From Spirochaetes bacterium GWE1_32_154 (GTDB lineage: Bacteria; Spirochaetota; GWE2-31-10): a stretch of 64,000 nucleotides of DNA. Under the pieces are notes generated by a model, which was not told the DNA's origin, made no database searches, and saw only the letters and a program-made list of their open reading frames with translations. Within the stretch, counting starts at the first letter, position 1. Each line of letters opens with the position of its first letter. Positions 1 through 64,000 of this stretch are shown one piece after another. The translations under genes were made by a program, and so were the position numbers. The stretch lies in NCBI GenBank assembly GCA_001829315.1, contig MIAY01000038.1, positions 1 to 64,000 of the forward strand. The letters run 5' to 3'.

Positions 1-1
1 A

Positions 2-1516
2 GGTTGGAATACTTCTGCTGATGGCAGTGGTACAGTGTATATAACTGGTGTAACTTTTACAATGGGAAAATCGGATGTTACCCTTTATGCAGAATGGAGC
101 AAAGTATATACAGTTACTTATAATGGTAACGGTCATTCTTCCGGATCTGTACCAACTGATAGTAAGCAGTATAAAGAAGATGCTTTTATAACAGTTTGCG
201 GAAATTCAGGTAATCTGACAAAAACAGGTTTAAATTTTTCCGGGTGGAATACAGCTTCAGATGGAAGTGGTACTGTTTATGAAGATAAGGATACTTTAGT
301 TATGGGGGCATTTGATATCATATTATATGCTCAATGGAACAAATTTAATTTTCAATTGAAAAAATTATTTTCTGATGATGGGGCGAATGATGATGATTTT
401 GGAATAGCTGTTGATATTGATGGTGATTATGCAGTTGTTGGCGCTAGTAAGCATGATCCGGATAGTCAAAGATCTGGTGCAGTATATATCTTTCATAAAA
501 CAGGTGATAATACCTGGGATTCAGGCTTTAAAATAACTGCGCCATATAGTACAGATGATATTGAATTCGGGACAAGCGTAGCAATATCCGGTGATTATGT
601 TATTGTTGGTGCTCCAAAAAATAACATAAATGGAGTAGATGCAGGTATGACATATATTTACCATAGAATAGATACAAATACATGGGGAGAAGTTGAATCT
701 TTGCAGGGGTCTGATATAAATATATTTTCCGGTGCTACATATTTTGGTATTTCAGTTGATATAGATGGTGATTATGCAATTATCGGAGCTATAGGAAATA
801 AAAATGAATCAGATGTTATAATTGGTGCCGCTTATATTTATCAAAGAACTGTTAATAATACATGGGGAAATCAGGAAAAAATAATACCATCTGATGGAAT
901 TGATAAAAATTATTTTGGCCGTAGTGTTGCAATTAGCGGTGATTATGCAGTAATTGGAGCTCACAAGGATGATGATAACGGTGTTAATTCAGGGGCAGCT
1001 TATGTATACTTCAGGTCAATAAATAACACATGGGGGGCTGAAGCTAAATTGACTGCTTCCGATGCTTTTATTGATGATAATTTCGGTTATTCAGTATCCA
1101 TTGATGGAGATTATATTGTTGTTGGAGCATATAAAGCGGACAATACTACTAATGAAGATAATAGTGGAGCAGCCTATATTTTTCATAGGACAAGTAGCAA
1201 TATTTGGGATACTGGTACAATAATTTCATCTACTGATAACTTTGATAATAATTATTTTGGAATTTCAACTTCAATAAAGAATGATTATGTCATTTGCGGA
1301 TCTCCTAATAATTGGGGGCGAGGAGCAGCATATATATTTAAAAGAACCCATACTAACTTATGGGAGTTTGAGAAAAAAATAATATCTGATGATTTAAGTA
1401 TAAATGATTATTTTGGACTGGCTGTTGGTTTATCAGCAGAATTTTCAATTATTGGAGCAACAGGAAATCAAAATACAAATGGAAAAGATGCTGGCTCTAT
1501 TTATATATTTAAATAA
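2..1516 (+). CDS. Surface protein with InlB B-repeats and seven FG-GAP repeats (5' partial)
   Basis: The reading frame is open to the window edge, so the true start lies upstream; the GTG at 35 falls inside a repeat. The visible part begins within an InlB B-type (Listeria-Bacteroides) repeat marked by GWNT, DGSGT and LYAEW, followed by a complete one ending LYAQW. Seven FG-GAP repeats of about 55 residues follow, each with a core like YFGxSVxIxGDYxxxGA; the last two are degenerate. Seven such repeats fit one seven-bladed beta-propeller, the integrin-alpha-like fold, often seen in adhesins. No C-terminal anchor or sorting signal is visible. The function is probably surface recognition, by inference. 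A hairpin terminator follows. Confidence 0.85.
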   Translation, partial: GWNTSADGSGTVYITGVTFTMGKSDVTLYAEWSKVYTVTYNGNGHSSGSVPTDSKQYKEDAFITVCGNSGNLTKTGLNFSGWNTASDGSGTVYEDKDTLVMGAFDIILYAQWNKFNFQLKKLFSDDGANDDDFGIAVDIDGDYAVVGASKHDPDSQRSGAVYIFHKTGDNTWDSGFKITAPYSTDDIEFGTSVAISGDYVIVGAPKNNINGVDAGMTYIYHRIDTNTWGEVESLQGSDINIFSGATYFGISVDIDGDYAIIGAIGNKNESDVIIGAAYIYQRTVNNTWGNQEKIIPSDGIDKNYFGRSVAISGDYAVIGAHKDDDNGVNSGAAYVYFRSINNTWGAEAKLTASDAFIDDNFGYSVSIDGDYIVVGAYKADNTTNEDNSGAAYIFHRTSSNIWDTGTIISSTDNFDNNYFGISTSIKNDYVICGSPNNWGRGAAYIFKRTHTNLWEFEKKIISDDLSINDYFGLAVGLSAEFSIIGATGNQNTNGKDAGSIYIFK

Positions 1517-1554
1517 TTATTCACACGAATTTTACTTAATTAATTAACAATAAG

Positions 1555-1591
1555 TGCAACAAATATTTTAATATCTGAAATATTTGTTGCA
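1555..1591 (+). terminator. Hairpin after the FG-GAP gene
   Basis: Perfect 14-bp stem TGCAACAAATATTT (1555-1568) and its complement (1578-1591) with a 9-nt loop, 39 nt past the stop codon. Only a weak T run (TAGTTTTATT) follows, so it may be a terminator or an mRNA-stabilising stem. Confidence 0.55.
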
Positions 1592-1625
1592 TAGTTTTAT
1601 TCATGGCAAACACTGTTAATACTCA

Positions 1626-1654
1626 TTGAAAAAAACATACAAATATGCTACAAT
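1626..1654 (+). promoter_or_regulatory. Sigma70-type promoter giving a probable leaderless mRNA
   Basis: TTGAAA (1626-1631), a 17-bp spacer and TACAAT (1649-1654). The ATG of the next gene starts at 1661, where the transcript itself would begin, and there is no Shine-Dalgarno sequence, only a T run. The arrangement predicts a leaderless message. Confidence 0.55.
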
Positions 1655-1660
1655 TTTTTT

Positions 1661-2509
1661 ATGGAAAAATATTTAACGACAAAAGATGTGGCATCATTAT
1701 TAAATATCAATGAAAAACGCGTTTACTCACTTGCAACCTCAGGTAAAATCCCGGGTACTCTTATAACCGGTAAATGGCTTTTTTCAGAAAAATTAATAAA
1801 CGACCATTTAAAACGAATATCAATGTCTAATCTTGAATTAATTCCCCCGTCAGAAAGACAATCAAATTGTATACTTATGGCCGGTTCTGATGATCCTACG
1901 TTGTCATTTATCAAACAATTGTATTATTCAACATCAAAGAACCTGATTTATTCTGCATCAATCGGCAGTTCGGCAGGTATGGAATTACTAAGAAATAATG
2001 AATGTGATATTGCGATTTCTCATATCCAGTCAGATACGATTCCTGATAATTGTGTTACCATCAATCTTTTTAATAGAAATGTAGGGTATATATCCGGCAC
2101 ACAATCTATTCATGATTTTTCAACCATAGCAAAAAACAATATGAGATTTATTAATCGTCAGAAAGGTGCCGGTATTCGTGTGTTAATTGATAAAATGCTT
2201 TCTCAAGAGGGCATCGATGCAAAAGACATTATCGGATATGAAAACGAAGTCTCAACCCATATCGAAATTGCCTCAAAAATTAAATCCGGCCAGGCTGATG
2301 TGGGTGTTGGTGTTGAGTTTGCCGCAAAAATGTTTAATCTATTTTTCACACCGGTTAAAGAGGAAAAGTTTTTTATCATTATCAATAAAGACTATTATTT
2401 TGACTCATCGATTCAGCAATTATTAAATCTTTTTAAATCAGGCAGTTTCTCACAGTATTATGAAAATTTACCAGGTTATAATATTACTCAATCCGGCATA
2501 ATTATATAA
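1661..2509 (+). CDS. HTH (excisionase/MerR-type) regulator with periplasmic-binding-protein-like domain
   Basis: Residues 1-55 form an excisionase-type winged helix-turn-helix (YLTTKDVASLLNINEKRVY, then GKIPG and GKWLF), a DNA-binding module. Residues about 65-270 resemble the type-2 periplasmic-binding fold found in cytoplasmic regulators (PBP_like, COG1910, the molybdate-binding-domain family). There is no signal peptide, so the domain probably senses a small ligand in the cytoplasm; the ligand cannot be read from sequence. The ATG at 1661 is chosen because it begins the HTH exactly, although no ribosome binding site precedes it. It sits just upstream of a secreted GH13 enzyme, which could be its target; this is inference only. 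Confidence 0.8.
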   Translation: MEKYLTTKDVASLLNINEKRVYSLATSGKIPGTLITGKWLFSEKLINDHLKRISMSNLELIPPSERQSNCILMAGSDDPTLSFIKQLYYSTSKNLIYSASIGSSAGMELLRNNECDIAISHIQSDTIPDNCVTINLFNRNVGYISGTQSIHDFSTIAKNNMRFINRQKGAGIRVLIDKMLSQEGIDAKDIIGYENEVSTHIEIASKIKSGQADVGVGVEFAAKMFNLFFTPVKEEKFFIIINKDYYFDSSIQQLLNLFKSGSFSQYYENLPGYNITQSGIII

Positions 2510-2582
2510 AAGTTTTTTTCAAAAAATCAATTATTAGCTAAAAAAATATGATACAACATATTTATTTGTAATGGAGTTTTTA

Positions 2583-4178
2583 ATGAAAAAATATTGTAGT
2601 CTTTTGTTTTTATTTTTTACTTTTGTATACGGCAATGCTGAACAATCGGGGGCAACTGACTGGTTTAAAAATGGTGTCGGGTATGAAATATTCTTTCGTT
2701 CATTTTATGATTCTAATGGTGATGGAATTGGTGATATAAAAGGACTCATTGAAAAACTTGATTATTTAAATGATGGTGTACCCGGTGGCAATGATCTTGA
2801 TATTGATTTTATCTGGTTAACGCCGATTTTTCAATCAGGAAGTTTTCATGGATATGATGTTATTGATTATTATACAATAAATCCACGATACGGAACAATG
2901 GAAGATTTTGATACTTTGATTGTTGAAGCTGATAAACGGGGAATTAGAATTATACTTGATTTGGTGCTTAATCACTGTTCTCACAAACACCCTTATTTTC
3001 TTGAAGCAGCAGGGGACAAAACATCATCAAAAAGAGACTGGTTTCTATTTTCAGAAACAAATAAAACATGGATGACCTGGAAAAAGACTTCATGGGGTAA
3101 AATAGCAGAGAATGATTATTTCTGGGGAACATTCGGGCTTCCGGACTGGAATGCTGAAAATCCGGATACAAAAGCATATTTATTTGATATTGCACGATTT
3201 TGGCTGGCAAAGGGAATCGGCGGATTTCGTCTTGATGCCATAAAACATCTTATTGAAGAAGAAGATAACGGAAAAGAAAAAACAATAAACACTGCAGGAA
3301 CATTATCCTGGCTGCGTGATTTTTCCAAGATGGTAAAAGATATAAACCCTGAGGCTGTACTCATAGGTGAAATATGGGATAGTATAGAATCAATCGCCGA
3401 ATATGTAAATCCCGAAGGAGCTAACATAGATGCTGCATTTAATTTCGGATTACGGGGTACACTTTTTAATATATTTGGTTTCGGTGCTAAAATGTATTCA
3501 AAGAAAGTTGAATATTCTCAGAATGCTCTTTTATCAAACGACAGTTCAGTAGTATTTAGCGGTAATCATGATATGCAAAGGTTAGCATCAGAAATAACGA
3601 CAGTTGATGATCTTAAAGCTGTTGCAAAAATGCTGTTTATAACACCGGGTATTCCATTTATTTATTATGGTGATGAAATTCGTTCTCTTCATTCTATGGG
3701 AACATCAGGTGATATGTTGTATAGAAATGCAATGGCATGGTCTAACGCTAAAAATGCAGGTTTTACTACCGCTGAAAAAGCAAAAGTTCTTTTATCAACT
3801 GAATGGGAAAAAAGAAACGTTCAAAATGAGCTGTCTAATAAAAATTCTGTTCTACATACCTATATTGAAATGATTCAATTACGAAAGTCTATTCCCGGTT
3901 TCAATAATGCCCGATGGATAGAATATTCCTCAACAAAAGACGTGGCATCATTTTTTATTGAAACTAAAACTGAACTGTATTATTGTACACTCAATATTTC
4001 AGATAAAAATCAAAATGTTACAATTCAGGAATCTGAAATCCCCGTAAAAGATGGAGTTAAACGATCTATGTATGAAGAGTTCTATCCAAAACATAAGGAA
4101 AATAAATGGCAGAAAATTAATGGTATAAAAAAGATTCGTGTTAAATCTCATGAACTTATTATTTTAAAGTTACAATAA
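2583..4178 (+). CDS. Secreted GH13 alpha-amylase family glycosidase
   Basis: Glycoside hydrolase family 13 enzyme acting on alpha-glucans or short alpha-glucosides. Numbered from ATG 2583, an N-terminal signal peptide ends near GNA (about residue 19) without a lipobox. The GH13 regions are all present: DLVLNHCS (region I), GGFRLDAIKH with nucleophile D218, LIGEIWD with acid/base E263, and SGNHD with D330. The NGDGIGD motif near the N-terminus is typical of the oligo-1,6-glucosidase/neopullulanase-like group. An earlier in-frame ATG at 2571 is rejected because the GGAG at 2573-2576 sits 6 nt before 2583. The predicted location is periplasmic or extracellular; substrate specificity is not determinable. 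Confidence 0.9.
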   Translation: MKKYCSLLFLFFTFVYGNAEQSGATDWFKNGVGYEIFFRSFYDSNGDGIGDIKGLIEKLDYLNDGVPGGNDLDIDFIWLTPIFQSGSFHGYDVIDYYTINPRYGTMEDFDTLIVEADKRGIRIILDLVLNHCSHKHPYFLEAAGDKTSSKRDWFLFSETNKTWMTWKKTSWGKIAENDYFWGTFGLPDWNAENPDTKAYLFDIARFWLAKGIGGFRLDAIKHLIEEEDNGKEKTINTAGTLSWLRDFSKMVKDINPEAVLIGEIWDSIESIAEYVNPEGANIDAAFNFGLRGTLFNIFGFGAKMYSKKVEYSQNALLSNDSSVVFSGNHDMQRLASEITTVDDLKAVAKMLFITPGIPFIYYGDEIRSLHSMGTSGDMLYRNAMAWSNAKNAGFTTAEKAKVLLSTEWEKRNVQNELSNKNSVLHTYIEMIQLRKSIPGFNNARWIEYSSTKDVASFFIETKTELYYCTLNISDKNQNVTIQESEIPVKDGVKRSMYEEFYPKHKENKWQKINGIKKIRVKSHELIILKLQ

Positions 4179-4199
4179 GGTGTTTATGCAAAAAAATAT

Positions 4200-4262
4200 C
4201 AAATAAAATTAGAATATTGATAATATGCGTGAAAACGGTTGATTTATTTTCAAATAAAATTA
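4200..4262 (+). repeat. 12-bp direct repeat upstream of the hydrogenase operon
   Basis: CAAATAAAATTA occurs at 4200-4211 and 4251-4262, 51 bp apart. The second copy overlaps the predicted -10 box, so this may be a tandem regulator site. In DNA this AT-rich, chance is a real alternative. Confidence 0.35.
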
Positions 4263-4266
4263 TAAT
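4239..4266 (+). promoter_or_regulatory. Promoter of the hndABCD hydrogenase operon
   Basis: TTGATT (4239-4244), a 16-bp spacer and a consensus TATAAT (4261-4266). Transcription would start near 4273 and leave a 5' leader of about 60 nt before the TTG start of hndA. Confidence 0.6.
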
Positions 4267-4335
4267 GTATCTTTAAAATATTAATATCGCCTAAACAATA
4301 TTTTTTTGTGATATTACATCAAAGAGGAGGATATC

Positions 4336-4875
4336 TTGGATAGCAATAAGACTTTAGAAATCGGACTGCCTAAAGAACAATTTGAAGAACTTGACAGGTA
4401 TATCGGCAGTTTAAAAATTGACAAAGAAGATGAACGAAGAACCGGGTATTTAATTCAGGTACTTCATAAAGCACAGCACATATTCGGGTATTTACCGGTA
4501 GGTGTTCAAAAGTTTATAGCTGAAAATGTAGGTGTTCCGCATTCAGATGTTTCAGGAGTAATTAGTTTTTATAATTATTTTACAACAGTTCCTCGTGGAA
4601 AAACAAGAATCAGTGTTTGTATGGGAACTGCCTGCTTTGTTAAAGGTGCAGGGAAAGTTTTAAGTGAATTTGAAAGATATCTTAAAATTAAAAATGGTGA
4701 AGTTTCTGAAGATGGAAAATTTTCTATTGATATATTACGATGTGTTGGTGCGTGCGGTTTAGCACCTGTTGTTATTGTAAATGACAAAGTATATGGTAAT
4801 GTGACAACAAAACAGGTTGGAGATATTATGGCTTTGTATATTAATGAGGAGGCAACTCATGCAGATAAAAAATAG
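4336..4875 (+). CDS. hndA: NuoE-like [2Fe-2S] subunit of NAD(P)-linked [FeFe]-hydrogenase
   Basis: Thioredoxin-like [2Fe-2S] protein of the NuoE/HndA family, the small electron-transfer subunit of multimeric [FeFe]-hydrogenases. Cluster ligands are C95 and C100 (VCMGTAC) and C136 and C140 (RCVGAC). The helical N-terminal domain (about residues 12-80) is the usual NuoE one, and the length of 179 residues is normal. Translation starts at a TTG, supported by a consensus AGGAGG (4325-4330) 5 nt upstream. It is the first gene of a tightly packed four-gene operon and its 3' end overlaps the next gene by 17 nt, implying translational coupling. Confidence 0.9.
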   Translation: MDSNKTLEIGLPKEQFEELDRYIGSLKIDKEDERRTGYLIQVLHKAQHIFGYLPVGVQKFIAENVGVPHSDVSGVISFYNYFTTVPRGKTRISVCMGTACFVKGAGKVLSEFERYLKIKNGEVSEDGKFSIDILRCVGACGLAPVVIVNDKVYGNVTTKQVGDIMALYINEEATHADKK

Positions 4876-5257
4876 AGAAGATTTAAAAAAATATAGAGAA
4901 TCTGCTATTGCCGGGAAAACTGCTTCTGATAAAAATATCAAATTGCTTGTTGGGCTTGGTACGTGCGGAACTGCTGCAGGTGCTGATATGGTGTGGGCTA
5001 AACTTGAAAATAAAATTAAATCTGATAAAATATCAGGTGTTGAGCTTGTGAAAGTCGGTTGTGTCGGTTATTGTTATGCTGAACCTACAGTTGAGGTTGT
5101 TTATCCTGATGGTGAATCAGTTTTACTTGGTAATATAAAAGAAGATAACGCACTTGATGTTATTGAACTCCATGTTAAGAAAAAAACAAACAATGCATCC
5201 AATATTATTAAAACTAATATTGCATCAAATATATTCAAAAACGGGGGTAAGAAATAA
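4859..5257 (+). CDS. hndB: [2Fe-2S] ferredoxin-like hydrogenase subunit HndB
   Basis: Small thioredoxin-fold [2Fe-2S] protein (132 residues) of the HndB type found between NuoE-like and NuoF-like subunits. Visible cysteines are C36 (GTCGTAAGA), C68 and C72 (GCVGYC), the pattern I recall for this family. The frame opens earlier at 4817, but the ATG at 4859 has GAGGAGG (4846-4852) 6 nt upstream and gives the family N-terminus. The last 25 residues are lysine- and asparagine-rich and probably disordered. Its stop codon overlaps the hndC start (TAATG at 5255-5259). It presumably passes electrons to the NuoF-like subunit. Confidence 0.85.
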   Translation: MQIKNREDLKKYRESAIAGKTASDKNIKLLVGLGTCGTAAGADMVWAKLENKIKSDKISGVELVKVGCVGYCYAEPTVEVVYPDGESVLLGNIKEDNALDVIELHVKKKTNNASNIIKTNIASNIFKNGGKK

Positions 5258-6717
5258 TGGCACAACAGATTAGAATTGCATTAAGAAATTGTGGTAAATT
5301 AGACCCTGAAAAAATTGAACAATATATTGCTCAAAGCGGTTATCTTGCTCTTGAAAAAGCATTATTTGATAATAAACCTGAGGATATTCTTAAACTTATT
5401 ATTGATTCAGGTTTACGTGGTCGAGGTGGTGGTGGTTTTCCTACCGGTATAAAATGGCAGGCAGCAGCTAAACAAAAATCAGACGAAAAATTTGTTATAT
5501 GTAATGCAGATGAGGGCGACCCCGGTGCATTTATGGATAGAGCCGTATTAGAGGGAGATCCCCATTCAGTTCTTGAGGCTATGACCATAGCCGGTTATTG
5601 TATTGGTGCAAATAAAGGTATTATTTATATTCGTGCTGAGTATCCGCTTGCTATTGAACGGTTAAATGTGGCAATAGATCAGGCATACAAAATGGGTTTT
5701 TTAGGCAAGAATATAATGGGAACAGCGTTTTCATTTGATATCAGTATAAAACTTGGTGCCGGTGCATTCGTTTGTGGTGAAGAAACTGCATTGATTAAAT
5801 CAATTGAAGGTAAAAGAGGTGAACCTATTGTAAAACCTCCTTTCCCTGCTGAAAAAGGTTTATGGATGAAACCAACTATTGTTAATAATGTTGAGACTTA
5901 TGCAAGTGTTTGTCCGATTATTGTTAATGGATTAGAGTGGTTTAGAGGCGTCGGTACTGAAAAATCACCGGGAACTAAAGTTTTTGCATTAGCAGGAAAA
6001 ATAAATAATGTAGGTCTTGTTGAAGTTCCTATGGGTAGCACATTACGGGAAGTTGTCTACGAAATAGGTGGTGGTATAAAAGATGGCAAAGAGTTTAAAG
6101 CGGTTCAAACCGGTGGTCCTTCAGGCGGTTGTATTACAAAAGAAAGCCTTGATACACCTATAACCTATGAAAACTTAATTCAAATCGGTTCCATGATGGG
6201 ATCCGGTGGTATGATTGTTCTTGATGAAGATGATTGTATGGTTAATATTGCAAAATTCTACCTTGAATTTACGCTTGATGAATCATGCGGTAAATGTACA
6301 CCGTGTCGTGTAGGTAATACAAGAATGTTTGAATTACTCGAAGATATTACCGAAGGTCGGGGAACTCAATTGACGATAACAAAGCTTGAAACCCTTGCTA
6401 ATACAATAAAAAAAGCATCATTATGCGGACTTGGACAGACTGCTCCAAATCCTGTCTTAAGTACGATGAAGTATTTTAAACATGAGTATGAAGAACATAT
6501 CAATAATAAAAAATGTAGAGCAAAAGTTTGTCGTGAATTACTTACATTTGAAATTGTTGCAGATAAGTGTGTCGGATGCAGTCTTTGTGCGAGAAATTGT
6601 CCGGTTTTCTGTATTCACGGAGAGCCTAAGACACCTTTTGTTATTGATCAAAAAGCATGTATTAAGTGCGGATCATGTGTTGAGAAGTGTAATTTTGATG
6701 CTATTACAGTTTCATAA
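5257..6717 (+). CDS. hndC: NuoF-like flavoprotein subunit of [FeFe]-hydrogenase
   Basis: FMN- and NAD(P)H-binding subunit that exchanges electrons between pyridine nucleotide and the Fe-S chain. The glycine-rich nucleotide/FMN motif GRGGGGFPTG is at residues 55-64 and GAGAFVCGEE at 167-176. An SLBB region follows, then the N3-type [4Fe-4S] ligands C344, C347, C350 (SCGKCTPC) and C390. A C-terminal two-cluster ferredoxin domain carries C438-C441-C444-C448 and C468-C471-C474-C478. It lacks the N-terminal thioredoxin-like domain present in some homologues, which HndB supplies here as a separate protein. Trimeric relatives are electron-bifurcating with ferredoxin and NADH; whether this one bifurcates is inference. 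Confidence 0.92.
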   Translation: MAQQIRIALRNCGKLDPEKIEQYIAQSGYLALEKALFDNKPEDILKLIIDSGLRGRGGGGFPTGIKWQAAAKQKSDEKFVICNADEGDPGAFMDRAVLEGDPHSVLEAMTIAGYCIGANKGIIYIRAEYPLAIERLNVAIDQAYKMGFLGKNIMGTAFSFDISIKLGAGAFVCGEETALIKSIEGKRGEPIVKPPFPAEKGLWMKPTIVNNVETYASVCPIIVNGLEWFRGVGTEKSPGTKVFALAGKINNVGLVEVPMGSTLREVVYEIGGGIKDGKEFKAVQTGGPSGGCITKESLDTPITYENLIQIGSMMGSGGMIVLDEDDCMVNIAKFYLEFTLDESCGKCTPCRVGNTRMFELLEDITEGRGTQLTITKLETLANTIKKASLCGLGQTAPNPVLSTMKYFKHEYEEHINNKKCRAKVCRELLTFEIVADKCVGCSLCARNCPVFCIHGEPKTPFVIDQKACIKCGSCVEKCNFDAITVS

Positions 6718-6735
6718 TTTTGTAAGGAGTTATAA

Positions 6736-8475
6736 ATGTCGAGAATTACTATAAATGATATACAAGTTGAGGTTTTTAAGGATGCAACAATCCTTGATGC
6801 TGCGAAAGAAGTCGGTATTTATATACCAACACTTTGCCACCTTGATCTTGAACAGTTTAATATTGAAAATAAAGCAGGTTCTTGTAGAATTTGTATGGTT
6901 GATGTGGATACAAATGGTCGAAAGAAAATGATGCCCGCTTGTTGTACACCCGTTGAAGAAGGTATGGTTGTTAAAACTAATACGCCTGAAGTTGTTGAAG
7001 TTAGGCGAACTGTTTTGCAGCTTTTGTTGTCAGATCATCCCTTTGAATGTTTGACGTGCCCGAAATCGCTTGATTGTGAACTTCAGGCTCTTGCCAAGAA
7101 ATTTGGTATTTACGAAGTTACATGTACCGGGAAAATGTCCACGTATGAAATTGATCACTCAAGTAAATCTATTAAGAGAGATTTGAGTAAATGCATAATG
7201 TGTAGACGTTGTGAGACTGTTTGTACAACAATGCAAACAGTTGGGGTACTTAGTGGTTTCGGCAGAGGTTTTAAAGCAGTTGTAGCTCCTCCTGAAATGG
7301 AACCGTTAACTGAGTCTGTTTGTGTATTCTGTGGTCAGTGTGTTAATGCGTGTCCTACGGCTGCATTAACTGAAATAAATTACATTTCAGATGTCTGGAA
7401 AGCAATTAATAATCCAAATAAAAAGGTTATAGTTCAAACTGCTCCGGCAGTTCGAGTTGGTATTGGTGAAGAGTTCGGGTTACCGGCAGGAACAGAAGCA
7501 ACCGGTATGTTGACAGCAGGACTAAGAAGACTTGGTTTTGATGCTGTATTTGATACTAATTTTTCAGCCGATCTTACGATTATGGAAGAAGCTCATGAAC
7601 TTATTGAGAGAGTGAAAAAGAATGAAAACTTACCAATATTAACATCATGTTGTCCCGGCTGGATTAACTTTTTGGAATTTCAATTTCCTGAGTTATTAAA
7701 TATACCTTCTACATGTAAATCGCCTCAGCAAATGTTTGGTGCTATTGCTAAATCATATTATGCTGAAAAAATCGGTGTTAAACCGGAAGATATGGTTGTA
7801 GTTTCAATTATGCCGTGTCTTGCAAAAAAATATGAAGCCTCACGTGAAGAGTTTATTAAAGATGGTATTACTGATGTTGATTATGTTTTAACAACGAGAG
7901 AGCTTGCTCAAATGTTAAAAGAAGCCGGCATTAATCTTGATAAACTGAAAGATGAAGAATATGATAATCCACTGGGTGAATCATCAGGTGCTGCCGTAAT
8001 ATTCGGGGCATCTGGTGGTGTTCTTGAGGCTGCATTACGAACCGCGTATGAATGGATAACTAAAAAGACACTTGGTAATGTCAACTTTAAAGATGTTCGT
8101 GGTATGGAAGGGGTGAAAGAAGCTACGGTTGATATTGACGGTTTAAAAGTTAATGTTGCTGTTACTTCCGGTCTTGGAAATGCAAGAAAGATTTTAACAA
8201 AAATCAAGAAAGGTGAAGCAAATTATCATGCTATTGAAATTATGGCATGTCCCGGCGGATGTTTAAACGGGGGCGGTCAACCTTATATTCATGGTGATAC
8301 TTCAATTCTTGACAAACGATTAAAAGCAATTTATAGTATTGACGAGTCTAAAGTTATTAGAAAATCACATGAGAACCCTTATATTAAAAAATTATATGAT
8401 GAGTTTTTAATAGAACCGGGTAGCCATAAATCTCATGATTTATTACATACTCAGTATTTTAAGAAAAATAAATAA
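6736..8475 (+). CDS. hndD: [FeFe]-hydrogenase catalytic subunit
   Basis: Catalytic subunit making or consuming H2. Domains in order: N-terminal [2Fe-2S] (C34, C50, C53, C69 or C70), His-Cys [4Fe-4S] (H101, C105, C108, C114), two [4Fe-4S] clusters (C153-C163 and C196-C206), the H-cluster domain and a C-terminal small-subunit-like tail. All three H-cluster motifs are intact: TSCCPGW (proton-relay C305, ligand C306), MPCLAKKYE (C361) and EIMACPGGCLNGGGQP (C505, C509). At 579 residues it matches the group A catalytic subunits of trimeric and tetrameric NAD(P)-linked enzymes. GGAG lies just before the ATG. The H-cluster maturases HydEFG are not in this window. The operon ends at a strong hairpin. 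Confidence 0.95.
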   Translation: MSRITINDIQVEVFKDATILDAAKEVGIYIPTLCHLDLEQFNIENKAGSCRICMVDVDTNGRKKMMPACCTPVEEGMVVKTNTPEVVEVRRTVLQLLLSDHPFECLTCPKSLDCELQALAKKFGIYEVTCTGKMSTYEIDHSSKSIKRDLSKCIMCRRCETVCTTMQTVGVLSGFGRGFKAVVAPPEMEPLTESVCVFCGQCVNACPTAALTEINYISDVWKAINNPNKKVIVQTAPAVRVGIGEEFGLPAGTEATGMLTAGLRRLGFDAVFDTNFSADLTIMEEAHELIERVKKNENLPILTSCCPGWINFLEFQFPELLNIPSTCKSPQQMFGAIAKSYYAEKIGVKPEDMVVVSIMPCLAKKYEASREEFIKDGITDVDYVLTTRELAQMLKEAGINLDKLKDEEYDNPLGESSGAAVIFGASGGVLEAALRTAYEWITKKTLGNVNFKDVRGMEGVKEATVDIDGLKVNVAVTSGLGNARKILTKIKKGEANYHAIEIMACPGGCLNGGGQPYIHGDTSILDKRLKAIYSIDESKVIRKSHENPYIKKLYDEFLIEPGSHKSHDLLHTQYFKKNK

Positions 8476-8484
8476 TTGTATACC

Positions 8485-8517
8485 AAAGAGGCTGTATTTA
8501 AAAAATACAGCCCCTTT
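8485..8517 (+). terminator. Terminator of the hydrogenase operon
   Basis: Hairpin of AAAGAGGCTGTATTT with its complement: 15 positions, one mismatch, 3-nt loop (8500-8502). It lies 9 nt past the hndD stop. The 3' arm runs into CCCTTTAATTTG, a weak T tract. Confidence 0.75.
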
Positions 8518-8526
8518 AATTTGTAG

Positions 8527-9168
8527 TTGGTTTTTGGTTACGCGGAATGGATGGTGGATGCGACGGGGTTGATGGGTAATGGTCTTGGACAGCACCCAGG
8601 ATCTCATCATAGTGCTCCTGATACAACTAAAGAAAATATTGCTTATATTAATAAATATCAAAATTTTGATGTTTCTACTGGTAGTGCAATGAAGGCTGGA
8701 ACGTCAACACCAACAACTTACAATTGTCATGAAAATCATACAAAAGATAAAGCAGAAAAAACAACATATGTTTCTGATTTCTCAAGATTACCTGGGCAAA
8801 CTAGAGAGCAATTTCAAGGAACTCCAGTTTATACAATGGATAAAACAACTTTTAGTTCAACATCTCAAGCATGGATGGGTGACAAGACTAAAATAACACC
8901 GAAAGTATTTTCTAGTGGAACTAATAATACACAGGGAGAAGGTTATGGGTTCAGAATTCTTAGTACCAGTAATAATGGAAAATCAATAGATATATATGCA
9001 CATTTAAATCCTGAATCAAATGTCTCTAAAGATTTTAATGAATTACAAAAATCAGCTGGTAAAGCTGGTGTTGGTTTTGATCTTCCGCAAGGTACACAGA
9101 TTGGGGAAGTGGGCGATACTGGACAATCATCAGTACCACATCTGCATATAGACAAAAGCAAACCATAA
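8527..9168 (+). CDS. Orphan M23-peptidase-like C-terminal fragment, probably a displaced toxin tail
   Basis: The frame opens at a TTG just after a stop codon, with no ribosome binding site, 9 nt past a terminator. It looks like the tail of a larger protein rather than a complete gene. Residues 130-210 resemble the LytM/M23 zinc-endopeptidase fold: IYAHL (H159), then GTQIGEVGDTGQSS and HLHID (H205, H207). The first metal-ligand motif of M23 (HxxxD) is not recognisable, so activity is doubtful. The N-terminal part is rich in G, S, T and H, and its first 15 codons are richer in G than the surroundings. M23 domains occur as tails of polymorphic and RHS-type toxins; that origin is inference. It may be untranslated debris. 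Confidence 0.5.
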   Translation: MVFGYAEWMVDATGLMGNGLGQHPGSHHSAPDTTKENIAYINKYQNFDVSTGSAMKAGTSTPTTYNCHENHTKDKAEKTTYVSDFSRLPGQTREQFQGTPVYTMDKTTFSSTSQAWMGDKTKITPKVFSSGTNNTQGEGYGFRILSTSNNGKSIDIYAHLNPESNVSKDFNELQKSAGKAGVGFDLPQGTQIGEVGDTGQSSVPHLHIDKSKP

Positions 9169-9185
9169 AATATTAAAGGATGTAT

Positions 9186-10229
9186 ATGCGAAAAATATTT
9201 ATAATTTTATTTATCTTTATTTCTTGTTTTATTAATGTATTTTCTTTAGACGTTTCATTCTTTGAAGAAGATGAATTTCTTAGATATTCTAATAAAGATT
9301 TATTACAGGTCAGAAGTTATTATAATAATGAGCTAAGTATTTTATATACTAAAATTGACCCAATTGAAAAAAACATTTTTAATGTTCAAAATATAGGTAT
9401 GGAAACTGACATTACCAAAATTATTTCGAATAATACAGGAGAATATATATATATAACAGGATTTAAAAAAAATGAAGTAAAATGGGTAAATGAATATAAG
9501 ATTAAAAATGATAAAATAATAAAAATTATTTATAAGAGATATGATACTCCTTGGGAATCTGCTGATGATTCAATGGAATTAGTTGAAGAAACGATTGATG
9601 AATTTCAATACCAAAATGAAAAATTAAAAATACACAATAGAAACCAAAATCCCTTTAGAATCATAAATTACATGGCAGATGGTAAAATATCAGACATTGT
9701 TTATTACAATAATAATAGTTCAGTTATTGATAAATTTGAATATATTAATAACTTAGATTATATAGTCACACCTTCGCATAATTTGACAGTAAGTATTCGT
9801 GATGGTTATATGTCAAGACAAGATCATAAAGAGAAAAAGTCAGGAAAATATCTTTTTATTGAAGATGTTTATTATACAGAAAAAAATATTGAAGAATATA
9901 AAAAATTAAAGTACTACAGCTCTTCGTTGGTTGAAGCTGAAAGGTTCGTTCAATATAATAAAAACCTTAGCGTAAATAAATATATTTATAAAAATGATAT
10001 ACTGAAATCTATTACTGATAATCTTCGTTTACGTGAAAATGGTGATATTAATGCAAAAGTAATAAAAAAACTCAAGAAGAATGAAAAAGTTAATTTACAA
10101 AAATTTGGAAAATACGAAGTAATAAATAATTTTCATGGTAATTGGGTGCAAGTTAAGACAGAAAGTGGTGAAGAAGGCTGGTGTTTTGATGCCTACCTTG
10201 AAGAAGTAAAAGAGGAACTGAAAAAGTAA
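9186..10229 (+). CDS. Exported protein with C-terminal bacterial SH3 domain
   Basis: A hydrophobic signal peptide (about residues 1-20, ending VFS before LDVSFF) directs export. The central region (about 25-270) has no family I recognise. Residues about 278-338 form a bacterial SH3 (SH3_3-type) domain: LRLRENG, VIKKLKKNEKV, WVQVKTESGEEGW. Such domains usually bind peptidoglycan or mediate protein contacts. ATG 9186 is preferred over ATG 9180 because AAAGGA (9175-9180) is 5 nt before 9186. It lies 17 nt after the M23-like fragment on the same strand, so an immunity or partner role toward a toxin tail is possible but unsupported. Codons are very A-rich. Confidence 0.7.
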   Translation: MRKIFIILFIFISCFINVFSLDVSFFEEDEFLRYSNKDLLQVRSYYNNELSILYTKIDPIEKNIFNVQNIGMETDITKIISNNTGEYIYITGFKKNEVKWVNEYKIKNDKIIKIIYKRYDTPWESADDSMELVEETIDEFQYQNEKLKIHNRNQNPFRIINYMADGKISDIVYYNNNSSVIDKFEYINNLDYIVTPSHNLTVSIRDGYMSRQDHKEKKSGKYLFIEDVYYTEKNIEEYKKLKYYSSSLVEAERFVQYNKNLSVNKYIYKNDILKSITDNLRLRENGDINAKVIKKLKKNEKVNLQKFGKYEVINNFHGNWVQVKTESGEEGWCFDAYLEEVKEELKK

Positions 10230-10292
10230 ATGAATAGTATAGAACTAAAAAAAATGTATGCATATTGAGCCACTATCTCTGATACATATTTT

Positions 10293-10382
10293 ATGAAAAC
10301 TATAAGTCTTTCTGATTTTTATGATAGTTATGGTGTGGAATCTATTACATATTTTCAATATATTGAGAATAACTGGTTTTAA
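10293..10382 (+). CDS. Possible 29-residue ORF in an otherwise gene-free gap
   Basis: The 205-base gap between convergent genes holds one short frame, beginning MKTISLSDFYDSYG and ending NNWF. There is no clear ribosome binding site. It is hydrophilic and aromatic-rich and matches nothing I know; it may be a remnant of the accessory patch to its left. Confidence 0.15.
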   Translation: MKTISLSDFYDSYGVESITYFQYIENNWF

Positions 10383-10434
10383 GATACTTATATATTTTCA
10401 ACTATGGATGTACTTTTATGAAATGTTTACCCAA

Positions 10435-11472
10435 TTATTTTTTAATCGCCCAACGGAGTTTTGCACATGATGATCGTGGGTTATCATGTCGTTCCTGCGA
10501 TGACGAGCGCAATGGACGGCGGACACATTCAGTAAATACGCCGGTATTTGTATATTCTTTAAATGCCTTTTTTACGCGTCTATCCTCGCCAGAATGAAAA
10601 GTAAGTATGGCAACTCTGCCACCTGGTTTCAGGCAGTCAGGAATAGACTCAAGTAAACGGTCTAAAACGTAAAACTCTTTATTAACTGCTATGCGTAATG
10701 CCTGAAAACATCTCTGGAGGGAAGGTTTTATATCATCAGCTTTTACACCGCTTCTTTTTAATGCTCTGGTTATAACTTCACCAAGTCCGTCAGTTGTCTG
10801 GCAAGTTGTCTTTTGTGAATAAATCGCCTTACCAACTACCTCAGCATGTGGTTCATCTGCATTCTCGATAAGAATGTTTATAAGTGCATCAGCTTTTATT
10901 CTCATTATAAGATCGGCAGCAGACTCACCATTTGAAGGGTTAAGACGCAAATCAAGCGGAGCCGGATTTTTAAATGAAAAGCCTCGTTCAGGCGTATCTA
11001 ATTGCATTGAAGAAACACCAAGATCAGCCAATATAAAATCAACGCCTTGGGGATACTCGTCAAGAATCGATTTTATTTCAGAAAAGTTCATAATCCGGGT
11101 AGTAAAAACTGTTTCATTATACCCTTGATTTCGAATACGTTTTTCCGTTTTTGGCAGTTCAATAGAATCTACATCAAATCCTATCAACTTTCCACCCGGT
11201 GTTATTTTTGAAAGAATAACACTAGTATGGCCTCCGTAACCGAGAGTACAATCGATACCGGTCATCCCCGGCTTAAGTTCCAGTGCATCACATATTTCAT
11301 CAACACATATCGGCCTATGTGATCCTGCCGGTGTCTGACCTTTCAGTTTTATTTTTTCTACATCCTCCTGATATTTATCAGGATTCAGTTCTTTATATTT
11401 TTCATTGAATTTTTTCGGATGAGTACCTGCATACCGGATTCTCCGTTTATGTATCGGTTGTTGATCTGACAT
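10435..11472 (-). CDS. rsmH: 16S rRNA m4C1402 methyltransferase RsmH
   Basis: SAM-dependent methyltransferase that N4-methylates C1402 in the ribosomal decoding centre. The SAM-binding motif GIDCTLGYGGHT lies near residue 75, LADLGVSSMQLD near 150, RGFSF just after, and the C-terminal LTFHSGEDRRVKKAF and RSSCAKLRW blocks are typical. At 345 residues it carries an N-terminal extension of about 45 basic residues (KRRIRYAGTHPKKF...) absent from the Escherichia coli protein but, as I recall, shared by a Firmicutes-type RsmH subgroup. It is not in a division/cell-wall (mraZ-ftsL) cluster. AAGGAAA precedes the ATG. TTGACA on the minus strand (11532-11527) is a possible -35 box without a clear partner. 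Confidence 0.93.
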   Translation of the reverse strand: MSDQQPIHKRRIRYAGTHPKKFNEKYKELNPDKYQEDVEKIKLKGQTPAGSHRPICVDEICDALELKPGMTGIDCTLGYGGHTSVILSKITPGGKLIGFDVDSIELPKTEKRIRNQGYNETVFTTRIMNFSEIKSILDEYPQGVDFILADLGVSSMQLDTPERGFSFKNPAPLDLRLNPSNGESAADLIMRIKADALINILIENADEPHAEVVGKAIYSQKTTCQTTDGLGEVITRALKRSGVKADDIKPSLQRCFQALRIAVNKEFYVLDRLLESIPDCLKPGGRVAILTFHSGEDRRVKKAFKEYTNTGVFTECVRRPLRSSSQERHDNPRSSCAKLRWAIKK

Positions 11473-11684
11473 AAATTTCCTTCATATATACAATATGAAA
11501 TCCAACTTAAACATATTATAAGTTCATGTCAAGTTTTTTGTTTATTGAAATTCATTCAAAAATTATCATTTCATTCATCAAAGGTAGCCAATTAAAAAAA
11601 ATGAGTAAAAAAGAGTAGTTTTGGAAGAGGTTCAATACATTATATTTGTTTGATTTCCAACATATTTTTTGTAATTAGAAGTAA

Positions 11685-13409
11685 TTACTCCTCAGGGTAT
11701 TGTTTTTGAATGGTAAAGAATTCATCAATGTTGTTGATTAAAACATCAACAATTGCGGGGTCAAATTGCTTGCCCGATTCTTCTATTATGTATGATATTA
11801 CTTTCTCTTTATCCCAACCTGCTTTATAAACTCTTTTTGCAAGAAGTGCATCAAATACATCAACTAATGAAACAATTCTTCCATAAATTGAAATGTCGTC
11901 CTGTTTCTTTTTATTTGGATATCCTTCACCATCCCATCTTTCATGATGTTCTAACGCAATTAGTGCTGCAATTTTTAAAAGATCTCTATTTGATTTTGAT
12001 AAAATCTCATGGCCAATAAGTGTGTGATTCTGAATGACAAGTCGCTCTTCATCGGTTAACACTGCCGGTTTATGGAGAATCGTATCCGGTATTGCAATTT
12101 TTCCTATATCATGAAGGGGAGAGGCATCTCTTATAAGTTCTGATGTATTCTGATCTAAACCTAAAAGTTTACTGAGCAGGTAACTATAATATGAAACACG
12201 AATTACGTGATTGGCTGTTTCTTTTGACCGGTTTTCAACAACTTCACTTAATGTAAACATGATTTCTTTTTGGGTTACCCGTAACTCATCATATAATCTT
12301 TGTAATTCTAATTCAGTATTTTTTCTGTGCTCAATTTCAATTTTTAAGTCTTTTACTCTTTCATTAACCATAGATTCTAAGTTATTTCGCATCATTCTGA
12401 TAGCTTGTTCAGACCTGCGAATTGTTGTAATGTTATGGAAAATAAATACAAATCCAATAGGTATATTATTTTTACTGGTTATTTTGTTTGATTTTATTTC
12501 AAATATATATTCTTCATCATCAAAGGCCAATGTAATTTCATTATTTGTATCATCAAGAATATGGCCTGGTAAATCTTTCATATATTTAAAATCGGAAAGA
12601 TTTTTCTTAATAGTTATACCAAAAAGGTTATTTGCCATTCGATTGTGATCAATAATAATAAATTCATCATCTGTTATAATCACCGGGTCATCAAAGTTTT
12701 GTACAATATCTTTGAGAAAGTCAGGTATGTAATCAAGTGCTTTAAATTTAAATGCAGCAATAAATATAAAGAATGCAGAGCATCCGAAAGCTAATGGCAT
12801 ATTATTTCTAAAATTATATATTTTAATATTGCTTATGGATAAGAATGCTATAATTATTTGAATAAAAAAAGAACAAAAAATTAAGATTGATTTTAATTTA
12901 TGTTCATTTTTTGATTTAACAGCATTAATTAAAAGAAGATAAAAAACATAGGATGATAGAATAAAAATAAAAAAATATGTTAATTTGAGTATAATGCCGA
13001 ATTGATACGTCAGATCAATAAAATTATTTTTGAAAATAATCATTTTTTTAATACGAAATAAATTTTCATATAAGGGAATAAATTTAAAAAAAGATATAAC
13101 TAAAAATACCAGAGTGAAAAAAGATAAAAAAAATATATTCATTTTATTAAACGATTCAGTATATGCATATGTAAAGGCTAATAATATTATACAATAAAAC
13201 AATAATGCTATAAATTGAATATCATCATATAGTATTTTAAATTTAAATGTTGATGCAAGTGCTTCATAAATAAAAAAATGTATCATAATCGCTTGAGAAA
13301 AAGCAAGAATGCTCATTAAAATTGCTGTCAATGATTTTCGTTTCGTTAAAGAATAGATGCCAAGTGATAGAGAAAAAAAATATGACAAATAATAGGGGAA
13401 ATATTCCAT
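11685..13409 (-). CDS. Membrane HD-GYP c-di-GMP phosphodiesterase with PAS domain
   Basis: Residues 1-225 contain about seven hydrophobic segments, like the 7TM sensor found in some kinases. A PAS domain follows (about 232-335, IVQNFDDPVIITDDEF), then a coiled coil (about 335-380) and an HD-GYP domain (about 385-565). The catalytic set is intact: H401, H433-D434 (PLHDIGK), H462, H488-H489 and the signature HHERWDGEGYP with GYP at 496-498. The family hydrolyses cyclic di-GMP to GMP, and activity is likely from the residues. A GAGG site precedes the ATG. It diverges from lysS, and a perfect palindrome lies between the two genes. The sensed signal is unknown. Confidence 0.92.
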   Translation of the reverse strand: MEYFPYYLSYFFSLSLGIYSLTKRKSLTAILMSILAFSQAIMIHFFIYEALASTFKFKILYDDIQFIALLFYCIILLAFTYAYTESFNKMNIFFLSFFTLVFLVISFFKFIPLYENLFRIKKMIIFKNNFIDLTYQFGIILKLTYFFIFILSSYVFYLLLINAVKSKNEHKLKSILIFCSFFIQIIIAFLSISNIKIYNFRNNMPLAFGCSAFFIFIAAFKFKALDYIPDFLKDIVQNFDDPVIITDDEFIIIDHNRMANNLFGITIKKNLSDFKYMKDLPGHILDDTNNEITLAFDDEEYIFEIKSNKITSKNNIPIGFVFIFHNITTIRRSEQAIRMMRNNLESMVNERVKDLKIEIEHRKNTELELQRLYDELRVTQKEIMFTLSEVVENRSKETANHVIRVSYYSYLLSKLLGLDQNTSELIRDASPLHDIGKIAIPDTILHKPAVLTDEERLVIQNHTLIGHEILSKSNRDLLKIAALIALEHHERWDGEGYPNKKKQDDISIYGRIVSLVDVFDALLAKRVYKAGWDKEKVISYIIEESGKQFDPAIVDVLINNIDEFFTIQKQYPEE

Positions 13410-13442
13410 ATAACATCCTCATAAAATTATAGTAAAATTATT

Positions 13443-13483
13443 TGTAAATGACAATATCTTTTATAAAGATATTGTCATTTACA
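13443..13483. promoter_or_regulatory. Perfect 18-bp inverted repeat between divergent HD-GYP and lysS genes
   Basis: TGTAAATGACAATATCTT (13443-13460) and its exact complement (13466-13483) flank a 5-nt loop. It is not followed by T runs on either strand and lies between two divergent starts, so an operator or leader structure fits better than a terminator. Confidence 0.55.
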
Positions 13484-13497
13484 TTCATTATTAATCC

Positions 13498-13526
13498 TTG
13501 CTAAAATCAGTAAATTTTTATATATA
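13498..13526 (+). promoter_or_regulatory. lysS promoter
   Basis: TTGCTA (13498-13503), a 17-bp spacer and TATATA (13521-13526), 31 nt before the lysS ATG. AAAGGA lies in the short leader. Confidence 0.45.
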
Positions 13527-13557
13527 TATTAAATAATCTTAGTTAAAGGAATCTTTT

Positions 13558-15666
13558 ATGGCAAACCTCAGTGATGAAAAAGAAATTAGAATAGAAAAAG
13601 TAAGTAAATTAAGAGAAGCTGGTGTAAATCCTTTTGTTGAAAGATGTGATAGAACACATTCTTTAACTGAGGCGAGAAAACTTGATATAGGTACAACAAA
13701 TGTAGAGCTTCGTGGTCGAATGATGTTAAAGCGTTCTTTCGGTAAGTTATTATTTGCAACCATTCAGGATTTTGATGAAAGAATGCAAATTTGTCTTAAT
13801 ATTAAAAGCATCGATACAGAACGATTTAAATTTTTTGATAAAATGATAGATGTCGGTGATTTTGTATGGCTAACCGGAGATATTTTCAAAACTGAAAAAG
13901 GTGAGATAACATTAAATGTTAAAGAATTTGTTTTGTTATCAAAAGCAATTCGTCCACTACCGGAAAAATTTCACGGTATTACTGATTTAGAAACAAAATC
14001 AAGACAACGATATCTTGATCTTATTATGGATTCTTCGACTAGAGATCGATTCAAAAAAAGATTTAAAATAATTACAACGATACGAAATTTTTTAAATGAT
14101 AATGACTTTTACGAAGTTGAAACTCCTGTTTTACAGGCAAAACCATCCGGTGCTTTAGCAAAACCATTTAAGACTCATCATAATGCTCTAGATATTGATA
14201 TGTTTTTACGAATTTCACCGGAAACGTATTTAAAACGATGTATTGCAGGTGGTTTTGAAAGGGTATATGAGTTCGCACGAAGTTTTAGAAATGAAGGAAT
14301 GGATCCAAGTCATTTACAGGATTTTACATTATTAGAGTTTTATGCTTCGTATTGGAATTATGAAGATAATATGAAATTCACTGAAGCACTTATTAAGAAA
14401 ATTTTAATGGATGTAAATGGCTCATTAATGTTGGAATATCATGGAACTAAAATTGATTTTTCAGGTGAATGGCCACGATACAGTTTTAGAGATTTGATTA
14501 TTAAACATGCTAATATAGATATTGATACATGTCCGACAAAAAATGAGCTTGTAGCTCAAATAAAAGCAAAAGGTATAAGTTTAGAGGGTGTTGATTTTAA
14601 TAAAATCGGACGAGGGAATTTAATTGATCAGCTTTATAAAAAAGTAGCACGACCTTCAATGATTAACCCGCAATTTCTTATACATCATCCGCTTGATTTG
14701 TCCCCATTAGCCCGAAGAAATGATGCAAATCCTGATATAACAGACCGTTTTCAATTAGTTGTTAATACATGGGAAATTATTAATGCTTATTCAGAACTTG
14801 TTGATCCGATTGATCAGAGGGCTAGATTGTTAGATCAGGCAAAGGCGCGTGAAACAGGTGATGATGAAGCTATGATTATGGAAGAAGATTTTATTCAGTG
14901 TATGGAATATGGAATGCCTCCGATTTCCGGTTGGGGAATGGGGATTGATAGGTTTGTAGCCCTTTTAACTAATCAGGAAAATCTTCGTGAAGTAATATTA
15001 TTTCCGCTTATGAGACCTCTTGAATATGATACAAATGGTGAAGAAGTTCAATCTGATGGTTCTATAGTTTTAAAAGCTGATGCTCAAACTCCTATGGATT
15101 TGAAGGAGCTTGGCGTTTCTTATGAAAAACTGGATAGTTTTTTTGCAGAAAAAGTTAAAAAAGAAAGTCTTATTAATCATAGTAAGGCGTCAGCAGCAAT
15201 TATGAGAGGAATAGCAAAAAAATTTGGGCTTAATGAAAAAAATTATTATTATCTTGGTTTATTACACGATATTGACTTTGATGAAAATGATTCTATGAAA
15301 GATCATGCAACTATCGGAGCAAAATGGCTTAAAGAGTTGGGTATGGTTGATACTGCACTCCATGCAATATTATCACATAATGAAGAAGGTTCCGGTGTTA
15401 AAAGAGAAAACTTTCTTGATTATGCCCTTACTTCAGCAGAAACAATTTCAGGTTTTATTTCAGCTGTAGCAAAAATTTATCCTGATAAAAAAGTTACATC
15501 AGTAAAGGTTAAAAGTGTAACAAAACGTATGACTGATAAAGCTTTTGCTGCTAATGTAAATCGGGATGCAATTTTATTATGTGAAAAGATAAATGTTCCT
15601 CTTGAAGAGTTTGTTAATCTTGCAATCAATTCAATGGTTGAAATAGGCAATGAAATAGGTTTATAA
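13558..15666 (+). CDS. lysS: Class II lysyl-tRNA synthetase fused to C-terminal HD hydrolase-type domain
   Basis: Residues 1-487 are a full class II LysRS: OB-fold anticodon-binding domain (about 45-130), motif 2 FRNEGMDPSH (243-252) and motif 3 GWGMGIDRF (458-466). A linker (488-515) leads to an extra domain (516-702) with HD-superfamily residues: H541 (NHSKA), H570-D571 (LLHDID), H583 (DHATIGA), H607 (LSHNE) and D621. Ordinary bacterial LysRS is about 500 residues, so the last 190 are an addition resembling free-standing HD hydrolases (COG2316-like). The frame is uninterrupted, so this is a real fusion. LysRS enzymes make diadenosine tetraphosphate; the HD domain could degrade it or another nucleotide, by inference. 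cinA follows 14 nt later. Confidence 0.92.
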   Translation: MANLSDEKEIRIEKVSKLREAGVNPFVERCDRTHSLTEARKLDIGTTNVELRGRMMLKRSFGKLLFATIQDFDERMQICLNIKSIDTERFKFFDKMIDVGDFVWLTGDIFKTEKGEITLNVKEFVLLSKAIRPLPEKFHGITDLETKSRQRYLDLIMDSSTRDRFKKRFKIITTIRNFLNDNDFYEVETPVLQAKPSGALAKPFKTHHNALDIDMFLRISPETYLKRCIAGGFERVYEFARSFRNEGMDPSHLQDFTLLEFYASYWNYEDNMKFTEALIKKILMDVNGSLMLEYHGTKIDFSGEWPRYSFRDLIIKHANIDIDTCPTKNELVAQIKAKGISLEGVDFNKIGRGNLIDQLYKKVARPSMINPQFLIHHPLDLSPLARRNDANPDITDRFQLVVNTWEIINAYSELVDPIDQRARLLDQAKARETGDDEAMIMEEDFIQCMEYGMPPISGWGMGIDRFVALLTNQENLREVILFPLMRPLEYDTNGEEVQSDGSIVLKADAQTPMDLKELGVSYEKLDSFFAEKVKKESLINHSKASAAIMRGIAKKFGLNEKNYYYLGLLHDIDFDENDSMKDHATIGAKWLKELGMVDTALHAILSHNEEGSGVKRENFLDYALTSAETISGFISAVAKIYPDKKVTSVKVKSVTKRMTDKAFAANVNRDAILLCEKINVPLEEFVNLAINSMVEIGNEIGL

Positions 15667-15680
15667 ATTACAGGTGAAAT

Positions 15681-16916
15681 ATGATAAGTGCATCAATTAT
15701 AGCAGTAGGTTCTGAATTAATGCGTGGTAAAATGGATGATACAAATTCAACATTTTTAGCCCGCTGGTTTGAGAGTAAGGGCATCAAAGTAATTAATCGT
15801 ATCAATGTTGAAGATACTGTTGATGCAATTAGAAGAGGTGTTGAATTATGTTCAAATGCTGATATTATTATTTCTACAGGTGGTTTAGGGCCTACTGATG
15901 ATGATGTTACACGAGATGGTTTTGCTGCGTATCTTGGAGTTGATTTAGTATTTAATGAAGATTCCTGGCAGGATATAGTTAAATTGTTTATTAAAAGAAA
16001 TTATCCAATGGCGCAATCTAATAAAAGACAAGCATTTATGTTTAAAAATGGTCACATGATACCAAATTCAAATGGAACAGCGCCCGGTTTGTATTATAAA
16101 TCAGATAATAAACTTTTTATTTTATTGCCCGGCCCTCCCCATGAAAATAAACCGATGATTGTTGATTCTGTTTACCGGTTATTAAATGAGTCTGGTTTTA
16201 TTAAGGGGGCAATAAATAGCAAAGTGTTTAGAATCTATGACTCCGGAGAAAGCACTATTGCCGATTTGTTTTCCAGTGTGAATAATCAGTATTTTGATGA
16301 AATTGGATATTATTTCTCGAATGAAGGGTATGTTGAGTTGCATTTCAGGAAGTATTCATTACATGATATTGTTGATTCAAAAGAGTTTATTGAGGCTTAT
16401 CGCGTCTATTTGCATCTTTTAGAAATAAATGCAATTTATTATACTGAGAATAAATCAATATCAGAAATAGTATTTAATAAATTACATAAAAGTAAAATGA
16501 CTATTACATTTGCTGAATCATGTACCGGTGGTGCTGTCTCAGCAGAACTTGTTAAGAATCCTGGTGTTTCTTCAGTGTTTAATGGAGGGATCAATTCATA
16601 TAGTAATCATGTTAAATCGCATATTTTAGGAGTTGATTCTAAGATACTGGAAAAGTACGGAGCTGTTTCTGAAGAAACCGTAAGAGAAATGGCGATTAAT
16701 GCAGTCAGACTTTTTGAAAGTGATATATCAGTTGCGGTAAGTGGTATAGCGGGACCTGATGGCGGAAGTGAAGAGAAACCTGTTGGTTTAGTATGGTTTG
16801 CATACTATATTAATGGTACTGTTATTGCTGAAAAAGAAGTGTTTAATGGTGATAGAGTAAGGGTTATACAGCGCACAACGAACAGGGTATTCAAAAGGTT
16901 ATCTCAATTGATTTAA
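15681..16916 (+). CDS. cinA: CinA-family nicotinamide-nucleotide amidase / damage-inducible protein
   Basis: Two-domain protein. Residues 1-170 are the MoaB/MogA-like COG1058 domain (STGGLGPTDDDVTRD near 70, LLPGPPHE near 152). Residues about 255-405 are the PncC amidase domain (FAESCTGGAVSAELVKNPGVSS, GIAGPDGGS, PVGLVWFA). Known members hydrolyse nicotinamide mononucleotide to nicotinate mononucleotide and ADP-ribose in pyridine-nucleotide salvage. The length of 411 residues is normal. AGGTGA precedes the ATG, and the gene is probably co-transcribed with lysS. A bidirectional terminator follows. Confidence 0.93.
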   Translation: MISASIIAVGSELMRGKMDDTNSTFLARWFESKGIKVINRINVEDTVDAIRRGVELCSNADIIISTGGLGPTDDDVTRDGFAAYLGVDLVFNEDSWQDIVKLFIKRNYPMAQSNKRQAFMFKNGHMIPNSNGTAPGLYYKSDNKLFILLPGPPHENKPMIVDSVYRLLNESGFIKGAINSKVFRIYDSGESTIADLFSSVNNQYFDEIGYYFSNEGYVELHFRKYSLHDIVDSKEFIEAYRVYLHLLEINAIYYTENKSISEIVFNKLHKSKMTITFAESCTGGAVSAELVKNPGVSSVFNGGINSYSNHVKSHILGVDSKILEKYGAVSEETVREMAINAVRLFESDISVAVSGIAGPDGGSEEKPVGLVWFAYYINGTVIAEKEVFNGDRVRVIQRTTNRVFKRLSQLI

Positions 16917-16932
16917 AAAATTAGTATGTAAG

Positions 16933-16979
16933 AAAAAGGCTACTGTAAAAATTATATAATTTTTGCAGTAGCCTTTTTT
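16933..16979. terminator. Bidirectional terminator between cinA and the HEAT-repeat gene
   Basis: AAAAAGGCTACTG paired with CAGTAGCCTTTTT, extended by an internal AAAAATTAT/ATAATTTTT arm, giving a stem of about 20 bp with one mismatch. Both outer ends are T runs when read outward, suiting the convergent genes. Confidence 0.9.
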
Positions 16980-16982
16980 ATG

Positions 16983-18338
16983 TTATAATGGAATGTTTAA
17001 CTTACCGGCAAGCTTTATAGCTGCGTTTTTAATTTCGCTATTACCATCTTTGGATAGATTTATAATAATATCAGTGGCTGAAGTAATATTGAATTGTTCA
17101 ATATATTTTAATGCTGTTTTTTTAATATCGTCATTATCAAGTTCCCGTAATCGTGTTAATATTATTGATTGATTCGAACTGATATTGTTTTTAATGTAAA
17201 AATTTATAGCCAATATTGCAGTTGAAAAATTTGATCGACGAATCGTAAAAATTAAAGTGCTATACACATTATCAGGGTTAGATTTCCATGAAATATTTGT
17301 AATTGCAGTTAATACACGATTATTAATTTCAACCGAATATTGTCCACCAAGATATCTTGTTAAAAATGCCCAATAACTGTCATCACCATATTTTTCGAAA
17401 ACTTGAATAGCTTCTAAAATTAATGAATGATTTGTATCGTTTTGAAGCATAAATTTAATGAGTTTTGGTAGTGATTGACCTTTATTTGTTAATGCATATT
17501 TATTTAGAAGAAGACGCTTTACAGAATCTGAATATGATGTTGTCTGAATCATATCATCCAACATTTTATTGATCGTTGTATTATCATCAGTATTTATAAA
17601 ATTAAGTGTATTTAATAGTATTGATTCATCTTTTTCTTTGAGCAGTGATACGATAATTTTAGTTCTACTTTGATCATCAATCATTTTTAACAACATTGAA
17701 ACATCTTTTTTTTCATTTATTGACATATCAAAAATATTTTTAGTACTTACAAAATCATTTATTATGTCAGATGCGATAGAAGGGTATTTATTTTGAATCA
17801 TTGAAACTAATTGATTTTTATAATCAGGATTACTTGATAATTCACCTTTATTGTAGATGTTTAAAATTATTTTATCAGTTAATCGTATGAATTCATCATT
17901 CAATTGAGTCGCTAACCAATCAGGATTTTTATTTAATAATAAAAGGATTGCATACCCTAATGTCGTATTTAGAGGCGTTTTGTTAATAATAATTTTAACT
18001 TTTTTAGGACTTTCCATAATGCCTGATTTTAAATATTCAATTGCAGTAATTTTATTACTTTTCATAAAACCGGCAAACCCGTAAAATTGTGAAACAGGAT
18101 TTCCAACATCCTCAAGTAATTTTTTGAAAGCGTTACTGTTTCCTGAATTTAATAATCCGGATATTTCTTTATATAAATTTTCATCAATATCTTTATTATC
18201 AAAATAAATTTCTTTCATGTTTGATATAAAATTAATATCAATCATTGTGAAAGATTTTATAACAATAAAATTGACAAATAATGCTGAAAAAATTGCTGTT
18301 ACTGAAAAAAATATAATAATATTATTTTTAATGTGCAT
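16983..18338 (-). CDS. Membrane-anchored HEAT-repeat-like protein
   Basis: The N-terminus (about residues 8-28) is one hydrophobic helix that could be an uncleaved signal anchor, so the rest is probably periplasmic. Residues about 45-450 are a string of helical hairpins of 30-40 residues with HEAT/armadillo-like spacing; the clearest are C-terminal (LRELDNDDIKKTALKYIEQF and DGNSEIKNAAIKLAGKL). No catalytic motif is visible. Such proteins are usually scaffolds, and the partner is unknown. GGATAC lies 10-15 nt before the ATG. It is a monocistronic-looking gene facing cinA across a shared terminator. Confidence 0.65.
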   Translation of the reverse strand: MHIKNNIIIFFSVTAIFSALFVNFIVIKSFTMIDINFISNMKEIYFDNKDIDENLYKEISGLLNSGNSNAFKKLLEDVGNPVSQFYGFAGFMKSNKITAIEYLKSGIMESPKKVKIIINKTPLNTTLGYAILLLLNKNPDWLATQLNDEFIRLTDKIILNIYNKGELSSNPDYKNQLVSMIQNKYPSIASDIINDFVSTKNIFDMSINEKKDVSMLLKMIDDQSRTKIIVSLLKEKDESILLNTLNFINTDDNTTINKMLDDMIQTTSYSDSVKRLLLNKYALTNKGQSLPKLIKFMLQNDTNHSLILEAIQVFEKYGDDSYWAFLTRYLGGQYSVEINNRVLTAITNISWKSNPDNVYSTLIFTIRRSNFSTAILAINFYIKNNISSNQSIILTRLRELDNDDIKKTALKYIEQFNITSATDIIINLSKDGNSEIKNAAIKLAGKLNIPL

Positions 18339-18438
18339 TCTGTAGTATCCGTTTAAAATTTATTTTAATCGATTATAACAAAATTTGCTTTAATGTCCAT
18401 ATAATTATTATCTCTATTAAAAAATATTTATTAGTTTC

Positions 18439-18467
18439 TTGATAATAAACAGTAAAACTGATATTTA
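18439..18467 (+). promoter_or_regulatory. Promoter of the DEDDh exonuclease gene
   Basis: TTGATA (18439-18444), 17-bp spacer, TATTTA (18462-18467). The first in-frame ATGs (18467, 18470) would lie in or just beside the -10 box, which supports the later start at 18500. Confidence 0.4.
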
Positions 18468-18499
18468 TGATGAAATTACATTTTCAAGATGAGGATCTT

Positions 18500-19333
18500 A
18501 TGAATACTTTTTCTCTTTTTTCAGCAGAACATATAGCAAAAACATATGTTTTTTTTGATTTTGAAACAACAGGTTTTTATCCTTTAGATACTGATAGAAT
18601 AATTGAAATTGCTATGATTAAAATTACAAATGGTTCGGTTGTAGATAAATTTGAAACTTTCATAAACCCGTTAAGGTTGATTCCTGAACAGGCTTCAGAG
18701 GTTAATCACATAACAAATGAGATGGTAAAAGATTACTCTGATTTTAATAAAGACATTTGTATTAAAACGCTGAATTTTATTCAGGATTCTATACTTGTAG
18801 CTCATAATTCCTCTTTTGATCTCGGTTTTCTTGCCATGGAGTTAGCTAAACATGGAATAAGTTTTACATCATGGCGTTCTATTGATACTTTGAAGATTGC
18901 AAAATCAGTTTTTCCTGCACAAAAGAATAAATTAAAAAACTTAATAGACAGGTATAATATTAAACAGGAAGGAGATCTTCATCGGGCAATGGTTGATACC
19001 GAGGCTTTGGTTGATGTTTTTTTCAATCTTGTTGATGAAGAAAAAATAAGAAATTTAAGTGATGATGAAATTGTTGCTAAGTTTGGATATACCGGTGATA
19101 TTGAGTCTTTGAATAAATCTATTCCTCAAATTGTACGTGAAGCAATGGAAAATGCTACAGTTCTGAAGGCGGATTATAAAACCAGAGATGGTAAAATTTT
19201 AAAACTTAATTTCATTCCTGTTGCACCTGTTTGGAATTCAGACAAATGGTATGTTTATGTCAATAATGTTAAAACCAATAAACATTTTTATATATATTGT
19301 AATCGCTTAAGTAATGTTTTCATTGGAGAGTAA
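18500..19333 (+). CDS. DnaQ-like DEDDh 3'-5' exonuclease
   Basis: Exonuclease of the DNA polymerase III epsilon family. ExoI motif FFDFETTGF supplies D and E, ExoII is AHNSSFDLGFL, and ExoIII is HRAMVDTEAL with the DEDDh histidine, all within residues about 15-175 counted from 18500. A C-terminal region of about 90 residues (about 185-277) has a small beta-rich segment (LKADYKTRDGKILKLNF, WYVYV), which could be a WYL-like or other accessory domain; I do not recognise it firmly. ATG 18500 has GAGGA 4 nt upstream and is preferred over 18467 and 18470. It could be the proofreading subunit or a separate repair nuclease. Confidence 0.85.
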   Translation: MNTFSLFSAEHIAKTYVFFDFETTGFYPLDTDRIIEIAMIKITNGSVVDKFETFINPLRLIPEQASEVNHITNEMVKDYSDFNKDICIKTLNFIQDSILVAHNSSFDLGFLAMELAKHGISFTSWRSIDTLKIAKSVFPAQKNKLKNLIDRYNIKQEGDLHRAMVDTEALVDVFFNLVDEEKIRNLSDDEIVAKFGYTGDIESLNKSIPQIVREAMENATVLKADYKTRDGKILKLNFIPVAPVWNSDKWYVYVNNVKTNKHFYIYCNRLSNVFIGE

Positions 19334-19338
19334 ATCGA

Positions 19339-19929
19339 GTGGATAGTGATGTTAAATTATTAAAAAAATACTTGAAAAATAAAAATAGAATTTCTCACAG
19401 TGTATCTACAGCAGAATATATGCGTTCCTTTGCAACGTTTTATAGTATAGACAAAAATAATGCATATTTTTGCGGACTCTATCACGATATTGGTAAAGAA
19501 TTATCCGGTGATGAAATATTGGCTTATGTTGATACATTTAATAATCGTGGTATTTTTTCTATCGATTACCTGGATTTTAAAAAGAAATATCCTTCATTAC
19601 TTCATGGTGTTGCTTCTGCAGAAATTCTTATTAGTGAAATTGGTTTGTCGGATAAGGATATAATAACAGCAATATGTTCACATACTTTAGGAGCCAGGGG
19701 GCTTTCGAGGCTGTCTAAATATACTTTTATGATGGATTTTTGCGAGCCGTTACGAAGGCATGAGGATTCTGTAAAGGTTTTTAAGATTCTTACCTCTGAT
19801 AAAAACTTTGACAGGGCATATTTAATGACATATCACTATCAGTTGAAAGAATTGTTAGACAACTACAAAGAAATTTGTTTAGAAACTGTTGAAGGATATA
19901 ATGAAGCTAAAATGATCTCATGTCCTTAA
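19339..19929 (+). CDS. yqeK: YqeK-type HD phosphohydrolase (probable Ap4A hydrolase)
   Basis: HD-superfamily protein matching the YqeK family, whose characterised members cleave diadenosine tetraphosphate symmetrically to two ADP. Motifs are SHSVSTAEYM (metal His), LYHDIGKE (HD pair), LLHGVASAEIL and CSHTLG, all in the usual order within 196 residues. Translation starts at GTG 19339, 6 nt after the exonuclease stop; GGAGAG (19325-19330) lies at the end of the upstream gene, so the two genes are probably co-translated. It is of interest next to the LysRS-HD fusion 4 kb upstream. YqeK is often beside nadD or rsfS; neither is here. Confidence 0.85.
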   Translation: MDSDVKLLKKYLKNKNRISHSVSTAEYMRSFATFYSIDKNNAYFCGLYHDIGKELSGDEILAYVDTFNNRGIFSIDYLDFKKKYPSLLHGVASAEILISEIGLSDKDIITAICSHTLGARGLSRLSKYTFMMDFCEPLRRHEDSVKVFKILTSDKNFDRAYLMTYHYQLKELLDNYKEICLETVEGYNEAKMISCP

Positions 19930-20069
19930 TCCGGATTGTGTTATAAATAAAACCAAAAATTGCTTAGATAGGAAAATAACTATGTTTTTTTATTTGTATC
20001 AAGAAAGTCATGCAAAAAACTGAGATAATAAAGTATTTTTTCATGACCGGTTAAATTTAGTTTATCTCT

Positions 20070-20190
20070 AGAGGCTCTTGCAAAAATCAAGAGTACTCGA
20101 TTTTGCTACCTCTAATGCGATAGAATCGCATTAGAGGTAGCTTCTTGTAAAAATTTGAGAAAAAAAGAGTATTTTTGCAAGAAGCTCTCT
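20070..20190 (+). repeat. Stem-loop repeat element, copy A (long form)
   Basis: A 121-bp element with ends AGAGGCTCTTGCAAAAAT and, inverted, AGAGAGCTTCTTGCAAAAAT. Inside are a perfect 17-bp hairpin GCTACCTCTAATGCGAT (20105-20121 with 20125-20141) and a second hairpin AGCTTCTTGTAAAAAT (20139-20154 with 20171-20186). Its right edge touches the cimA stop codon (20189-20191). Copies B and C share this plan; D and E are the right hairpin alone. Confidence 0.85.
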
Positions 20191-21736
20191 ATACTGTTTG
20201 TTTATCAAAGTTAGCTATGATTACATTCACTATTTTTAGGGTGGCTTCAATAGCAGCAATATTTTGATCTGAATTGACCCCTTTGGTTACAATCGTTTTT
20301 TGAAGTTTATCTTTTGTCGCAATTTGCCATGAAATAGTTGCCTGTACTAAAGCATCCGTTCTTCCCCCGGGAGGAATCTCAACATTATAGTCTATTAATT
20401 GTGGAACAGGTATATTAAATTGTTTCAGGATTTTTTTTAACGCATTCATAAATGCATCATATCCGCCATCACCTTGTGAGTATTCTTCTGCTTCAATACC
20501 ATTATATGAGCATTTTACGCTTGCTGACGGTTTTAGTTGAAAAGTAGAATTTATTGAACAGGTAACGATTTTGAATGGTTGTTCTTTCACTTTTTCAAAG
20601 GTATCACTAATCAAGTAGGGGAGATCTGCCATTGTGATAGTTGCTTTTTTATCACCAAGGTCTATTATTTTTGATAATAAAACTTTTTTCTGATCTTCTG
20701 TTAATTCTATACCCAACTCAATTAAATTCATTTCGAGATTTGCTTTGCCTGATAATTTCCCTAATGCATATTCCCGTTTTCTTCCAAATCGTTCGGGAAT
20801 AAGGCGGTTTACATATAAATCACCTTTTTTATCACCATCAGCATGAATCCCGGCGGTTTGTGTAAAAACATTTTTTCCGTAAATTGGTTTATTATTAGCC
20901 ATTTTATGACCGGAAAACATTTCAACATACTGTGATGCTTTAAATAATTTTTTCTCATCTATACCAAGCGTAATGTTTAAAAAATCAAGTGCTGATACAC
21001 AAATCTCATCCAATGGTGCATTACCCGCCCGTTCACCCATACCGTTAATTGTTGTATGGATACCTGATATACCTGCTTTAAGAGCTGCAATAGCATTTGC
21101 AGTGCCCATTCCATAGTCATTATGCGGGTGAAATTCAAATTTGATGTCAGGGTATTTTGTAATGAGTGATTTAAGTTGTTCGTATGTAGTAAATGGATCA
21201 AATATACCAAGCGTGTCAGGTAACATTATACGTTGTACTGGCAATGTTTGCAGAAATTCTATTAAATCATAGACATATTCAGGGGAATTAATAATTCCAT
21301 TTGTAAAATCCTCTAAATAAACATTAACTTCAAGTCCCCTGTCTATTGCGTTAAGAATTGTATTTTTAATATCTTCTTTATGTTGATCAGGTGTTTTTTT
21401 TAATTGTCCTTTACAGTGTTTTAATGATCCTTTTGTTAATAGATTGATCCTTTTAACACCGGTCGCAAAAGCCCACTCAATTGATTTGTCGTAATCAACA
21501 AAGGCTAATATTTCTAATCGGTCAAGGTAACCGGCATTTTTTGCCCATTCAACGATTTTTCTGACACCTTCTTTTTCACCAAGAGAAACACGGGCTGATG
21601 CTATTTCTAATCGATCAACTTTAACTTCAGTTAACAGAATCTGTGATATTGTTAATTTTTCATCCGGTGAATATGAAATATTCTGCATCTGCTCCCCATC
21701 TCTCAGGGTGGTATCCATAATTTCAATTTTTCTCAT
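20189..21736 (-). CDS. cimA: (R)-citramalate synthase
   Basis: Condenses pyruvate and acetyl-CoA to (R)-citramalate, the first step of threonine-independent isoleucine synthesis. The HMGL-like catalytic domain (about 1-330) has DTTLRDGEQ, metal site HPHNDYG and NGMGERAGN, and a C-terminal regulatory LeuA-dimer domain (about 390-510) contains EGDGGYDAFMNAL-like and PPGGRTDALVQ blocks. From memory, FTQTAGIHADGDKKG, ERFGRKR and YALGKL are nearly the same as in the Leptospira citramalate synthase, and 515 residues matches it closely. That favours CimA over 2-isopropylmalate or homocitrate synthase. GGGAG precedes the ATG. The TAG stop lies at the edge of repeat copy A, which may have trimmed the last residues. 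Confidence 0.88.
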   Translation of the reverse strand: MRKIEIMDTTLRDGEQMQNISYSPDEKLTISQILLTEVKVDRLEIASARVSLGEKEGVRKIVEWAKNAGYLDRLEILAFVDYDKSIEWAFATGVKRINLLTKGSLKHCKGQLKKTPDQHKEDIKNTILNAIDRGLEVNVYLEDFTNGIINSPEYVYDLIEFLQTLPVQRIMLPDTLGIFDPFTTYEQLKSLITKYPDIKFEFHPHNDYGMGTANAIAALKAGISGIHTTINGMGERAGNAPLDEICVSALDFLNITLGIDEKKLFKASQYVEMFSGHKMANNKPIYGKNVFTQTAGIHADGDKKGDLYVNRLIPERFGRKREYALGKLSGKANLEMNLIELGIELTEDQKKVLLSKIIDLGDKKATITMADLPYLISDTFEKVKEQPFKIVTCSINSTFQLKPSASVKCSYNGIEAEEYSQGDGGYDAFMNALKKILKQFNIPVPQLIDYNVEIPPGGRTDALVQATISWQIATKDKLQKTIVTKGVNSDQNIAAIEATLKIVNVIIANFDKQTV

Positions 21737-21882
21737 AGCGTTACTCCCGAATAAAAACTTATTCTGGAATATACATGATTTTTATTTTTTTGTCACTATT
21801 ACATACTATTAAAAGGATTATAATTGAATTTTATTATTAATAATAGTATATAGTACCCAATTATTTATTATGAGGAGTTGGT

Positions 21883-22575
21883 ATGGATAATGAAATAAAA
21901 TTAAGTAAAGATGGAAGTGTTCATGTTACTAATGAGATATTTAACACAACATCTCACATGATTAGTTCTATGTTTGCATTACTGGGCTTAGTCATTTTAA
22001 TAGTTAAATCATCGATAATGGGTGATCCATGGAAAATTATTGGTTTTTCTTTATATGGTACATCATTATTGTGTATGTTGTTATGTAGTACATTTCATCA
22101 TGGAATAAATGCTGGTTCAAAAATTGATTCGTTTCTTCGATTATTTGATTATATAGCTATTTTTCCTCTAATTGCCGGTACATACACCCCTTTTTGTATT
22201 ATAACGTTACGTGAGAATAGTTCATGGGTGACATGGGGGTGGAGTATATTTGGAGTAATCTGGTTTATTGCTATTGTTGGTATTGTGATTAAGGCTGTTT
22301 TTCCAGCAGTTCCTAAATGGGTAACTAATGCAATTTATGTCGGTATGGGATGGGTAGGAGCGGTTCTTATCATTCCGATTTTCAAAATACTAGGATGGGA
22401 GGCTTCAGTTCTCGTGGTATTAGGAGGTCTTTTTTATACTATCGGATCATTTATTTTTTATATGGAAAAGCCAAATCCTATAATCGGAAAATTTGGTTTT
22501 CATGAAATTTGGCATATTTTTGTCATTTTAGGCGGATTGTCTCATTTTATAGTTATGTATTTTTATGTTCTATAG
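21883..22575 (+). CDS. trhA: Hemolysin III / TrhA family membrane protein
   Basis: Seven-helix membrane protein of the hemolysin III/PAQR family (230 residues). Family histidines appear in NTTSHM near the N-terminus, STFHHG after the second helix and HEIWHIFVILGGLSHF near the C-terminus, the putative zinc site. Related bacterial proteins act in membrane fluidity homeostasis, and the haemolysin name is historical. The N-terminal 20 residues are hydrophilic. TGAGGAG precedes the ATG. It converges on a GGDEF gene with only 33 nt between. Confidence 0.88.
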   Translation: MDNEIKLSKDGSVHVTNEIFNTTSHMISSMFALLGLVILIVKSSIMGDPWKIIGFSLYGTSLLCMLLCSTFHHGINAGSKIDSFLRLFDYIAIFPLIAGTYTPFCIITLRENSSWVTWGWSIFGVIWFIAIVGIVIKAVFPAVPKWVTNAIYVGMGWVGAVLIIPIFKILGWEASVLVVLGGLFYTIGSFIFYMEKPNPIIGKFGFHEIWHIFVILGGLSHFIVMYFYVL

Positions 22576-22608
22576 ATTTTTTTTGTGTGTTATAAATTGT
22601 TATTTAAT

Positions 22609-23622
22609 TTACTTGGCATGTTCAACTTTGTTTCGTCCAGTTTTTTTTGCAACATAGAGGGCTTCATCGACTCTTTTTATAAAAGAGTCGATTTTTTCAT
22701 CTTTTTTTAATTCTGCAGCGCCAATTGATATGGTGATATTTATTTTTAAATCATTTGTTGAAAAAATAAATTGTTCAATTATTTCACGTAATTTATTTGC
22801 AACAATTAATGAATGGTGTATGTCTGAATCTGAAAGAAGGATTAAAAATTCTTCTCCACCATATCTGCAGACTAAATCAATATCTCTTAAATGTTCTTTA
22901 ATTAGCTTTGAAAATTCAGCTAAAACAAAATCACCGATAAGATGACCATAGGTATCATTAATGTTTTTAAAGAAATCAATATCAAGCATCAGTATTGATA
23001 AATGAGAATCAATCCGTTTGAGACGTTTTATATCATTATCAAGAAAAGCAAAGAAAGCTCTTCGATTTAAAAAACCGGTTAATTTGTCATGAGCAGCAAA
23101 ATATTTTAATTTTTTGTTGAGTATTTTTATTCTTGCTATTGATTTTTGAAGTGCTATTGTTTTATTTATGATTTTTTCATTGAGTTTTTCTTCTCTGGAA
23201 ATAGCAGCCTGCAATTCTTTATTGGTAAAAAGAAGTTCTTCTTTTGTTCGTTTCAACTTAATATGATGATTTAATCGGGCAATTAATTCAGCTGATAAAA
23301 AAGGTTTCGTAACAAAATCACTTGCACCAATTTTAAAAAGTTCTGCAATTTCTCTATCACCGCATTGTTTTGCTGTTAAAATAATTATTGGTGTTTCTTT
23401 GTCGTAATTTCGATATGTTTTCAGGAAATCAGTTCCTGATAATTCGGGCATCATTAAGTCCAAAATAATACAATCATATTTTTCAGTTTCAAGATTTTTT
23501 AATGCTTCAATCGGATTTAAAAATTGAACCAGTTCAAAAACTGTATCAAGAATTTCAGTAAAAAGAAATTGAATTGATTCAGAATCATCTATAATAATAA
23601 TTTTACCTGAGAGATTTTCCAT
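22609..23622 (-). CDS. REC-GGDEF response-regulator diguanylate cyclase
   Basis: N-terminal receiver domain (about 7-120) with acidic pair D12-D13, phosphoacceptor D55 (IILDLMMPE) and KPF lysine, a coiled-coil linker (about 125-170), and a GGDEF domain (about 175-337) with active-site CRYGGEEF. An inhibitory I-site (RDID) lies five residues before GGEEF, so product feedback is likely. It makes cyclic di-GMP on phosphorylation, a PleD/WspR-like layout. No kinase is adjacent. AAGG precedes the ATG. Confidence 0.93.
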   Translation of the reverse strand: MENLSGKIIIIDDSESIQFLFTEILDTVFELVQFLNPIEALKNLETEKYDCIILDLMMPELSGTDFLKTYRNYDKETPIIILTAKQCGDREIAELFKIGASDFVTKPFLSAELIARLNHHIKLKRTKEELLFTNKELQAAISREEKLNEKIINKTIALQKSIARIKILNKKLKYFAAHDKLTGFLNRRAFFAFLDNDIKRLKRIDSHLSILMLDIDFFKNINDTYGHLIGDFVLAEFSKLIKEHLRDIDLVCRYGGEEFLILLSDSDIHHSLIVANKLREIIEQFIFSTNDLKINITISIGAAELKKDEKIDSFIKRVDEALYVAKKTGRNKVEHAK

Positions 23623-23712
23623 TTTGTAACCTTACAATACTATATGTAATAGTATACTATTCATTTTTTTAATAATAATAAAAAATGTAAAAAAAAGCAA
23701 ACGAATGTACGT

Positions 23713-24414
23713 TCAGAGGGTGTCAATTTCATTATTCATTAATGAACATAAATAATTATCTATAACTATCGCAAATAGTTCTGCAGAGCTTATAAAGTAT
23801 TGAACTTGAAATTCTGATATTGAAGATTTTTCCGGTTGATCATGTGTTATAAAGGGGCGAATTGAATATAATTCTTTAAGATTAAAGTAAACCCGTCTGT
23901 CTTCATTAAGCATTGTTGTTTTATTAATTGTGGGAATATCAGATTCCTCGTCTGCTTGAGATTTTAATTCAAATTGATATTCATTTAATTCTTTAAAAAA
24001 ATTTTTCCCGATGAGACTTGAAAAAATTTTATTTACAGCCTTTAAATTGCTAAACGTAAATATTGAAGCTAAAACTTCACCGATGGTAATTTTATTTTTA
24101 ATGATATCCTGAATATCTTTGAGTAAAAACCTTTTTTGAAGTCGTTTAACAAGATATGAATCGTTAAAAGATCCTGAGTCATAAGCAGTCATTAATGAAT
24201 CTTTAAAATATACTTCAAGAGCTGAAACAAGTGAAATGACTAATTGTTTTCTTGCTTGTTGAATTAGTTTTGAGGATTCTATATTCTTTTCAATTTCAAA
24301 ATATAAATCTTCTATTACTTCAAGTTGTTTAAAGTAATTATCAACAGGTGAAAAACTGCGTGTATTTCTCAATGCTCTTTGCAATAAAATTTTTTCAATA
24401 TTAAAATTGTACAT
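23713..24414 (-). CDS. Helical protein with HEPN-like features
   Basis: All-helical 233-residue protein with no transmembrane segment. The stretch ARKQLVISLVSALEVYFKDSL (split at about residues 54-74) and the downstream RPFITH (R186 to H191, an Rx4H pattern preceded by a helix) resemble the RiboL-PSP/MAE-type HEPN group, whose members are often RNases in toxin-antitoxin, abortive-infection or stress systems. HEPN motifs usually have a polar residue after the Arg; here it is Pro, so catalysis is uncertain. It follows a chemoreceptor operon on the same strand but no antitoxin-like partner is adjacent. The family assignment is tentative. Confidence 0.5.
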   Translation of the reverse strand: MYNFNIEKILLQRALRNTRSFSPVDNYFKQLEVIEDLYFEIEKNIESSKLIQQARKQLVISLVSALEVYFKDSLMTAYDSGSFNDSYLVKRLQKRFLLKDIQDIIKNKITIGEVLASIFTFSNLKAVNKIFSSLIGKNFFKELNEYQFELKSQADEESDIPTINKTTMLNEDRRVYFNLKELYSIRPFITHDQPEKSSISEFQVQYFISSAELFAIVIDNYLCSLMNNEIDTL

Positions 24415-24453
24415 ATGTATCCGTCTGATGAAATGTAATATAATAGTATATTA

Positions 24454-24810
24454 CTATTTATTTTTTCTTAGGTCAATATATCTTGATCTGTGAATAATCT
24501 GATTTATCAATTCATCCGTATATGCCTTCAGCTCAACAGCATAACGTGTTGATTCTTTTACATATTCGTCCATTGACATCTCCTGAGTAATAGAATTTGT
24601 CGGTAGTTCATTAATAATTACCGGTTGTGGATTTGAAATACATGATATAAGAAAAAAAAACATAAAAATAACAGAAACTCTTGCAAAAATAATGAGTACA
24701 TTCTTTTTGGTTCCGTTAGGTACGCATAAAATGCGTTTAAGGTAGCTTCTTGCAAAAAAACGAGATAAAAAGAGTATTTTTGCAAGAAGCTCAACTGTTA
24801 AAAATTTCAC
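24454..24810 (-). CDS. Small lipoprotein with a repeat element inserted in its signal peptide
   Basis: The start is GTG 24810, inside a GTGA overlap with the upstream gene and 8 nt after AGGAG. Residues 1-6 (MKFLTV) are followed by about 39 residues encoded by repeat copy B, then SVIFMFFFLISC, a lipobox signal ending at C57. Removing 117 nt in frame restores MKFLTVSVIFMFFFLISC, a normal lipoprotein signal peptide, and a 79-residue protein. The mature part is short and helical (MDEYVKESTRYAVELKAYTDELINQ in two blocks). Alternative initiation at ATG 24663 would also give a short leader but lacks a ribosome binding site. It probably works with the chemoreceptor upstream; its function is unknown. 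Confidence 0.65.
   Translation of the reverse strand: MKFLTVELLAKILFLSRFFARSYLKRILCVPNGTKKNVLIIFARVSVIFMFFFLISCISNPQPVIINELPTNSITQEMSMDEYVKESTRYAVELKAYTDELINQIIHRSRYIDLRKNK
24674..24792 (+). repeat. Stem-loop repeat element, copy B, inside a coding sequence
   Basis: About 119 bp, with ends GAAACTCTTGCAAAAAT and, inverted, GAGCTTCTTGCAAAAA. The right hairpin (24744-24791) matches copies A and C closely; the central hairpin is decayed (GCATAAAATGC remains). AAC at 24676-24678 and 24793-24795 could be a 3-bp target duplication, though the boundaries are ambiguous. It is read through in frame by the lipoprotein gene on the opposite strand. Confidence 0.85.
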
Positions 24811-25085
24811 TTATTAAGCTCCTTCCAGATTTTCGTATAATCTGCAAATGATTTAGCATTTTTTGCTTTATCCAGTAATTCATTTTTTGTTTTTATAATT
24901 TCAATCTGATTAGAATATTCAACTTTTATTTGTTCTAAATCAGAATTTACTTTATTATTGAGATATTTGACCTTTTGTATTTCAGCATTTTTACTCGATA
25001 TAATTCCCTGCTGGAATGCAATAGTACCAATAAGAAGTGCTATTATTGAAGATAAAATAAGTATTGTAATATATTCTTTTTTCAT
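24807..25085 (-). CDS. Small membrane-anchored coiled-coil protein
   Basis: A 92-residue protein with one N-terminal transmembrane helix (about 6-28, ITILILSSIIALLIGTIAF) followed by a charged coiled coil (about 32-80) and a short KSFADYTKIWKELNK tail. The topology suggests the coiled coil is periplasmic. It starts 10 nt after the chemoreceptor gene and its stop overlaps the lipoprotein start (GTGA), so the three form one operon and may form one envelope complex. The ribosome binding site is weak (TTGGT), suggesting coupling. No family recognised. Confidence 0.65.
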   Translation of the reverse strand: MKKEYITILILSSIIALLIGTIAFQQGIISSKNAEIQKVKYLNNKVNSDLEQIKVEYSNQIEIIKTKNELLDKAKNAKSFADYTKIWKELNK

Positions 25086-25095
25086 ATTGTACCAA

Positions 25096-26733
25096 CTAAT
25101 AAGTATTTATTTTATTTAATTCGACTTCAAGAGCGTTAATAAATTTTTTGTTTGTTTCACCATGTTTTCTTAGTTGATTTGTATCATTTGAAACACTCAG
25201 AAATCTTTTTGTAATTAGATCAATATTATTTATAATAAACGAAGAACTGTCTTCCACAGATTGTATTGATTCACTTGTATCGATAATCATATTTTGTACA
25301 ATTGTAACAGATTCACTTACCGGTTTAGATCTTAGCATCATATTTTTCATCGTTTTTTCAAGTTCATTTGTTTTATTAGAAATATCATTCATTTGTTGTT
25401 GTATGTTTTCAATTCCTGATTTTACATTACTCATATTATTGGTAATATCTGAAAAATTAGATTTTAAATTATTGTTTATCGTGTTGGTATTAGTTAGTTC
25501 ATTCATAAAACTTTTTACCGTGTTATTAATGATAGTAATATTCTGGTTCGTTTGAACTGATAATTTTCTAATTTCAGATGCAACAACAGAGAAACCTTTA
25601 CCGGATTCACCGGCATGTGCAGCTTCAATAGCGGCATTCATTGCAAGAAGATTAGTTTTTTCTGCTATGTCATTGACTGCGTTTACAATTGAGAATATCA
25701 TTGTTCCTTTTTCCGTTGTTTGATTGATAATTTTAACAGAATTTTCAATATCTTTGTTACACAGGGTCACCGTATTAGAAAGTGTTTCAATTTCATTTTT
25801 TTTCTCATTTGTTAACAGAGTAATACAATGTATTGATTGTATAATACTATTCAAAAAGATTGAGCTGTTACTTACCATATTTATGTATTCAATAGAATTA
25901 GTTTCCAGTGTTTTGGTCGCATTTTCAATGTTATTATTTGATTTTTTTGTTAAATCAATATTCTGATCGAGGGATGTTACGTTTCTATTTATTTCATTCA
26001 TCATTTTTTGAATTTCATTAAATTCAGTTGATAATTGAAAAGAAATATTTTCAAGAGAATTGCCAAGATTAATTCCATCTTTTGATACATTAATTATATT
26101 TTCAAGCATTTTAAATTTTATATGAGCATTTTCTGCATCAGATTTTTGTTTTACTAAGTAAATTTGGGTAAGTGATAGTAAGGCAAAAGCGACAACACCA
26201 GTTACAAGTAAACTTGCTGTACTATTAGTAAATCCTGTAGAGACAATATCGTAACCATCACCGGAAAGTTTACTTTTAATAAGAATCATTATGAGTATAT
26301 TTGCTGCTATATATAAAATTGTTACAAAGGGAACCATAAATTTTTTACTGAATACTGCAAGAAAGACGATAAGATAAAAATTGTAAAAAATATATGAACT
26401 AAATGCTGTTAACGGATCATACATTGCATTAATATGTCGTACGATTAAAATTAATAATATTGTTGGAATTGCATATATATTTATTGCAATATCTAAATTA
26501 CCTGATTTTAAACCTGTAATTGAACCTATGATGAGTACTATTATAACAGAGGCAGCAACAGCTCCTCTGATTGCTCTATCAGGACTGAGCGTACCTGATA
26601 CATAAAAAATAACTAAAAATGTTAAAATGAGAACCATTAAAAAGCAATAATATAAATATACAGTTGCTTTACTTATAGTTACAAAGTCATTTTTGTCAAA
26701 TGAGGATAAAAAGAAACGTATTATTTTTTTCAT
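25096..26733 (-). CDS. Methyl-accepting chemotaxis protein with polytopic membrane sensor
   Basis: Residues 1-205 hold about six hydrophobic segments with almost no periplasmic loop, so the signal is probably sensed in or near the membrane. A cytoplasmic helical signalling domain (about 230-545) includes the conserved tip [22 protein letters not shown], followed by [13 protein letters not shown]. No HAMP domain is apparent. It would control a CheA-CheW complex, which is not in the window. ATG 26733 is preferred over TTG 26736 because AAGG is then 7 nt away. Repeat copy C lies just upstream, in the probable promoter region. Two small envelope genes follow in the same operon. Confidence 0.9.
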
Positions 26734-26764
26734 CAAGCTACCTTAATTTTTTAATTAATATATA

Positions 26765-26886
26765 AGAGGCTTTTCCAAAAATCAAGAGTACTTGATTTTG
26801 TGTCCGCTAAAACGTAATAAAATTGCGTTAGAGGTAGCTTCCTGCAAAAATTCGAGATAAATAAGGGGTTTTTGCAAGAAGCTCTA
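26765..26886 (+). repeat. Stem-loop repeat element, copy C (long form)
   Basis: About 122 bp in the same orientation as A and B: AGAGGCTTTTCCAAAAATC at the left, a central inverted region with GCGTTAGAGGTAGC, and a right hairpin AGCTTCCTGCAAAAAT to TTTTTGCAAGAAGCT (26836-26883). It fills most of the gap between ppk1 and the chemoreceptor gene. Confidence 0.85.
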
Positions 26887-26932
26887 TCATATAGAGTATA
26901 TATGAAAAATAATAAAAATCAAATAATTTTTA

Positions 26933-29044
26933 TTATTCCGGTTTCAGATTAGGAATAAATAATTGTCTTTTATGTTCTTTATTATTAAAATTTCTATTTT
27001 TAAAATAATTATACAGTTCAATTTGACTTCTATGGCTTGGTTGTCCTGAAATTACAGTTTTTTTTACATAGTTTCCATTCGATAGAAGTTCCCTTGATTT
27101 AACATTATCTTTCAGCATTATTTTAATAACATTTTTTAATTCAATTTTTAATTCATCATCTTCAACAGGAAATAATAATTCCACTCTTTTATCAAGATTT
27201 CGTTCCATCCAGTCTGCACTGGCAAGAAAGTATTCATCTTCACCACTATTATAAAAGTAATATACACGGGAGTGTTCGAGTAATTGATCAACAATGCTGA
27301 ATACTCTAATATTTTCACTCATTCCTTTTACACCGGGGCGTAAACGACACATACCGCGTACAATTAAATCAATTTTAACGCCTGCTTTTGAAGCTTCATA
27401 AAGCTCCTGAATAAGTTTGATGTCAATTAATGCGTTCATTTTTGCAAATATTTTGCCTGTTCCACCTTTTATAGTATTTTCTTTTTCTCTTCTGATTTTT
27501 TCAATAAAAAAATCTCTTAAATCTAGTGGTGCGGTAATTAATTTTTTCCAGCGAGGAGGTTCTGAATATCCGGTTAATAAATTAAAAACAGAAGAACCAT
27601 CCCTTCCATACGATTTTTTTGCTGTAAATAATCCGATATCAGTATAAATTTTTGCTGTTCTGTCATTATAATTACCTGTTGAAAGATGAATATATCGTTT
27701 AATTCCATCTTCTTCATCTCTGACAATTAATGCAATTTTACAATGGATTTTTAATCCGACAACACCATATACAACATGACAGCCTGCCTGTTCTAATTGT
27801 TTTGCCCATGTAATATTTCTTGCTTCATCAAATCGTGCTTTTACTTCAACAATAACAGTAACTTGTTTCCCGTTTTCTGCGGCTTGTTTTAATGCGACAA
27901 TAATTGGAGAATCGCCTGAAGTTCTATATAATGTCATTTTTATTGCAAGAACTTTTGGATCAGCAGCTGATGCTTCAATAAAATCAATAATCGGATCAAA
28001 TGATTCAAACGGATGAAATAATAATAAATCATTTTGTTTTATTTTTGAAAAAATATCAATTTTAGTATCTTTAAATCCAACATGTGCTAAAGGAAGTAAT
28101 GGTTCGTTTTTCAAATGATTAAAACCACTCATCAGAGATATATCCATAAATGATCCAAGGTTTAATGTTCCGTTAATCCTGAAATCAAATCCGGTATAAA
28201 AATTTATATTCTCATAAAGAAAATTTGTCAGTTCTTCATCAGCATTTTTCTCAAGCTCCAATCGAATAGGATATCCCCGTTCCCGAAGTTTTAAACCCAT
28301 TTCAACAGCAGTGAGCAAATTAGAATCCTCTTCATCCAATGCAATCTCCGCATCTCTGGTTATACGAAAAGTACATGTTTTTAAAATTTCAAAGCCATTA
28401 AAAAAGTATGAAGCAAATAACTTTATAAATTCCTCAATAAGAATATATTTTTTACCTGTATCATCACCGGGTATTGCAATAAATCTATTTTTTGATGGTA
28501 ACGGAATAATTGCAAATAATGGAATTTCTTTTTTCGGGTCTTTTAATTTTACAAGTAAATTAAGTTCTTTTCCTGAAAGAAAAGGGAAGGGGTGAGACGG
28601 ATCGACAGCCATTGGCGTTAGAACTAAAAAAAGTTTATTGAGAAATAATTCTTTTAATGAATCAATGTGTTGTTCAGGAATATCGTTTGCTGTGTAAAAT
28701 GAAAAACCTTCATCATGTAATTTAGGTACTATATCATTATTAAAACAGTCATATTGAAGTTGAACAAGTTCTGAAATCCGTTCTTTCAGGCGGTTGATAA
28801 TTGTTAACGGCGTATCACCTGAAGGCAGTTTTATCGAATAACCTGATTTAACTTGTGATACAAGCCCTGATATTCGAACCATGAAAAATTCATCAAGATT
28901 AGAGGCGAAAATTGATATAAATTTTAATCTCTCAAAGAGAGGATTGGTGGTATCCAATGCTTCCTCAAGAACCCGGTAATTAAACTCAAGCCAACTTAAT
29001 TCTCTGTTGAAATAAACTTTTTCTTCTATAATCTGATTATCCAT
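26933..29044 (-). CDS. ppk1: Polyphosphate kinase 1
   Basis: Reversibly polymerises ATP gamma-phosphate into inorganic polyphosphate. At 703 residues it has the full PPK1 layout: N-terminal helical domain (YFNRELSWLEFNYRVLEEA), head domain, and two C-terminal PLD-like domains. The histidines of the active site are H434 (GLKIHCKIA, the autophosphorylated residue) and H591 (LEHSRVYYF); TLYRTSGDSPI and HLSTGNYND are also canonical. GAGG precedes the ATG. It follows ppx/gppA on the same strand with a 73-nt gap, and the ROK kinase precedes that, forming a polyphosphate-related block. Confidence 0.97.
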   Translation of the reverse strand: MDNQIIEEKVYFNRELSWLEFNYRVLEEALDTTNPLFERLKFISIFASNLDEFFMVRISGLVSQVKSGYSIKLPSGDTPLTIINRLKERISELVQLQYDCFNNDIVPKLHDEGFSFYTANDIPEQHIDSLKELFLNKLFLVLTPMAVDPSHPFPFLSGKELNLLVKLKDPKKEIPLFAIIPLPSKNRFIAIPGDDTGKKYILIEEFIKLFASYFFNGFEILKTCTFRITRDAEIALDEEDSNLLTAVEMGLKLRERGYPIRLELEKNADEELTNFLYENINFYTGFDFRINGTLNLGSFMDISLMSGFNHLKNEPLLPLAHVGFKDTKIDIFSKIKQNDLLLFHPFESFDPIIDFIEASAADPKVLAIKMTLYRTSGDSPIIVALKQAAENGKQVTVIVEVKARFDEARNITWAKQLEQAGCHVVYGVVGLKIHCKIALIVRDEEDGIKRYIHLSTGNYNDRTAKIYTDIGLFTAKKSYGRDGSSVFNLLTGYSEPPRWKKLITAPLDLRDFFIEKIRREKENTIKGGTGKIFAKMNALIDIKLIQELYEASKAGVKIDLIVRGMCRLRPGVKGMSENIRVFSIVDQLLEHSRVYYFYNSGEDEYFLASADWMERNLDKRVELLFPVEDDELKIELKNVIKIMLKDNVKSRELLSNGNYVKKTVISGQPSHRSQIELYNYFKNRNFNNKEHKRQLFIPNLKPE

Positions 29045-29117
29045 ATATACCTCATACGTTATGTTTTTTTAGTCTATTACAATAAATTGAAATGAAAAAT
29101 GTATTTTTACAAGAGGA

Positions 29118-30653
29118 TTATTTCACTAATTTTTTTGTTTCCAATTGAACTGAATAACCGAAAAAATCTTCAAACAGGTCTTTTTTTACATTAAAAGAAT
29201 AAATCTCAGCATAAATATTATCTTTAATCGTTGCTATAATCTGTAATTTATTCTTTTTAATAAAAACTTCAATATCTTCAATAAGCTGTAAATGATGACT
29301 ATCTAAACTATCAGCAATACGTAAAATAGCACTTACTTTTGAAATGCACATTCTCTCATCCTTTGATAATGCCATATAATCTGCGTGTGTTTGTTTTGGT
29401 GATGATTTTCTATGATAACGGGCAACATTAGCAATTATTTTCCGGTCTTTTTCATTGAAATAATAGAAATTCTGGCTTTTTATTATATATAATGAGTGTT
29501 TGTGATGATCGCGATTTGAAATAGCTAACCCAACATCATGTAAAATTGCACTTGCTATAAGATAACACTTTTCATACTCTGATAATCTATGAATATTTTT
29601 AGTTTGATCAAATAGTTTAAGACTTAGCTCTAATACTTTAAGTGCATGATTTTCATCATAATTAAATGATTTGCCAATATTTTGTGAATTAATTTGGATT
29701 TGATTTTGTAACTGATTAAAATATTTTTCTTTGTTCATTTTGCAAGCCATTTCAACAATAAGACAATCTTTTAGTGTAATATTAGGGATGAAGATTTCAT
29801 TACTATCAAAAAAATTGATTATTGAAAGAAAAATAGTACTTACAGCATAAAAATTTTCTGCAAGATCATACGATACATTGAGTTTATGAATTATTTCTTC
29901 TTTTGAATACGACTGCATATTTTTACATAACGTTTCAAGCTCTTCTTTTTTAATATGAGTAAGATGGGCGGTATTTTTATTCATTATAATTGAAAGTTGT
30001 TCAAGTTCAGCTCCGACTCCATAAATTTTAGAAATAGTTTTGCATGGAATTGATCTTTTTAGTACCCTTAGTTCATGTTCAACTATAATGTTTAAATAAT
30101 TGGAAAAACTACTATCAAGCTGATAATATTCTTTTGTAAAAAACTGTTTTGCTTTTAATGCACCGATAGGTAGTGATGTTGAGTAAATAATAAAGTTATT
30201 ATCAAATATTGTAATTTCAACACTTCCTGTTCCAACTTCAGCAATGCATTTATAATTATCAGTACTTGTATCTTTAAGTCTTTTAGATAAAACCTTATGA
30301 ATATATTCTGTTTCTTTATATGCTGAAATAATTTCAACATTAATACCGGTATAGGTAAAAATATTATCTAAAAAAATATCCGAATTTGTTGCTTCCCTGA
30401 CAGCCGTTGTTGCGACTGCTTTTATTTCTTTGACACCGTACTCATCGCATAATCGTTTATATCGTGATAAAATTTCAATACATTCATCAATTGTTGTTCG
30501 GAAAATTTTACCTTTATAAAATGAATCTTTTCCAAGTCTTACAGTATGTCTTACACTGTCAATTACTTCAACTTCGCCATCAATTATTTCTGATATTATC
30601 ATTCTGATTGAACTTGAACCTATATCGATGGCAGCAACAATTTTCTTCTTCAT
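29118..30653 (-). CDS. ppx: Ppx/GppA exopolyphosphatase with C-terminal HD domain
   Basis: Exopolyphosphatase or pppGpp phosphohydrolase of the ASKHA fold. The N-terminal phosphate loop AAIDIGSSSIRM (near residue 6), TTAVREATN and EVGTGSVEI are typical of Ppx/GppA, residues about 1-305. The C-terminal part (about 330-505) is an HD-type helical domain with AILHDVGLAISNRDHHKHS. The 511-residue length matches the long GppA/Ppx form rather than the short Ppx. Its ATG overlaps the stop of the ROK kinase (ATGA, 30650-30653), implying coupled translation. Neighbouring ppk1 favours polyphosphate as substrate; (p)ppGpp is the main alternative. Confidence 0.9.
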   Translation of the reverse strand: MKKKIVAAIDIGSSSIRMIISEIIDGEVEVIDSVRHTVRLGKDSFYKGKIFRTTIDECIEILSRYKRLCDEYGVKEIKAVATTAVREATNSDIFLDNIFTYTGINVEIISAYKETEYIHKVLSKRLKDTSTDNYKCIAEVGTGSVEITIFDNNFIIYSTSLPIGALKAKQFFTKEYYQLDSSFSNYLNIIVEHELRVLKRSIPCKTISKIYGVGAELEQLSIIMNKNTAHLTHIKKEELETLCKNMQSYSKEEIIHKLNVSYDLAENFYAVSTIFLSIINFFDSNEIFIPNITLKDCLIVEMACKMNKEKYFNQLQNQIQINSQNIGKSFNYDENHALKVLELSLKLFDQTKNIHRLSEYEKCYLIASAILHDVGLAISNRDHHKHSLYIIKSQNFYYFNEKDRKIIANVARYHRKSSPKQTHADYMALSKDERMCISKVSAILRIADSLDSHHLQLIEDIEVFIKKNKLQIIATIKDNIYAEIYSFNVKKDLFEDFFGYSVQLETKKLVK

Positions 30654-31651
30654 TCCAAAGCCTCTTTAGAAATAATCAAATATTTTTCTGTTTCCTTTTT
30701 TGTTACAATCATTGCTGCGCCAAATGCAACTGCATCATCGCCCAGCGTTGATTGTATAAGTTTTACCGGAAGAGCACCACCTGCAATACTGTATTTTTTC
30801 ATATTTGATTCAATAATCGGCATATAAATATCACCTAATTCTTCAATTAATCCGCCCCCTAAAATAATCGCTTCAACACCAATTGAATTGATTATATTTG
30901 CTATTGCTATTCCGATAAATTGAGCAGATCGTTTAATAGCTTTTTTTACAAGTGTGTCATTAGCTTCTATAGCTTTTCTTAATGCAGAAGAACCGATAGA
31001 ATTTCGCCAGTTTGGCGATATTATTTCAAGAGTAGTTGTTTTGCCTTCTTTATCAACCTTTTTTTGAATATATTTCATAATACCGACTTTACCGGCGATT
31101 GCTTCAAGACAACCTCTATTACCACAGTTACATTTAGGACCTTTATATTTTACAATGATATGACCTATTTCACCCGCTGTTGAACCTGCTCCCCGTATAA
31201 TTTCTCCGTTTTGTATATAACCGCCACCAATACCTGTACCTGCAAAAATACCGTAAAGATGATTAAACTTTTTTTCAATGCCGTTACAATATTCACCATA
31301 TGTTCCTAAATTAACATCGTTATCAATAAATACTTTTTTATGAGTCATTTTACTTAATAGTTCTGCCATTTCAATATTCTTCCAGCCAAGATTTGGTGCA
31401 TTTAACAGAAGTCCTTTTTCTATATTTACAGCTGATGGAACAGCCATACCAATAGCAAAAATATCGTTTTCTTTTAACCCGGCATTTTCTATAGATAGTT
31501 TATATGAATCATTAATTATTTCTAATATTTTATTAACATCTTTGTTGTCACCAACTTTTTGTTTGTTTCTTGATAAAATTTCACCATTTTCATTAATAAC
31601 AATACTGTATATTTTTGTTCCGCCTAAATCAATTCCTGAATAATATTTCAT
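30650..31651 (-). CDS. ROK-family sugar kinase, probable glucokinase
   Basis: ROK kinase of 333 residues. The phosphate-binding loop GIDLGGTKIYS begins near residue 6, FIDNDVNLGTYGE carries the catalytic Asp, GTGIGGGYI follows, and the zinc motif is CNCGNRGCLEA (GPKC precedes). There is no N-terminal HTH, so it is an enzyme rather than a NagC-type repressor. The frame opens at 31681, but ATG 31651 has AGGAG 5 nt upstream and begins the fold directly. Its stop overlaps the ppx start, and ppk1 follows. Some ROK kinases use polyphosphate instead of ATP; the context makes that worth considering, but I see no decisive motif. Confidence 0.88.
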   Translation of the reverse strand: MKYYSGIDLGGTKIYSIVINENGEILSRNKQKVGDNKDVNKILEIINDSYKLSIENAGLKENDIFAIGMAVPSAVNIEKGLLLNAPNLGWKNIEMAELLSKMTHKKVFIDNDVNLGTYGEYCNGIEKKFNHLYGIFAGTGIGGGYIQNGEIIRGAGSTAGEIGHIIVKYKGPKCNCGNRGCLEAIAGKVGIMKYIQKKVDKEGKTTTLEIISPNWRNSIGSSALRKAIEANDTLVKKAIKRSAQFIGIAIANIINSIGVEAIILGGGLIEELGDIYMPIIESNMKKYSIAGGALPVKLIQSTLGDDAVAFGAAMIVTKKETEKYLIISKEALE

Positions 31652-31710
31652 CGTAACTCCTGTAATATAAAAAATAAACATAAGATTGAGATTTTTAAAA
31701 ATCTTTCATT

Positions 31711-31762
31711 AGAGCCTCTTGCAAAAAGACTCTTTAAATCTTGAATTTTTGCATGAGCCTCA
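31711..31762 (-). repeat. Stem-loop repeat element, copy D (short form, reversed)
   Basis: About 52 bp: GAGCCTCTTGCAAAAA paired with TTTTTGCATGAGCC. It corresponds to the right hairpin of copies A-C in the opposite orientation (loop GACTCTTTAAATCTTGAA). It lies between the cyclic-nucleotide-binding gene and the ROK kinase gene. Confidence 0.75.
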
Positions 31763-31777
31763 TTGGTTTTAAAATAA

Positions 31778-32170
31778 TTAAATTCTTCCCGTTAACAATT
31801 TTTTAAGGGTTGCCGGATCTGATATCTGTTCCTGAATTTCATCTAGCATTTGAGTTTTCATAGCAAGATTAGTAAGTACTTTCCAGGCAATTTCCGGATT
31901 ATGAGTTATTTTATCAAGAAAATCGTGTCTGTTAAATTCTTCAACAATAACTTCATCATCTTTTGCAATAATAGTAGCTGCTCTTTCAACATTAAGTATC
32001 ATTGAAATTTCACCAAAAATATCACCTTCTCTTATGAAACCACAGTCAATTATTTTATTATTAACAGCTCTTTGTACAGCACATTTTCCCTTTTTTATAA
32101 TAAATAATGATTTACTATTTTCCTCACCCTGTCTGACAATAATGTTTCCCGTTTTGTAGTTTCTAATCAT
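31778..32170 (-). CDS. Single-domain cyclic-nucleotide-binding (CRP-like) protein
   Basis: A 130-residue protein consisting almost only of a cNMP-binding beta-roll (about 5-110): YKTGNIIVRQGE, LFIIKKGKCAVQR, GDIFGEISMILNVERAATIIA. The phosphate-binding cassette region GEISMILNVERAA lacks the exact R-A pair spacing of true cAMP binders, so the ligand is uncertain. There is no HTH or catalytic domain; it may act as an adaptor. GGGGT precedes the ATG. It reads toward the ROK kinase with copy D between. Confidence 0.8.
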   Translation of the reverse strand: MIRNYKTGNIIVRQGEENSKSLFIIKKGKCAVQRAVNNKIIDCGFIREGDIFGEISMILNVERAATIIAKDDEVIVEEFNRHDFLDKITHNPEIAWKVLTNLAMKTQMLDEIQEQISDPATLKKLLTGRI

Positions 32171-32333
32171 AACATACCCCTGTCTATCCCTTTAAATTGT
32201 ATACCTTAATAAAAAATGAAAGTAAATATTATCAATATATTATACTATTAATTGTAAAATTACTGTTAATATTATATTATTATAATGGCAGTGATTAAAA
32301 ATATAGCAGTTATTTTTGATTAAGGAATATAAT

Positions 32334-34169
32334 ATGTACAGCTATCCTGATTTTAAATTATTAAAGCATAGAGTTATTTTATATATATCGATTTCATCGA
32401 TTTTCATGACTTTTTTTATGTGGTTATTTTGTTTTCTTGTTTTTAATACTGTAAATCGAAGTGAACAATTATATTATTATTTTTTTATTCTTGTGCTTTT
32501 TTTAATTGTATTTATTGGATTAGGTATTTTTGGTCTTTTTAAATTATTAAAACCCATTGAGAAAATAATGATATCTCACTTTCAGAATCTTGATCTGATT
32601 ATTGACGAAAAAAGTGCTAAAGTTGAAAAATACTATAGTGACTTTTTGTATGAAAAAGAAAAAAGTTTCAGATACATTAATATTGTTGGTGTTATTCTTT
32701 TATCTCTGGATGCTCAGTATAAAGTTAAGATGATTAATAAAAAAGGTGCAAGTGTTTTGGGGTATTCAGAATCAGAAATTATAGGTAAAAATTGGTTCGA
32801 AAATTTTGTTTATACTGATGATATTGATTCTTTTATTAATAACATTCAATATAATAATACGAAAGTTGAAAATGCAGTATTTGAGAGTCATATAATTAAT
32901 AATAGCGGTGTAAAGCGAATTATTAATTGGACTGTTGTTTATTTAGGCTCAGATAATAAAAATGATGATGAATATATTTTGTCAGGAGAAGATATAACAG
33001 AGCGTAAAAACCTTGAGGATCAATATAGGCAAGCCCAAAAAATGGAGTCAATTGGAAGATTAGCCGGTGGTGTGGCTCATGATTTTAATAATTTATTAAC
33101 AATAATCATTGGTAATACTGATATTTTATTATCTGAAGTTGAAAAAGAAACTGATTTATACAGGGATTTAGAAAGTATTGGGAAGGCAGCAACAAGAGCA
33201 GCATCACTAACAGATCAATTACTTGCTTTTTCAAGGAAACAGATTTTAAAACCTCAGGTTTTTAATGTAAATCAATCAATTGTTAATGTAATAAAAATGA
33301 TTTCACGACTTATTGGTGAAAATATTACAATTGAAACTCATCTTTCAGATGATATAAAAAAGATAAAAGCTGATAAAGGGCAATTTGAACAGATTCTATT
33401 AAATCTTGCAGTTAATTCACGTGATGCTATGCCCACCGGCGGAAAAATTGTTATATCCTCAAAAAATATCCATATTGATAGTTATTATTGTCGTAATTAT
33501 AGTGATGCCAGACCCGGTCAGTTTGTATGTATCAGTTTTTCTGACTCAGGTTTGGGTATTTCAGAATCGGTTCAAAAGAATATATTCGAACCATTTTATA
33601 CTACAAAAGATATTGGAAAAGGAACCGGTCTTGGACTTTCAGTTGTTTATGGAATAGTAAAACAACATGAGGGATGGATTAATGTTCGCAGTAAACAAGG
33701 TGAGGGTACAACATTTAATATATATTTACCAATTCTATTTGAAGATAGAGATGATTCAATGATAATTGAAGAAAATATGGATAAATATATTGGAAGTGGT
33801 GAAACAATATTATTTGTTGAAGATGAAGAAGATATTAGAAAAATCATACCAACAATTTTAATTAAAAAGGGTTATAATACCTTAATTGCGTCTAATATTA
33901 TCGAAGGACAAAGCATTTTTGAAAAGAAATCAAAGAAAATTGATTTAATAATAACTGATGTAGTACTTCCTGATGGTACGGGTATAGAAATGGTAAAAAA
34001 GATTGAGGCAAATTACAAAAATATTAAAGTTATTTTTTCAAGCGGATATGTAGCTGATACAAAAGAAATAAATGAAATGACTGAAAAAGGGTATTTTTTT
34101 ATTCAAAAACCTTATTCAGTTATTGAACTACTAAAACTGATAAAATTACAATTTATTTCTAATAAATAA
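32334..34169 (+). CDS. Membrane hybrid sensor histidine kinase (TM-PAS-HisKA-HATPase-REC)
   Basis: Two N-terminal transmembrane helices (about 12-40 and 46-72) with almost no periplasmic loop, a PAS domain (about 112-222), HisKA with phosphoacceptor H249 (GGVAHDFNNLL), HATPase with N, G1 and G2 boxes (NLAVNSRDAMPTGGKI, FSDSGLGIS, GKGTGLGLSVVYGIV), and a C-terminal receiver (about 488-610) with ITDVVLPDGTG. The HDFNN H-box belongs to the HWE-like/ntrB-related group often using a trailing receiver. ATG 32334 is chosen over 32316 since AAGGA is 7 nt upstream. It converges on an HTH-REC regulator 13 nt away, the obvious candidate partner. Confidence 0.92.
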   Translation: MYSYPDFKLLKHRVILYISISSIFMTFFMWLFCFLVFNTVNRSEQLYYYFFILVLFLIVFIGLGIFGLFKLLKPIEKIMISHFQNLDLIIDEKSAKVEKYYSDFLYEKEKSFRYINIVGVILLSLDAQYKVKMINKKGASVLGYSESEIIGKNWFENFVYTDDIDSFINNIQYNNTKVENAVFESHIINNSGVKRIINWTVVYLGSDNKNDDEYILSGEDITERKNLEDQYRQAQKMESIGRLAGGVAHDFNNLLTIIIGNTDILLSEVEKETDLYRDLESIGKAATRAASLTDQLLAFSRKQILKPQVFNVNQSIVNVIKMISRLIGENITIETHLSDDIKKIKADKGQFEQILLNLAVNSRDAMPTGGKIVISSKNIHIDSYYCRNYSDARPGQFVCISFSDSGLGISESVQKNIFEPFYTTKDIGKGTGLGLSVVYGIVKQHEGWINVRSKQGEGTTFNIYLPILFEDRDDSMIIEENMDKYIGSGETILFVEDEEDIRKIIPTILIKKGYNTLIASNIIEGQSIFEKKSKKIDLIITDVVLPDGTGIEMVKKIEANYKNIKVIFSSGYVADTKEINEMTEKGYFFIQKPYSVIELLKLIKLQFISNK

Positions 34170-34182
34170 TATTTATTTATTC

Positions 34183-34740
34183 TTATAATAAGCCATTTAC
34201 TACACTTTTTTTGAATTCATTCATATCAAATGGTTTCTTTAAAAAAAGATTAGCTCCAGCTTGTAATGATAGTTCTCTTTTTGTAATATCAGCACTGATA
34301 GCTATAATATGAACATCATTTAATTCTGATTTTGTTCTAATGTTTTTAATTACTTGAATACCATCAATATCCGGCATTAAAATATCAACAACAATCATAT
34401 CCGGTATTTTTTTACCTATTGAGATTAATGCTTCAGTACCTGAATAAAAATAAATTAAGTCAGTTTTTTCAACTTTTTCAAAAATTTTTCTAAAAAAACT
34501 ATGGGTACTGTCCTCATCATCAACCAGATAAATAAGTCTATTTGAAGCATATTTATCTGATATTTCATAATTATGTAATTTTAAAAAAGCAACTAAAGTA
34601 TTATAAGGAATCTTTCGATGACCTCCCGGAGTAACAATAGCATTTAATTTACCGTCATCAACCCAATTTATTACTGAACCTACAGCAACATGCAAAATTT
34701 TTGCAACTTCCGATGTAGTATAAAAATCTTTTTTTTCCAT
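34183..34740 (-). CDS. HTH-REC regulator with N-terminal excisionase-type DNA-binding domain
   Basis: Residues 5-55 are a MerR/excisionase-like HTH (FYTTSEVAKILHVAVGSVINW, split, and TPGGHRKIP, a BldC-like signature). Residues about 68-185 are a receiver with acidic pair D74-D75 (YLVDDED), phosphoacceptor D119 (VVDILMPDIDG) and K169 (LKKPFD). This order, DNA-binding first and receiver last, is the reverse of OmpR or NarL regulators. It faces the hybrid kinase gene, so phosphorylation by that kinase or relay through its receiver is plausible. AAGG precedes the ATG. Confidence 0.88.
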   Translation of the reverse strand: MEKKDFYTTSEVAKILHVAVGSVINWVDDGKLNAIVTPGGHRKIPYNTLVAFLKLHNYEISDKYASNRLIYLVDDEDSTHSFFRKIFEKVEKTDLIYFYSGTEALISIGKKIPDMIVVDILMPDIDGIQVIKNIRTKSELNDVHIIAISADITKRELSLQAGANLFLKKPFDMNEFKKSVVNGLL

Positions 34741-34895
34741 ATATTAACCTTGTAAGAGGATTTAATCAATTTAGTTTATAACTGTTTTTTGTTATATTTT
34801 CAAGTTTTTTTTAATTAATAATACACATTTAAAATCGATTTGCTTTTATAATTTCGATTAAAACTTTTTTAATTAAATAAAGAAGATAAGGTTAA

Positions 34896-35666
34896 TTAAT
34901 ATAAATTAGTTTGAACGAGCGATTCCCGGTATAGATACTCTTTTTGTTTTAACATAGGGAAGGGGATGTTAAAAACATCTTCCAATTTAGATTCAATAAA
35001 AATTGTATCGGTTTTACCTATTTCAGGAATTTTATTTTTATGAAAGAAACAAACATTATCAGAATATTGTTTTGTAATGTCAAGTTCGTGGGCGGAATAT
35101 ACAATAGAAATTTTATTTTTTATTGAATAATCTCTAAGATAGTTCATCGTTTTCTTTTTTTGATAATCTTCCAATGCAAAAATTGGTTCATCCATAATAA
35201 GTAATTTTGATCCAAAAAGTAAACTGAATGCAATAATCACCCTTTGTAATTCGCCCTTACTAATTTCCTGAGTTCTTCGATTTAAAAATGATGATAATTC
35301 AAAAACATCAATTAATTCTTTAATAAAAGAATCTGTTTTGTTTGTATGAAATCCATTAGCATAAACTATTTTTAATAATGAATTGATAGAATCTTCTGAC
35401 TCAAACTCCATATTTTGATAAATAAATGAAACAATTTGTTGTCTATCCTGTGCTGTTTTGATTTGTTTTGTATTTGCTGTAAGAATTAATACATCACCTT
35501 GCTCTGGAATCAGAAGTCCGGCAGATAAAAGTAAAAAAGTTGTTTTTCCTGTTCCATTTTGACCTACTAAAGATGTAATTCCTTCCGGAATTTCAATATT
35601 CAGATTTGAAAAAACAAAATTATCCTCTTCAGGATATTTGTAAAATACATTATTAAATTGAATCAT
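34896..35666 (-). CDS. Orphan ABC transporter ATP-binding protein
   Basis: ABC ATPase of 256 residues: Walker A GQNGTGKT, Q-loop FIYQNMEF, signature ISKGELQR (a variant of LSGGQ), Walker B LLIMDEPI and H-loop SAHE. The start is ATG 35666, with GGGAGA (35676-35671) 4 nt upstream; the frame itself opens 27 nt earlier. No permease or binding protein is adjacent, so the transporter must be assembled from elsewhere or the protein works outside transport. The last 40 residues (SKLEDVFNIPFPMLKQKEYL in part) resemble the tail of cobalamin/iron-type ATPases only vaguely. Substrate unknown. Confidence 0.85.
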   Translation of the reverse strand: MIQFNNVFYKYPEEDNFVFSNLNIEIPEGITSLVGQNGTGKTTFLLLSAGLLIPEQGDVLILTANTKQIKTAQDRQQIVSFIYQNMEFESEDSINSLLKIVYANGFHTNKTDSFIKELIDVFELSSFLNRRTQEISKGELQRVIIAFSLLFGSKLLIMDEPIFALEDYQKKKTMNYLRDYSIKNKISIVYSAHELDITKQYSDNVCFFHKNKIPEIGKTDTIFIESKLEDVFNIPFPMLKQKEYLYRESLVQTNLY

Positions 35667-35800
35667 AATATCTCCCATTTTTAGTAGATGCATTGTAAGT
35701 ATAATTTTTTTTGAGTATAAATCAATGATTTTTTTCTTAAATAATTAATTTGTAAAATCAATCAAAAAATAATATTATTAACTAATTTAAAGGAGATTGT

Positions 35801-36841
35801 ATGATAAAAAATATAACAGGCATTTTTTTTATGTTTTTAATTTTATCCTGTACCGGTAAAAGTTCTGCTTCACCAGCTGAAAAAAAGCAATTACCTGCTC
35901 GTGTTGAAAATCTTTCAGTTCCTTCGGGTTTTGATAATCAATATGCACAAAATATCAAATCAGGAAAACCTGTTCATTTTACAAAACCAATGTTACGAAT
36001 TATGAATTTTACAATACCTGCACGATTTACTGAAGCAATTAATGATAAAACATTCAAAATGGATGATATATTAAAAAGTGATTTAGCATCTACAGGCAGG
36101 TATATTATTCTAGGTACTGAAGATGATATTATGGCTGCTATTAAAGAACAGAATAAGATTGGTTATGATGAATTTAAAGATGACGGCAGTGTCACTATGG
36201 GCGAATTAAAAATTGCAGGGTATACGTTAACCGGATCTATAGCAGAATCATATCCTATAGTGAATCAAATTGGCGGACATTTTTCATTAAAAGTAGCAGT
36301 ATCAGCCTCAATCACCATAACTAATGTTAATACGGGTGTAATAGAATTTACAAAAACAATTAAAAGTGAGAAGGAAGAATTGCTGTTTGTAAGTGCTGAT
36401 GGTGTTATTATTAAGGGGCCACGAAATTTAACAGATAAACCTATTAATTCAATTAATGCTACCGGTAAAGATATAGATCTTGGACCACAATATAGAGATG
36501 CATTAAGAAACTCAGTTGCTGATATTATCGCTGTTATTGAAGAACGGTTTCCATTAATGGGTGAGGTTATTGCGATTAATGATAATTCAGTAATTACTAC
36601 CATCTCTTTAGAACATGGAATAAAAGAAGGTGATTATTTATTTATTGTACGACTTGGTGATGAATTAAAAGATAGTTCAGGTAAAACACTTGGTTTTAAT
36701 AAACAAGTAATAGGTGCTTCACAAGTTACATCTGTAGAAAACGGTATGTCAAATAGCAAAATTGTGAAATTGAAAGATACTTCATTGGGTATAGTAAAAG
36801 GCGACATTGTAATTTCAATGCCATCCGGTTATGCAAACTAA
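35801..36841 (+). CDS. CsgG-like exported lipoprotein
   Basis: A lipoprotein signal with lipobox LILSC-TG (Cys near residue 17) directs export and anchoring. Residues about 60-250 show features of the CsgG/HfaB/FlgT-like family: PMLRIMNFTIPARFTEAI, IILGTEDDIMAAI, GELKIAGYTLTGSI and a beta-strand ASITITNVNTGVIEFTKTI (split here at 20). CsgG proteins form outer-membrane secretion pores; many spirochaete and Gram-negative paralogues have no known role. The C-terminal 95 residues (GEVIAINDNSVITTISLEHG, GDYLFIVR) form an extra beta domain. AAGGAG precedes the ATG. A short hairpin with AGTCGTTATG arms (36862-36901) overlaps the end of the convergent PilZ gene. Confidence 0.7.
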   Translation: MIKNITGIFFMFLILSCTGKSSASPAEKKQLPARVENLSVPSGFDNQYAQNIKSGKPVHFTKPMLRIMNFTIPARFTEAINDKTFKMDDILKSDLASTGRYIILGTEDDIMAAIKEQNKIGYDEFKDDGSVTMGELKIAGYTLTGSIAESYPIVNQIGGHFSLKVAVSASITITNVNTGVIEFTKTIKSEKEELLFVSADGVIIKGPRNLTDKPINSINATGKDIDLGPQYRDALRNSVADIIAVIEERFPLMGEVIAINDNSVITTISLEHGIKEGDYLFIVRLGDELKDSSGKTLGFNKQVIGASQVTSVENGMSNSKIVKLKDTSLGIVKGDIVISMPSGYAN

Positions 36842-36870
36842 TAATAGATAAGGATTCTAAGCATAACGAC

Positions 36871-37869
36871 TTATTTTCTTTGAATAGAATGAGTCGTTAT
36901 GTATCTTTTTAAGTACTCATGAAGTTTATATTTATCCTCAATGGTGAAAAAGAAAAGCATACCATATTCATAATATCCTGTATTTGATATAAACGATTTA
37001 GAAATATAGCACCTGATATTTTCAAAATTAAAAAGAATAGAATCAATTTCTTCAGAAAACGAAATTTTATACGTAAAATTTTTTTTAAGTTGCTTTTCTG
37101 ATTTTATTTTTACCCCCTCAGTTGATAGATCCATAATTTGTATTGATAATGGCTCCTCGAACCATGTTGAAATTAATGTGGCATTGAGGTTATTCATATT
37201 ATGACGTTGATATCTTCTTTCATTGGTAACTTTAAATTGTTTCGGTCGAAGAAAAACAAGTTGTTTCCCTGGTATTATTGACTTTAAAGACGTTTGACCC
37301 GAAATAAATAATGAGTTAATCACATAGTTAATTGATATTTTTAAACCTTTTTCATATGAAATTGGTGATATAGTAACAAATTTTGCAGTAATATAATGAG
37401 CATTTGTATCAGTTACAATTGTTTCTACGATATAATGTTTATCCTGATAAATAAAATCAATTTCAATTTTTGTGTTTTTAATTAATGGGTAATATTTTTC
37501 CTGTAGTTTTTTTATGTCATTTTTCGGAATTAGAAATTTATTTGAATTTTTAAAAAGCCATTCGCTGAATAATTCATATTCAGCGTCAGGTATATTTTGA
37601 GAAAATAAGCTGTCTTTTTTATATTCTTCTATCAACTCAAATAATACTTTTCTTTGAAGGGGATTAAATTTTTTAATTAGTGGCATTGTTGTAGTATTTT
37701 TAATAAAAAAAAATGAATGTAATGATAAAGTTGAAAAATCGATTTTTTTATAAATTTTATAAAAAATAAAAAGTAAAAGAATGAAAAGAATTATTCCTAA
37801 AATTGGAAGAAGCAATTCATTTTTTGACTGAAGGCCACTACTAAAACTTTCTTTAAACGACTCACCCAT
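36871..37869 (-). CDS. Membrane-anchored PilZ-domain c-di-GMP receptor
   Basis: One N-terminal transmembrane helix (about 15-37), a cytoplasmic region of about 180 residues with no recognised domain, and a C-terminal PilZ domain (about 215-325). The c-di-GMP motifs are present: RRYQRH (RxxxR) and DLSTEGVKI (DxSxxG). The layout recalls the YcgR-like or spirochaetal PlzA group, which link c-di-GMP to motility. ATG 37869 is chosen over 37884 because GGAGGA (37882-37877) is 7 nt upstream of it. With two GGDEF proteins and an HD-GYP protein in the window, a local c-di-GMP readout is plausible. Confidence 0.88.
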   Translation of the reverse strand: MGESFKESFSSGLQSKNELLLPILGIILFILLLFIFYKIYKKIDFSTLSLHSFFFIKNTTTMPLIKKFNPLQRKVLFELIEEYKKDSLFSQNIPDAEYELFSEWLFKNSNKFLIPKNDIKKLQEKYYPLIKNTKIEIDFIYQDKHYIVETIVTDTNAHYITAKFVTISPISYEKGLKISINYVINSLFISGQTSLKSIIPGKQLVFLRPKQFKVTNERRYQRHNMNNLNATLISTWFEEPLSIQIMDLSTEGVKIKSEKQLKKNFTYKISFSEEIDSILFNFENIRCYISKSFISNTGYYEYGMLFFFTIEDKYKLHEYLKRYITTHSIQRK

Positions 37870-37963
37870 TATTTTATCCTCCATAGATTAGAGGTCTCTA
37901 TAATTAATAGTATAATGCTAAAAAATATTTTGCAATAGAATAGTTAAAAATAAAACATTTTTT

Positions 37964-38854
37964 TTAATTACTCATGTCAACGCCAAAAATATCGAGCATT
38001 CTTTCCAATTCATCAAGCGTAAAGTATTCAATGGTGATTTTACCTTTTTTTGATGAACCGGAAATTGCTACTTTTGCTTGTATTTTTGATGATATTTTCT
38101 CTTCAGCAATTTTTATTTCAATTTCTTTTTCATATTTAGATGATTGGGATTTGCTTTTTGATGCTTTTGAATCAGATATCCATTTTTTTGCTGAATTCTC
38201 TGCTTCTCTGACTGATAAATTGTTTTCAATAACATAGTTCGCAAATGATAAATGTTTTTCTTTTTCCGGGATTGATAAAATACTTCTGGCATGACCGGCA
38301 GTTATTTTACCATCAATGATCCATTTTTGAATTTGAACATCAAGATTAAGAAGTCTTAATGTATTTGTAATTGATGTCCTGCTTTTTCCGATACGTTCAG
38401 CTAAATGATCATGAGTCATATTGTATGTTTCAATAAGACTTTGAAATGCAATTGCTTCTTCTATAGTGTTTAAATCTTCTCTTTGAATATTTTCTACTAT
38501 TGACATTTCAAATTGCTCTTTTTTTGAAAGATCTTTAATTATCGCCGGAATTTTCTCAAGGCCGGCGAGTTTAGAGGCTCTATATCTTCTCTCACCTGCG
38601 ATTATTATATATTTTCCATCTTCCTTGTATACCGAAATCGGTTGTATTACACCAAAGTTTTTTATTGATTGGGATAAGTTATGTAATGCATCGATATCAA
38701 ATTCTTTTCTTGGCTGATTTGGATTTGCGATAATTTCATCGATATTTAATTCAACAAAACCAGCTGTTACAGCAGAATTTATATCATCAGTTTCATGGAC
38801 ATTCATAGCCATTAACGCATCAATTCCCATTCCAAGACCTTTATTCTTCGCCAT
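37964..38854 (-). CDS. parB: Chromosome-partitioning protein ParB
   Basis: ParB/Spo0J DNA-binding CTPase of the chromosome segregation system. An N-terminal GLGMGIDALM motif is the usual ParA-stimulating peptide; VNELNID-like IDEIIANPNQPRKEFD and GERRYRASKLAGL (the CTP-binding GERRxRA box) lie in residues 40-100; the HTH region IGKSRTSITNTLRLLNL follows near 145; a C-terminal dimerisation domain ends the protein. ATG 38854 is chosen over 38872 because AAGGAG lies 8 nt upstream. It overlaps the parA stop by 14 nt. I saw no parS-like palindrome near the operon. Confidence 0.95.
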   Translation of the reverse strand: MAKNKGLGMGIDALMAMNVHETDDINSAVTAGFVELNIDEIIANPNQPRKEFDIDALHNLSQSIKNFGVIQPISVYKEDGKYIIIAGERRYRASKLAGLEKIPAIIKDLSKKEQFEMSIVENIQREDLNTIEEAIAFQSLIETYNMTHDHLAERIGKSRTSITNTLRLLNLDVQIQKWIIDGKITAGHARSILSIPEKEKHLSFANYVIENNLSVREAENSAKKWISDSKASKSKSQSSKYEKEIEIKIAEEKISSKIQAKVAISGSSKKGKITIEYFTLDELERMLDIFGVDMSN

Positions 38855-39602
38855 CAATAAACTCCTTTGCAAGTTGCTGATAAGCTTTTGCTCCAGTTGA
38901 CATTACGTCATGAATAACAACAGGTAAACCAAATGATGGTGCTTCTGCTATTCGAATATTTCTTGGAATCATTGTTTTATATACTTTTTTTCCAAAATAA
39001 CCGATTACATTTTTTGTTACATCATCGGTCAGATGAGTTCTTTTATCTAACATTGTTAATACAACTCCTTCTATTTGAAGTCGTGGATTTAAATCTTTCT
39101 TAACAATATTAATAGTATGAATAAGCTGTGTTAACCCCTCAAGTGCAAAAAACTCAGTTTGTATTGGGATGAGAACAGCGTCAGATGCTGTTAATCCATT
39201 GAGAGTTAATACTCCGAGTGATGGAGGGCAATCTATAAAAATGTAATCATATCTTGTTTTTAATTGATCAGTAATTTTTTTTAAATAAAAATTACAATTT
39301 TCTACATTTGCTAATTCAACAGTAGCGCCTGATAAATTTATATTTGCAGGTATAACATCGCAGTTTTCAATTTGTGATTTAATTATACATTCATCAACAT
39401 TTTTTCCGGATAAAAGAATTTCATATATAGTATTTTTATCTTTAGGAATTCCTAAACCTGAACTGCAATTACCTTGAGGGTCAAAATCAATGATAAGAAC
39501 CTTTTTCCCAAGTAATGCAAGGCATACACTTAAATTTATTGAGGTCGTTGTTTTTCCGACTCCACCTTTTTGATTTGCTATCGTTATTACTCTATTTTTC
39601 AT
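38841..39602 (-). CDS. parA: Chromosome-partitioning ATPase ParA
   Basis: Deviant-Walker ATPase (Soj/ParA, 253 residues) that moves ParB-parS complexes over the nucleoid. Walker A KGGVGKTTTSINL starts at residue 11, Walker A' VLIIDFDPQGN follows, and Walker B is YIFIDCPPSLG. The short N-terminus lacks the HTH of plasmid ParA type Ia, fitting a chromosomal role. GGAG precedes the ATG. It overlaps parB by 14 nt, so the two are co-translated. The usual gidB/rsmG neighbour is absent. Confidence 0.96.
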   Translation of the reverse strand: MKNRVITIANQKGGVGKTTTSINLSVCLALLGKKVLIIDFDPQGNCSSGLGIPKDKNTIYEILLSGKNVDECIIKSQIENCDVIPANINLSGATVELANVENCNFYLKKITDQLKTRYDYIFIDCPPSLGVLTLNGLTASDAVLIPIQTEFFALEGLTQLIHTINIVKKDLNPRLQIEGVVLTMLDKRTHLTDDVTKNVIGYFGKKVYKTMIPRNIRIAEAPSFGLPVVIHDVMSTGAKAYQQLAKEFIDGEE

Positions 39603-39618
39603 TATAACTCCGTTATTA

Positions 39619-42030
39619 TTATTTCTTTAATGATTTAATTCTATCGATCATCATAATAAATGACGGTAGAATCAATAATGTCGCTATCGTGCAGTTCAAC
39701 ATAGAAATACTTATTAATAAACCAAAAAAGAAAACCGGTCTGAATGTTGATATAAGAAATACAAGAAATCCAGCTATAAGTGCAAGAGATGCAAAAAAGA
39801 TTGGTCTTGAAGTAAATGCAAGTGTTCTTTCTAATGCTTCTTTTGTTGATAGTTTTTCTTTTTTTGCTTTTCTGAAATTTAAAATAAAATGCAAAGATGA
39901 ATCAATGCCGACTCCCATTGAAATTGCACCAATCATAATTGTCGCTGCGTCAAGTGATATATTAAATAAAGACATTATTGAAAAATTCATCATGATGCCA
40001 AATAATAGTGGAATTGTTGAAATAATTGCGTAAAAAAATGATTTGAAAATTATCATTGTTACTACAATAATTAAGAAAAAAGTAAAGGCAAGTGAACCAA
40101 TTTGATCTTCAAATAAATATTTTGATATTTTTGACAGTAAAATAATTTCGCCCCATGTTTCAATTTTGATGTTTGGATATTTTTCTTCAATTTTTCTGAA
40201 ATTATCATTATAGAATTGATTAATTGCTGCAAGTTCCTGTTCAGTAATTACATAACCAACTTTTTCTCTATCAGAATATGTTCTGACCTGTATATTTATT
40301 GCTGATAAATCTTTATTGATAATACTATTTATTTGTGCGTTTTTAGAAGCAAATATAAGATTATAAAATCTATCAATTATACTTTGATCTTCAGGAATCC
40401 CTTCCAGATCATTAACAATTTTATTTATGTCTTCAATCATAGTAACAGGTGATAATCTCCAACCTGTTAGAATCTGACCATTTAAACCAGGATTATCATT
40501 AATAAAAGTTTCAATTTCCTGAGCAATAAGTAATCCCTCTCTGGTTCTAAAAAAATTTGGAATATTTTCTTTAGATTTTATACTTACATTAAAACTGACA
40601 GTACCTTTAAAATTCTTTTGAAGAAATACCATACTCTTTTTTACCGGGTCTGAGTTTTTAAAAAAATTTGCAGCATTAGTTTCTATTTTGATATTATTTA
40701 ATGTAAAAGCAAATAAAAAAATACTGCCAATAAATAAAGTTATCCAAATCATATAATATGGAATAACAATTTTTTGTATTAAATTAAGAATTTTAGAAAA
40801 GAAATCATTTTTTACAGAATGAAGATGTTCATCTTTCGGCGGTGTTAAATTTACTAAAACTTTGCTTAATAAAAAGAATGTAAAGAACAATGTAAATAGA
40901 ATACTGATTATAATCCAAACACCAAAAGTTCTAATTGAATCCATTTTAGCAGTAAAAAAAGAAGCAAAACCAATAATTGTTGTTACTGCTGCCATTGATA
41001 TCGTTGGAAATATTGCCTTGGTAGAACTGATTACTAATTTGCTTCGATCTTTTTCTTTTGAATGTAAATAATATGAATTGATATAATGAAGGGTATAAGA
41101 ACTGCCTAATGTTAAAACCAATGGAGGAATAAGGATTCCAACTACATTAAGAGATTGTCGCATCCATCCCATAAGACCCAGTGTCCATATTAAACTCATA
41201 ACCATACCAAGCATTGGAAGGAATGTTCCTCTAAATGATCTGAAATTTAGAAATAAAACAAAAATCATCATAATAATTGCAGGTATAATTAAAGCAACTA
41301 TATCACGCATCATATATTTTTTTGATTTAGATTCATAAATAGGTACACCAGCTGTATAAATATTAAAATCTTTTTGATATTTCATATACACTTTTTCGAT
41401 TTCATCACAAAATCGAACTCTTGTTAATAATGAGTCACCATAGTTTTTTCCAAAAAGTTTTTCACCAATAAAATGGTATATATTTTTTTTCTCGATTCCC
41501 TTAATTATTGCTGTTTCATTCATATTGATGAGAATCCCTATACTTTTTTTGTCATATGACAAAACTGAGCCGATCAAATATCTGTTTTGTGAAATCTCAT
41601 TTAAAATAGTGTCCATATTTCCAAGTGAAGAACCCGAATATACGGTTTTGGGAATAAATGTATTGCCAACCTTTTTAAAGTATACCGCATTAAATGGTGA
41701 TAAAATAGAAGAAACTAATTTTGCACCTTTATATTCAATATTCTCTAGCTCTTTGCATAATTGTTTTAATTGTTTATATTCAGAATCTGTCATCTCTGTA
41801 AATTCGACTGATAAAAATATAGAGCTGTCAGATGAAGGAAAGTCTTTTTTATAATTAGCAATTTTTTCTTTTTCTGCTATTGTTTGAGGGTTTACCGGTA
41901 ATAGCTTCGTCACATCGCTGTCTATTTCTAAATATGACATACCAATAATCATAAAGAATGTTATTATGATTATTAATGTGTAAAAGATGCCATTTGTTAT
42001 TTTGTTTTTTGGTAAATAAAATCTGTCCAT
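39619..42030 (-). CDS. MMPL/RND-family exporter
   Basis: Large membrane protein (803 residues from ATG 42030) with two repeats, each one helix, a large periplasmic loop and five more helices: the RND/MMPL plan. The first loop begins LEIDSDVTKLLPVNP, characteristic of COG1033 putative exporters (HpnN-like), and helix 4 of each half carries polar or glycine residues (GSSYTLHYINS, GVGIDSSLHFIL). Substrates of this group include lipids and hopanoids; none can be assigned. The frame opens at 42231, but the 67 upstream residues are not family-like and AGGA lies 7 nt before 42030. It ends 17 nt before parA on the same strand. Confidence 0.88.
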   Translation of the reverse strand: MDRFYLPKNKITNGIFYTLIIIITFFMIIGMSYLEIDSDVTKLLPVNPQTIAEKEKIANYKKDFPSSDSSIFLSVEFTEMTDSEYKQLKQLCKELENIEYKGAKLVSSILSPFNAVYFKKVGNTFIPKTVYSGSSLGNMDTILNEISQNRYLIGSVLSYDKKSIGILINMNETAIIKGIEKKNIYHFIGEKLFGKNYGDSLLTRVRFCDEIEKVYMKYQKDFNIYTAGVPIYESKSKKYMMRDIVALIIPAIIMMIFVLFLNFRSFRGTFLPMLGMVMSLIWTLGLMGWMRQSLNVVGILIPPLVLTLGSSYTLHYINSYYLHSKEKDRSKLVISSTKAIFPTISMAAVTTIIGFASFFTAKMDSIRTFGVWIIISILFTLFFTFFLLSKVLVNLTPPKDEHLHSVKNDFFSKILNLIQKIVIPYYMIWITLFIGSIFLFAFTLNNIKIETNAANFFKNSDPVKKSMVFLQKNFKGTVSFNVSIKSKENIPNFFRTREGLLIAQEIETFINDNPGLNGQILTGWRLSPVTMIEDINKIVNDLEGIPEDQSIIDRFYNLIFASKNAQINSIINKDLSAINIQVRTYSDREKVGYVITEQELAAINQFYNDNFRKIEEKYPNIKIETWGEIILLSKISKYLFEDQIGSLAFTFFLIIVVTMIIFKSFFYAIISTIPLLFGIMMNFSIMSLFNISLDAATIMIGAISMGVGIDSSLHFILNFRKAKKEKLSTKEALERTLAFTSRPIFFASLALIAGFLVFLISTFRPVFFFGLLISISMLNCTIATLLILPSFIMMIDRIKSLKK

Positions 42031-42142
42031 TTGTATGTCCTGTTTTTTTAGAGGATGTAATAATAAAAGTTGATTATAACATAAATTTACGATCTTAAAA
42101 AGATATTTAAGAATTTTTCTTTTATTAAAAAGAAATATAAAC

Positions 42143-42170
42143 TTGACTGAATGACATAAAATATTATAAT
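42143..42170 (+). promoter_or_regulatory. Promoter of the two-gene glycosyltransferase operon
   Basis: TTGACT (42143-42148), a 16-bp spacer and consensus TATAAT (42165-42170). Transcription would start near 42177, and ATG 42189 follows GGAG (42179-42182). Confidence 0.65.
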
Positions 42171-42188
42171 GTTTTTTTGGAGATTTTA

Positions 42189-42608
42189 ATGAATGAATCA
42201 GTAGTAGAATGTTCTCATGAACTTGTGACAAAAAATCGCAGGTTTGAAAGTTTATACTCTAAAATAGTATTAGGTTATTTTGTTCTTGTTTTATTATTTA
42301 TTTTTGTGTTTCAAAGATTTTTCCCGCATATTTATATACAGTTGTTTTTTAGGATTTTTATCGCATTAATTGTTTTGATGTCATTAATTTTGCATCATTT
42401 TTTAAAAGCGACTTATTTTCTTGTGAATAGAAAGTCAGTAGATTTTCTTTCTCAAATAATCAAAAATAAAAATATTGATATTTCTTCATTAACTTTTTCA
42501 GATATAGAAAAAATTATAAATGAAACTAATGATTTTTCACTCAGGGACAAAAAATCGATTTTATTAAATTTCAATAAACTCATTACGCAATATCGGAGCA
42601 ATGTATGA
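42189..42608 (+). CDS. Small two-helix membrane protein upstream of glycosyltransferase
   Basis: A 139-residue protein with two transmembrane helices (about residues 22-42 and 48-70) and a charged cytoplasmic C-terminus (about 75-139; SSLTFSDIEKIINETNDFSL). No family recognised. ATG 42189 is chosen over TTG 42177 because GGAG lies 6 nt before it. Its stop overlaps the glycosyltransferase start (ATGA, 42605-42608), so the products are probably made in equal amounts and may act together at the membrane. Confidence 0.65.
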   Translation: MNESVVECSHELVTKNRRFESLYSKIVLGYFVLVLLFIFVFQRFFPHIYIQLFFRIFIALIVLMSLILHHFLKATYFLVNRKSVDFLSQIIKNKNIDISSLTFSDIEKIINETNDFSLRDKKSILLNFNKLITQYRSNV

Positions 42609-43801
42609 ATATAGCTATTTTTACTGATTGTTATATACCTATAAAGAATGGTGTTGTTACTTCTGTCAGGCAATTGAAAGAAGGATTAGAAGAAAAAGGG
42701 CATAATGTTATTATTGTTACTGTTGATGTCCCTAATTTTGAAGAAAAAGATCTTAGTGTTTATAGATTACCATCATTTGGTGCTTCATTTGGAAGCGGTA
42801 CTGATACGCGGTTAGGTTCTTTTGTGAATCAAGGTGCTATAAATCGATTTTTAAAAAAGAAGGAAATACAACTAATTCATACTCATACAGAATTTGTAAT
42901 GGGTTATTATGGTAAGAAAGCTGCAAAAAAATTAAAGATTCCTTGTATTCACACAACTCATACGATGTGGGAAGAGTATAGACATTATGTTCTAAACGGT
43001 AAATTAATTTCTAGAAATATGGCTAGAAAAATTATCAGCACCTATTTAAAAGGCATTTATGGTATAGTATCTCCTTCAATTAAGGCACAAAATTACTATA
43101 GAGATTTAACTCCTCATATCCCTTCGGTAGTTATTAATAACGGAATAGATGTTGCTAAATTTAAATCCTCAGTAATAACCGAGAATGAAGTCAGTCAACT
43201 GAAAAAAGAATTTAATTTAAAGAAAAATGATAAAATAATATTATTTGTTGGCAGGATAGGGCGGGAAAAACGAGTCATTGATTTATTGAATATTGTTTCA
43301 TCAATTTTGAAAGCTGATTCTCAAATTAAATTGATATATACCGGTACGGGGCCACAAATGCAACAGTTAGCTGATAATGCAAAAAATTTGGGAATTAGTA
43401 AACAGGTTGTTTTTACCGGGTTTGTTAATTGGGAGTTGGTTTATCAATTATATTCTATTTCAGATCTTTTTGTAACGGCATCATTAAGTGAAGTTCAACC
43501 AATGACACTAATTGAAGCAACTATGTGTGGTTTGCCGATTATTTGTAGAAAAGATGAGAGTTATATGGATTTAGTTACTGAAAGTGTTAATGGTTTCTTA
43601 CTTGACAACGATTATGATATGACAAAAAAGATTTCTGAATTATTATATGATGATGTGAAAAGGAAAAAGTTTTCAGACGAAAGTTACAAAAGTTCAGAGA
43701 GATTTACTGCAGAGAATCATGTCAATAGAATGGAAAAATTTTATACTCAAGTTGTTAGAAGTTATCCTGATACACTTGAAGTCGATTCTATTTTTTTATA
43801 A
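42605..43801 (+). CDS. GT4-family glycosyltransferase, possibly diacylglycerol glucosyltransferase
   Basis: Retaining GT-B glycosyltransferase. The N-terminal acceptor domain starts MNIAIFTDCYIPIKNGVV with HTHTEFVMG and HTTHTMWEEYRHY; the C-terminal donor domain has FVGRIGREKRV and the EX7E motif EVQPMTLIE. The N-terminal pattern, from memory, resembles 1,2-diacylglycerol 3-glucosyltransferases that make membrane glycolipids, which suits the membrane-protein partner upstream. Sugar and acceptor are inference. The 398-residue length is normal. Its last 14 nt overlap the convergent DUF402 gene. Confidence 0.85.
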   Translation: MNIAIFTDCYIPIKNGVVTSVRQLKEGLEEKGHNVIIVTVDVPNFEEKDLSVYRLPSFGASFGSGTDTRLGSFVNQGAINRFLKKKEIQLIHTHTEFVMGYYGKKAAKKLKIPCIHTTHTMWEEYRHYVLNGKLISRNMARKIISTYLKGIYGIVSPSIKAQNYYRDLTPHIPSVVINNGIDVAKFKSSVITENEVSQLKKEFNLKKNDKIILFVGRIGREKRVIDLLNIVSSILKADSQIKLIYTGTGPQMQQLADNAKNLGISKQVVFTGFVNWELVYQLYSISDLFVTASLSEVQPMTLIEATMCGLPIICRKDESYMDLVTESVNGFLLDNDYDMTKKISELLYDDVKRKKFSDESYKSSERFTAENHVNRMEKFYTQVVRSYPDTLEVDSIFL

Positions 43802-44384
43802 GATTTATATATTCATTATTATTATATCTTTCCCACAAAGAAGGGTCTGTTTTTTCGTAATCTGTAAATATTTCATTAATTTTATTTCTTAAAATACAGG
43901 ATACTATAAAATGAGCTGTTTTTTCACTTGCTTCAATTTCATTTTTGGTAAATAAATTATCTCTGACTGCTTCGTTAAACTCATCATCATCAAGTAAAAA
44001 TATGGTGTCAGTTTCAATAAGATAAAAAATATCAAGTTTAATATCAGTAACCAATACTGAGTTTGTATTGAATATTGCAGGGAGTGAAATATCAAAATAA
44101 TATGCTTTTAATATATTGTCGTCAGAATAAAATTCTAATAATGAATAAAATCTATCTGCATAAAAAAAACGCTTTCCTCTATACATTTCATTTTTATGTA
44201 GAACTTTCTGACCATTAAGGTAAAAGTCTTTTTCATAATATTTTTTTGGAAATAAAAATTCACACACGAGAGTGTTTTTCTCGTGTGATATGAATTTTGA
44301 ATTAGTGTATGTTACTAACTTAGGAGGTTTTATCCAGTATTCTATTACTGTTTCATTTTCCGTTGTTAAATTTGATTCTAACAT
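43788..44384 (-). CDS. DUF402/FomD-like protein, putative nucleotide phosphatase
   Basis: A 198-residue soluble protein resembling the DUF402 (FomD-like) family: YYFDISLPAIF, VTDIKLDIFYLIETD and LLDDDEFNEAV correspond to the conserved Asp-rich blocks that bind metal in nucleoside di- and triphosphatases of this fold. A C-terminal helical tail follows. Its start lies inside the 3' end of the aconitase gene (32-nt overlap) and its end overlaps the convergent glycosyltransferase by 14 nt. The ribosome binding site is weak, so it probably depends on read-through of the aconitase message. The assignment rests on motif pattern only. Confidence 0.65.
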   Translation of the reverse strand: MLESNLTTENETVIEYWIKPPKLVTYTNSKFISHEKNTLVCEFLFPKKYYEKDFYLNGQKVLHKNEMYRGKRFFYADRFYSLLEFYSDDNILKAYYFDISLPAIFNTNSVLVTDIKLDIFYLIETDTIFLLDDDEFNEAVRDNLFTKNEIEASEKTAHFIVSCILRNKINEIFTDYEKTDPSLWERYNNNEYINLIKK

Positions 44385-46284
44385 GTGCTAATTTACCGCC
44401 TGATATTATTATTTCTCTATCTAATTTTGAAATCTCACATTTAAAAGAAACAGATTTTCCATCAATAGTACCGGTAATATCAGACTCTGAAAGAATTTCA
44501 TTTTTAATATGTGGTAAATGTATTTTTGAATCAGTATTAATTAAGTCATAATCCCCGGCACTTTTAAATTCAAGTGGAACTATTCCAAAATTTATTAAAT
44601 TTGCTTTATGTATTCGGGCAAATGATTTTACAATTACAGCTTGAATACCAAGATATTTAGGGGCAAGCGCGGCATGTTCTCTTGATGAGCCCTGTCCATA
44701 ATTTTCACCTGCAACAATAACACCGGTTTTTGCCGCTTTTGCTTTTTTATGAAAGTCAGGATCAAGTCTTTCAAATACAAATTCACTTATTTTTGGAATG
44801 TCAGATCTGAAAGGTAATACTTTTGCACCAGCCGGCATAATATGATCGGTAGTAATATTATCACCTGTTTTAATTATTACCGTAGCATCAATCGATGCCG
44901 GTAATTCATTTTGTTCCGGTAATGGTTTTATACCCGGGCCTCGTTTTATAGTAATAGAATTCGGATCATTTGAAGGTGGTATAATCATTCTATCATCAAT
45001 GATTATTTCAGAAGGCATTTTAAATTGTGGCATTGTTCCTAAATCTCTAGGGTCAGTTATTCTTCCATTGAGAGCAGCAATAGCAGCAACTTCAGGACTC
45101 ACTAAATAAACACCAGCATCAGGAGTTCCGCTTCTTCCTTCAAAATTTCTATTAAATGTCCGTAATGATATCGCTTTTGAATTTGGTGCTGCTCCCATCC
45201 CTATACAAGGTCCGCATGCAGACTCTAATATTCGCGCACCGGCGTCAATCAGTTTTGTTAGTGTGCCGTCTTTTGAGATCATTGAGAAAACCTGTTTTGA
45301 ACCGGGTGCAATTAATAAAGATGTGTTTCTGGCAATTGTTTTACCATTAAGTATTTGTCCGACAATCCATAAGTCTCTATAACTTGAATTTGTACAACTT
45401 CCTATAACGACCTGGTCAACAGAAATATCTTCCAATTCAGTGATTGGTTGTACAAGGTCGGGTGAATGGGGGCACGATGCCATTGGAGACAGTTTTGATA
45501 ATTCTATTTCAATAACTTCGTCATAATCAGCATCTTTGTCAGCTTCAATTGCAATATAGTCATGTTCTCTTTGTTGCAGTGTTAAAAACTCTTTAGTCAT
45601 TTCATCAGAAGGGAATATTGATGTCGTAGCACCAAGTTCTGCTCCCATATTAGTTATTGTTGCTCTTTCCGGAACTGAAAGTGATTTTACTCCAGGTCCA
45701 AAATATTCAAAAATCGCTCCAACGCCGCCTTTTACTGTTTTAATTCTTAGAATTTCAAGTATTACATCTTTTGCCGATACCCATGGATTTAATTTTCCTG
45801 TCAGTTTTACACCTATAACCTTTGGCGTTTTGAGATAAAAAGGTTCCCCGGCCATTGCACAGGCAACATCCAGACCACCAGCACCTATTGCGATCATTCC
45901 AATACCACCACCGGTTGGTGTGTGTGAATCTGAACCAAGAAGAGTTCTTCCCGGTTTCCCAAATCGTTCAAGATTAACCTGATGACAAATCCCGTTACCG
46001 GGTCTTGAAAACCAGATACCGTGTTTCGCAGCAACCGATTGGAGATACAAGTGATCATCCATATTTCTAAAGTCAGATTGTAATGTATTGTGGTCGACAT
46101 AACTGACTGATATTTCTGTTTGAACTTTTGGGATTCCCATCGCTTCAAATTGTAAATAGGCAAGGGTACCTGTTGCGTCCTGTGTGAGGGTTGCATCTAT
46201 TAAAATTCCGATTTCAGAACCTTTTTCGTATTTTCCGTCCATTATATGCGGTTCTATTACTTTTTGTGTCAGAGTTTTTCCCAT
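44353..46284 (-). CDS. acnA: Aconitate hydratase (short form)
   Basis: [4Fe-4S] dehydratase interconverting citrate and isocitrate. LLGSDSHTPTGGG, GSCTNSSYRDL and CGPCIGMG carry the three cluster cysteines, and the C-terminal swivel domain has AGENYGQGSSREHAALAPKYLG. At 643 residues it is the shorter bacterial form rather than the 890-residue AcnA. Homoaconitase or isopropylmalate isomerase (usually split into LeuC and LeuD) are less likely. AGGAG precedes the ATG. It starts 4 nt after the upstream APP1-like gene and is followed by the DUF402 gene. Confidence 0.92.
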   Translation of the reverse strand: MGKTLTQKVIEPHIMDGKYEKGSEIGILIDATLTQDATGTLAYLQFEAMGIPKVQTEISVSYVDHNTLQSDFRNMDDHLYLQSVAAKHGIWFSRPGNGICHQVNLERFGKPGRTLLGSDSHTPTGGGIGMIAIGAGGLDVACAMAGEPFYLKTPKVIGVKLTGKLNPWVSAKDVILEILRIKTVKGGVGAIFEYFGPGVKSLSVPERATITNMGAELGATTSIFPSDEMTKEFLTLQQREHDYIAIEADKDADYDEVIEIELSKLSPMASCPHSPDLVQPITELEDISVDQVVIGSCTNSSYRDLWIVGQILNGKTIARNTSLLIAPGSKQVFSMISKDGTLTKLIDAGARILESACGPCIGMGAAPNSKAISLRTFNRNFEGRSGTPDAGVYLVSPEVAAIAALNGRITDPRDLGTMPQFKMPSEIIIDDRMIIPPSNDPNSITIKRGPGIKPLPEQNELPASIDATVIIKTGDNITTDHIMPAGAKVLPFRSDIPKISEFVFERLDPDFHKKAKAAKTGVIVAGENYGQGSSREHAALAPKYLGIQAVIVKSFARIHKANLINFGIVPLEFKSAGDYDLINTDSKIHLPHIKNEILSESDITGTIDGKSVSFKCEISKLDREIIISGGKLAHVRIKFNNGK

Positions 46285-46288
46285 ACTA

Positions 46289-47056
46289 TCAGCTCCTGTT
46301 TATAAATTTATCTTTAAATAGTTGTTCTATACCAAGCCATGATTTTACTGTGTAATATAAATTATTTTCCTGAGAATATGAACTGTTTCTTTTTGAAACA
46401 ATCGGATGAATTATTTTGATTGCATTAAGATTATGGTGTAAATATGCTTTTATATCAGATTTTAAATCACCAATTCCAATTCCATTAGGGTTAATCGACA
46501 CAATTTTATCAAGTGCTTTTACTTTATATTGTTTTAATTGTAATGATGTTTCATTTTTTCTGGAAAGCATCGGGCCATCCGGGAATGCATTTTTTTTTAT
46601 CCATAATTTTGTTAATTTTGTATAACAATGATATCTGCCAGTTAAATATATAATTTTAAAATAGGGTGATAAGTTATTTAATATTGAACAGGAATTTAAA
46701 ATCATTTTCATATGGAGTAAATTATTGGTTATATAACCATATAATGATGTAGCAGACACTGTAAAATCAATGTCACAAATAATATAAGGAGTTATATGAT
46801 CAAGTCTCATTATTGTAAGTGGAAAAGTAAAAGGCCCCGGTTTTGTGGCTATTTCAACAGTTAATTCTACTAAGTCATTATCAAATTCCGGAAGAATTAT
46901 TTTGTTACCGCAATCATTATATTTTGTTTGATGAATAATGTTCGAACCATGATATATTGTAACTACTGAGCCGATAAGTTTTTTGTCATTTTTTGAATTA
47001 AATATAATTTCAGGTTTTTCACCTTTTTTTACGATTACATCACTGTAATTAATCAT
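46289..47056 (-). CDS. HAD-superfamily APP1/LNS2-like phosphatase
   Basis: An N-terminal beta-rich domain (about 1-90) precedes a HAD-like domain (about 90-235): motif 1 IICDIDFTVSATS (DxDxT/V), IIYLTGRYHCYT (motif 2 with T and R), LWIKKNAFPDGPM, a Lys in the KQYKVKALDKI stretch and GIGDLKSDIKAY (motif 4). These match the catalytic domain of APP1-type phosphatidate phosphatases (DUF2183) and the LNS2 domain, pointing to lipid phosphate hydrolysis. ATG 47056 is used because it matches GGGTG upstream; GTG 47062 is the alternative. It is upstream of aconitase in one operon, with no obvious metabolic link. Confidence 0.75.
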   Translation of the reverse strand: MINYSDVIVKKGEKPEIIFNSKNDKKLIGSVVTIYHGSNIIHQTKYNDCGNKIILPEFDNDLVELTVEIATKPGPFTFPLTIMRLDHITPYIICDIDFTVSATSLYGYITNNLLHMKMILNSCSILNNLSPYFKIIYLTGRYHCYTKLTKLWIKKNAFPDGPMLSRKNETSLQLKQYKVKALDKIVSINPNGIGIGDLKSDIKAYLHHNLNAIKIIHPIVSKRNSSYSQENNLYYTVKSWLGIEQLFKDKFINRS

Positions 47057-47223
47057 AATCACCCGTTATATAATAAATTAAATTTTCCAAACATTTGATG
47101 TATTACTACAACAAATGATATTTGAGATTCTGTAAGCAACTCCATGGTATATTAATGCATTGAATATGTTTTTTATTACAATATTTTTTTAAATTTTGCA
47201 AATTTATTAATAGAATTAAAAAA

Positions 47224-47952
47224 TTATTTAATGTTTTTTTGTAATTTGATCTTTTCATATGCATTGTTTATTTCTCTCATTTTTACTTCAGAAATAATTC
47301 TTTCTTCATCAGAAAGATTTGCGTTCCGGTCGGGATGATATTGCATTGAAAGTTTTCTATATTGTTTTTTTATTGTATCAAATGTTTCTGTTTCGGAAAT
47401 TTCTAATGTTTCATAAGGTGATTTTTCATTTTGTATTGTTCTTTTATTCTGTTGTTGATAATTACCGTTTCTTTCAAAATTAATGTGTACACCAAGCAAT
47501 TCTGCTATATCTTTTAAGTTATTTAAATCTGTATCTTTATAGTCATATCGGTTTGAAATAATTGTAATTAAAAATTGTATTATTGAATATTTACTTTGAA
47601 GTGTCATTGTTGAGTTTATTTCACCGGTGGCAATTCGTAATTTTTCATAAGAAATTCCGCTGTTAATATGTAACTTAAAATTGTCCATAAAGATTTTTGC
47701 TCTATCGGAACCAAAAGTATTTATAGCAAAATGTTTAACATTTAAAACGGTGGATTTTGAGTTGTTCGTGCCAAGTGTAATCCATCCTGCTAAAATTGGT
47801 ATAGTTCTTAATAGAACTGAATCGTCAAATCTATTATCATTAATATAAGTAAAATCCATCTTAGATATGATAAATCCTATGAAAATGCCAATCAGCATTC
47901 CCGGTATACCGGCAATCATAAGTCCCATAAATCCCATAATAAAAATAATCAT
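47224..47952 (-). CDS. djlA: DjlA-like membrane J-domain co-chaperone
   Basis: An N-terminal transmembrane segment rich in Gly (about 5-30), a central TerB-like helical region (about 50-160, IPILAGWITLGTNNSK and later YDYKDTDLNNLKDIAELLGV), and a C-terminal J domain (about 178-240) with SPYETLEISE, KKQYRKLSMQYHPDRNA and the essential HPD at the loop. This is the DjlA order. It would stimulate DnaK at the membrane; dnaK itself lies at the far right of the window. AAGGTGA precedes the ATG. Repeat copy E is just upstream. Confidence 0.85.
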   Translation of the reverse strand: MIIFIMGFMGLMIAGIPGMLIGIFIGFIISKMDFTYINDNRFDDSVLLRTIPILAGWITLGTNNSKSTVLNVKHFAINTFGSDRAKIFMDNFKLHINSGISYEKLRIATGEINSTMTLQSKYSIIQFLITIISNRYDYKDTDLNNLKDIAELLGVHINFERNGNYQQQNKRTIQNEKSPYETLEISETETFDTIKKQYRKLSMQYHPDRNANLSDEERIISEVKMREINNAYEKIKLQKNIK

Positions 47953-48000
47953 TTTTCACCTTACTCAATATGATGTTTCAATAAAAAGTACAAAATAACA

Positions 48001-48046
48001 AGCCTCATGTAAAAAATCAAGATAAAAAGAGTATTTTGCATGAGCT
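48001..48046 (+). repeat. Stem-loop repeat element, copy E (short form)
   Basis: 46 bp: AGCCTCATGTAAAAAAT paired with ATTTTGCATGAGCT, loop CAAGATAAAAAGAGT as in copies B and C. It lies in the gap between djlA and the divergent 48179 gene. Confidence 0.75.
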
Positions 48047-48086
48047 ATACCATAATATAATTTTAATTATTTTATGGTATTTTTTA
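48047..48086 (+). terminator. Hairpin with T run abutting repeat copy E
   Basis: ATACCATAA (48047-48055) and TTATGGTAT (48072-48080) followed by TTTTTT. No rightward gene precedes it nearby, so it may end a small RNA, belong to the repeat, or act in the antisense direction. Confidence 0.35.
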
Positions 48087-48125
48087 TGATTTTTTACATT
48101 TTGATATTTAAAAAAATAGATTAAT

Positions 48126-48145
48126 TTGTTAAAATTACTTAACAA
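48126..48145. promoter_or_regulatory. Candidate operator TTGTTAA-N6-TTAACAA
   Basis: A perfect 7-bp inverted repeat with 6-bp spacer, 34 nt before the gene at 48179. It overlaps the region where a -35 box would sit; TATGAT at 48152-48157 is a possible -10 box. It resembles a Rex-type NADH-responsive site, though the spacer I recall for the TTGTTAA form is 4 bp. Confidence 0.4.
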
Positions 48146-48178
48146 AAATGTTATGATTATGCATTTTGAGGAAAATGA

Positions 48179-48952
48179 ATGGGTAAATCTTTTTTTTATA
48201 TATTAATTTTATTTTTTTCGTTTGAAACACTCTTTGCATATAGGGAGAATAGCATTGATAGATTTACTTTTTCAAAAAAAAGTTTACTCTATGATTTTAG
48301 AACTATTGATTTTGAATCCTATATTATACTTGAAATGAATAAAGGGTTTGGCGAGTACGCTTTTGGTAAATATGTAATAGGTTTTGAAATATCAACTTTA
48401 ATTAATCCCTATTACTCATTATTATTCAGATATGATACAAAAATCCTGGAAAAAACATCTATTATCAACAGGATGAAAATTTTACCTTTTCTGCATATAA
48501 TTTCAGGGTATACATTCTGGAATTATTCAGAATACAGTATTAATGAACATAATCTTTATCTTCATACCGATATAAGGCTTTCTATATTAAAGTATGCACG
48601 AATATCATTATCCGGTGGACCGGGGGTTAAAATAGTTGATTTAAATACAAATGATTTTTCATTTAATTATAAAACTGATTATTTTACACAAATTATTCTT
48701 TCATGGCGGTTATCGTTTAATTTTTTTATAACTAAATATTTTCATACTGCTGTTGAAATCTCTAATTTATACGACAATGATCAAATTTCATTAGGTGCAT
48801 TACAATTGGAATCTAAAAATACCTTTTATCCCTCCAAAAGATATGGTTTTGTTCTTGATTATGGGGTGGGGTTTGCCGGAAGCGGTTCAGTCTCCGGCTT
48901 TATAAACAGATTCTGGATTTCATTTGGAGGATTTTATCGTCATGAAATATAA
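48179..48952 (+). CDS. Exported protein, candidate outer-membrane beta-barrel
   Basis: A 257-residue protein with an N-terminal signal peptide (about 1-20, ending LFA before YRENS) and no other hydrophobic helix. The mature part alternates aromatic and polar residues in repeated strands (YIILEMNKGFGEYAFGKY, ILSWRLSFNFFITKYFHTAV, RFWISFGGFYRHE), as in small outer-membrane barrels. No family recognised. GAGG (48168-48171) precedes the ATG. It overlaps the next gene by 11 nt, so a lipoprotein phosphoesterase is made with it. A palindromic candidate operator lies upstream. Confidence 0.6.
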   Translation: MGKSFFYILILFFSFETLFAYRENSIDRFTFSKKSLLYDFRTIDFESYIILEMNKGFGEYAFGKYVIGFEISTLINPYYSLLFRYDTKILEKTSIINRMKILPFLHIISGYTFWNYSEYSINEHNLYLHTDIRLSILKYARISLSGGPGVKIVDLNTNDFSFNYKTDYFTQIILSWRLSFNFFITKYFHTAVEISNLYDNDQISLGALQLESKNTFYPSKRYGFVLDYGVGFAGSGSVSGFINRFWISFGGFYRHEI

Positions 48953-49766
48953 TCTGTTGCTTTTTATTTTCATGGGTATTATTTCCTGTGATTATTTTGA
49001 TCCGAAAACATTTTTTTATACAAATCCTGTTGATAGCAGATTTGATTCAAACATTCAATTAGAAAAAATTAAAGCTCCGGTTTTAATTGATGAAAATAAT
49101 TATAATTTTCTTGTTATTTCTGATACACATTATTATCAAACAGATCTTAATTATTTTGATTCTATACAAAAATATGTAAACGAATATCAAATCGAATTTG
49201 TTGTAGTTTGTGGTGACATAACTCAGGCCGGGATGGAATATAGTTTTCAATTAGCCGTAAAAGATTTTCAGCGTGTAAGTATTCCGGTGTATGCAGTTTT
49301 TGGTAATCATGATTTAAGTAATAACGGCTTTTCATTATTCAGTACCTATTTTGGTAGAACAATGTATGATTTTAGTTTCGGTGATACATATATGGTTTTT
49401 TTAGATACTGCAAATGGTATTTTAGGTGATAAACAAAAGAAATGGTACAAATCAATACTAAATGAAAATAAAAAAAGTAATATATTTGTGTTTAATCACT
49501 TTACACTATTTGATGACCTGTTTCAAACTCCCACTGCAATGCCATATCCAGAAGAAACGTATTTTTTTACAAATATTAATGATCAGTATAATATTGATTA
49601 TTTTATTACCGGTCATCTTCATCGATTTGATGATCGAACTGTTCGTGATGTGAAATATCTTTCGTTAGCAGCCCCTTTAAGTTCTTACGGCAAAGCAGTA
49701 TTGTTTATTGTTACTGGTAATGATATTTCATATCAAATTGTTGATGCAGTTTTTGATGATCGTTAA
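48942..49766 (+). CDS. Lipoprotein metallophosphoesterase
   Basis: Calcineurin-like phosphoesterase exported as a lipoprotein. The signal MKYNLLLFIFMGIISC ends in a lipobox Cys at residue 16. Metal ligands follow in order: VISDTHYYQ (DxH), VVCGDITQAG (GDxxxxG variant), FGNHDLS (GNHD), FVFNHFTLF and TGHLHRFDD (GHxH). The substrate could be a phosphodiester or phosphomonoester in the periplasm. ATG 48942 is chosen over 48924 because it begins the signal peptide; GGAGG lies 11 nt upstream. Its end overlaps the convergent lipoprotein gene by 4 nt. Confidence 0.88.
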   Translation: MKYNLLLFIFMGIISCDYFDPKTFFYTNPVDSRFDSNIQLEKIKAPVLIDENNYNFLVISDTHYYQTDLNYFDSIQKYVNEYQIEFVVVCGDITQAGMEYSFQLAVKDFQRVSIPVYAVFGNHDLSNNGFSLFSTYFGRTMYDFSFGDTYMVFLDTANGILGDKQKKWYKSILNENKKSNIFVFNHFTLFDDLFQTPTAMPYPEETYFFTNINDQYNIDYFITGHLHRFDDRTVRDVKYLSLAAPLSSYGKAVLFIVTGNDISYQIVDAVFDDR

Positions 49767-50416
49767 TCATCTGTTTGATCTTTTTTATTGATTAGATTTT
49801 CGTCATCAAACATGAACAGTATAGAGTTATACGTTTTGTAAAAATAATTTGAGTTTTCTTCGTAATTACGTTCTTCTATCCAGAAATCCAAACGAATATT
49901 GTAAGTAGAAATGGTAAAGAAAATTGAGTCAAAAATATAAATGTTATTATTATTAAGAGTAACTTTCATTATTGTTTGATAAGCCATAAAATTATCAAGG
50001 TAAATAAATTCAGTTTTTATGTATTCCGGCTTGAAACGAGATACTAAAGATGAACCTGCATTTTTTAGTTTTTCAAAGTACACATCACCGGTTAGATTGG
50101 ATTTATCAATTGTTGCTCTGACTCCGGATTTAAGTGTTTCATTATAACCAGCAAATAATAATTCACTGTCTTTAGTATTAAATGAATCTGCATACTCTTT
50201 TTCAAAACTATCAAAATGAATGTAATCTGTTTTTAAAGACCAGTCATTATCAAAAAACATCGTAAGATTCAGGAAATGGTTTGTATATGTATTATCTTGA
50301 TATTCATCAGGAAAATTATTTCCTGATGAAATAGATTCTACTACTTTACTATCACTTTTACAATTAAGAATAAAAATGATCATAAGTGCTAATAAATAAA
50401 ACTTTATATTTTTCAT
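49763..50416 (-). CDS. Lipoprotein of unknown function
   Basis: A 217-residue protein with lipobox signal LIIFILNC-KS (Cys near residue 19). The mature part is mixed alpha/beta (TNHFLNLTMFFDNDWSLKTD, NIYIFDSIFFTISTYNIRLD) and resembles PsbP-like or DUF-type envelope lipoproteins only loosely; I do not recognise a family. Its start overlaps the stop of the O-antigen-ligase gene by 4 nt, so the two are co-translated and may act together at the envelope. Confidence 0.65.
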   Translation of the reverse strand: MKNIKFYLLALMIIFILNCKSDSKVVESISSGNNFPDEYQDNTYTNHFLNLTMFFDNDWSLKTDYIHFDSFEKEYADSFNTKDSELLFAGYNETLKSGVRATIDKSNLTGDVYFEKLKNAGSSLVSRFKPEYIKTEFIYLDNFMAYQTIMKVTLNNNNIYIFDSIFFTISTYNIRLDFWIEERNYEENSNYFYKTYNSILFMFDDENLINKKDQTDD

Positions 50417-52797
50417 TGATATAAAAACCCTGAAACGGTATGTATAAAATTTTTAATATTTGTATCGATTAATGCCGTATTATCACCGGCTTTAAGTATT
50501 TCTGTTACTAATAATTCTATAGATTCATTGTTAATAGTAAAGATATATCCTTCATTTTGAGCAATTGCACTTGTTTCAGAGTTGCTGAATTGTATAATTA
50601 CTTTTTCTTTTACAACTCTACTATTTTTTGCATATTGTAATAATAAAGATGCCTCAATAACTTCTTTAATTCGCGATGGCATTTCATTTTGAATATTAAG
50701 TCGATTAAGTAGCGATAATCGTTGTAGATGATTATTGTAGTTAAGGTAATTATTATTTATGCTTTTACCGAGATCACTAAGCATTATTCTATAGTTATTA
50801 ATTATGAGAGGCTCGAGGTCTTTATCATTTTCATCTATATATTTTGTTGTTAAGAATGCATTATAATCGCTTATAAGTTTGACTCTTTTACTCCATAAGT
50901 CCTGGTAATCAGGTATGATACTTTGAAGGGTTGATAAATCTGCTATTGCTTTATTAAAGTAAGTAATAATATTTTTTTCATTTTCAATTCTTGATTCTTT
51001 ATTATTTATATATTCATTAATGAGCTTTGTTACTACTGAAGAATGATATTCAAATCGTATTGTCCATGCATAAGGGTTTTCTTTCATATATTGAACAGCT
51101 TTTTCAAGGTATTCTTCTCTATTTTGATATTTAATAAAAGAGTTCATTATATTATTTTCTGACATGAAAACAGGTTTAAACATCAATCCAGCACCCACCA
51201 TTAAAATAATACAAATAAATAAAAATATTTTCATGTTTAATTCATATTGTTTCATTAACCATTTACTTTCTTTTTTTCCGGATTCTTTAATAATAAAAAC
51301 TGCTAAACCAATGAGTGTATAGAATGCAATCATTGTCACACTCATTCTGAGAGATAAATCAAATATCTGTTGTAATAAAACTGCTATAATTCCTGTAATT
51401 GTACCAAGAGCTGAGTATCTTAGAACTTTAGTATTAGCATGGGAAACAAATATAGAAATAAGTTTGTATGTTATGAATGAAATTAAGGATACAAATAATA
51501 GTATACTTACAATCCCGCCTTCACCAAGAAGTTCGACAAATTCATTGTGAGAATGTTTAAATGAATTACTTGATGAGTATATATAAAAATATTTTGAAAT
51601 ATATTGAAAAGATGCTGCATATACGGTACCCAAGCCTGCTCCGGTTATCGGATGTTTTAAGAAAAGATTCCATGCAGGTGTCCAGCCGTTCAATCTGTCA
51701 TACAAAGCAAATAATGGTGCTTTTGTTTTCGTTACAAGTCTCGGTGCTAATGTTTTAAATAATTCAGGAGCATTGATAAGTAATATAATTGGAAGAATGA
51801 ATAATATTAAGAAAGTTAAACTTATAAGGATAATTTTGGTTAATCTATTAAGTTTAGTTGATGTTAAAATGATAGATGGAAAAACTATAAAAATAATTGA
51901 TAAATATATACCAAAAAAAGCTGAAGTTGTCTGGGTTAAAATTAGTGGAAATGTACCTGCAATTGCTCCAAAAAAACAGATAATCGATAAATAATTATTA
52001 ATAAATTTCTTTTTCCTGTCATATAAAGCAAACCCCGATAAAAAAGCTAGTGGTAATAAAGCTATTAAATACGCAGCAAGGTAATTGGTATTTCCAAATG
52101 TTAATGGTGGCCTGTATTGTGATAGAATTTTAGTCGGATTAACAATGGTATAATAATGAGATTTTTTTAGAAGTGAATGAATTGTGCTTTTTTGACTGCC
52201 TGATAAACTTCTATTTACCCTATAAGAGCCGGATTGTAATCTGTAATATTGATTGAGGTTTTTATATTCATCCGGTGACAGGTTTTTCGATAATTGCTGT
52301 TCCATAACAAGATTATCAATTCTATTAGGATAGGTATAATAATTAATAAATTCAAAACCGGCGATTGATGATAGTATAATAAGAAATACAGGGATTAATA
52401 TGAATATTTTTTTTAAATCATTTTCATTTTTAAAATACAAATAGGTAAAAAAAGCAAATATAAGTAATGATGCATAATTTGCTAAATAATAATTTCTATC
52501 ATAACTGATTTCGCCTGAAAAATATGAAACAATATATTGAATAAAAAAGATTAAAAAAAACAGACCGAAAAATATCGTTAATCGTTCCAATTTAACTTTT
52601 TTTTCTTCATAATTATCAATGAAATAATATATAATCATAATAAATGCTGAAATTATGATAAGTAGTGTTTTAAAAACTTTTTGATGATAGGTCATAGTTT
52701 CAGTTTTTATCAATCCGATAAGAAATAATAATATGAAAGGGATATAACCGGATTTATTTTCTGAAAATTCTGATTGTTGTAATTTATTTTTTGCCAT
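50413..52797 (-). CDS. O-antigen ligase/polymerase (Wzy_C) family protein
   Basis: A 794-residue membrane protein with about 12 transmembrane helices in residues 15-525 and a C-terminal soluble helical region (about 545-794). The Wzy_C signature lies in the large loop: NTNYLAAYLIALLPLAFLSG, RLNGWTPAWNLFLKHPITGAG (split), and SHNEFVELLGEGG with conserved H and E. Members ligate or polymerise surface glycans. The long TPR-like C-terminus, seen in some family members, may bind partners. It is co-translated with a downstream lipoprotein. No other O-antigen gene is adjacent except the glycosyltransferase 8 kb away. Confidence 0.85.
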   Translation of the reverse strand: MAKNKLQQSEFSENKSGYIPFILLFLIGLIKTETMTYHQKVFKTLLIIISAFIMIIYYFIDNYEEKKVKLERLTIFFGLFFLIFFIQYIVSYFSGEISYDRNYYLANYASLLIFAFFTYLYFKNENDLKKIFILIPVFLIILSSIAGFEFINYYTYPNRIDNLVMEQQLSKNLSPDEYKNLNQYYRLQSGSYRVNRSLSGSQKSTIHSLLKKSHYYTIVNPTKILSQYRPPLTFGNTNYLAAYLIALLPLAFLSGFALYDRKKKFINNYLSIICFFGAIAGTFPLILTQTTSAFFGIYLSIIFIVFPSIILTSTKLNRLTKIILISLTFLILFILPIILLINAPELFKTLAPRLVTKTKAPLFALYDRLNGWTPAWNLFLKHPITGAGLGTVYAASFQYISKYFYIYSSSNSFKHSHNEFVELLGEGGIVSILLFVSLISFITYKLISIFVSHANTKVLRYSALGTITGIIAVLLQQIFDLSLRMSVTMIAFYTLIGLAVFIIKESGKKESKWLMKQYELNMKIFLFICIILMVGAGLMFKPVFMSENNIMNSFIKYQNREEYLEKAVQYMKENPYAWTIRFEYHSSVVTKLINEYINNKESRIENEKNIITYFNKAIADLSTLQSIIPDYQDLWSKRVKLISDYNAFLTTKYIDENDKDLEPLIINNYRIMLSDLGKSINNNYLNYNNHLQRLSLLNRLNIQNEMPSRIKEVIEASLLLQYAKNSRVVKEKVIIQFSNSETSAIAQNEGYIFTINNESIELLVTEILKAGDNTALIDTNIKNFIHTVSGFLYQ

Positions 52798-52884
52798 TTA
52801 TTCCTGCTTATACTTAAATTTCAAAACGATTAGTAATTTAAACTGTTAATGATAATTTGTAAAGAGCTTATTCACAAAAAAATA

Positions 52885-54087
52885 TTAAATATTTTTTTCT
52901 TTTAATGGTAATGATATGATAAATTGAGCGCCTCCGGATGGTTTATTTATTGCTTTAATATTTCCATTATGTGCTAATATAATTTTTTTTGAAATATACA
53001 AACCTAATCCGTCACCATCAATCGGAGAATCATCATCAGATCTGTAGAATTTAGTAAAAATAACATCTTCCTCACCGGGTGGTATTCCATCACCCGTATC
53101 TTCTATTGAAATAAAATAAATCTGGTCATCATTGAATGTTTTTAATGTTATTGTACTGTTTTTGCCATATTTAATTGAATTTGAAAAAAGATTACTAAGC
53201 ACTTCGTACATTTTATCTTCATCAATTTCTAATTCTTCGATATCTGACAGATTATGAAATTCAAATTGAATGTTTTTTGATTGTGAAATAAGTGTACAGT
53301 CATTTGATATTTTTCCAAGAAACGTTTTTACATTAATTCTGCATGGTTTAATTTGTGATATATCCGGTATTTTTTTTAATGATTGAAGTGTTACATGAAT
53401 CATTCTATTAAGAATATCTACTTGTGAAATGATAAAGTTAAGGTTTTCATTTGTGGACTTTTTATCATATATTGGATTATACATCATCATTTCTGAAATT
53501 GACCTAATTCCAGTTAGTGGTGTTTTAAAATCATGGGTTACTGCACTTATAAAGTTATCTTTAGCTTCATCAATGCGTTTTAATTCATTATTCTGTGTTT
53601 CATAAGTATATATTTTATTGGTGATTTCTTTATTCTGTTTCTCAAAAAAATCTTTTTTTTGTTTTAAATCAAGATTTTTTTTACTTAATTTTGCAGCAGC
53701 TCCAATTCTTGCAAGAATTTCAATATTTTTAAATGGTTTTAATATAAAATCGGTAGCCTCTAAATCAAAACATTCTTTAATTATGTCTAAATCATTGATC
53801 GCTGTCAGGAAGATGATTGGAATATAATCGAATTCTGAATTGGTTTTAAGTTGTCGTAAACATTCAAGTCCATTCATAACAGGCATCATAACATCCATCA
53901 AAATAACCGAAGGAATTACTTTTGAATTGAGTAAGTTTAAACATTCTAATCCATTATACGCTGAAATTACCCGGTATCCACTCATTTCAAGAATTGTTTT
54001 TGTCATAATTTGTGTCATTTCATCATCTTCAACGATTATTATTAATGTTTTTTCGTTTTCAGTTGATGTTGATTCTATTTTATTCAC
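52885..54087 (-). CDS. REC-HisKA-HATPase soluble hybrid kinase
   Basis: N-terminal receiver (about 14-135) with phosphoacceptor D65 (ILMDVMMPVMNG) and KPF lysine, coiled coil (about 138-175), HisKA with H185 (AVTHDFKTPLTG) and HATPase (about 280-395; N box LFSNSIKYG, G1 EDTGDGIPPG, G2 GDGLGLYISKKI). There is no membrane segment. The receiver first order means it is both controlled by and part of a phosphorelay. It starts at GTG 54087, overlapping the ispF stop by 8 nt, so its translation is tied to the isoprenoid genes. The functional reason is unknown. Confidence 0.9.
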   Translation of the reverse strand: MNKIESTSTENEKTLIIIVEDDEMTQIMTKTILEMSGYRVISAYNGLECLNLLNSKVIPSVILMDVMMPVMNGLECLRQLKTNSEFDYIPIIFLTAINDLDIIKECFDLEATDFILKPFKNIEILARIGAAAKLSKKNLDLKQKKDFFEKQNKEITNKIYTYETQNNELKRIDEAKDNFISAVTHDFKTPLTGIRSISEMMMYNPIYDKKSTNENLNFIISQVDILNRMIHVTLQSLKKIPDISQIKPCRINVKTFLGKISNDCTLISQSKNIQFEFHNLSDIEELEIDEDKMYEVLSNLFSNSIKYGKNSTITLKTFNDDQIYFISIEDTGDGIPPGEEDVIFTKFYRSDDDSPIDGDGLGLYISKKIILAHNGNIKAINKPSGGAQFIISLPLKEKNI

Positions 54088-54562
54088 CCCGTTTAATTAA
54101 TACTGCACAAAAAACTTCAACAGCTTTTCCTTTACCTGCACTATCCATACATTCTTTTGTTTTACCTTTGATCGAAATGCGCTCTTTTGGTAACCCGGTT
54201 AATTGAGAAAGTTTTTCTTTAATTATATCTTTATACGTGCCAATTTTTGGTTTTTGACAGATAATAGTTGCATCGATGTTAATGAGTTGATATTTTTCAT
54301 TTGTCAGCATCGTCATTGTTTTTTGTAATAATAAAGATGAATCAATTCCTTTATAGGCCGGGTCATTATCGGGAAAATAAGAGCCGATATCCCCAAATCC
54401 ACCTGCACCAAGAAGAGCATCGATTAACGCATGAATAAGCACATCTCCATCAGAGTGCGCAAGAAAACCTTTAGAATAGGGAATTTCAATGTTTCCAAGA
54501 ATAAATTTTCTATTTCTGACAAGTTTATGTATATCGTATCCTAAACCGGTATATATATCCAA
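54080..54562 (-). CDS. ispF: 2-C-methyl-D-erythritol 2,4-cyclodiphosphate synthase
   Basis: Fifth enzyme of the MEP isoprenoid pathway, forming the cyclic diphosphate with release of CMP. The metal site D10 and H12 (GLGYDIHKL) and HSDGDVLIHALIDALLGA are intact, as is the C-terminal ISIKGKTKE region; 160 residues is typical. It starts at TTG 54562, supported by AGGAGG located at the end of ispD, 8 nt upstream. The upstream ispD gene ends 1 nt before this start. Confidence 0.96.
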   Translation of the reverse strand: MDIYTGLGYDIHKLVRNRKFILGNIEIPYSKGFLAHSDGDVLIHALIDALLGAGGFGDIGSYFPDNDPAYKGIDSSLLLQKTMTMLTNEKYQLINIDATIICQKPKIGTYKDIIKEKLSQLTGLPKERISIKGKTKECMDSAGKGKAVEVFCAVLIKRGE

Positions 54563-54563
54563 A

Positions 54564-55253
54564 TTAATTGCCTCCTATTATTTTTTTAGCCCTTTCGATA
54601 TCTTCAGGGTAGGTAATCTTAAATAAATTAGTGTTCCCTTCTATTATAACAGTTTTACCGCCATATTTAAAAAATATTTCAGTATCATCAGTGACAGAAA
54701 GATTGTTGGTATAAGCAAATTTATATGCATTATAAATTGATATGAAATCAAATATTTGCGGTGTTTGTATCGCTCTTAGATTTTCGCGAATCGGATGTTC
54801 AATGATAAATCCGTTTGAATCGATTGCTTTAACAGTGTCTGTTACTTTTATTCCCGGTGCAGAAGAACCATACTGTAAAGCATTATCAATGAGGTTTTCA
54901 AGAAGTGCATTATCGAGAAAAGGACGTGCTGCATCATGAATTGCTACTAAATCAGAGTGTTTTGATTGATACATTGATGATAATGCATTAAAAACAGAAT
55001 CCTGTCTTCTTTCACCTCCAATAATGAACTTTCTAAGTTTTGTAAAAGAAGTCAGATGTTCATTATAGAGTGAGGTGTAGAGTTCTGAAACCTCTTTTGA
55101 AATGACAATGTAAATATTTTCAACCCGGTCAGATTTTTCAAAAGGTTCAATTGAATAAAATAAAACGGGTTTATTATTAATAATAGTAAATTGTTTCGGG
55201 ATGTTTAATCCTGCTCTTGAACCAAAACCTGCGGCTACAATTATTACATCCAT
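54564..55253 (-). CDS. ispD: 2-C-methyl-D-erythritol 4-phosphate cytidylyltransferase
   Basis: Third MEP pathway enzyme, coupling MEP with CTP. The nucleotide-binding start VIIVAAGFGSRAGLNIPKQF, VAIHDAARPF and the substrate-binding region SVTDDTEIFFKYG are family hallmarks; 229 residues is normal. It is next to ispF and 4 nt after the DUF362 gene, all on the minus strand. The rest of the MEP pathway is not in the window. A ribitol-phosphate cytidylyltransferase is the only close alternative, made unlikely by ispF. Confidence 0.95.
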   Translation of the reverse strand: MDVIIVAAGFGSRAGLNIPKQFTIINNKPVLFYSIEPFEKSDRVENIYIVISKEVSELYTSLYNEHLTSFTKLRKFIIGGERRQDSVFNALSSMYQSKHSDLVAIHDAARPFLDNALLENLIDNALQYGSSAPGIKVTDTVKAIDSNGFIIEHPIRENLRAIQTPQIFDFISIYNAYKFAYTNNLSVTDDTEIFFKYGGKTVIIEGNTNLFKITYPEDIERAKKIIGGN

Positions 55254-55257
55254 AGTA

Positions 55258-56391
55258 TTATTTCCTGTAAAATAGTAATTTCCCGAAAAACGGGATTTTC
55301 ACTTTAATTGCTTTATGGGGACACATTTCCTGACAGCAATAACAACGTATGCACTTTTTATAATTATAGTAAGGAAAATCAGCTTTCGTTTTTTGAAAAA
55401 GTGCTTTACCGTTAACCGGACAAGCTTCAACGCATATTCCACATTTTTTACAGGTTGCAATATCAATAATCGGGCGTCTGATAAGAAGATTTTTTAAGGG
55501 AGATAAAAAGCCGAATAAGGTTTCATCTTTGACAGGGGAACGAACCACATCAAACGAGGTATTAATTAATTGATCTATAGAGTCACCGCAATATTCGATA
55601 TTTTCATAGTTTCCAAGACCTGACTCTTTTCCAAATCGTAATATCGGGACAAAATCAGGATTTAAATCAATAAGTTTACAAAAAGTCGCATCTATTGCAA
55701 CCGGATCATCAGAAATAAGTATGACACCCATTTTTTTAGGATTCCCGCTTGCCGGTCCGTTTCCTTCCATTGCAATAATACCGTCCATAATGTATAATCT
55801 TGTTTTCACAAGGTTATTAAGATCAGTGAGCATTCTTGAGAAATCAACAGGATTCGGGAACTTGATATGAAAAGCAGCTTTATTTAACCCGAAAACGCAC
55901 CCAAGCTGATTTTTAACTGCTCCTGTTATTCGTGTTAATTGATGAGATTTCATTTTAGGTAAACTTATTAACGCATCAGATTGAAGCACACCTCTTGCTA
56001 TCTCAAATTGTTTGGTTTGTTTACCTTCAGGAAATGACACTATTTCACCATTTTCAAAATCAAGTAGTGGAATATGGTATTTTTGCGCAACAGCATCAAG
56101 TCCTGTTACCTGAGCAACATATTGGGGCGATCCGAATCCCGGAGAGTCTCCATATGAAACTGAATAATTGTTTTCCAGCAATAACCGGATAACAGCTTCA
56201 AAAATAACCGGATGCGTCGTTGTTGCTTTATCCGGTTCATGGGCACGTAACATATTAGGTTTAAGCAGTATTTTTTCATCATGTTTAATAAATTTATCAA
56301 AACCGCCTAATAATTCAATACCTCTTTTTATAGAATTATAGACATCATCTTTATTATATTCATTACATTGTAAAACAGCAACTTTTGACAT
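55258..56391 (-). CDS. DUF362 protein with two [4Fe-4S] ferredoxin clusters
   Basis: A 377-residue protein. Residues about 1-290 are a DUF362 domain (LLKPNMLRAHEPDKATTTHP, GDSPGFGSPQYVAQVTGL, ISLPKMKSHQLTRITGAVKN in parts); residues about 310-370 are a double ferredoxin with CKKCGICVEACPV and CIRCYCCQEMCPH. DUF362 iron-sulfur proteins are widespread in anaerobes and of unsettled function. ATG 56391 begins the family N-terminus (SKVAVLQC); the frame opens at 56505 but those residues overlap the upstream gene and are not family-like. It sits between a GGDEF gene and ispD; several MEP enzymes (IspG, IspH) need reduced ferredoxin, so a supporting redox role is imaginable. Confidence 0.85.
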   Translation of the reverse strand: MSKVAVLQCNEYNKDDVYNSIKRGIELLGGFDKFIKHDEKILLKPNMLRAHEPDKATTTHPVIFEAVIRLLLENNYSVSYGDSPGFGSPQYVAQVTGLDAVAQKYHIPLLDFENGEIVSFPEGKQTKQFEIARGVLQSDALISLPKMKSHQLTRITGAVKNQLGCVFGLNKAAFHIKFPNPVDFSRMLTDLNNLVKTRLYIMDGIIAMEGNGPASGNPKKMGVILISDDPVAIDATFCKLIDLNPDFVPILRFGKESGLGNYENIEYCGDSIDQLINTSFDVVRSPVKDETLFGFLSPLKNLLIRRPIIDIATCKKCGICVEACPVNGKALFQKTKADFPYYNYKKCIRCYCCQEMCPHKAIKVKIPFFGKLLFYRK

Positions 56392-56404
56392 AATGTACCT
56401 CTTT

Positions 56405-57520
56405 TTACTCTGAAACTGAATCGGGTATATCGTTGATTTTATCAAGTTCTTTACTATATACACAAACTTGATCTCTTCCGTGTTCTTTTGCATAGTATAA
56501 TGCAAGGTCTGCTCTTTTAATCATTTCATCACATGATAATTCTTCAGGTAGAAATTCTGCAACACCAAGACTTAATGATACTGTAAAATGTGTGCCGAGT
56601 TCATCTTTGAAATCAATTTTTTTTATGGCTTCCCGAAGTCTTTCAGCTGGAATTAAAGCATTTTTATAATTTGTTTCAGGTAATAATATAATAAATTCTT
56701 CACCACCGTATCGACCGAAAATATCATTTTCTCTAAATAAACCTTTTTGACGAAGCAAGTCGCCAAAATTACGTAACACCATATCTCCGATTAAATGACC
56801 ATAGGTATCATTGATTTTTTTAAAGTGGTCAATATCGGCCATAATACAGGAAAAATTTCCTATATGTTCATTAATTTCTCCTTTAGTTCTGGCAGGAAAG
56901 TCTAGTATTTCTTTATTCCATGATGGATCAATTTCGCATTTACAACTTTGCTCAATTCTCCATCGATCACGAATAGCTCTTTTCTTTTCGTTTTCAAAAG
57001 CTTCCATTAAAGCTCTTCTATTTAATAAATTGGTAAGGTGATCTATTCGACTTATTTCAGAAAGCTTTTTATTTAATTCTTCAATTTCTTCTTTTTGTTT
57101 TTCAAGAATATTACTATCAACAATATTTTGAAAAGAATCCTGGATGTAATTATTCAGTCTGTCGGTAAGAAGTATACTTGTAAAATGAGCATCAATTAAT
57201 GAAGCTATGTTTTGATTTGATATTGCAGAATTATTTTTTGGACAGAAACAAATATTTCTCATACAAATGTTAAGTGACTTTACTGACTCGGAAGTATAAT
57301 AATCGTCTGATAGTATAATAAATGATAATGATCTTAATTTCTTTTTAATTTGTTCTGATAAGGATATATATTTATCAGGATCAAAAATGAATAAACAATG
57401 AACTAATGAAATTGTTGAATCAGTAAATACTGTTTCATAATAATCTATAAAATGATATTCACAAATGTTAATAATTGAATAAATATCTTTTCTATCTGAA
57501 AATAGTACAATTGTTTTCAT
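56405..57520 (-). CDS. GGDEF diguanylate cyclase
   Basis: The N-terminal 120 residues have no recognised domain; they are mixed alpha/beta with cysteines (ICMRNICFCP). A coiled coil (about 130-160) leads to a GGDEF domain (about 160-360) with FGRYGGEEF and an I-site REND five residues before it. The insertion around residue 190-215 (INEH, SCKCEIDPSW) lengthens the first part of the domain. It makes cyclic di-GMP and is probably feedback-inhibited. AAAGGA precedes the ATG. It lies 10 nt after the MFS gene. Confidence 0.9.
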   Translation of the reverse strand: MKTIVLFSDRKDIYSIINICEYHFIDYYETVFTDSTISLVHCLFIFDPDKYISLSEQIKKKLRSLSFIILSDDYYTSESVKSLNICMRNICFCPKNNSAISNQNIASLIDAHFTSILLTDRLNNYIQDSFQNIVDSNILEKQKEEIEELNKKLSEISRIDHLTNLLNRRALMEAFENEKKRAIRDRWRIEQSCKCEIDPSWNKEILDFPARTKGEINEHIGNFSCIMADIDHFKKINDTYGHLIGDMVLRNFGDLLRQKGLFRENDIFGRYGGEEFIILLPETNYKNALIPAERLREAIKKIDFKDELGTHFTVSLSLGVAEFLPEELSCDEMIKRADLALYYAKEHGRDQVCVYSKELDKINDIPDSVSE

Positions 57521-57530
57521 AGGTATCCTT

Positions 57531-58784
57531 TTATGATGCTTCTATTTTGTGTTTTGCATAGTATAATGGCATTAATACTATAAATATTAAAGAAACTACA
57601 GTAATTCCATATCCGATTCCAAATTTATCTGAAATTAAACCGATTAATGGAGCAGAAATTGCCGTTATTAACGTAGTTACTTGAGATTCGGTCGATAACG
57701 CTGTTGCTAATATGTCAGTTTTCATAGTATCTGTAATATACGCTTCACCCATTGGTCTACGAATATTATGAACTAAATAGGTTGCAATAAAAAAAAGAAT
57801 TGCTATCCAATGAAAACCGATTTTATAAAAAATACCTGCAAAAACACCTAATAATAAACCAATAAGTAATGTCAGATTCATCGGTATGAAAATGTTTTTA
57901 AATTTTTCTGCAAAATGCCCCGCATTTTTTGATGCAAAAGCAGTTAATACATTAAGAGAAAAATATATAATTGCGATAATAATTGCACTTCTTGATTTGT
58001 CTGTATATGCAATAAAAATTGGAAGTGATAGTGCGAAAGTTTTAAGAACCGGTTGCAGGTAATCTTTTATAGCATCAAAATATCCGCTATAGGATGAAGA
58101 ATTAACAATTGCCCGTAACATATTTTTGTTTTTTAATGATTCAATAAAATCAATAATGACAGTTTTAAAATTTGAAATAATTTTTTCCGGATGAAATTCT
58201 TTTTTATCTCCATCTAAATTTGCCGGATAACTCATCAATAAAAATAAATCAAGCAGGTAGGGAATAATTGATGCAATAAAAACATATTTATACGCACCGG
58301 AATAAAATACAATCCCACCGGCGATAAGAGCTGATAGGGCTGAACCCATTTGTGACCATGATCTGGTATTACCATAATAATGAATTTTCTGATCTTTCCA
58401 GGCATTGATCTTTAAATATTCAAAAATCATTGCTTTATGAGTTCCCGTTCTGAATGCATCACCAAACGCCATAAATACAACTGCTAAAACAAATGCTATA
58501 AAACTGGAGGAAACAAAAAAAACGACAAAAGCAAAAATATACGATATCATTGAATAAATCATCGTTCTTCTTCTTCCCATTGCATCAGCCATAATGCCGG
58601 TCGGGATTTCCAAAAGATTGGTACTTATTGATTGTATTGAATATAAAACCCCTATTTGCAAATAACTGAAACCTTTTTCCAGGAAAAACAATAGTAAAAA
58701 AGGTTCAAAAAAATTAAGATTTTTAAGAAATCCGTATGAACAGAATTTATAATACATCAAATCTTTTTTAAATGTTGCAGGCAT
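57531..58784 (-). CDS. MFS transporter
   Basis: A 417-residue major facilitator with twelve predicted helices. The A-like motif between helices 2 and 3 (GIMADAMGRRRTMIYS) is intact, and GLISDKFGIG is the matching motif of the second half. It resembles the drug-efflux-like group found in many anaerobes (FFLEKGFSYLQIGVLYSIQS near the N-terminus). Substrate unknown. CTGGAG precedes the ATG. It follows a flavodoxin gene and precedes a GGDEF gene in the same leftward unit. Confidence 0.9.
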   Translation of the reverse strand: MPATFKKDLMYYKFCSYGFLKNLNFFEPFLLLFFLEKGFSYLQIGVLYSIQSISTNLLEIPTGIMADAMGRRRTMIYSMISYIFAFVVFFVSSSFIAFVLAVVFMAFGDAFRTGTHKAMIFEYLKINAWKDQKIHYYGNTRSWSQMGSALSALIAGGIVFYSGAYKYVFIASIIPYLLDLFLLMSYPANLDGDKKEFHPEKIISNFKTVIIDFIESLKNKNMLRAIVNSSSYSGYFDAIKDYLQPVLKTFALSLPIFIAYTDKSRSAIIIAIIYFSLNVLTAFASKNAGHFAEKFKNIFIPMNLTLLIGLLLGVFAGIFYKIGFHWIAILFFIATYLVHNIRRPMGEAYITDTMKTDILATALSTESQVTTLITAISAPLIGLISDKFGIGYGITVVSLIFIVLMPLYYAKHKIEAS

Positions 58785-58820
58785 TCATAAACTCCAGAAT
58801 GAGATAAAATTATAAGATTT

Positions 58821-59312
58821 TTACATTAGTTCAATCAGTTGTTCTGACCAATCCTGAATTTCTTTTGAATTTTCAATTGCTTTTGGTATGTCTTTTTTTA
58901 AACCGAATATCAAACGTAATATAAATGGCGGTTCTCCGGTTATTATTCCTTTAAAAAAACCACAGGTAACAGGAGTTACTATTTGTGAAGACGTATCAAA
59001 TGCTTTTGATAATTTATTAACAAAAAAAGGACGTCCGCCATTTAAAACGACTGCAAGCAAATAATATGCTACAGGTAATGTTCGTAATGTATCCATATTT
59101 TTGGTTATAAATGCTTTTGCTTCAGGCAACCATTGCATACCATTGACAGGAGCCCCGATAATAACACCAGTGTAATCATTAAATGAAGTAACTTCATTCA
59201 TCGGTAAAACGTTTGTTTTAATGCCTTTATTAGTAAGTGACAAAGCTATAAACTCAGCAACTTTTTTTGTTGACCCTGTTTTAGTTGCATATGTAATTAA
59301 AAAATATTTCAT
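58821..59312 (-). CDS. Flavodoxin-domain protein (HemG-like)
   Basis: A 163-residue flavodoxin fold: the FMN phosphate loop LITYATKTGSTKKVAEFIA is at the N-terminus, and GVIIGAPVNGMQWLPEAKAF and FVNKLSKAFD follow, matching the flavodoxin-like oxidoreductase family that includes HemG protoporphyrinogen oxidase. There is no haem-synthesis gene nearby, so a general reductase role is as likely. ATG 59312 is chosen over 59324 because GAGG lies 7 nt upstream. It heads the leftward unit through ispD-ispF. Confidence 0.82.
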   Translation of the reverse strand: MKYFLITYATKTGSTKKVAEFIALSLTNKGIKTNVLPMNEVTSFNDYTGVIIGAPVNGMQWLPEAKAFITKNMDTLRTLPVAYYLLAVVLNGGRPFFVNKLSKAFDTSSQIVTPVTCGFFKGIITGEPPFILRLIFGLKKDIPKAIENSKEIQDWSEQLIELM

Positions 59313-59418
59313 ACAATACCTCAAAAATCATTATAAACTATATTATAAATAATTTAAAGTTCTTCTTTTAAAATTACATTTTTTATTTATTTTAGTATAC
59401 TTGATGTTATAGTAATTT

Positions 59419-59463
59419 ATTCAATTCGAAAGTCTATCGTTTTACTATACTATCGAATTGAAT
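59419..59463. promoter_or_regulatory. Inverted repeat upstream of D-lactate dehydrogenase
   Basis: ATTCAATTCGA (59419-59429) and TCGAATTGAAT (59453-59463) form an 11-bp perfect inverted repeat with a 23-nt loop, 32-76 nt before the start codon. It lies in the gap between divergent genes and could be a dimeric operator. Confidence 0.45.
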
Positions 59464-59494
59464 TGTGTTATATTAAAATTAGAAGGAGTTTACT

Positions 59495-60523
59495 ATGGAA
59501 GATATAAAAATCGCCTTTTTTGATGCTAAAAATTATGATATTAAATCATTTGACAGTATGAATAAAAAATACGGATATTCAATTAAATATTATTCCGAGA
59601 AATTAAATCCTGATACTGCTTTATTGTCTGGTGACGCGCAAATCGTTTGTGCATTTGTAAATGATGATATATCAAAAGAAGTTGTGCAAATCCTTTATAA
59701 TCAGGGAGTAAAATTAATTGCCCTGCGATGTGCCGGATATAATAATGTTGATTTACAGGAAGCACATGGAAAAATTCAGGTAGTCAGAGTTCCGTCATAC
59801 TCCCCCTATGCTGTTGCTGAACATGCTTTGGCATTAATGATGACTTTAAATCGAAAAACACATAAGGCTTATTTCAGAACACGGGATAATAATTTTAATA
59901 TTAATGGTTTTTTAGGTTTTGATATGAATGGTAAAACAGCCGGTGTGATTGGTACAGGAAAGATCGGCAAGATTATGATTAATATTTTAAAGGGTCTTGG
60001 AATGAATATACTCGCATATGATCTTTATCCCGATAAAGAATTTGAAAAAAATACATCTATTACATATGTTGATTTACAATATATATATGAAAACTCCGAT
60101 GTTATTTCATTGCATTGTCCGCTTACAAAAGAAAGTTATCATATGATAAATTCTGATTCTATTTCATTAATGAAAAAAAATGTTATGATAATCAATACCA
60201 GTCGAGGTCAATTGATTGATACAAAAGCTTTAATTAAAGCATTAAAAGAAAATAGCATTGGTAGTGCCGGTCTTGATGTATATGAAGAAGAAGAAGAGTA
60301 TTTCTTTGAAGACTTTTCGGGTATTAATATTGATGATGATAATCTGGCACGGTTATTAACTTTTAATAATGTATTAGTTACATCTCATCAGGCGTTTTTT
60401 ACTGAAGAGGCTATGGGTAATATTGCAGAAACGACAATGGAGAATATTAAACAATTTTCTATAAATAATCTCTTTCTTCATAATGAAGTTTGCTGTAAAT
60501 GTGATGGAAGTGAAAAAAAATAG
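59495..60523 (+). CDS. ldhA: D-lactate dehydrogenase (D-2-hydroxyacid dehydrogenase)
   Basis: NADH-dependent reductase of pyruvate to D-lactate. The NAD site GVIGTGKIGKIM is near residue 150, the substrate Arg is in NTSRGQLID, the Glu in the DVYEEEEEYFFED block and the catalytic His in SHQAFFTEEA. At 342 residues, with an N-terminal IAFFDAKNYD, it matches the LdhA group rather than glyoxylate or phosphoglycerate dehydrogenases. A perfect AAGGAG precedes the ATG. With the hydrogenase it supports a fermentative life, and an inverted repeat upstream suggests regulation. Confidence 0.9.
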   Translation: MEDIKIAFFDAKNYDIKSFDSMNKKYGYSIKYYSEKLNPDTALLSGDAQIVCAFVNDDISKEVVQILYNQGVKLIALRCAGYNNVDLQEAHGKIQVVRVPSYSPYAVAEHALALMMTLNRKTHKAYFRTRDNNFNINGFLGFDMNGKTAGVIGTGKIGKIMINILKGLGMNILAYDLYPDKEFEKNTSITYVDLQYIYENSDVISLHCPLTKESYHMINSDSISLMKKNVMIINTSRGQLIDTKALIKALKENSIGSAGLDVYEEEEEYFFEDFSGINIDDDNLARLLTFNNVLVTSHQAFFTEEAMGNIAETTMENIKQFSINNLFLHNEVCCKCDGSEKK

Positions 60524-60543
60524 TTTTTTTTATAAATTATTTG

Positions 60544-60572
60544 TTGACGCTCATAATTTTATTTATTATTTT
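60544..60572 (+). promoter_or_regulatory. Possible grpE promoter
   Basis: TTGACG (60544-60549), 17-bp spacer, TATTTT (60567-60572), 43 nt before the grpE ATG. The -10 is weak, and no CIRCE element (TTAGCACTC-N9-GAGTGCTAA) is present between ldhA and grpE. Confidence 0.3.
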
Positions 60573-60615
60573 GTCTTTGAATAGAAAATAATTGTAAATT
60601 ACGAGGGGTTTCTTA

Positions 60616-61308
60616 ATGAACGAAGAAAACATTGAAAATGATGTTATTAATGCAAATGAAATTAAAGATATTGAAACTGACAATGAAATTAAAGTCGAAG
60701 AACACGATTCTCATAAGAAGAAAAAATCGCATAAAGAATCAGTAAAGGAAGAGTTATCTAAATTATCTCATCCTGAATTGTTAAAAAAAAGTATTGAGGC
60801 AATAGAAAAATATCATTCACTTGAAAAAGAACTCGAAGAAGCTAAAAATATCAAAGAAGAAAAAGAAAAAGAATCACTCGATTATCTTGATCGATATCGA
60901 AGAAGTTTAGCTGAAGTTGAAAACGTACGAAGAAGAACTCAAGCTGAAAAACAGGAAAATCTTAAATATGCCAATTTTAATATTATTTCAGATTTTCTTA
61001 CAATTCTGGATGATTTTGAACGGGCTATCGAGCACGGCAAATCAGATATGGGTGATCCGACTGCTTTTCTACAAGGAATAGAAATGATTGAGTCTCAATT
61101 TGCAGACCTTTTATTTAAAAAATATGGTGTTGCAAAATATGGTGTAAAAGGCGAAGATTTTGACCCTAATATTCATCAGGCGGTTATGATGGAGGAAGGG
61201 GAGTCTGAAAAGGAAGTTTTAGCGGATGTATTTAGAAAAGGTTTTATGCTTCATGAGAGAGTTATCAGACCTGCTCAGGTAAAAATAAGTAAACCAAAAC
61301 AAGGGTAA
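60616..61308 (+). CDS. grpE: Nucleotide exchange factor GrpE
   Basis: Dimeric exchange factor for DnaK. A disordered charged N-terminus (about 1-75, runs of E, K, H and D) precedes the long coiled-coil helix (about 75-140, YLDRYRRSLAEVENVRRRTQAE split) and the C-terminal beta domain (VAKYGVKGEDFDPNIHQAV, GFMLHERVIRPAQVKIS). At 230 residues it is slightly longer than usual because of the charged extension. GAGGGG lies upstream. dnaK follows after 58 nt, which contain a perfect palindrome ACGCAATTGCGT (61312-61323). Confidence 0.96.
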   Translation: MNEENIENDVINANEIKDIETDNEIKVEEHDSHKKKKSHKESVKEELSKLSHPELLKKSIEAIEKYHSLEKELEEAKNIKEEKEKESLDYLDRYRRSLAEVENVRRRTQAEKQENLKYANFNIISDFLTILDDFERAIEHGKSDMGDPTAFLQGIEMIESQFADLLFKKYGVAKYGVKGEDFDPNIHQAVMMEEGESEKEVLADVFRKGFMLHERVIRPAQVKISKPKQG

Positions 61309-61366
61309 ATAACGCAATTGCGTACAATAAAATATATTAAGTAAAATAGATAAAGGAGTTTTTAAA

Positions 61367-63301
61367 ATGGGCAAAATTATTGGTATCGATTTAGGTACTA
61401 CGAATTCGTGTGTTTCTGTTATGGAAGGTAGTGAGGCAATTGTTATTGCAAATTCTGAAGGTCAAAGAACAACACCATCAATAGTAGGTTTTACAAATGG
61501 TGGAGAAAGAATTGTAGGTCAGCCTGCTAAAAACCAAATGATAACAAATGCTAAAAATACTGTTTATTCAATAAAAAGATTTATGGGTAGACAATTTTCT
61601 GAAGTCGGAGCTGAAACAAAGCACATTCCTTATGAAGTAATTAAAGGAACAAATGGTGATGCCCGGGTTAAAATTAACGATAAAGATTTTTCACCTCCTG
61701 AAGTAAGTGCTGCAATTTTACAAAAAATGAAAGCTACTGCTGAGGCATACCTTGGAGAAAAAGTTACAGAAGCAGTTATTACTGTTCCGGCTTATTTTAA
61801 TGATGCTCAAAGACAAGCTACAAAAGATGCAGGTAGAATTGCCGGTCTTGAAGTTAAAAGAATTATAAATGAACCGACAGCTGCTGCTTTAGCGTATGGT
61901 ATGGATAAGAAAAAAGAAGGTAAAATAGCTGTTTATGATTTAGGTGGCGGTACATTTGATATTTCAATTCTTGAAATTGGTGATGGCGTTTTTGAAGTAA
62001 AATCTACGAATGGTGATACTCATTTAGGTGGAGATAACTTTGATCATACATTAATTGAATGGATGATTACTGATTTTAAATCTCAGTCAGGTATTGACTT
62101 ATCAAAAGACACTATGGCTCTTCAACGATTAAAAGAAGTTGCTGAAAAAACAAAAATTGAACTTTCAAATAAACAAAGTTCTGATATCAACTTACCTTTT
62201 ATCACTGCAGATGCTTCAGGTCCTAAACATTTACAAATGAGTATTACAAGAGCAAAATTTGAACAATTAATAGAAGCTGATGTTAAAAGATCGGCAGAAC
62301 CTTGTAGGATCGCATTAAAGGATTCCGGTTTAACTGCAGCAGAAATTGATGAAGTTATTTTAGTCGGCGGATCAACACGAATTCCTATGGTTCAGGCTCT
62401 TGTAAAAGAAATTTTTGGTAAAGAACCATCAAAAGGTGTTAATCCTGATGAAGCCGTTGCGGTAGGTGCTGCAATTCAGGGCGGTATTTTATCCGGTTCT
62501 GTTAAGGATATTTTATTACTTGATGTTACCCCGTTATCACTTGGAATTGAAACATTGGGTGGTGTAATGACTACACTTATTCAAAAAAATACAACTATTC
62601 CAAAAACTGAAAAACAAATTTTCTCAACGGCTGCTGATGGACAGACTGCTGTTTCCATTCATGTTTTACAGGGTGAACGAAAAATGGCAACTCAAAACAG
62701 ATCAATTGGAAGGTTTGATTTAACGGATATTCCTTCTGCACCACGAGGTGTTCCTCAGGTTGAAGTAACATTTGATATTGATGCTAATGGTATTCTACAT
62801 GTTAGTGCAAAAGATCTTGGAACCGGTAAAGAACAAAAAATTCGAATTGAAGCTTCTTCAGGATTAACTGAAGCTGAAATTAAAAATATGGTTAAAGATG
62901 CCGAACTTCATGCAGCAGAGGATGAAAAAATAAGAGAAATGGCTGAAGCTAAAAATCTTGCTGACAATATGGTATATCAAACTGAAAAGGCAGTTAAAGA
63001 TTATGGCGACAAAGTTTCAGAAGAAGATAAAACAGCAATTAATACTGCTGTTGAAGAGTTAAAGAAAACACTTGCAGATACCAGTGCTGATGTTGCTCAA
63101 ATAAAAGCTAAAACTGAAGAGTTACAAAAGGTTTCCTATAAACTTGCCGAGGAAATGTATAAAAATGCAAATCCTGCGGGAGGTGCTACTCACGATGGCG
63201 GAGCTGAACATTCTGATAACCCGGGCTCTTCAGGTGGTAGCAATTCAAAAGCAGAAGATGCAGACTATGAAGTTGTTGATGATGCTGATGTAAACAAATA
63301 A
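61367..63301 (+). CDS. dnaK: Chaperone DnaK (Hsp70)
   Basis: ATP-dependent Hsp70. The nucleotide-binding domain (1-385) has [25 protein letters not shown] and [12 protein letters not shown]-like [13 protein letters not shown]; the linker [12 protein letters not shown] and substrate-binding domain follow, with a C-terminal helical lid ending in a G/S-rich tail and [13 protein letters not shown]. At 644 residues it is full length. AAGGAG precedes the ATG. It is followed by a hairpin and then a 140-bp inverted-repeat element that separates it from dnaJ. Confidence 0.98.
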
Positions 63302-63311
63302 ATTGTAAATT

Positions 63312-63340
63312 TAAGGACACTATTTTTTATAGTGTCCTTA
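63312..63340 (+). terminator. Hairpin after dnaK
   Basis: TAAGGACACTAT and ATAGTGTCCTTA form a perfect 12-bp stem around a short T loop. No T run follows because the 140-bp element begins at 63341, so termination may be partial and dnaJ may still be transcribed. Confidence 0.7.
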
Positions 63341-63480
63341 GAGACTGTGTAAAAACAAATATCTTCACCAAATTTAAGGCGTGAAGAACCGAAACACCGG
63401 AGCATACTACGTGTATGTGAGGAGTTGAGGTGATGAACAACGAAAAAGTTGGTGAAAAGATGCCGTTTTTACGCAGTCTC
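63341..63480 (+). mobile_element. 140-bp terminal-inverted-repeat element (MITE-like) between dnaK and dnaJ
   Basis: The ends are imperfect inverted repeats of about 36 bp: GAGACTGTGTAAAAACA at the left against GAGACTGCGTAAAAACG read from the right, continuing through CTTCACCAAATTT versus TTCACCAACTTT. TTA directly flanks both ends (63338-63340, 63481-63483), a possible 3-bp target duplication. The core is richer in GC than its surroundings and holds ACCGAAACACCGGAGCATAC, a small CATAC/GTATG hairpin and GAGGAGTTGAGG. There is no coding capacity. It is unrelated to the A-E repeats. Confidence 0.7.
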
Positions 63481-63529
63481 TTAGTTCATTAATAAAATTA
63501 GATTTGTTACATATAAATGAGGTGTTTAG

Positions 63530-64000
63530 ATGGCTAAGAGGGATTATTACGAGGTTCTTGGTGTTCAAAAGAACGCTTCGGTTGATGAAATTAAAAAAGC
63601 TTATAGAAAATTAGCAATGCAGTATCACCCGGATAAAAATCCCGGTGATAAGGCAGCAGAAGATAAATTTAAGGAAGCTACAGAATCATATACAATATTA
63701 TCAGATGAAAATAAACGATCGAGATATGATCAGTTCGGGTTTGCAGGCGTTGAAGGACAGTCAGGAGGAAATCCTTTTGAAGGTGGCGGTGACTTTGGTG
63801 ATGCATTTTCAGGTTTTGAAGACATATTCAGTTCATTCTTCGGTGGCGGTTTTGGCGGTGGAGGTAGCTCACGAAGAGGCAGGACACAGCGGGGAAGTGA
63901 TCTTTTATATACTCTTGAAATTAGTTTGGAAGATGCAGCTCTTGGAAAAAATGTTGATATTACATACGAAAGACATGTTAAATGTGATAGTTGTCGTGGT
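63530..64000 (+). CDS. dnaJ: Chaperone DnaJ (3' partial)
   Basis: The start is ATG 63530 after GAGGTG. The visible 157 residues contain the J domain ([20 protein letters not shown] in part, YHPDKNPGD with HPD), the Gly/Phe-rich region ([20 protein letters not shown]) and the beginning of the peptide-binding domain, ending at the first zinc-finger pair CDSCRG. The frame runs off the window. It is the Hsp40 partner of DnaK and completes the grpE-dnaK-dnaJ order, interrupted by the inserted element. Confidence 0.96.

Follow-up and report, generated by a model that had tools for sequence, protein, structure and literature searches.

What does an HD phosphohydrolase-type domain do at the end of a housekeeping lysyl-tRNA synthetase (LysRS)? 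The question is posed by the lysS gene of Spirochaetes bacterium GWE1_32_154, which lies at positions 13558-15666 on the forward strand of the window (the whole 64,000-nucleotide stretch of DNA analysed here). A reading of the sequence alone had described this gene as one 702-codon frame that joins a class II LysRS (residues 1-487) to an HD domain, and had suggested that the pairing could limit or tune an alarmone, with Ap4A in view, or edit a by-product. The description holds in its coordinates and domain limits, and our analysis leads us to propose that the HD tail probably serves in binding a ligand, and not in cleavage alone. We found no report of a LysRS-HD fusion in the open-access literature searched.

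A complete LysRS carries a C-terminal HD domain

The fusion gene is a single uninterrupted frame, all parts of which lie on the forward strand. Its LysRS part (13558..15018) is complete, with an OB-fold anticodon-binding domain and the class II core, and residues 7-487 cover the full lysine--tRNA ligase model (NCBIfam NF001756, 594.6 bits, cut-off 468). The fusion protein resembles bacterial class II LysRS (NF001756/TIGR00499) in this full-length match and in its invariant core positions, with 56 LysRS positions invariant in fused and unfused enzymes alike, but it differs from ordinary LysRS in the added C-terminal HD domain and in belonging to a separate clade, at about 39-46% identity. LysX likewise combines a LysRS with a second enzyme, but its partner, lysylphosphatidylglycerol synthase, is a different one and is N-terminal, and the fusion protein scores 468 bits against a LysX model cut-off of 742 bits.

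A linker (residues 488-512, 15019..15093), which is modelled with low confidence and varies in length among relatives, leads to the helical HD domain (residues 513-702, 15094..15663). The structure model of residues 488-702 has a mean pLDDT of 92.9; that of the full-length fusion has a mean pLDDT of 61.7, which is too poor to place the HD domain relative to the LysRS. Residues 539-613 score 38.1 bits against Pfam HD (cut-off 22) and 31.8 bits against NCBIfam HDIG (cut-off 27.6). The earlier assignment to the HD superfamily is confirmed by the H..HD motif, the Pfam match above its cut-off, the helical model and nearest folds that are themselves HD proteins. An assembly or frameshift artefact was ruled out by the identical arrangement in many genomes, including seven others of the window's order.

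The fusion occurs in two phyla and probably arose once

The fusion had been expected in other genomes and, when listed by phylum, is found in 12 Spirochaetota and 14 Planctomycetota, many of the genomes being metagenome-assembled. The spirochaete cases come from 393 genomes searched. Eight of the nine genomes of the window's order have the fusion, the ninth (G006) having no LysRS match anywhere in its assembly, and it recurs in two further spirochaete families. At E<=1e-50, none of the 12 spirochaete genomes has a LysRS match besides the fused gene, and on this basis the window protein very likely aminoacylates tRNA-Lys. A Planctomycetota record with the fusion (L050) surfaced in a scan of named genomes; in its order, HD and LysRS stand in one frame in 13 of 17 genomes and the HD domain is at a contig edge in 2 more. 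A further case is the Planctomycetota genome G496. No LysRS-HD fusion was found in the sampled genomes of Elusimicrobiota, Sumerlaeota and Thermodesulfobacteriota. Frames of 260-540 amino acids that also seemed to fuse this HD family to other sequence were judged, on reading, to be spurious extensions upstream, mostly in GC-rich frames.

In a tree of the LysRS part, all 25 fused enzymes tested fall in one clade (support 100/100), which is clearly separated from the ordinary LysRS of these phyla and also holds nine unfused members. The Planctomycetota group is nested in spirochaete diversity (94/90 on the branch that unites it with unfused spirochaete members), a placement suggestive of transfer between phyla. 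For the HD part, where 190 residues resolve little, the data do not reject a grouping of all fused domains in one clade (p-AU 0.525). As one LysRS clade contains both fused and unfused members, the simplest reading of these trees is that the fusion happened once, long ago, and was later lost in places and passed between phyla, and a single origin appears likely; two or three independent fusions are possible. In one genome (G010; L191, L192), the match of the HD-less LysRS of this clade starts at residue 92, and another fragment, at a different place in the genome, covers residues 6-196. This split gene is either broken or an assembly error.

The HD domain has a putative dinuclear-type ligand set, probably closed by a glutamate

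The six-residue pattern H..HD..H..H..D is diagnostic of a dinuclear HD site (PMC8177086). YqeK binds one Mg through His29, His58, Asp59 and Asp135 and the other through Asp59, His91 and His117 (PMC11857287). Five of the six residues are present in the fused domain in the form that the pattern gives: His541 (15178..15180), a putative metal-A ligand; the HD doublet His570-Asp571 (15265..15270), in which Asp571 lines up with YqeK's bridging Asp; and His583 (15304..15306) and His607 (15376..15381, with Asn608), putative ligands of the second metal. The sequence-only reading had listed these together with D621. Its first five residues stand, but the D621 position is Gln, Glu, His or another residue in most free-standing relatives, and Glu628 (15439..15441), which replaces the usual Asp and is invariant in 45 relatives, is the likeliest sixth ligand. 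The ligand set of the window protein, with the H..HD..H..H pattern probably closed by Glu628, is apparently intact, and alignment with YqeK through H541, H570-D571, H583 and H607 suggests that the putative ligands would cluster. A conserved basic stretch (Lys644, Ser653, Lys656, Arg657 and Arg669; 15487..15564) persists also where metal ligands are lost and probably contacts phosphate or nucleic acid.

The nearest relatives of the domain are stand-alone HD proteins of about 185 residues. These proteins, found in Bacteroidales, Thermodesulfobacteriota, Planctomycetota, spirochaetes and others, resemble the fused domain from end to end (41-49% identity) and have the same invariant residues, but they lack a LysRS and do not lie beside lysS: no such linkage was seen in 74 loci with flanks of up to 8 kb. 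The family, which may correspond to COG2316, is without a known substrate, as had been said of the free-standing relative. It comprises two groups, an E-type with Glu628 and Asn608, to which all the fusions belong, and a sister D-type with Asp628, and profile comparison unites them as one family (E 3e-51). Among solved structures there is no clear sequence relative of the HD domain (best E 0.02). A fold search with the HD model gave no match to YqeK at E<=0.001; the nearest solved folds, all distant, are the PgpH HD domain, the beta subunit of GlyRS and YqeK. Viral relatives were absent by sequence, and none was convincing by fold. A defence-system identity was set aside, there being nothing beyond a weak similarity to the Cas3 HD domain.

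One planctomycete lineage keeps the domain after loss of two putative ligands

In 11 Planctomycetota genomes, which form one lineage and so probably record one evolutionary event, His541 is replaced by Gln and Asp571 by Asn, each change being present in 11 of 11. Nine of these are complete fusions and two are cut by contig ends, one of them still attached to a LysRS fragment. The changes are absent from all 123 other free-standing domains. Of the positions with 97% conservation or more in intact fused and free E-type domains taken together, only M658 and the end residue G701 also differ in the degenerate domains; H570, D573, H583, H607, N608, E628, S653, K656, R657 and R669 are unchanged. By alignment with YqeK, the replaced residues occupy the positions of a metal-A ligand and the bridging Asp, and hydrolysis has therefore probably been lost.

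The degenerate HD domain is nevertheless under purifying selection about as strong as that on the LysRS: in five gene pairs, dN/dS is 0.16-0.27 over the HD part and 0.13-0.26 over the LysRS part. Because selection has been kept although ligand positions have been lost, hydrolysis is probably not what maintains the fusion, and the fused domain probably has a use that needs none. Limiting or editing a by-product through hydrolysis is thus unlikely as a general reason for the fusion.

The fused domain is not a YqeK

The TIGR00488 model confirms the yqeK gene that had been noted at 19339-19929 (78.8 bits, cut-off 70.15). It does not find the fusion protein, and the identification of the HD domain as a YqeK was rejected. 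Their likeness is at the level of the superfamily (hhalign, 112 shared HD-core columns): both have an HD core and the dinuclear H..HD..H..H.. pattern, but the fused domain has Glu for the final Asp, a different C-terminal half and no lysine in the HDxxK position. This lysine, Lys62 of S. pyogenes YqeK, lies three residues past the HD doublet and is catalytic (PMC11857287); its position is Phe574 in the fusion and V, Y, F or I in relatives. A canonical YqeK occurs alongside the fusion in six of the eight fused genomes of the window's order, and none scores above the cut-off in the fused genomes tested in the two other spirochaete families and in Planctomycetota. A partial parallel is the mycoplasma NadD-YqeK fusion, in which the HD domain is proposed to correct its partner's mistakes (PMC9426524); it too joins an HD phosphohydrolase to a nucleotide-using enzyme, but both the enzyme and the HD family are different.

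Possible roles of the fused domain

The reading that we tentatively prefer, without calling it probable, is that the HD domain regulates LysRS by binding a ligand, which it would hydrolyse in some lineages and only bind in one. An old fusion placed a previously free-standing HD protein, with a ligand set of dinuclear type, at the C-terminus of a housekeeping LysRS, and the HD pocket would bind a phosphorylated compound, the likeliest being a nucleotide or a nucleotide-like tRNA end. Binding would modulate or assist the LysRS; the intact domains of spirochaetes and some planctomycetes would probably also hydrolyse the ligand and so reset the signal, and the H541Q/D571N lineage would be a binding-only pseudo-enzyme. 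Against regulation, the domain is dispensable in the nine clade members that lack it. A more specific version, in which LysRS in two phyla has acquired its own nucleotide sensor that reads a phosphorylated signal and tunes lysylation, resetting itself by hydrolysis in most lineages and turned into a receptor that only binds by the paired H-to-Q and D-to-N change in one planctomycete lineage, is doubtful as a whole. If regulation is the role, an HD domain on an essential tRNA synthetase would link a nucleotide signal, or the state of tRNA, directly to translation; the natural intact and disabled versions would be a ready pair for separating binding from hydrolysis, and the fusion would offer an entry to a widespread HD family without a known substrate. 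The main rival to the regulatory reading is that the domain is an extra tRNA-binding module that contacts the acceptor or elbow, a role already suggested for the HD domain in GlyRS beta. In heterotetrameric GlyRS, the HD doublet of the beta subunit is replaced, yet mutations in the HD cavity affect aminoacylation (PMC8464048), which makes GlyRS beta a precedent, under the regulatory reading as well, for an HD domain that matters to the tRNA step after losing its catalytic residues. GlyRS beta is also among the nearest folds (rank 5; Foldseek E 7e-3, TM 0.50 by query, 14% identity), although it is a different synthetase with a different HD family, and the spirochaete LysRS-HD proteins keep their ligand residues. 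Retention of the basic stretch in intact and degenerate forms fits tRNA binding, but the same positions are as conserved in the free-standing family, which shows no tie to tRNA enzymes, and most fusions have invariant ligand residues, which points to catalysis; we regard this role as rather doubtful.

The domain could instead act as an enzyme. LysRS is a known maker of Ap4A, and an HD domain that hydrolysed Ap4A or another LysRS-made dinucleotide would limit an alarmone at its source. The window protein nearly fits the dinuclear six-residue pattern (PMC8177086) with which YqeK cleaves Ap4A, and the lack of a YqeK above cut-off in the other fused groups tested speaks for such an activity. However, the proposed link to Ap4A is weakened by a likeness to YqeK at superfamily level only, the missing lysine, the YqeK already present in most fused genomes of the window's order, the free-standing relatives unlinked to lysS, and the selection maintained on the 11 fusions without two of the ligand positions. 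It is possible for the intact forms, where it is not specially supported, and unlikely overall. In some CCA-adding enzymes, the HD domain acts on RNA ends that carry a phosphate or cyclic phosphate, and the dinuclear-type ligand set of the intact forms would suit a comparable editing or repair of tRNA or adenylate, for example at a tRNA 3' end; with the same ligand positions lost in 11 fusions and no tRNA-repair genes seen in the gene context, we consider this improbable. The least credible role is one in which the two genes were merely joined and the HD domain, with no dependence on LysRS, acts on whatever substrate its free-standing relatives have. The variable linker and the retention of the free family's invariant residues in the intact fused domain agree with independence, but the fusion has been maintained over two phyla, and the degenerate lineage keeps the domain though catalysis has probably gone.

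Gene neighbourhood

Upstream of lysS, and divergent from it, is a gene for a membrane-sensor protein of HD_5/HD-GYP type (11685-13409) with a 7TM histidine-kinase-type region, a weak PAS match and an HD_5 domain. A 19-pair inverted repeat between the two genes (13443-13483) is scored as a two-way terminator and could be an operator instead. Downstream, cinA (15681..16916, forward strand), encoding an NMN deamidase or MoCF-like protein, begins 14 bases after lysS; on the same strand, it directly follows or lies two genes before the fused lysS in seven spirochaete loci (the window, L029, L031, L034, L036, L037 and L193).

The free-standing HD gene adjoins molybdenum-cofactor genes in seven Bacteroidales loci (L054, L056, L066, L091, L093, L101 and L112), which come from related species and are weak as evidence of function; the neighbours are a MOSC-MoCF fusion and, in some loci, also moaC or a mobA-like gene. 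In two loci of one spirochaete genus (L042 and L043), a free-standing D-type HD gene lies near genes that by eye resemble those for a nicotinamidase and an alkyl-DNA methyltransferase.
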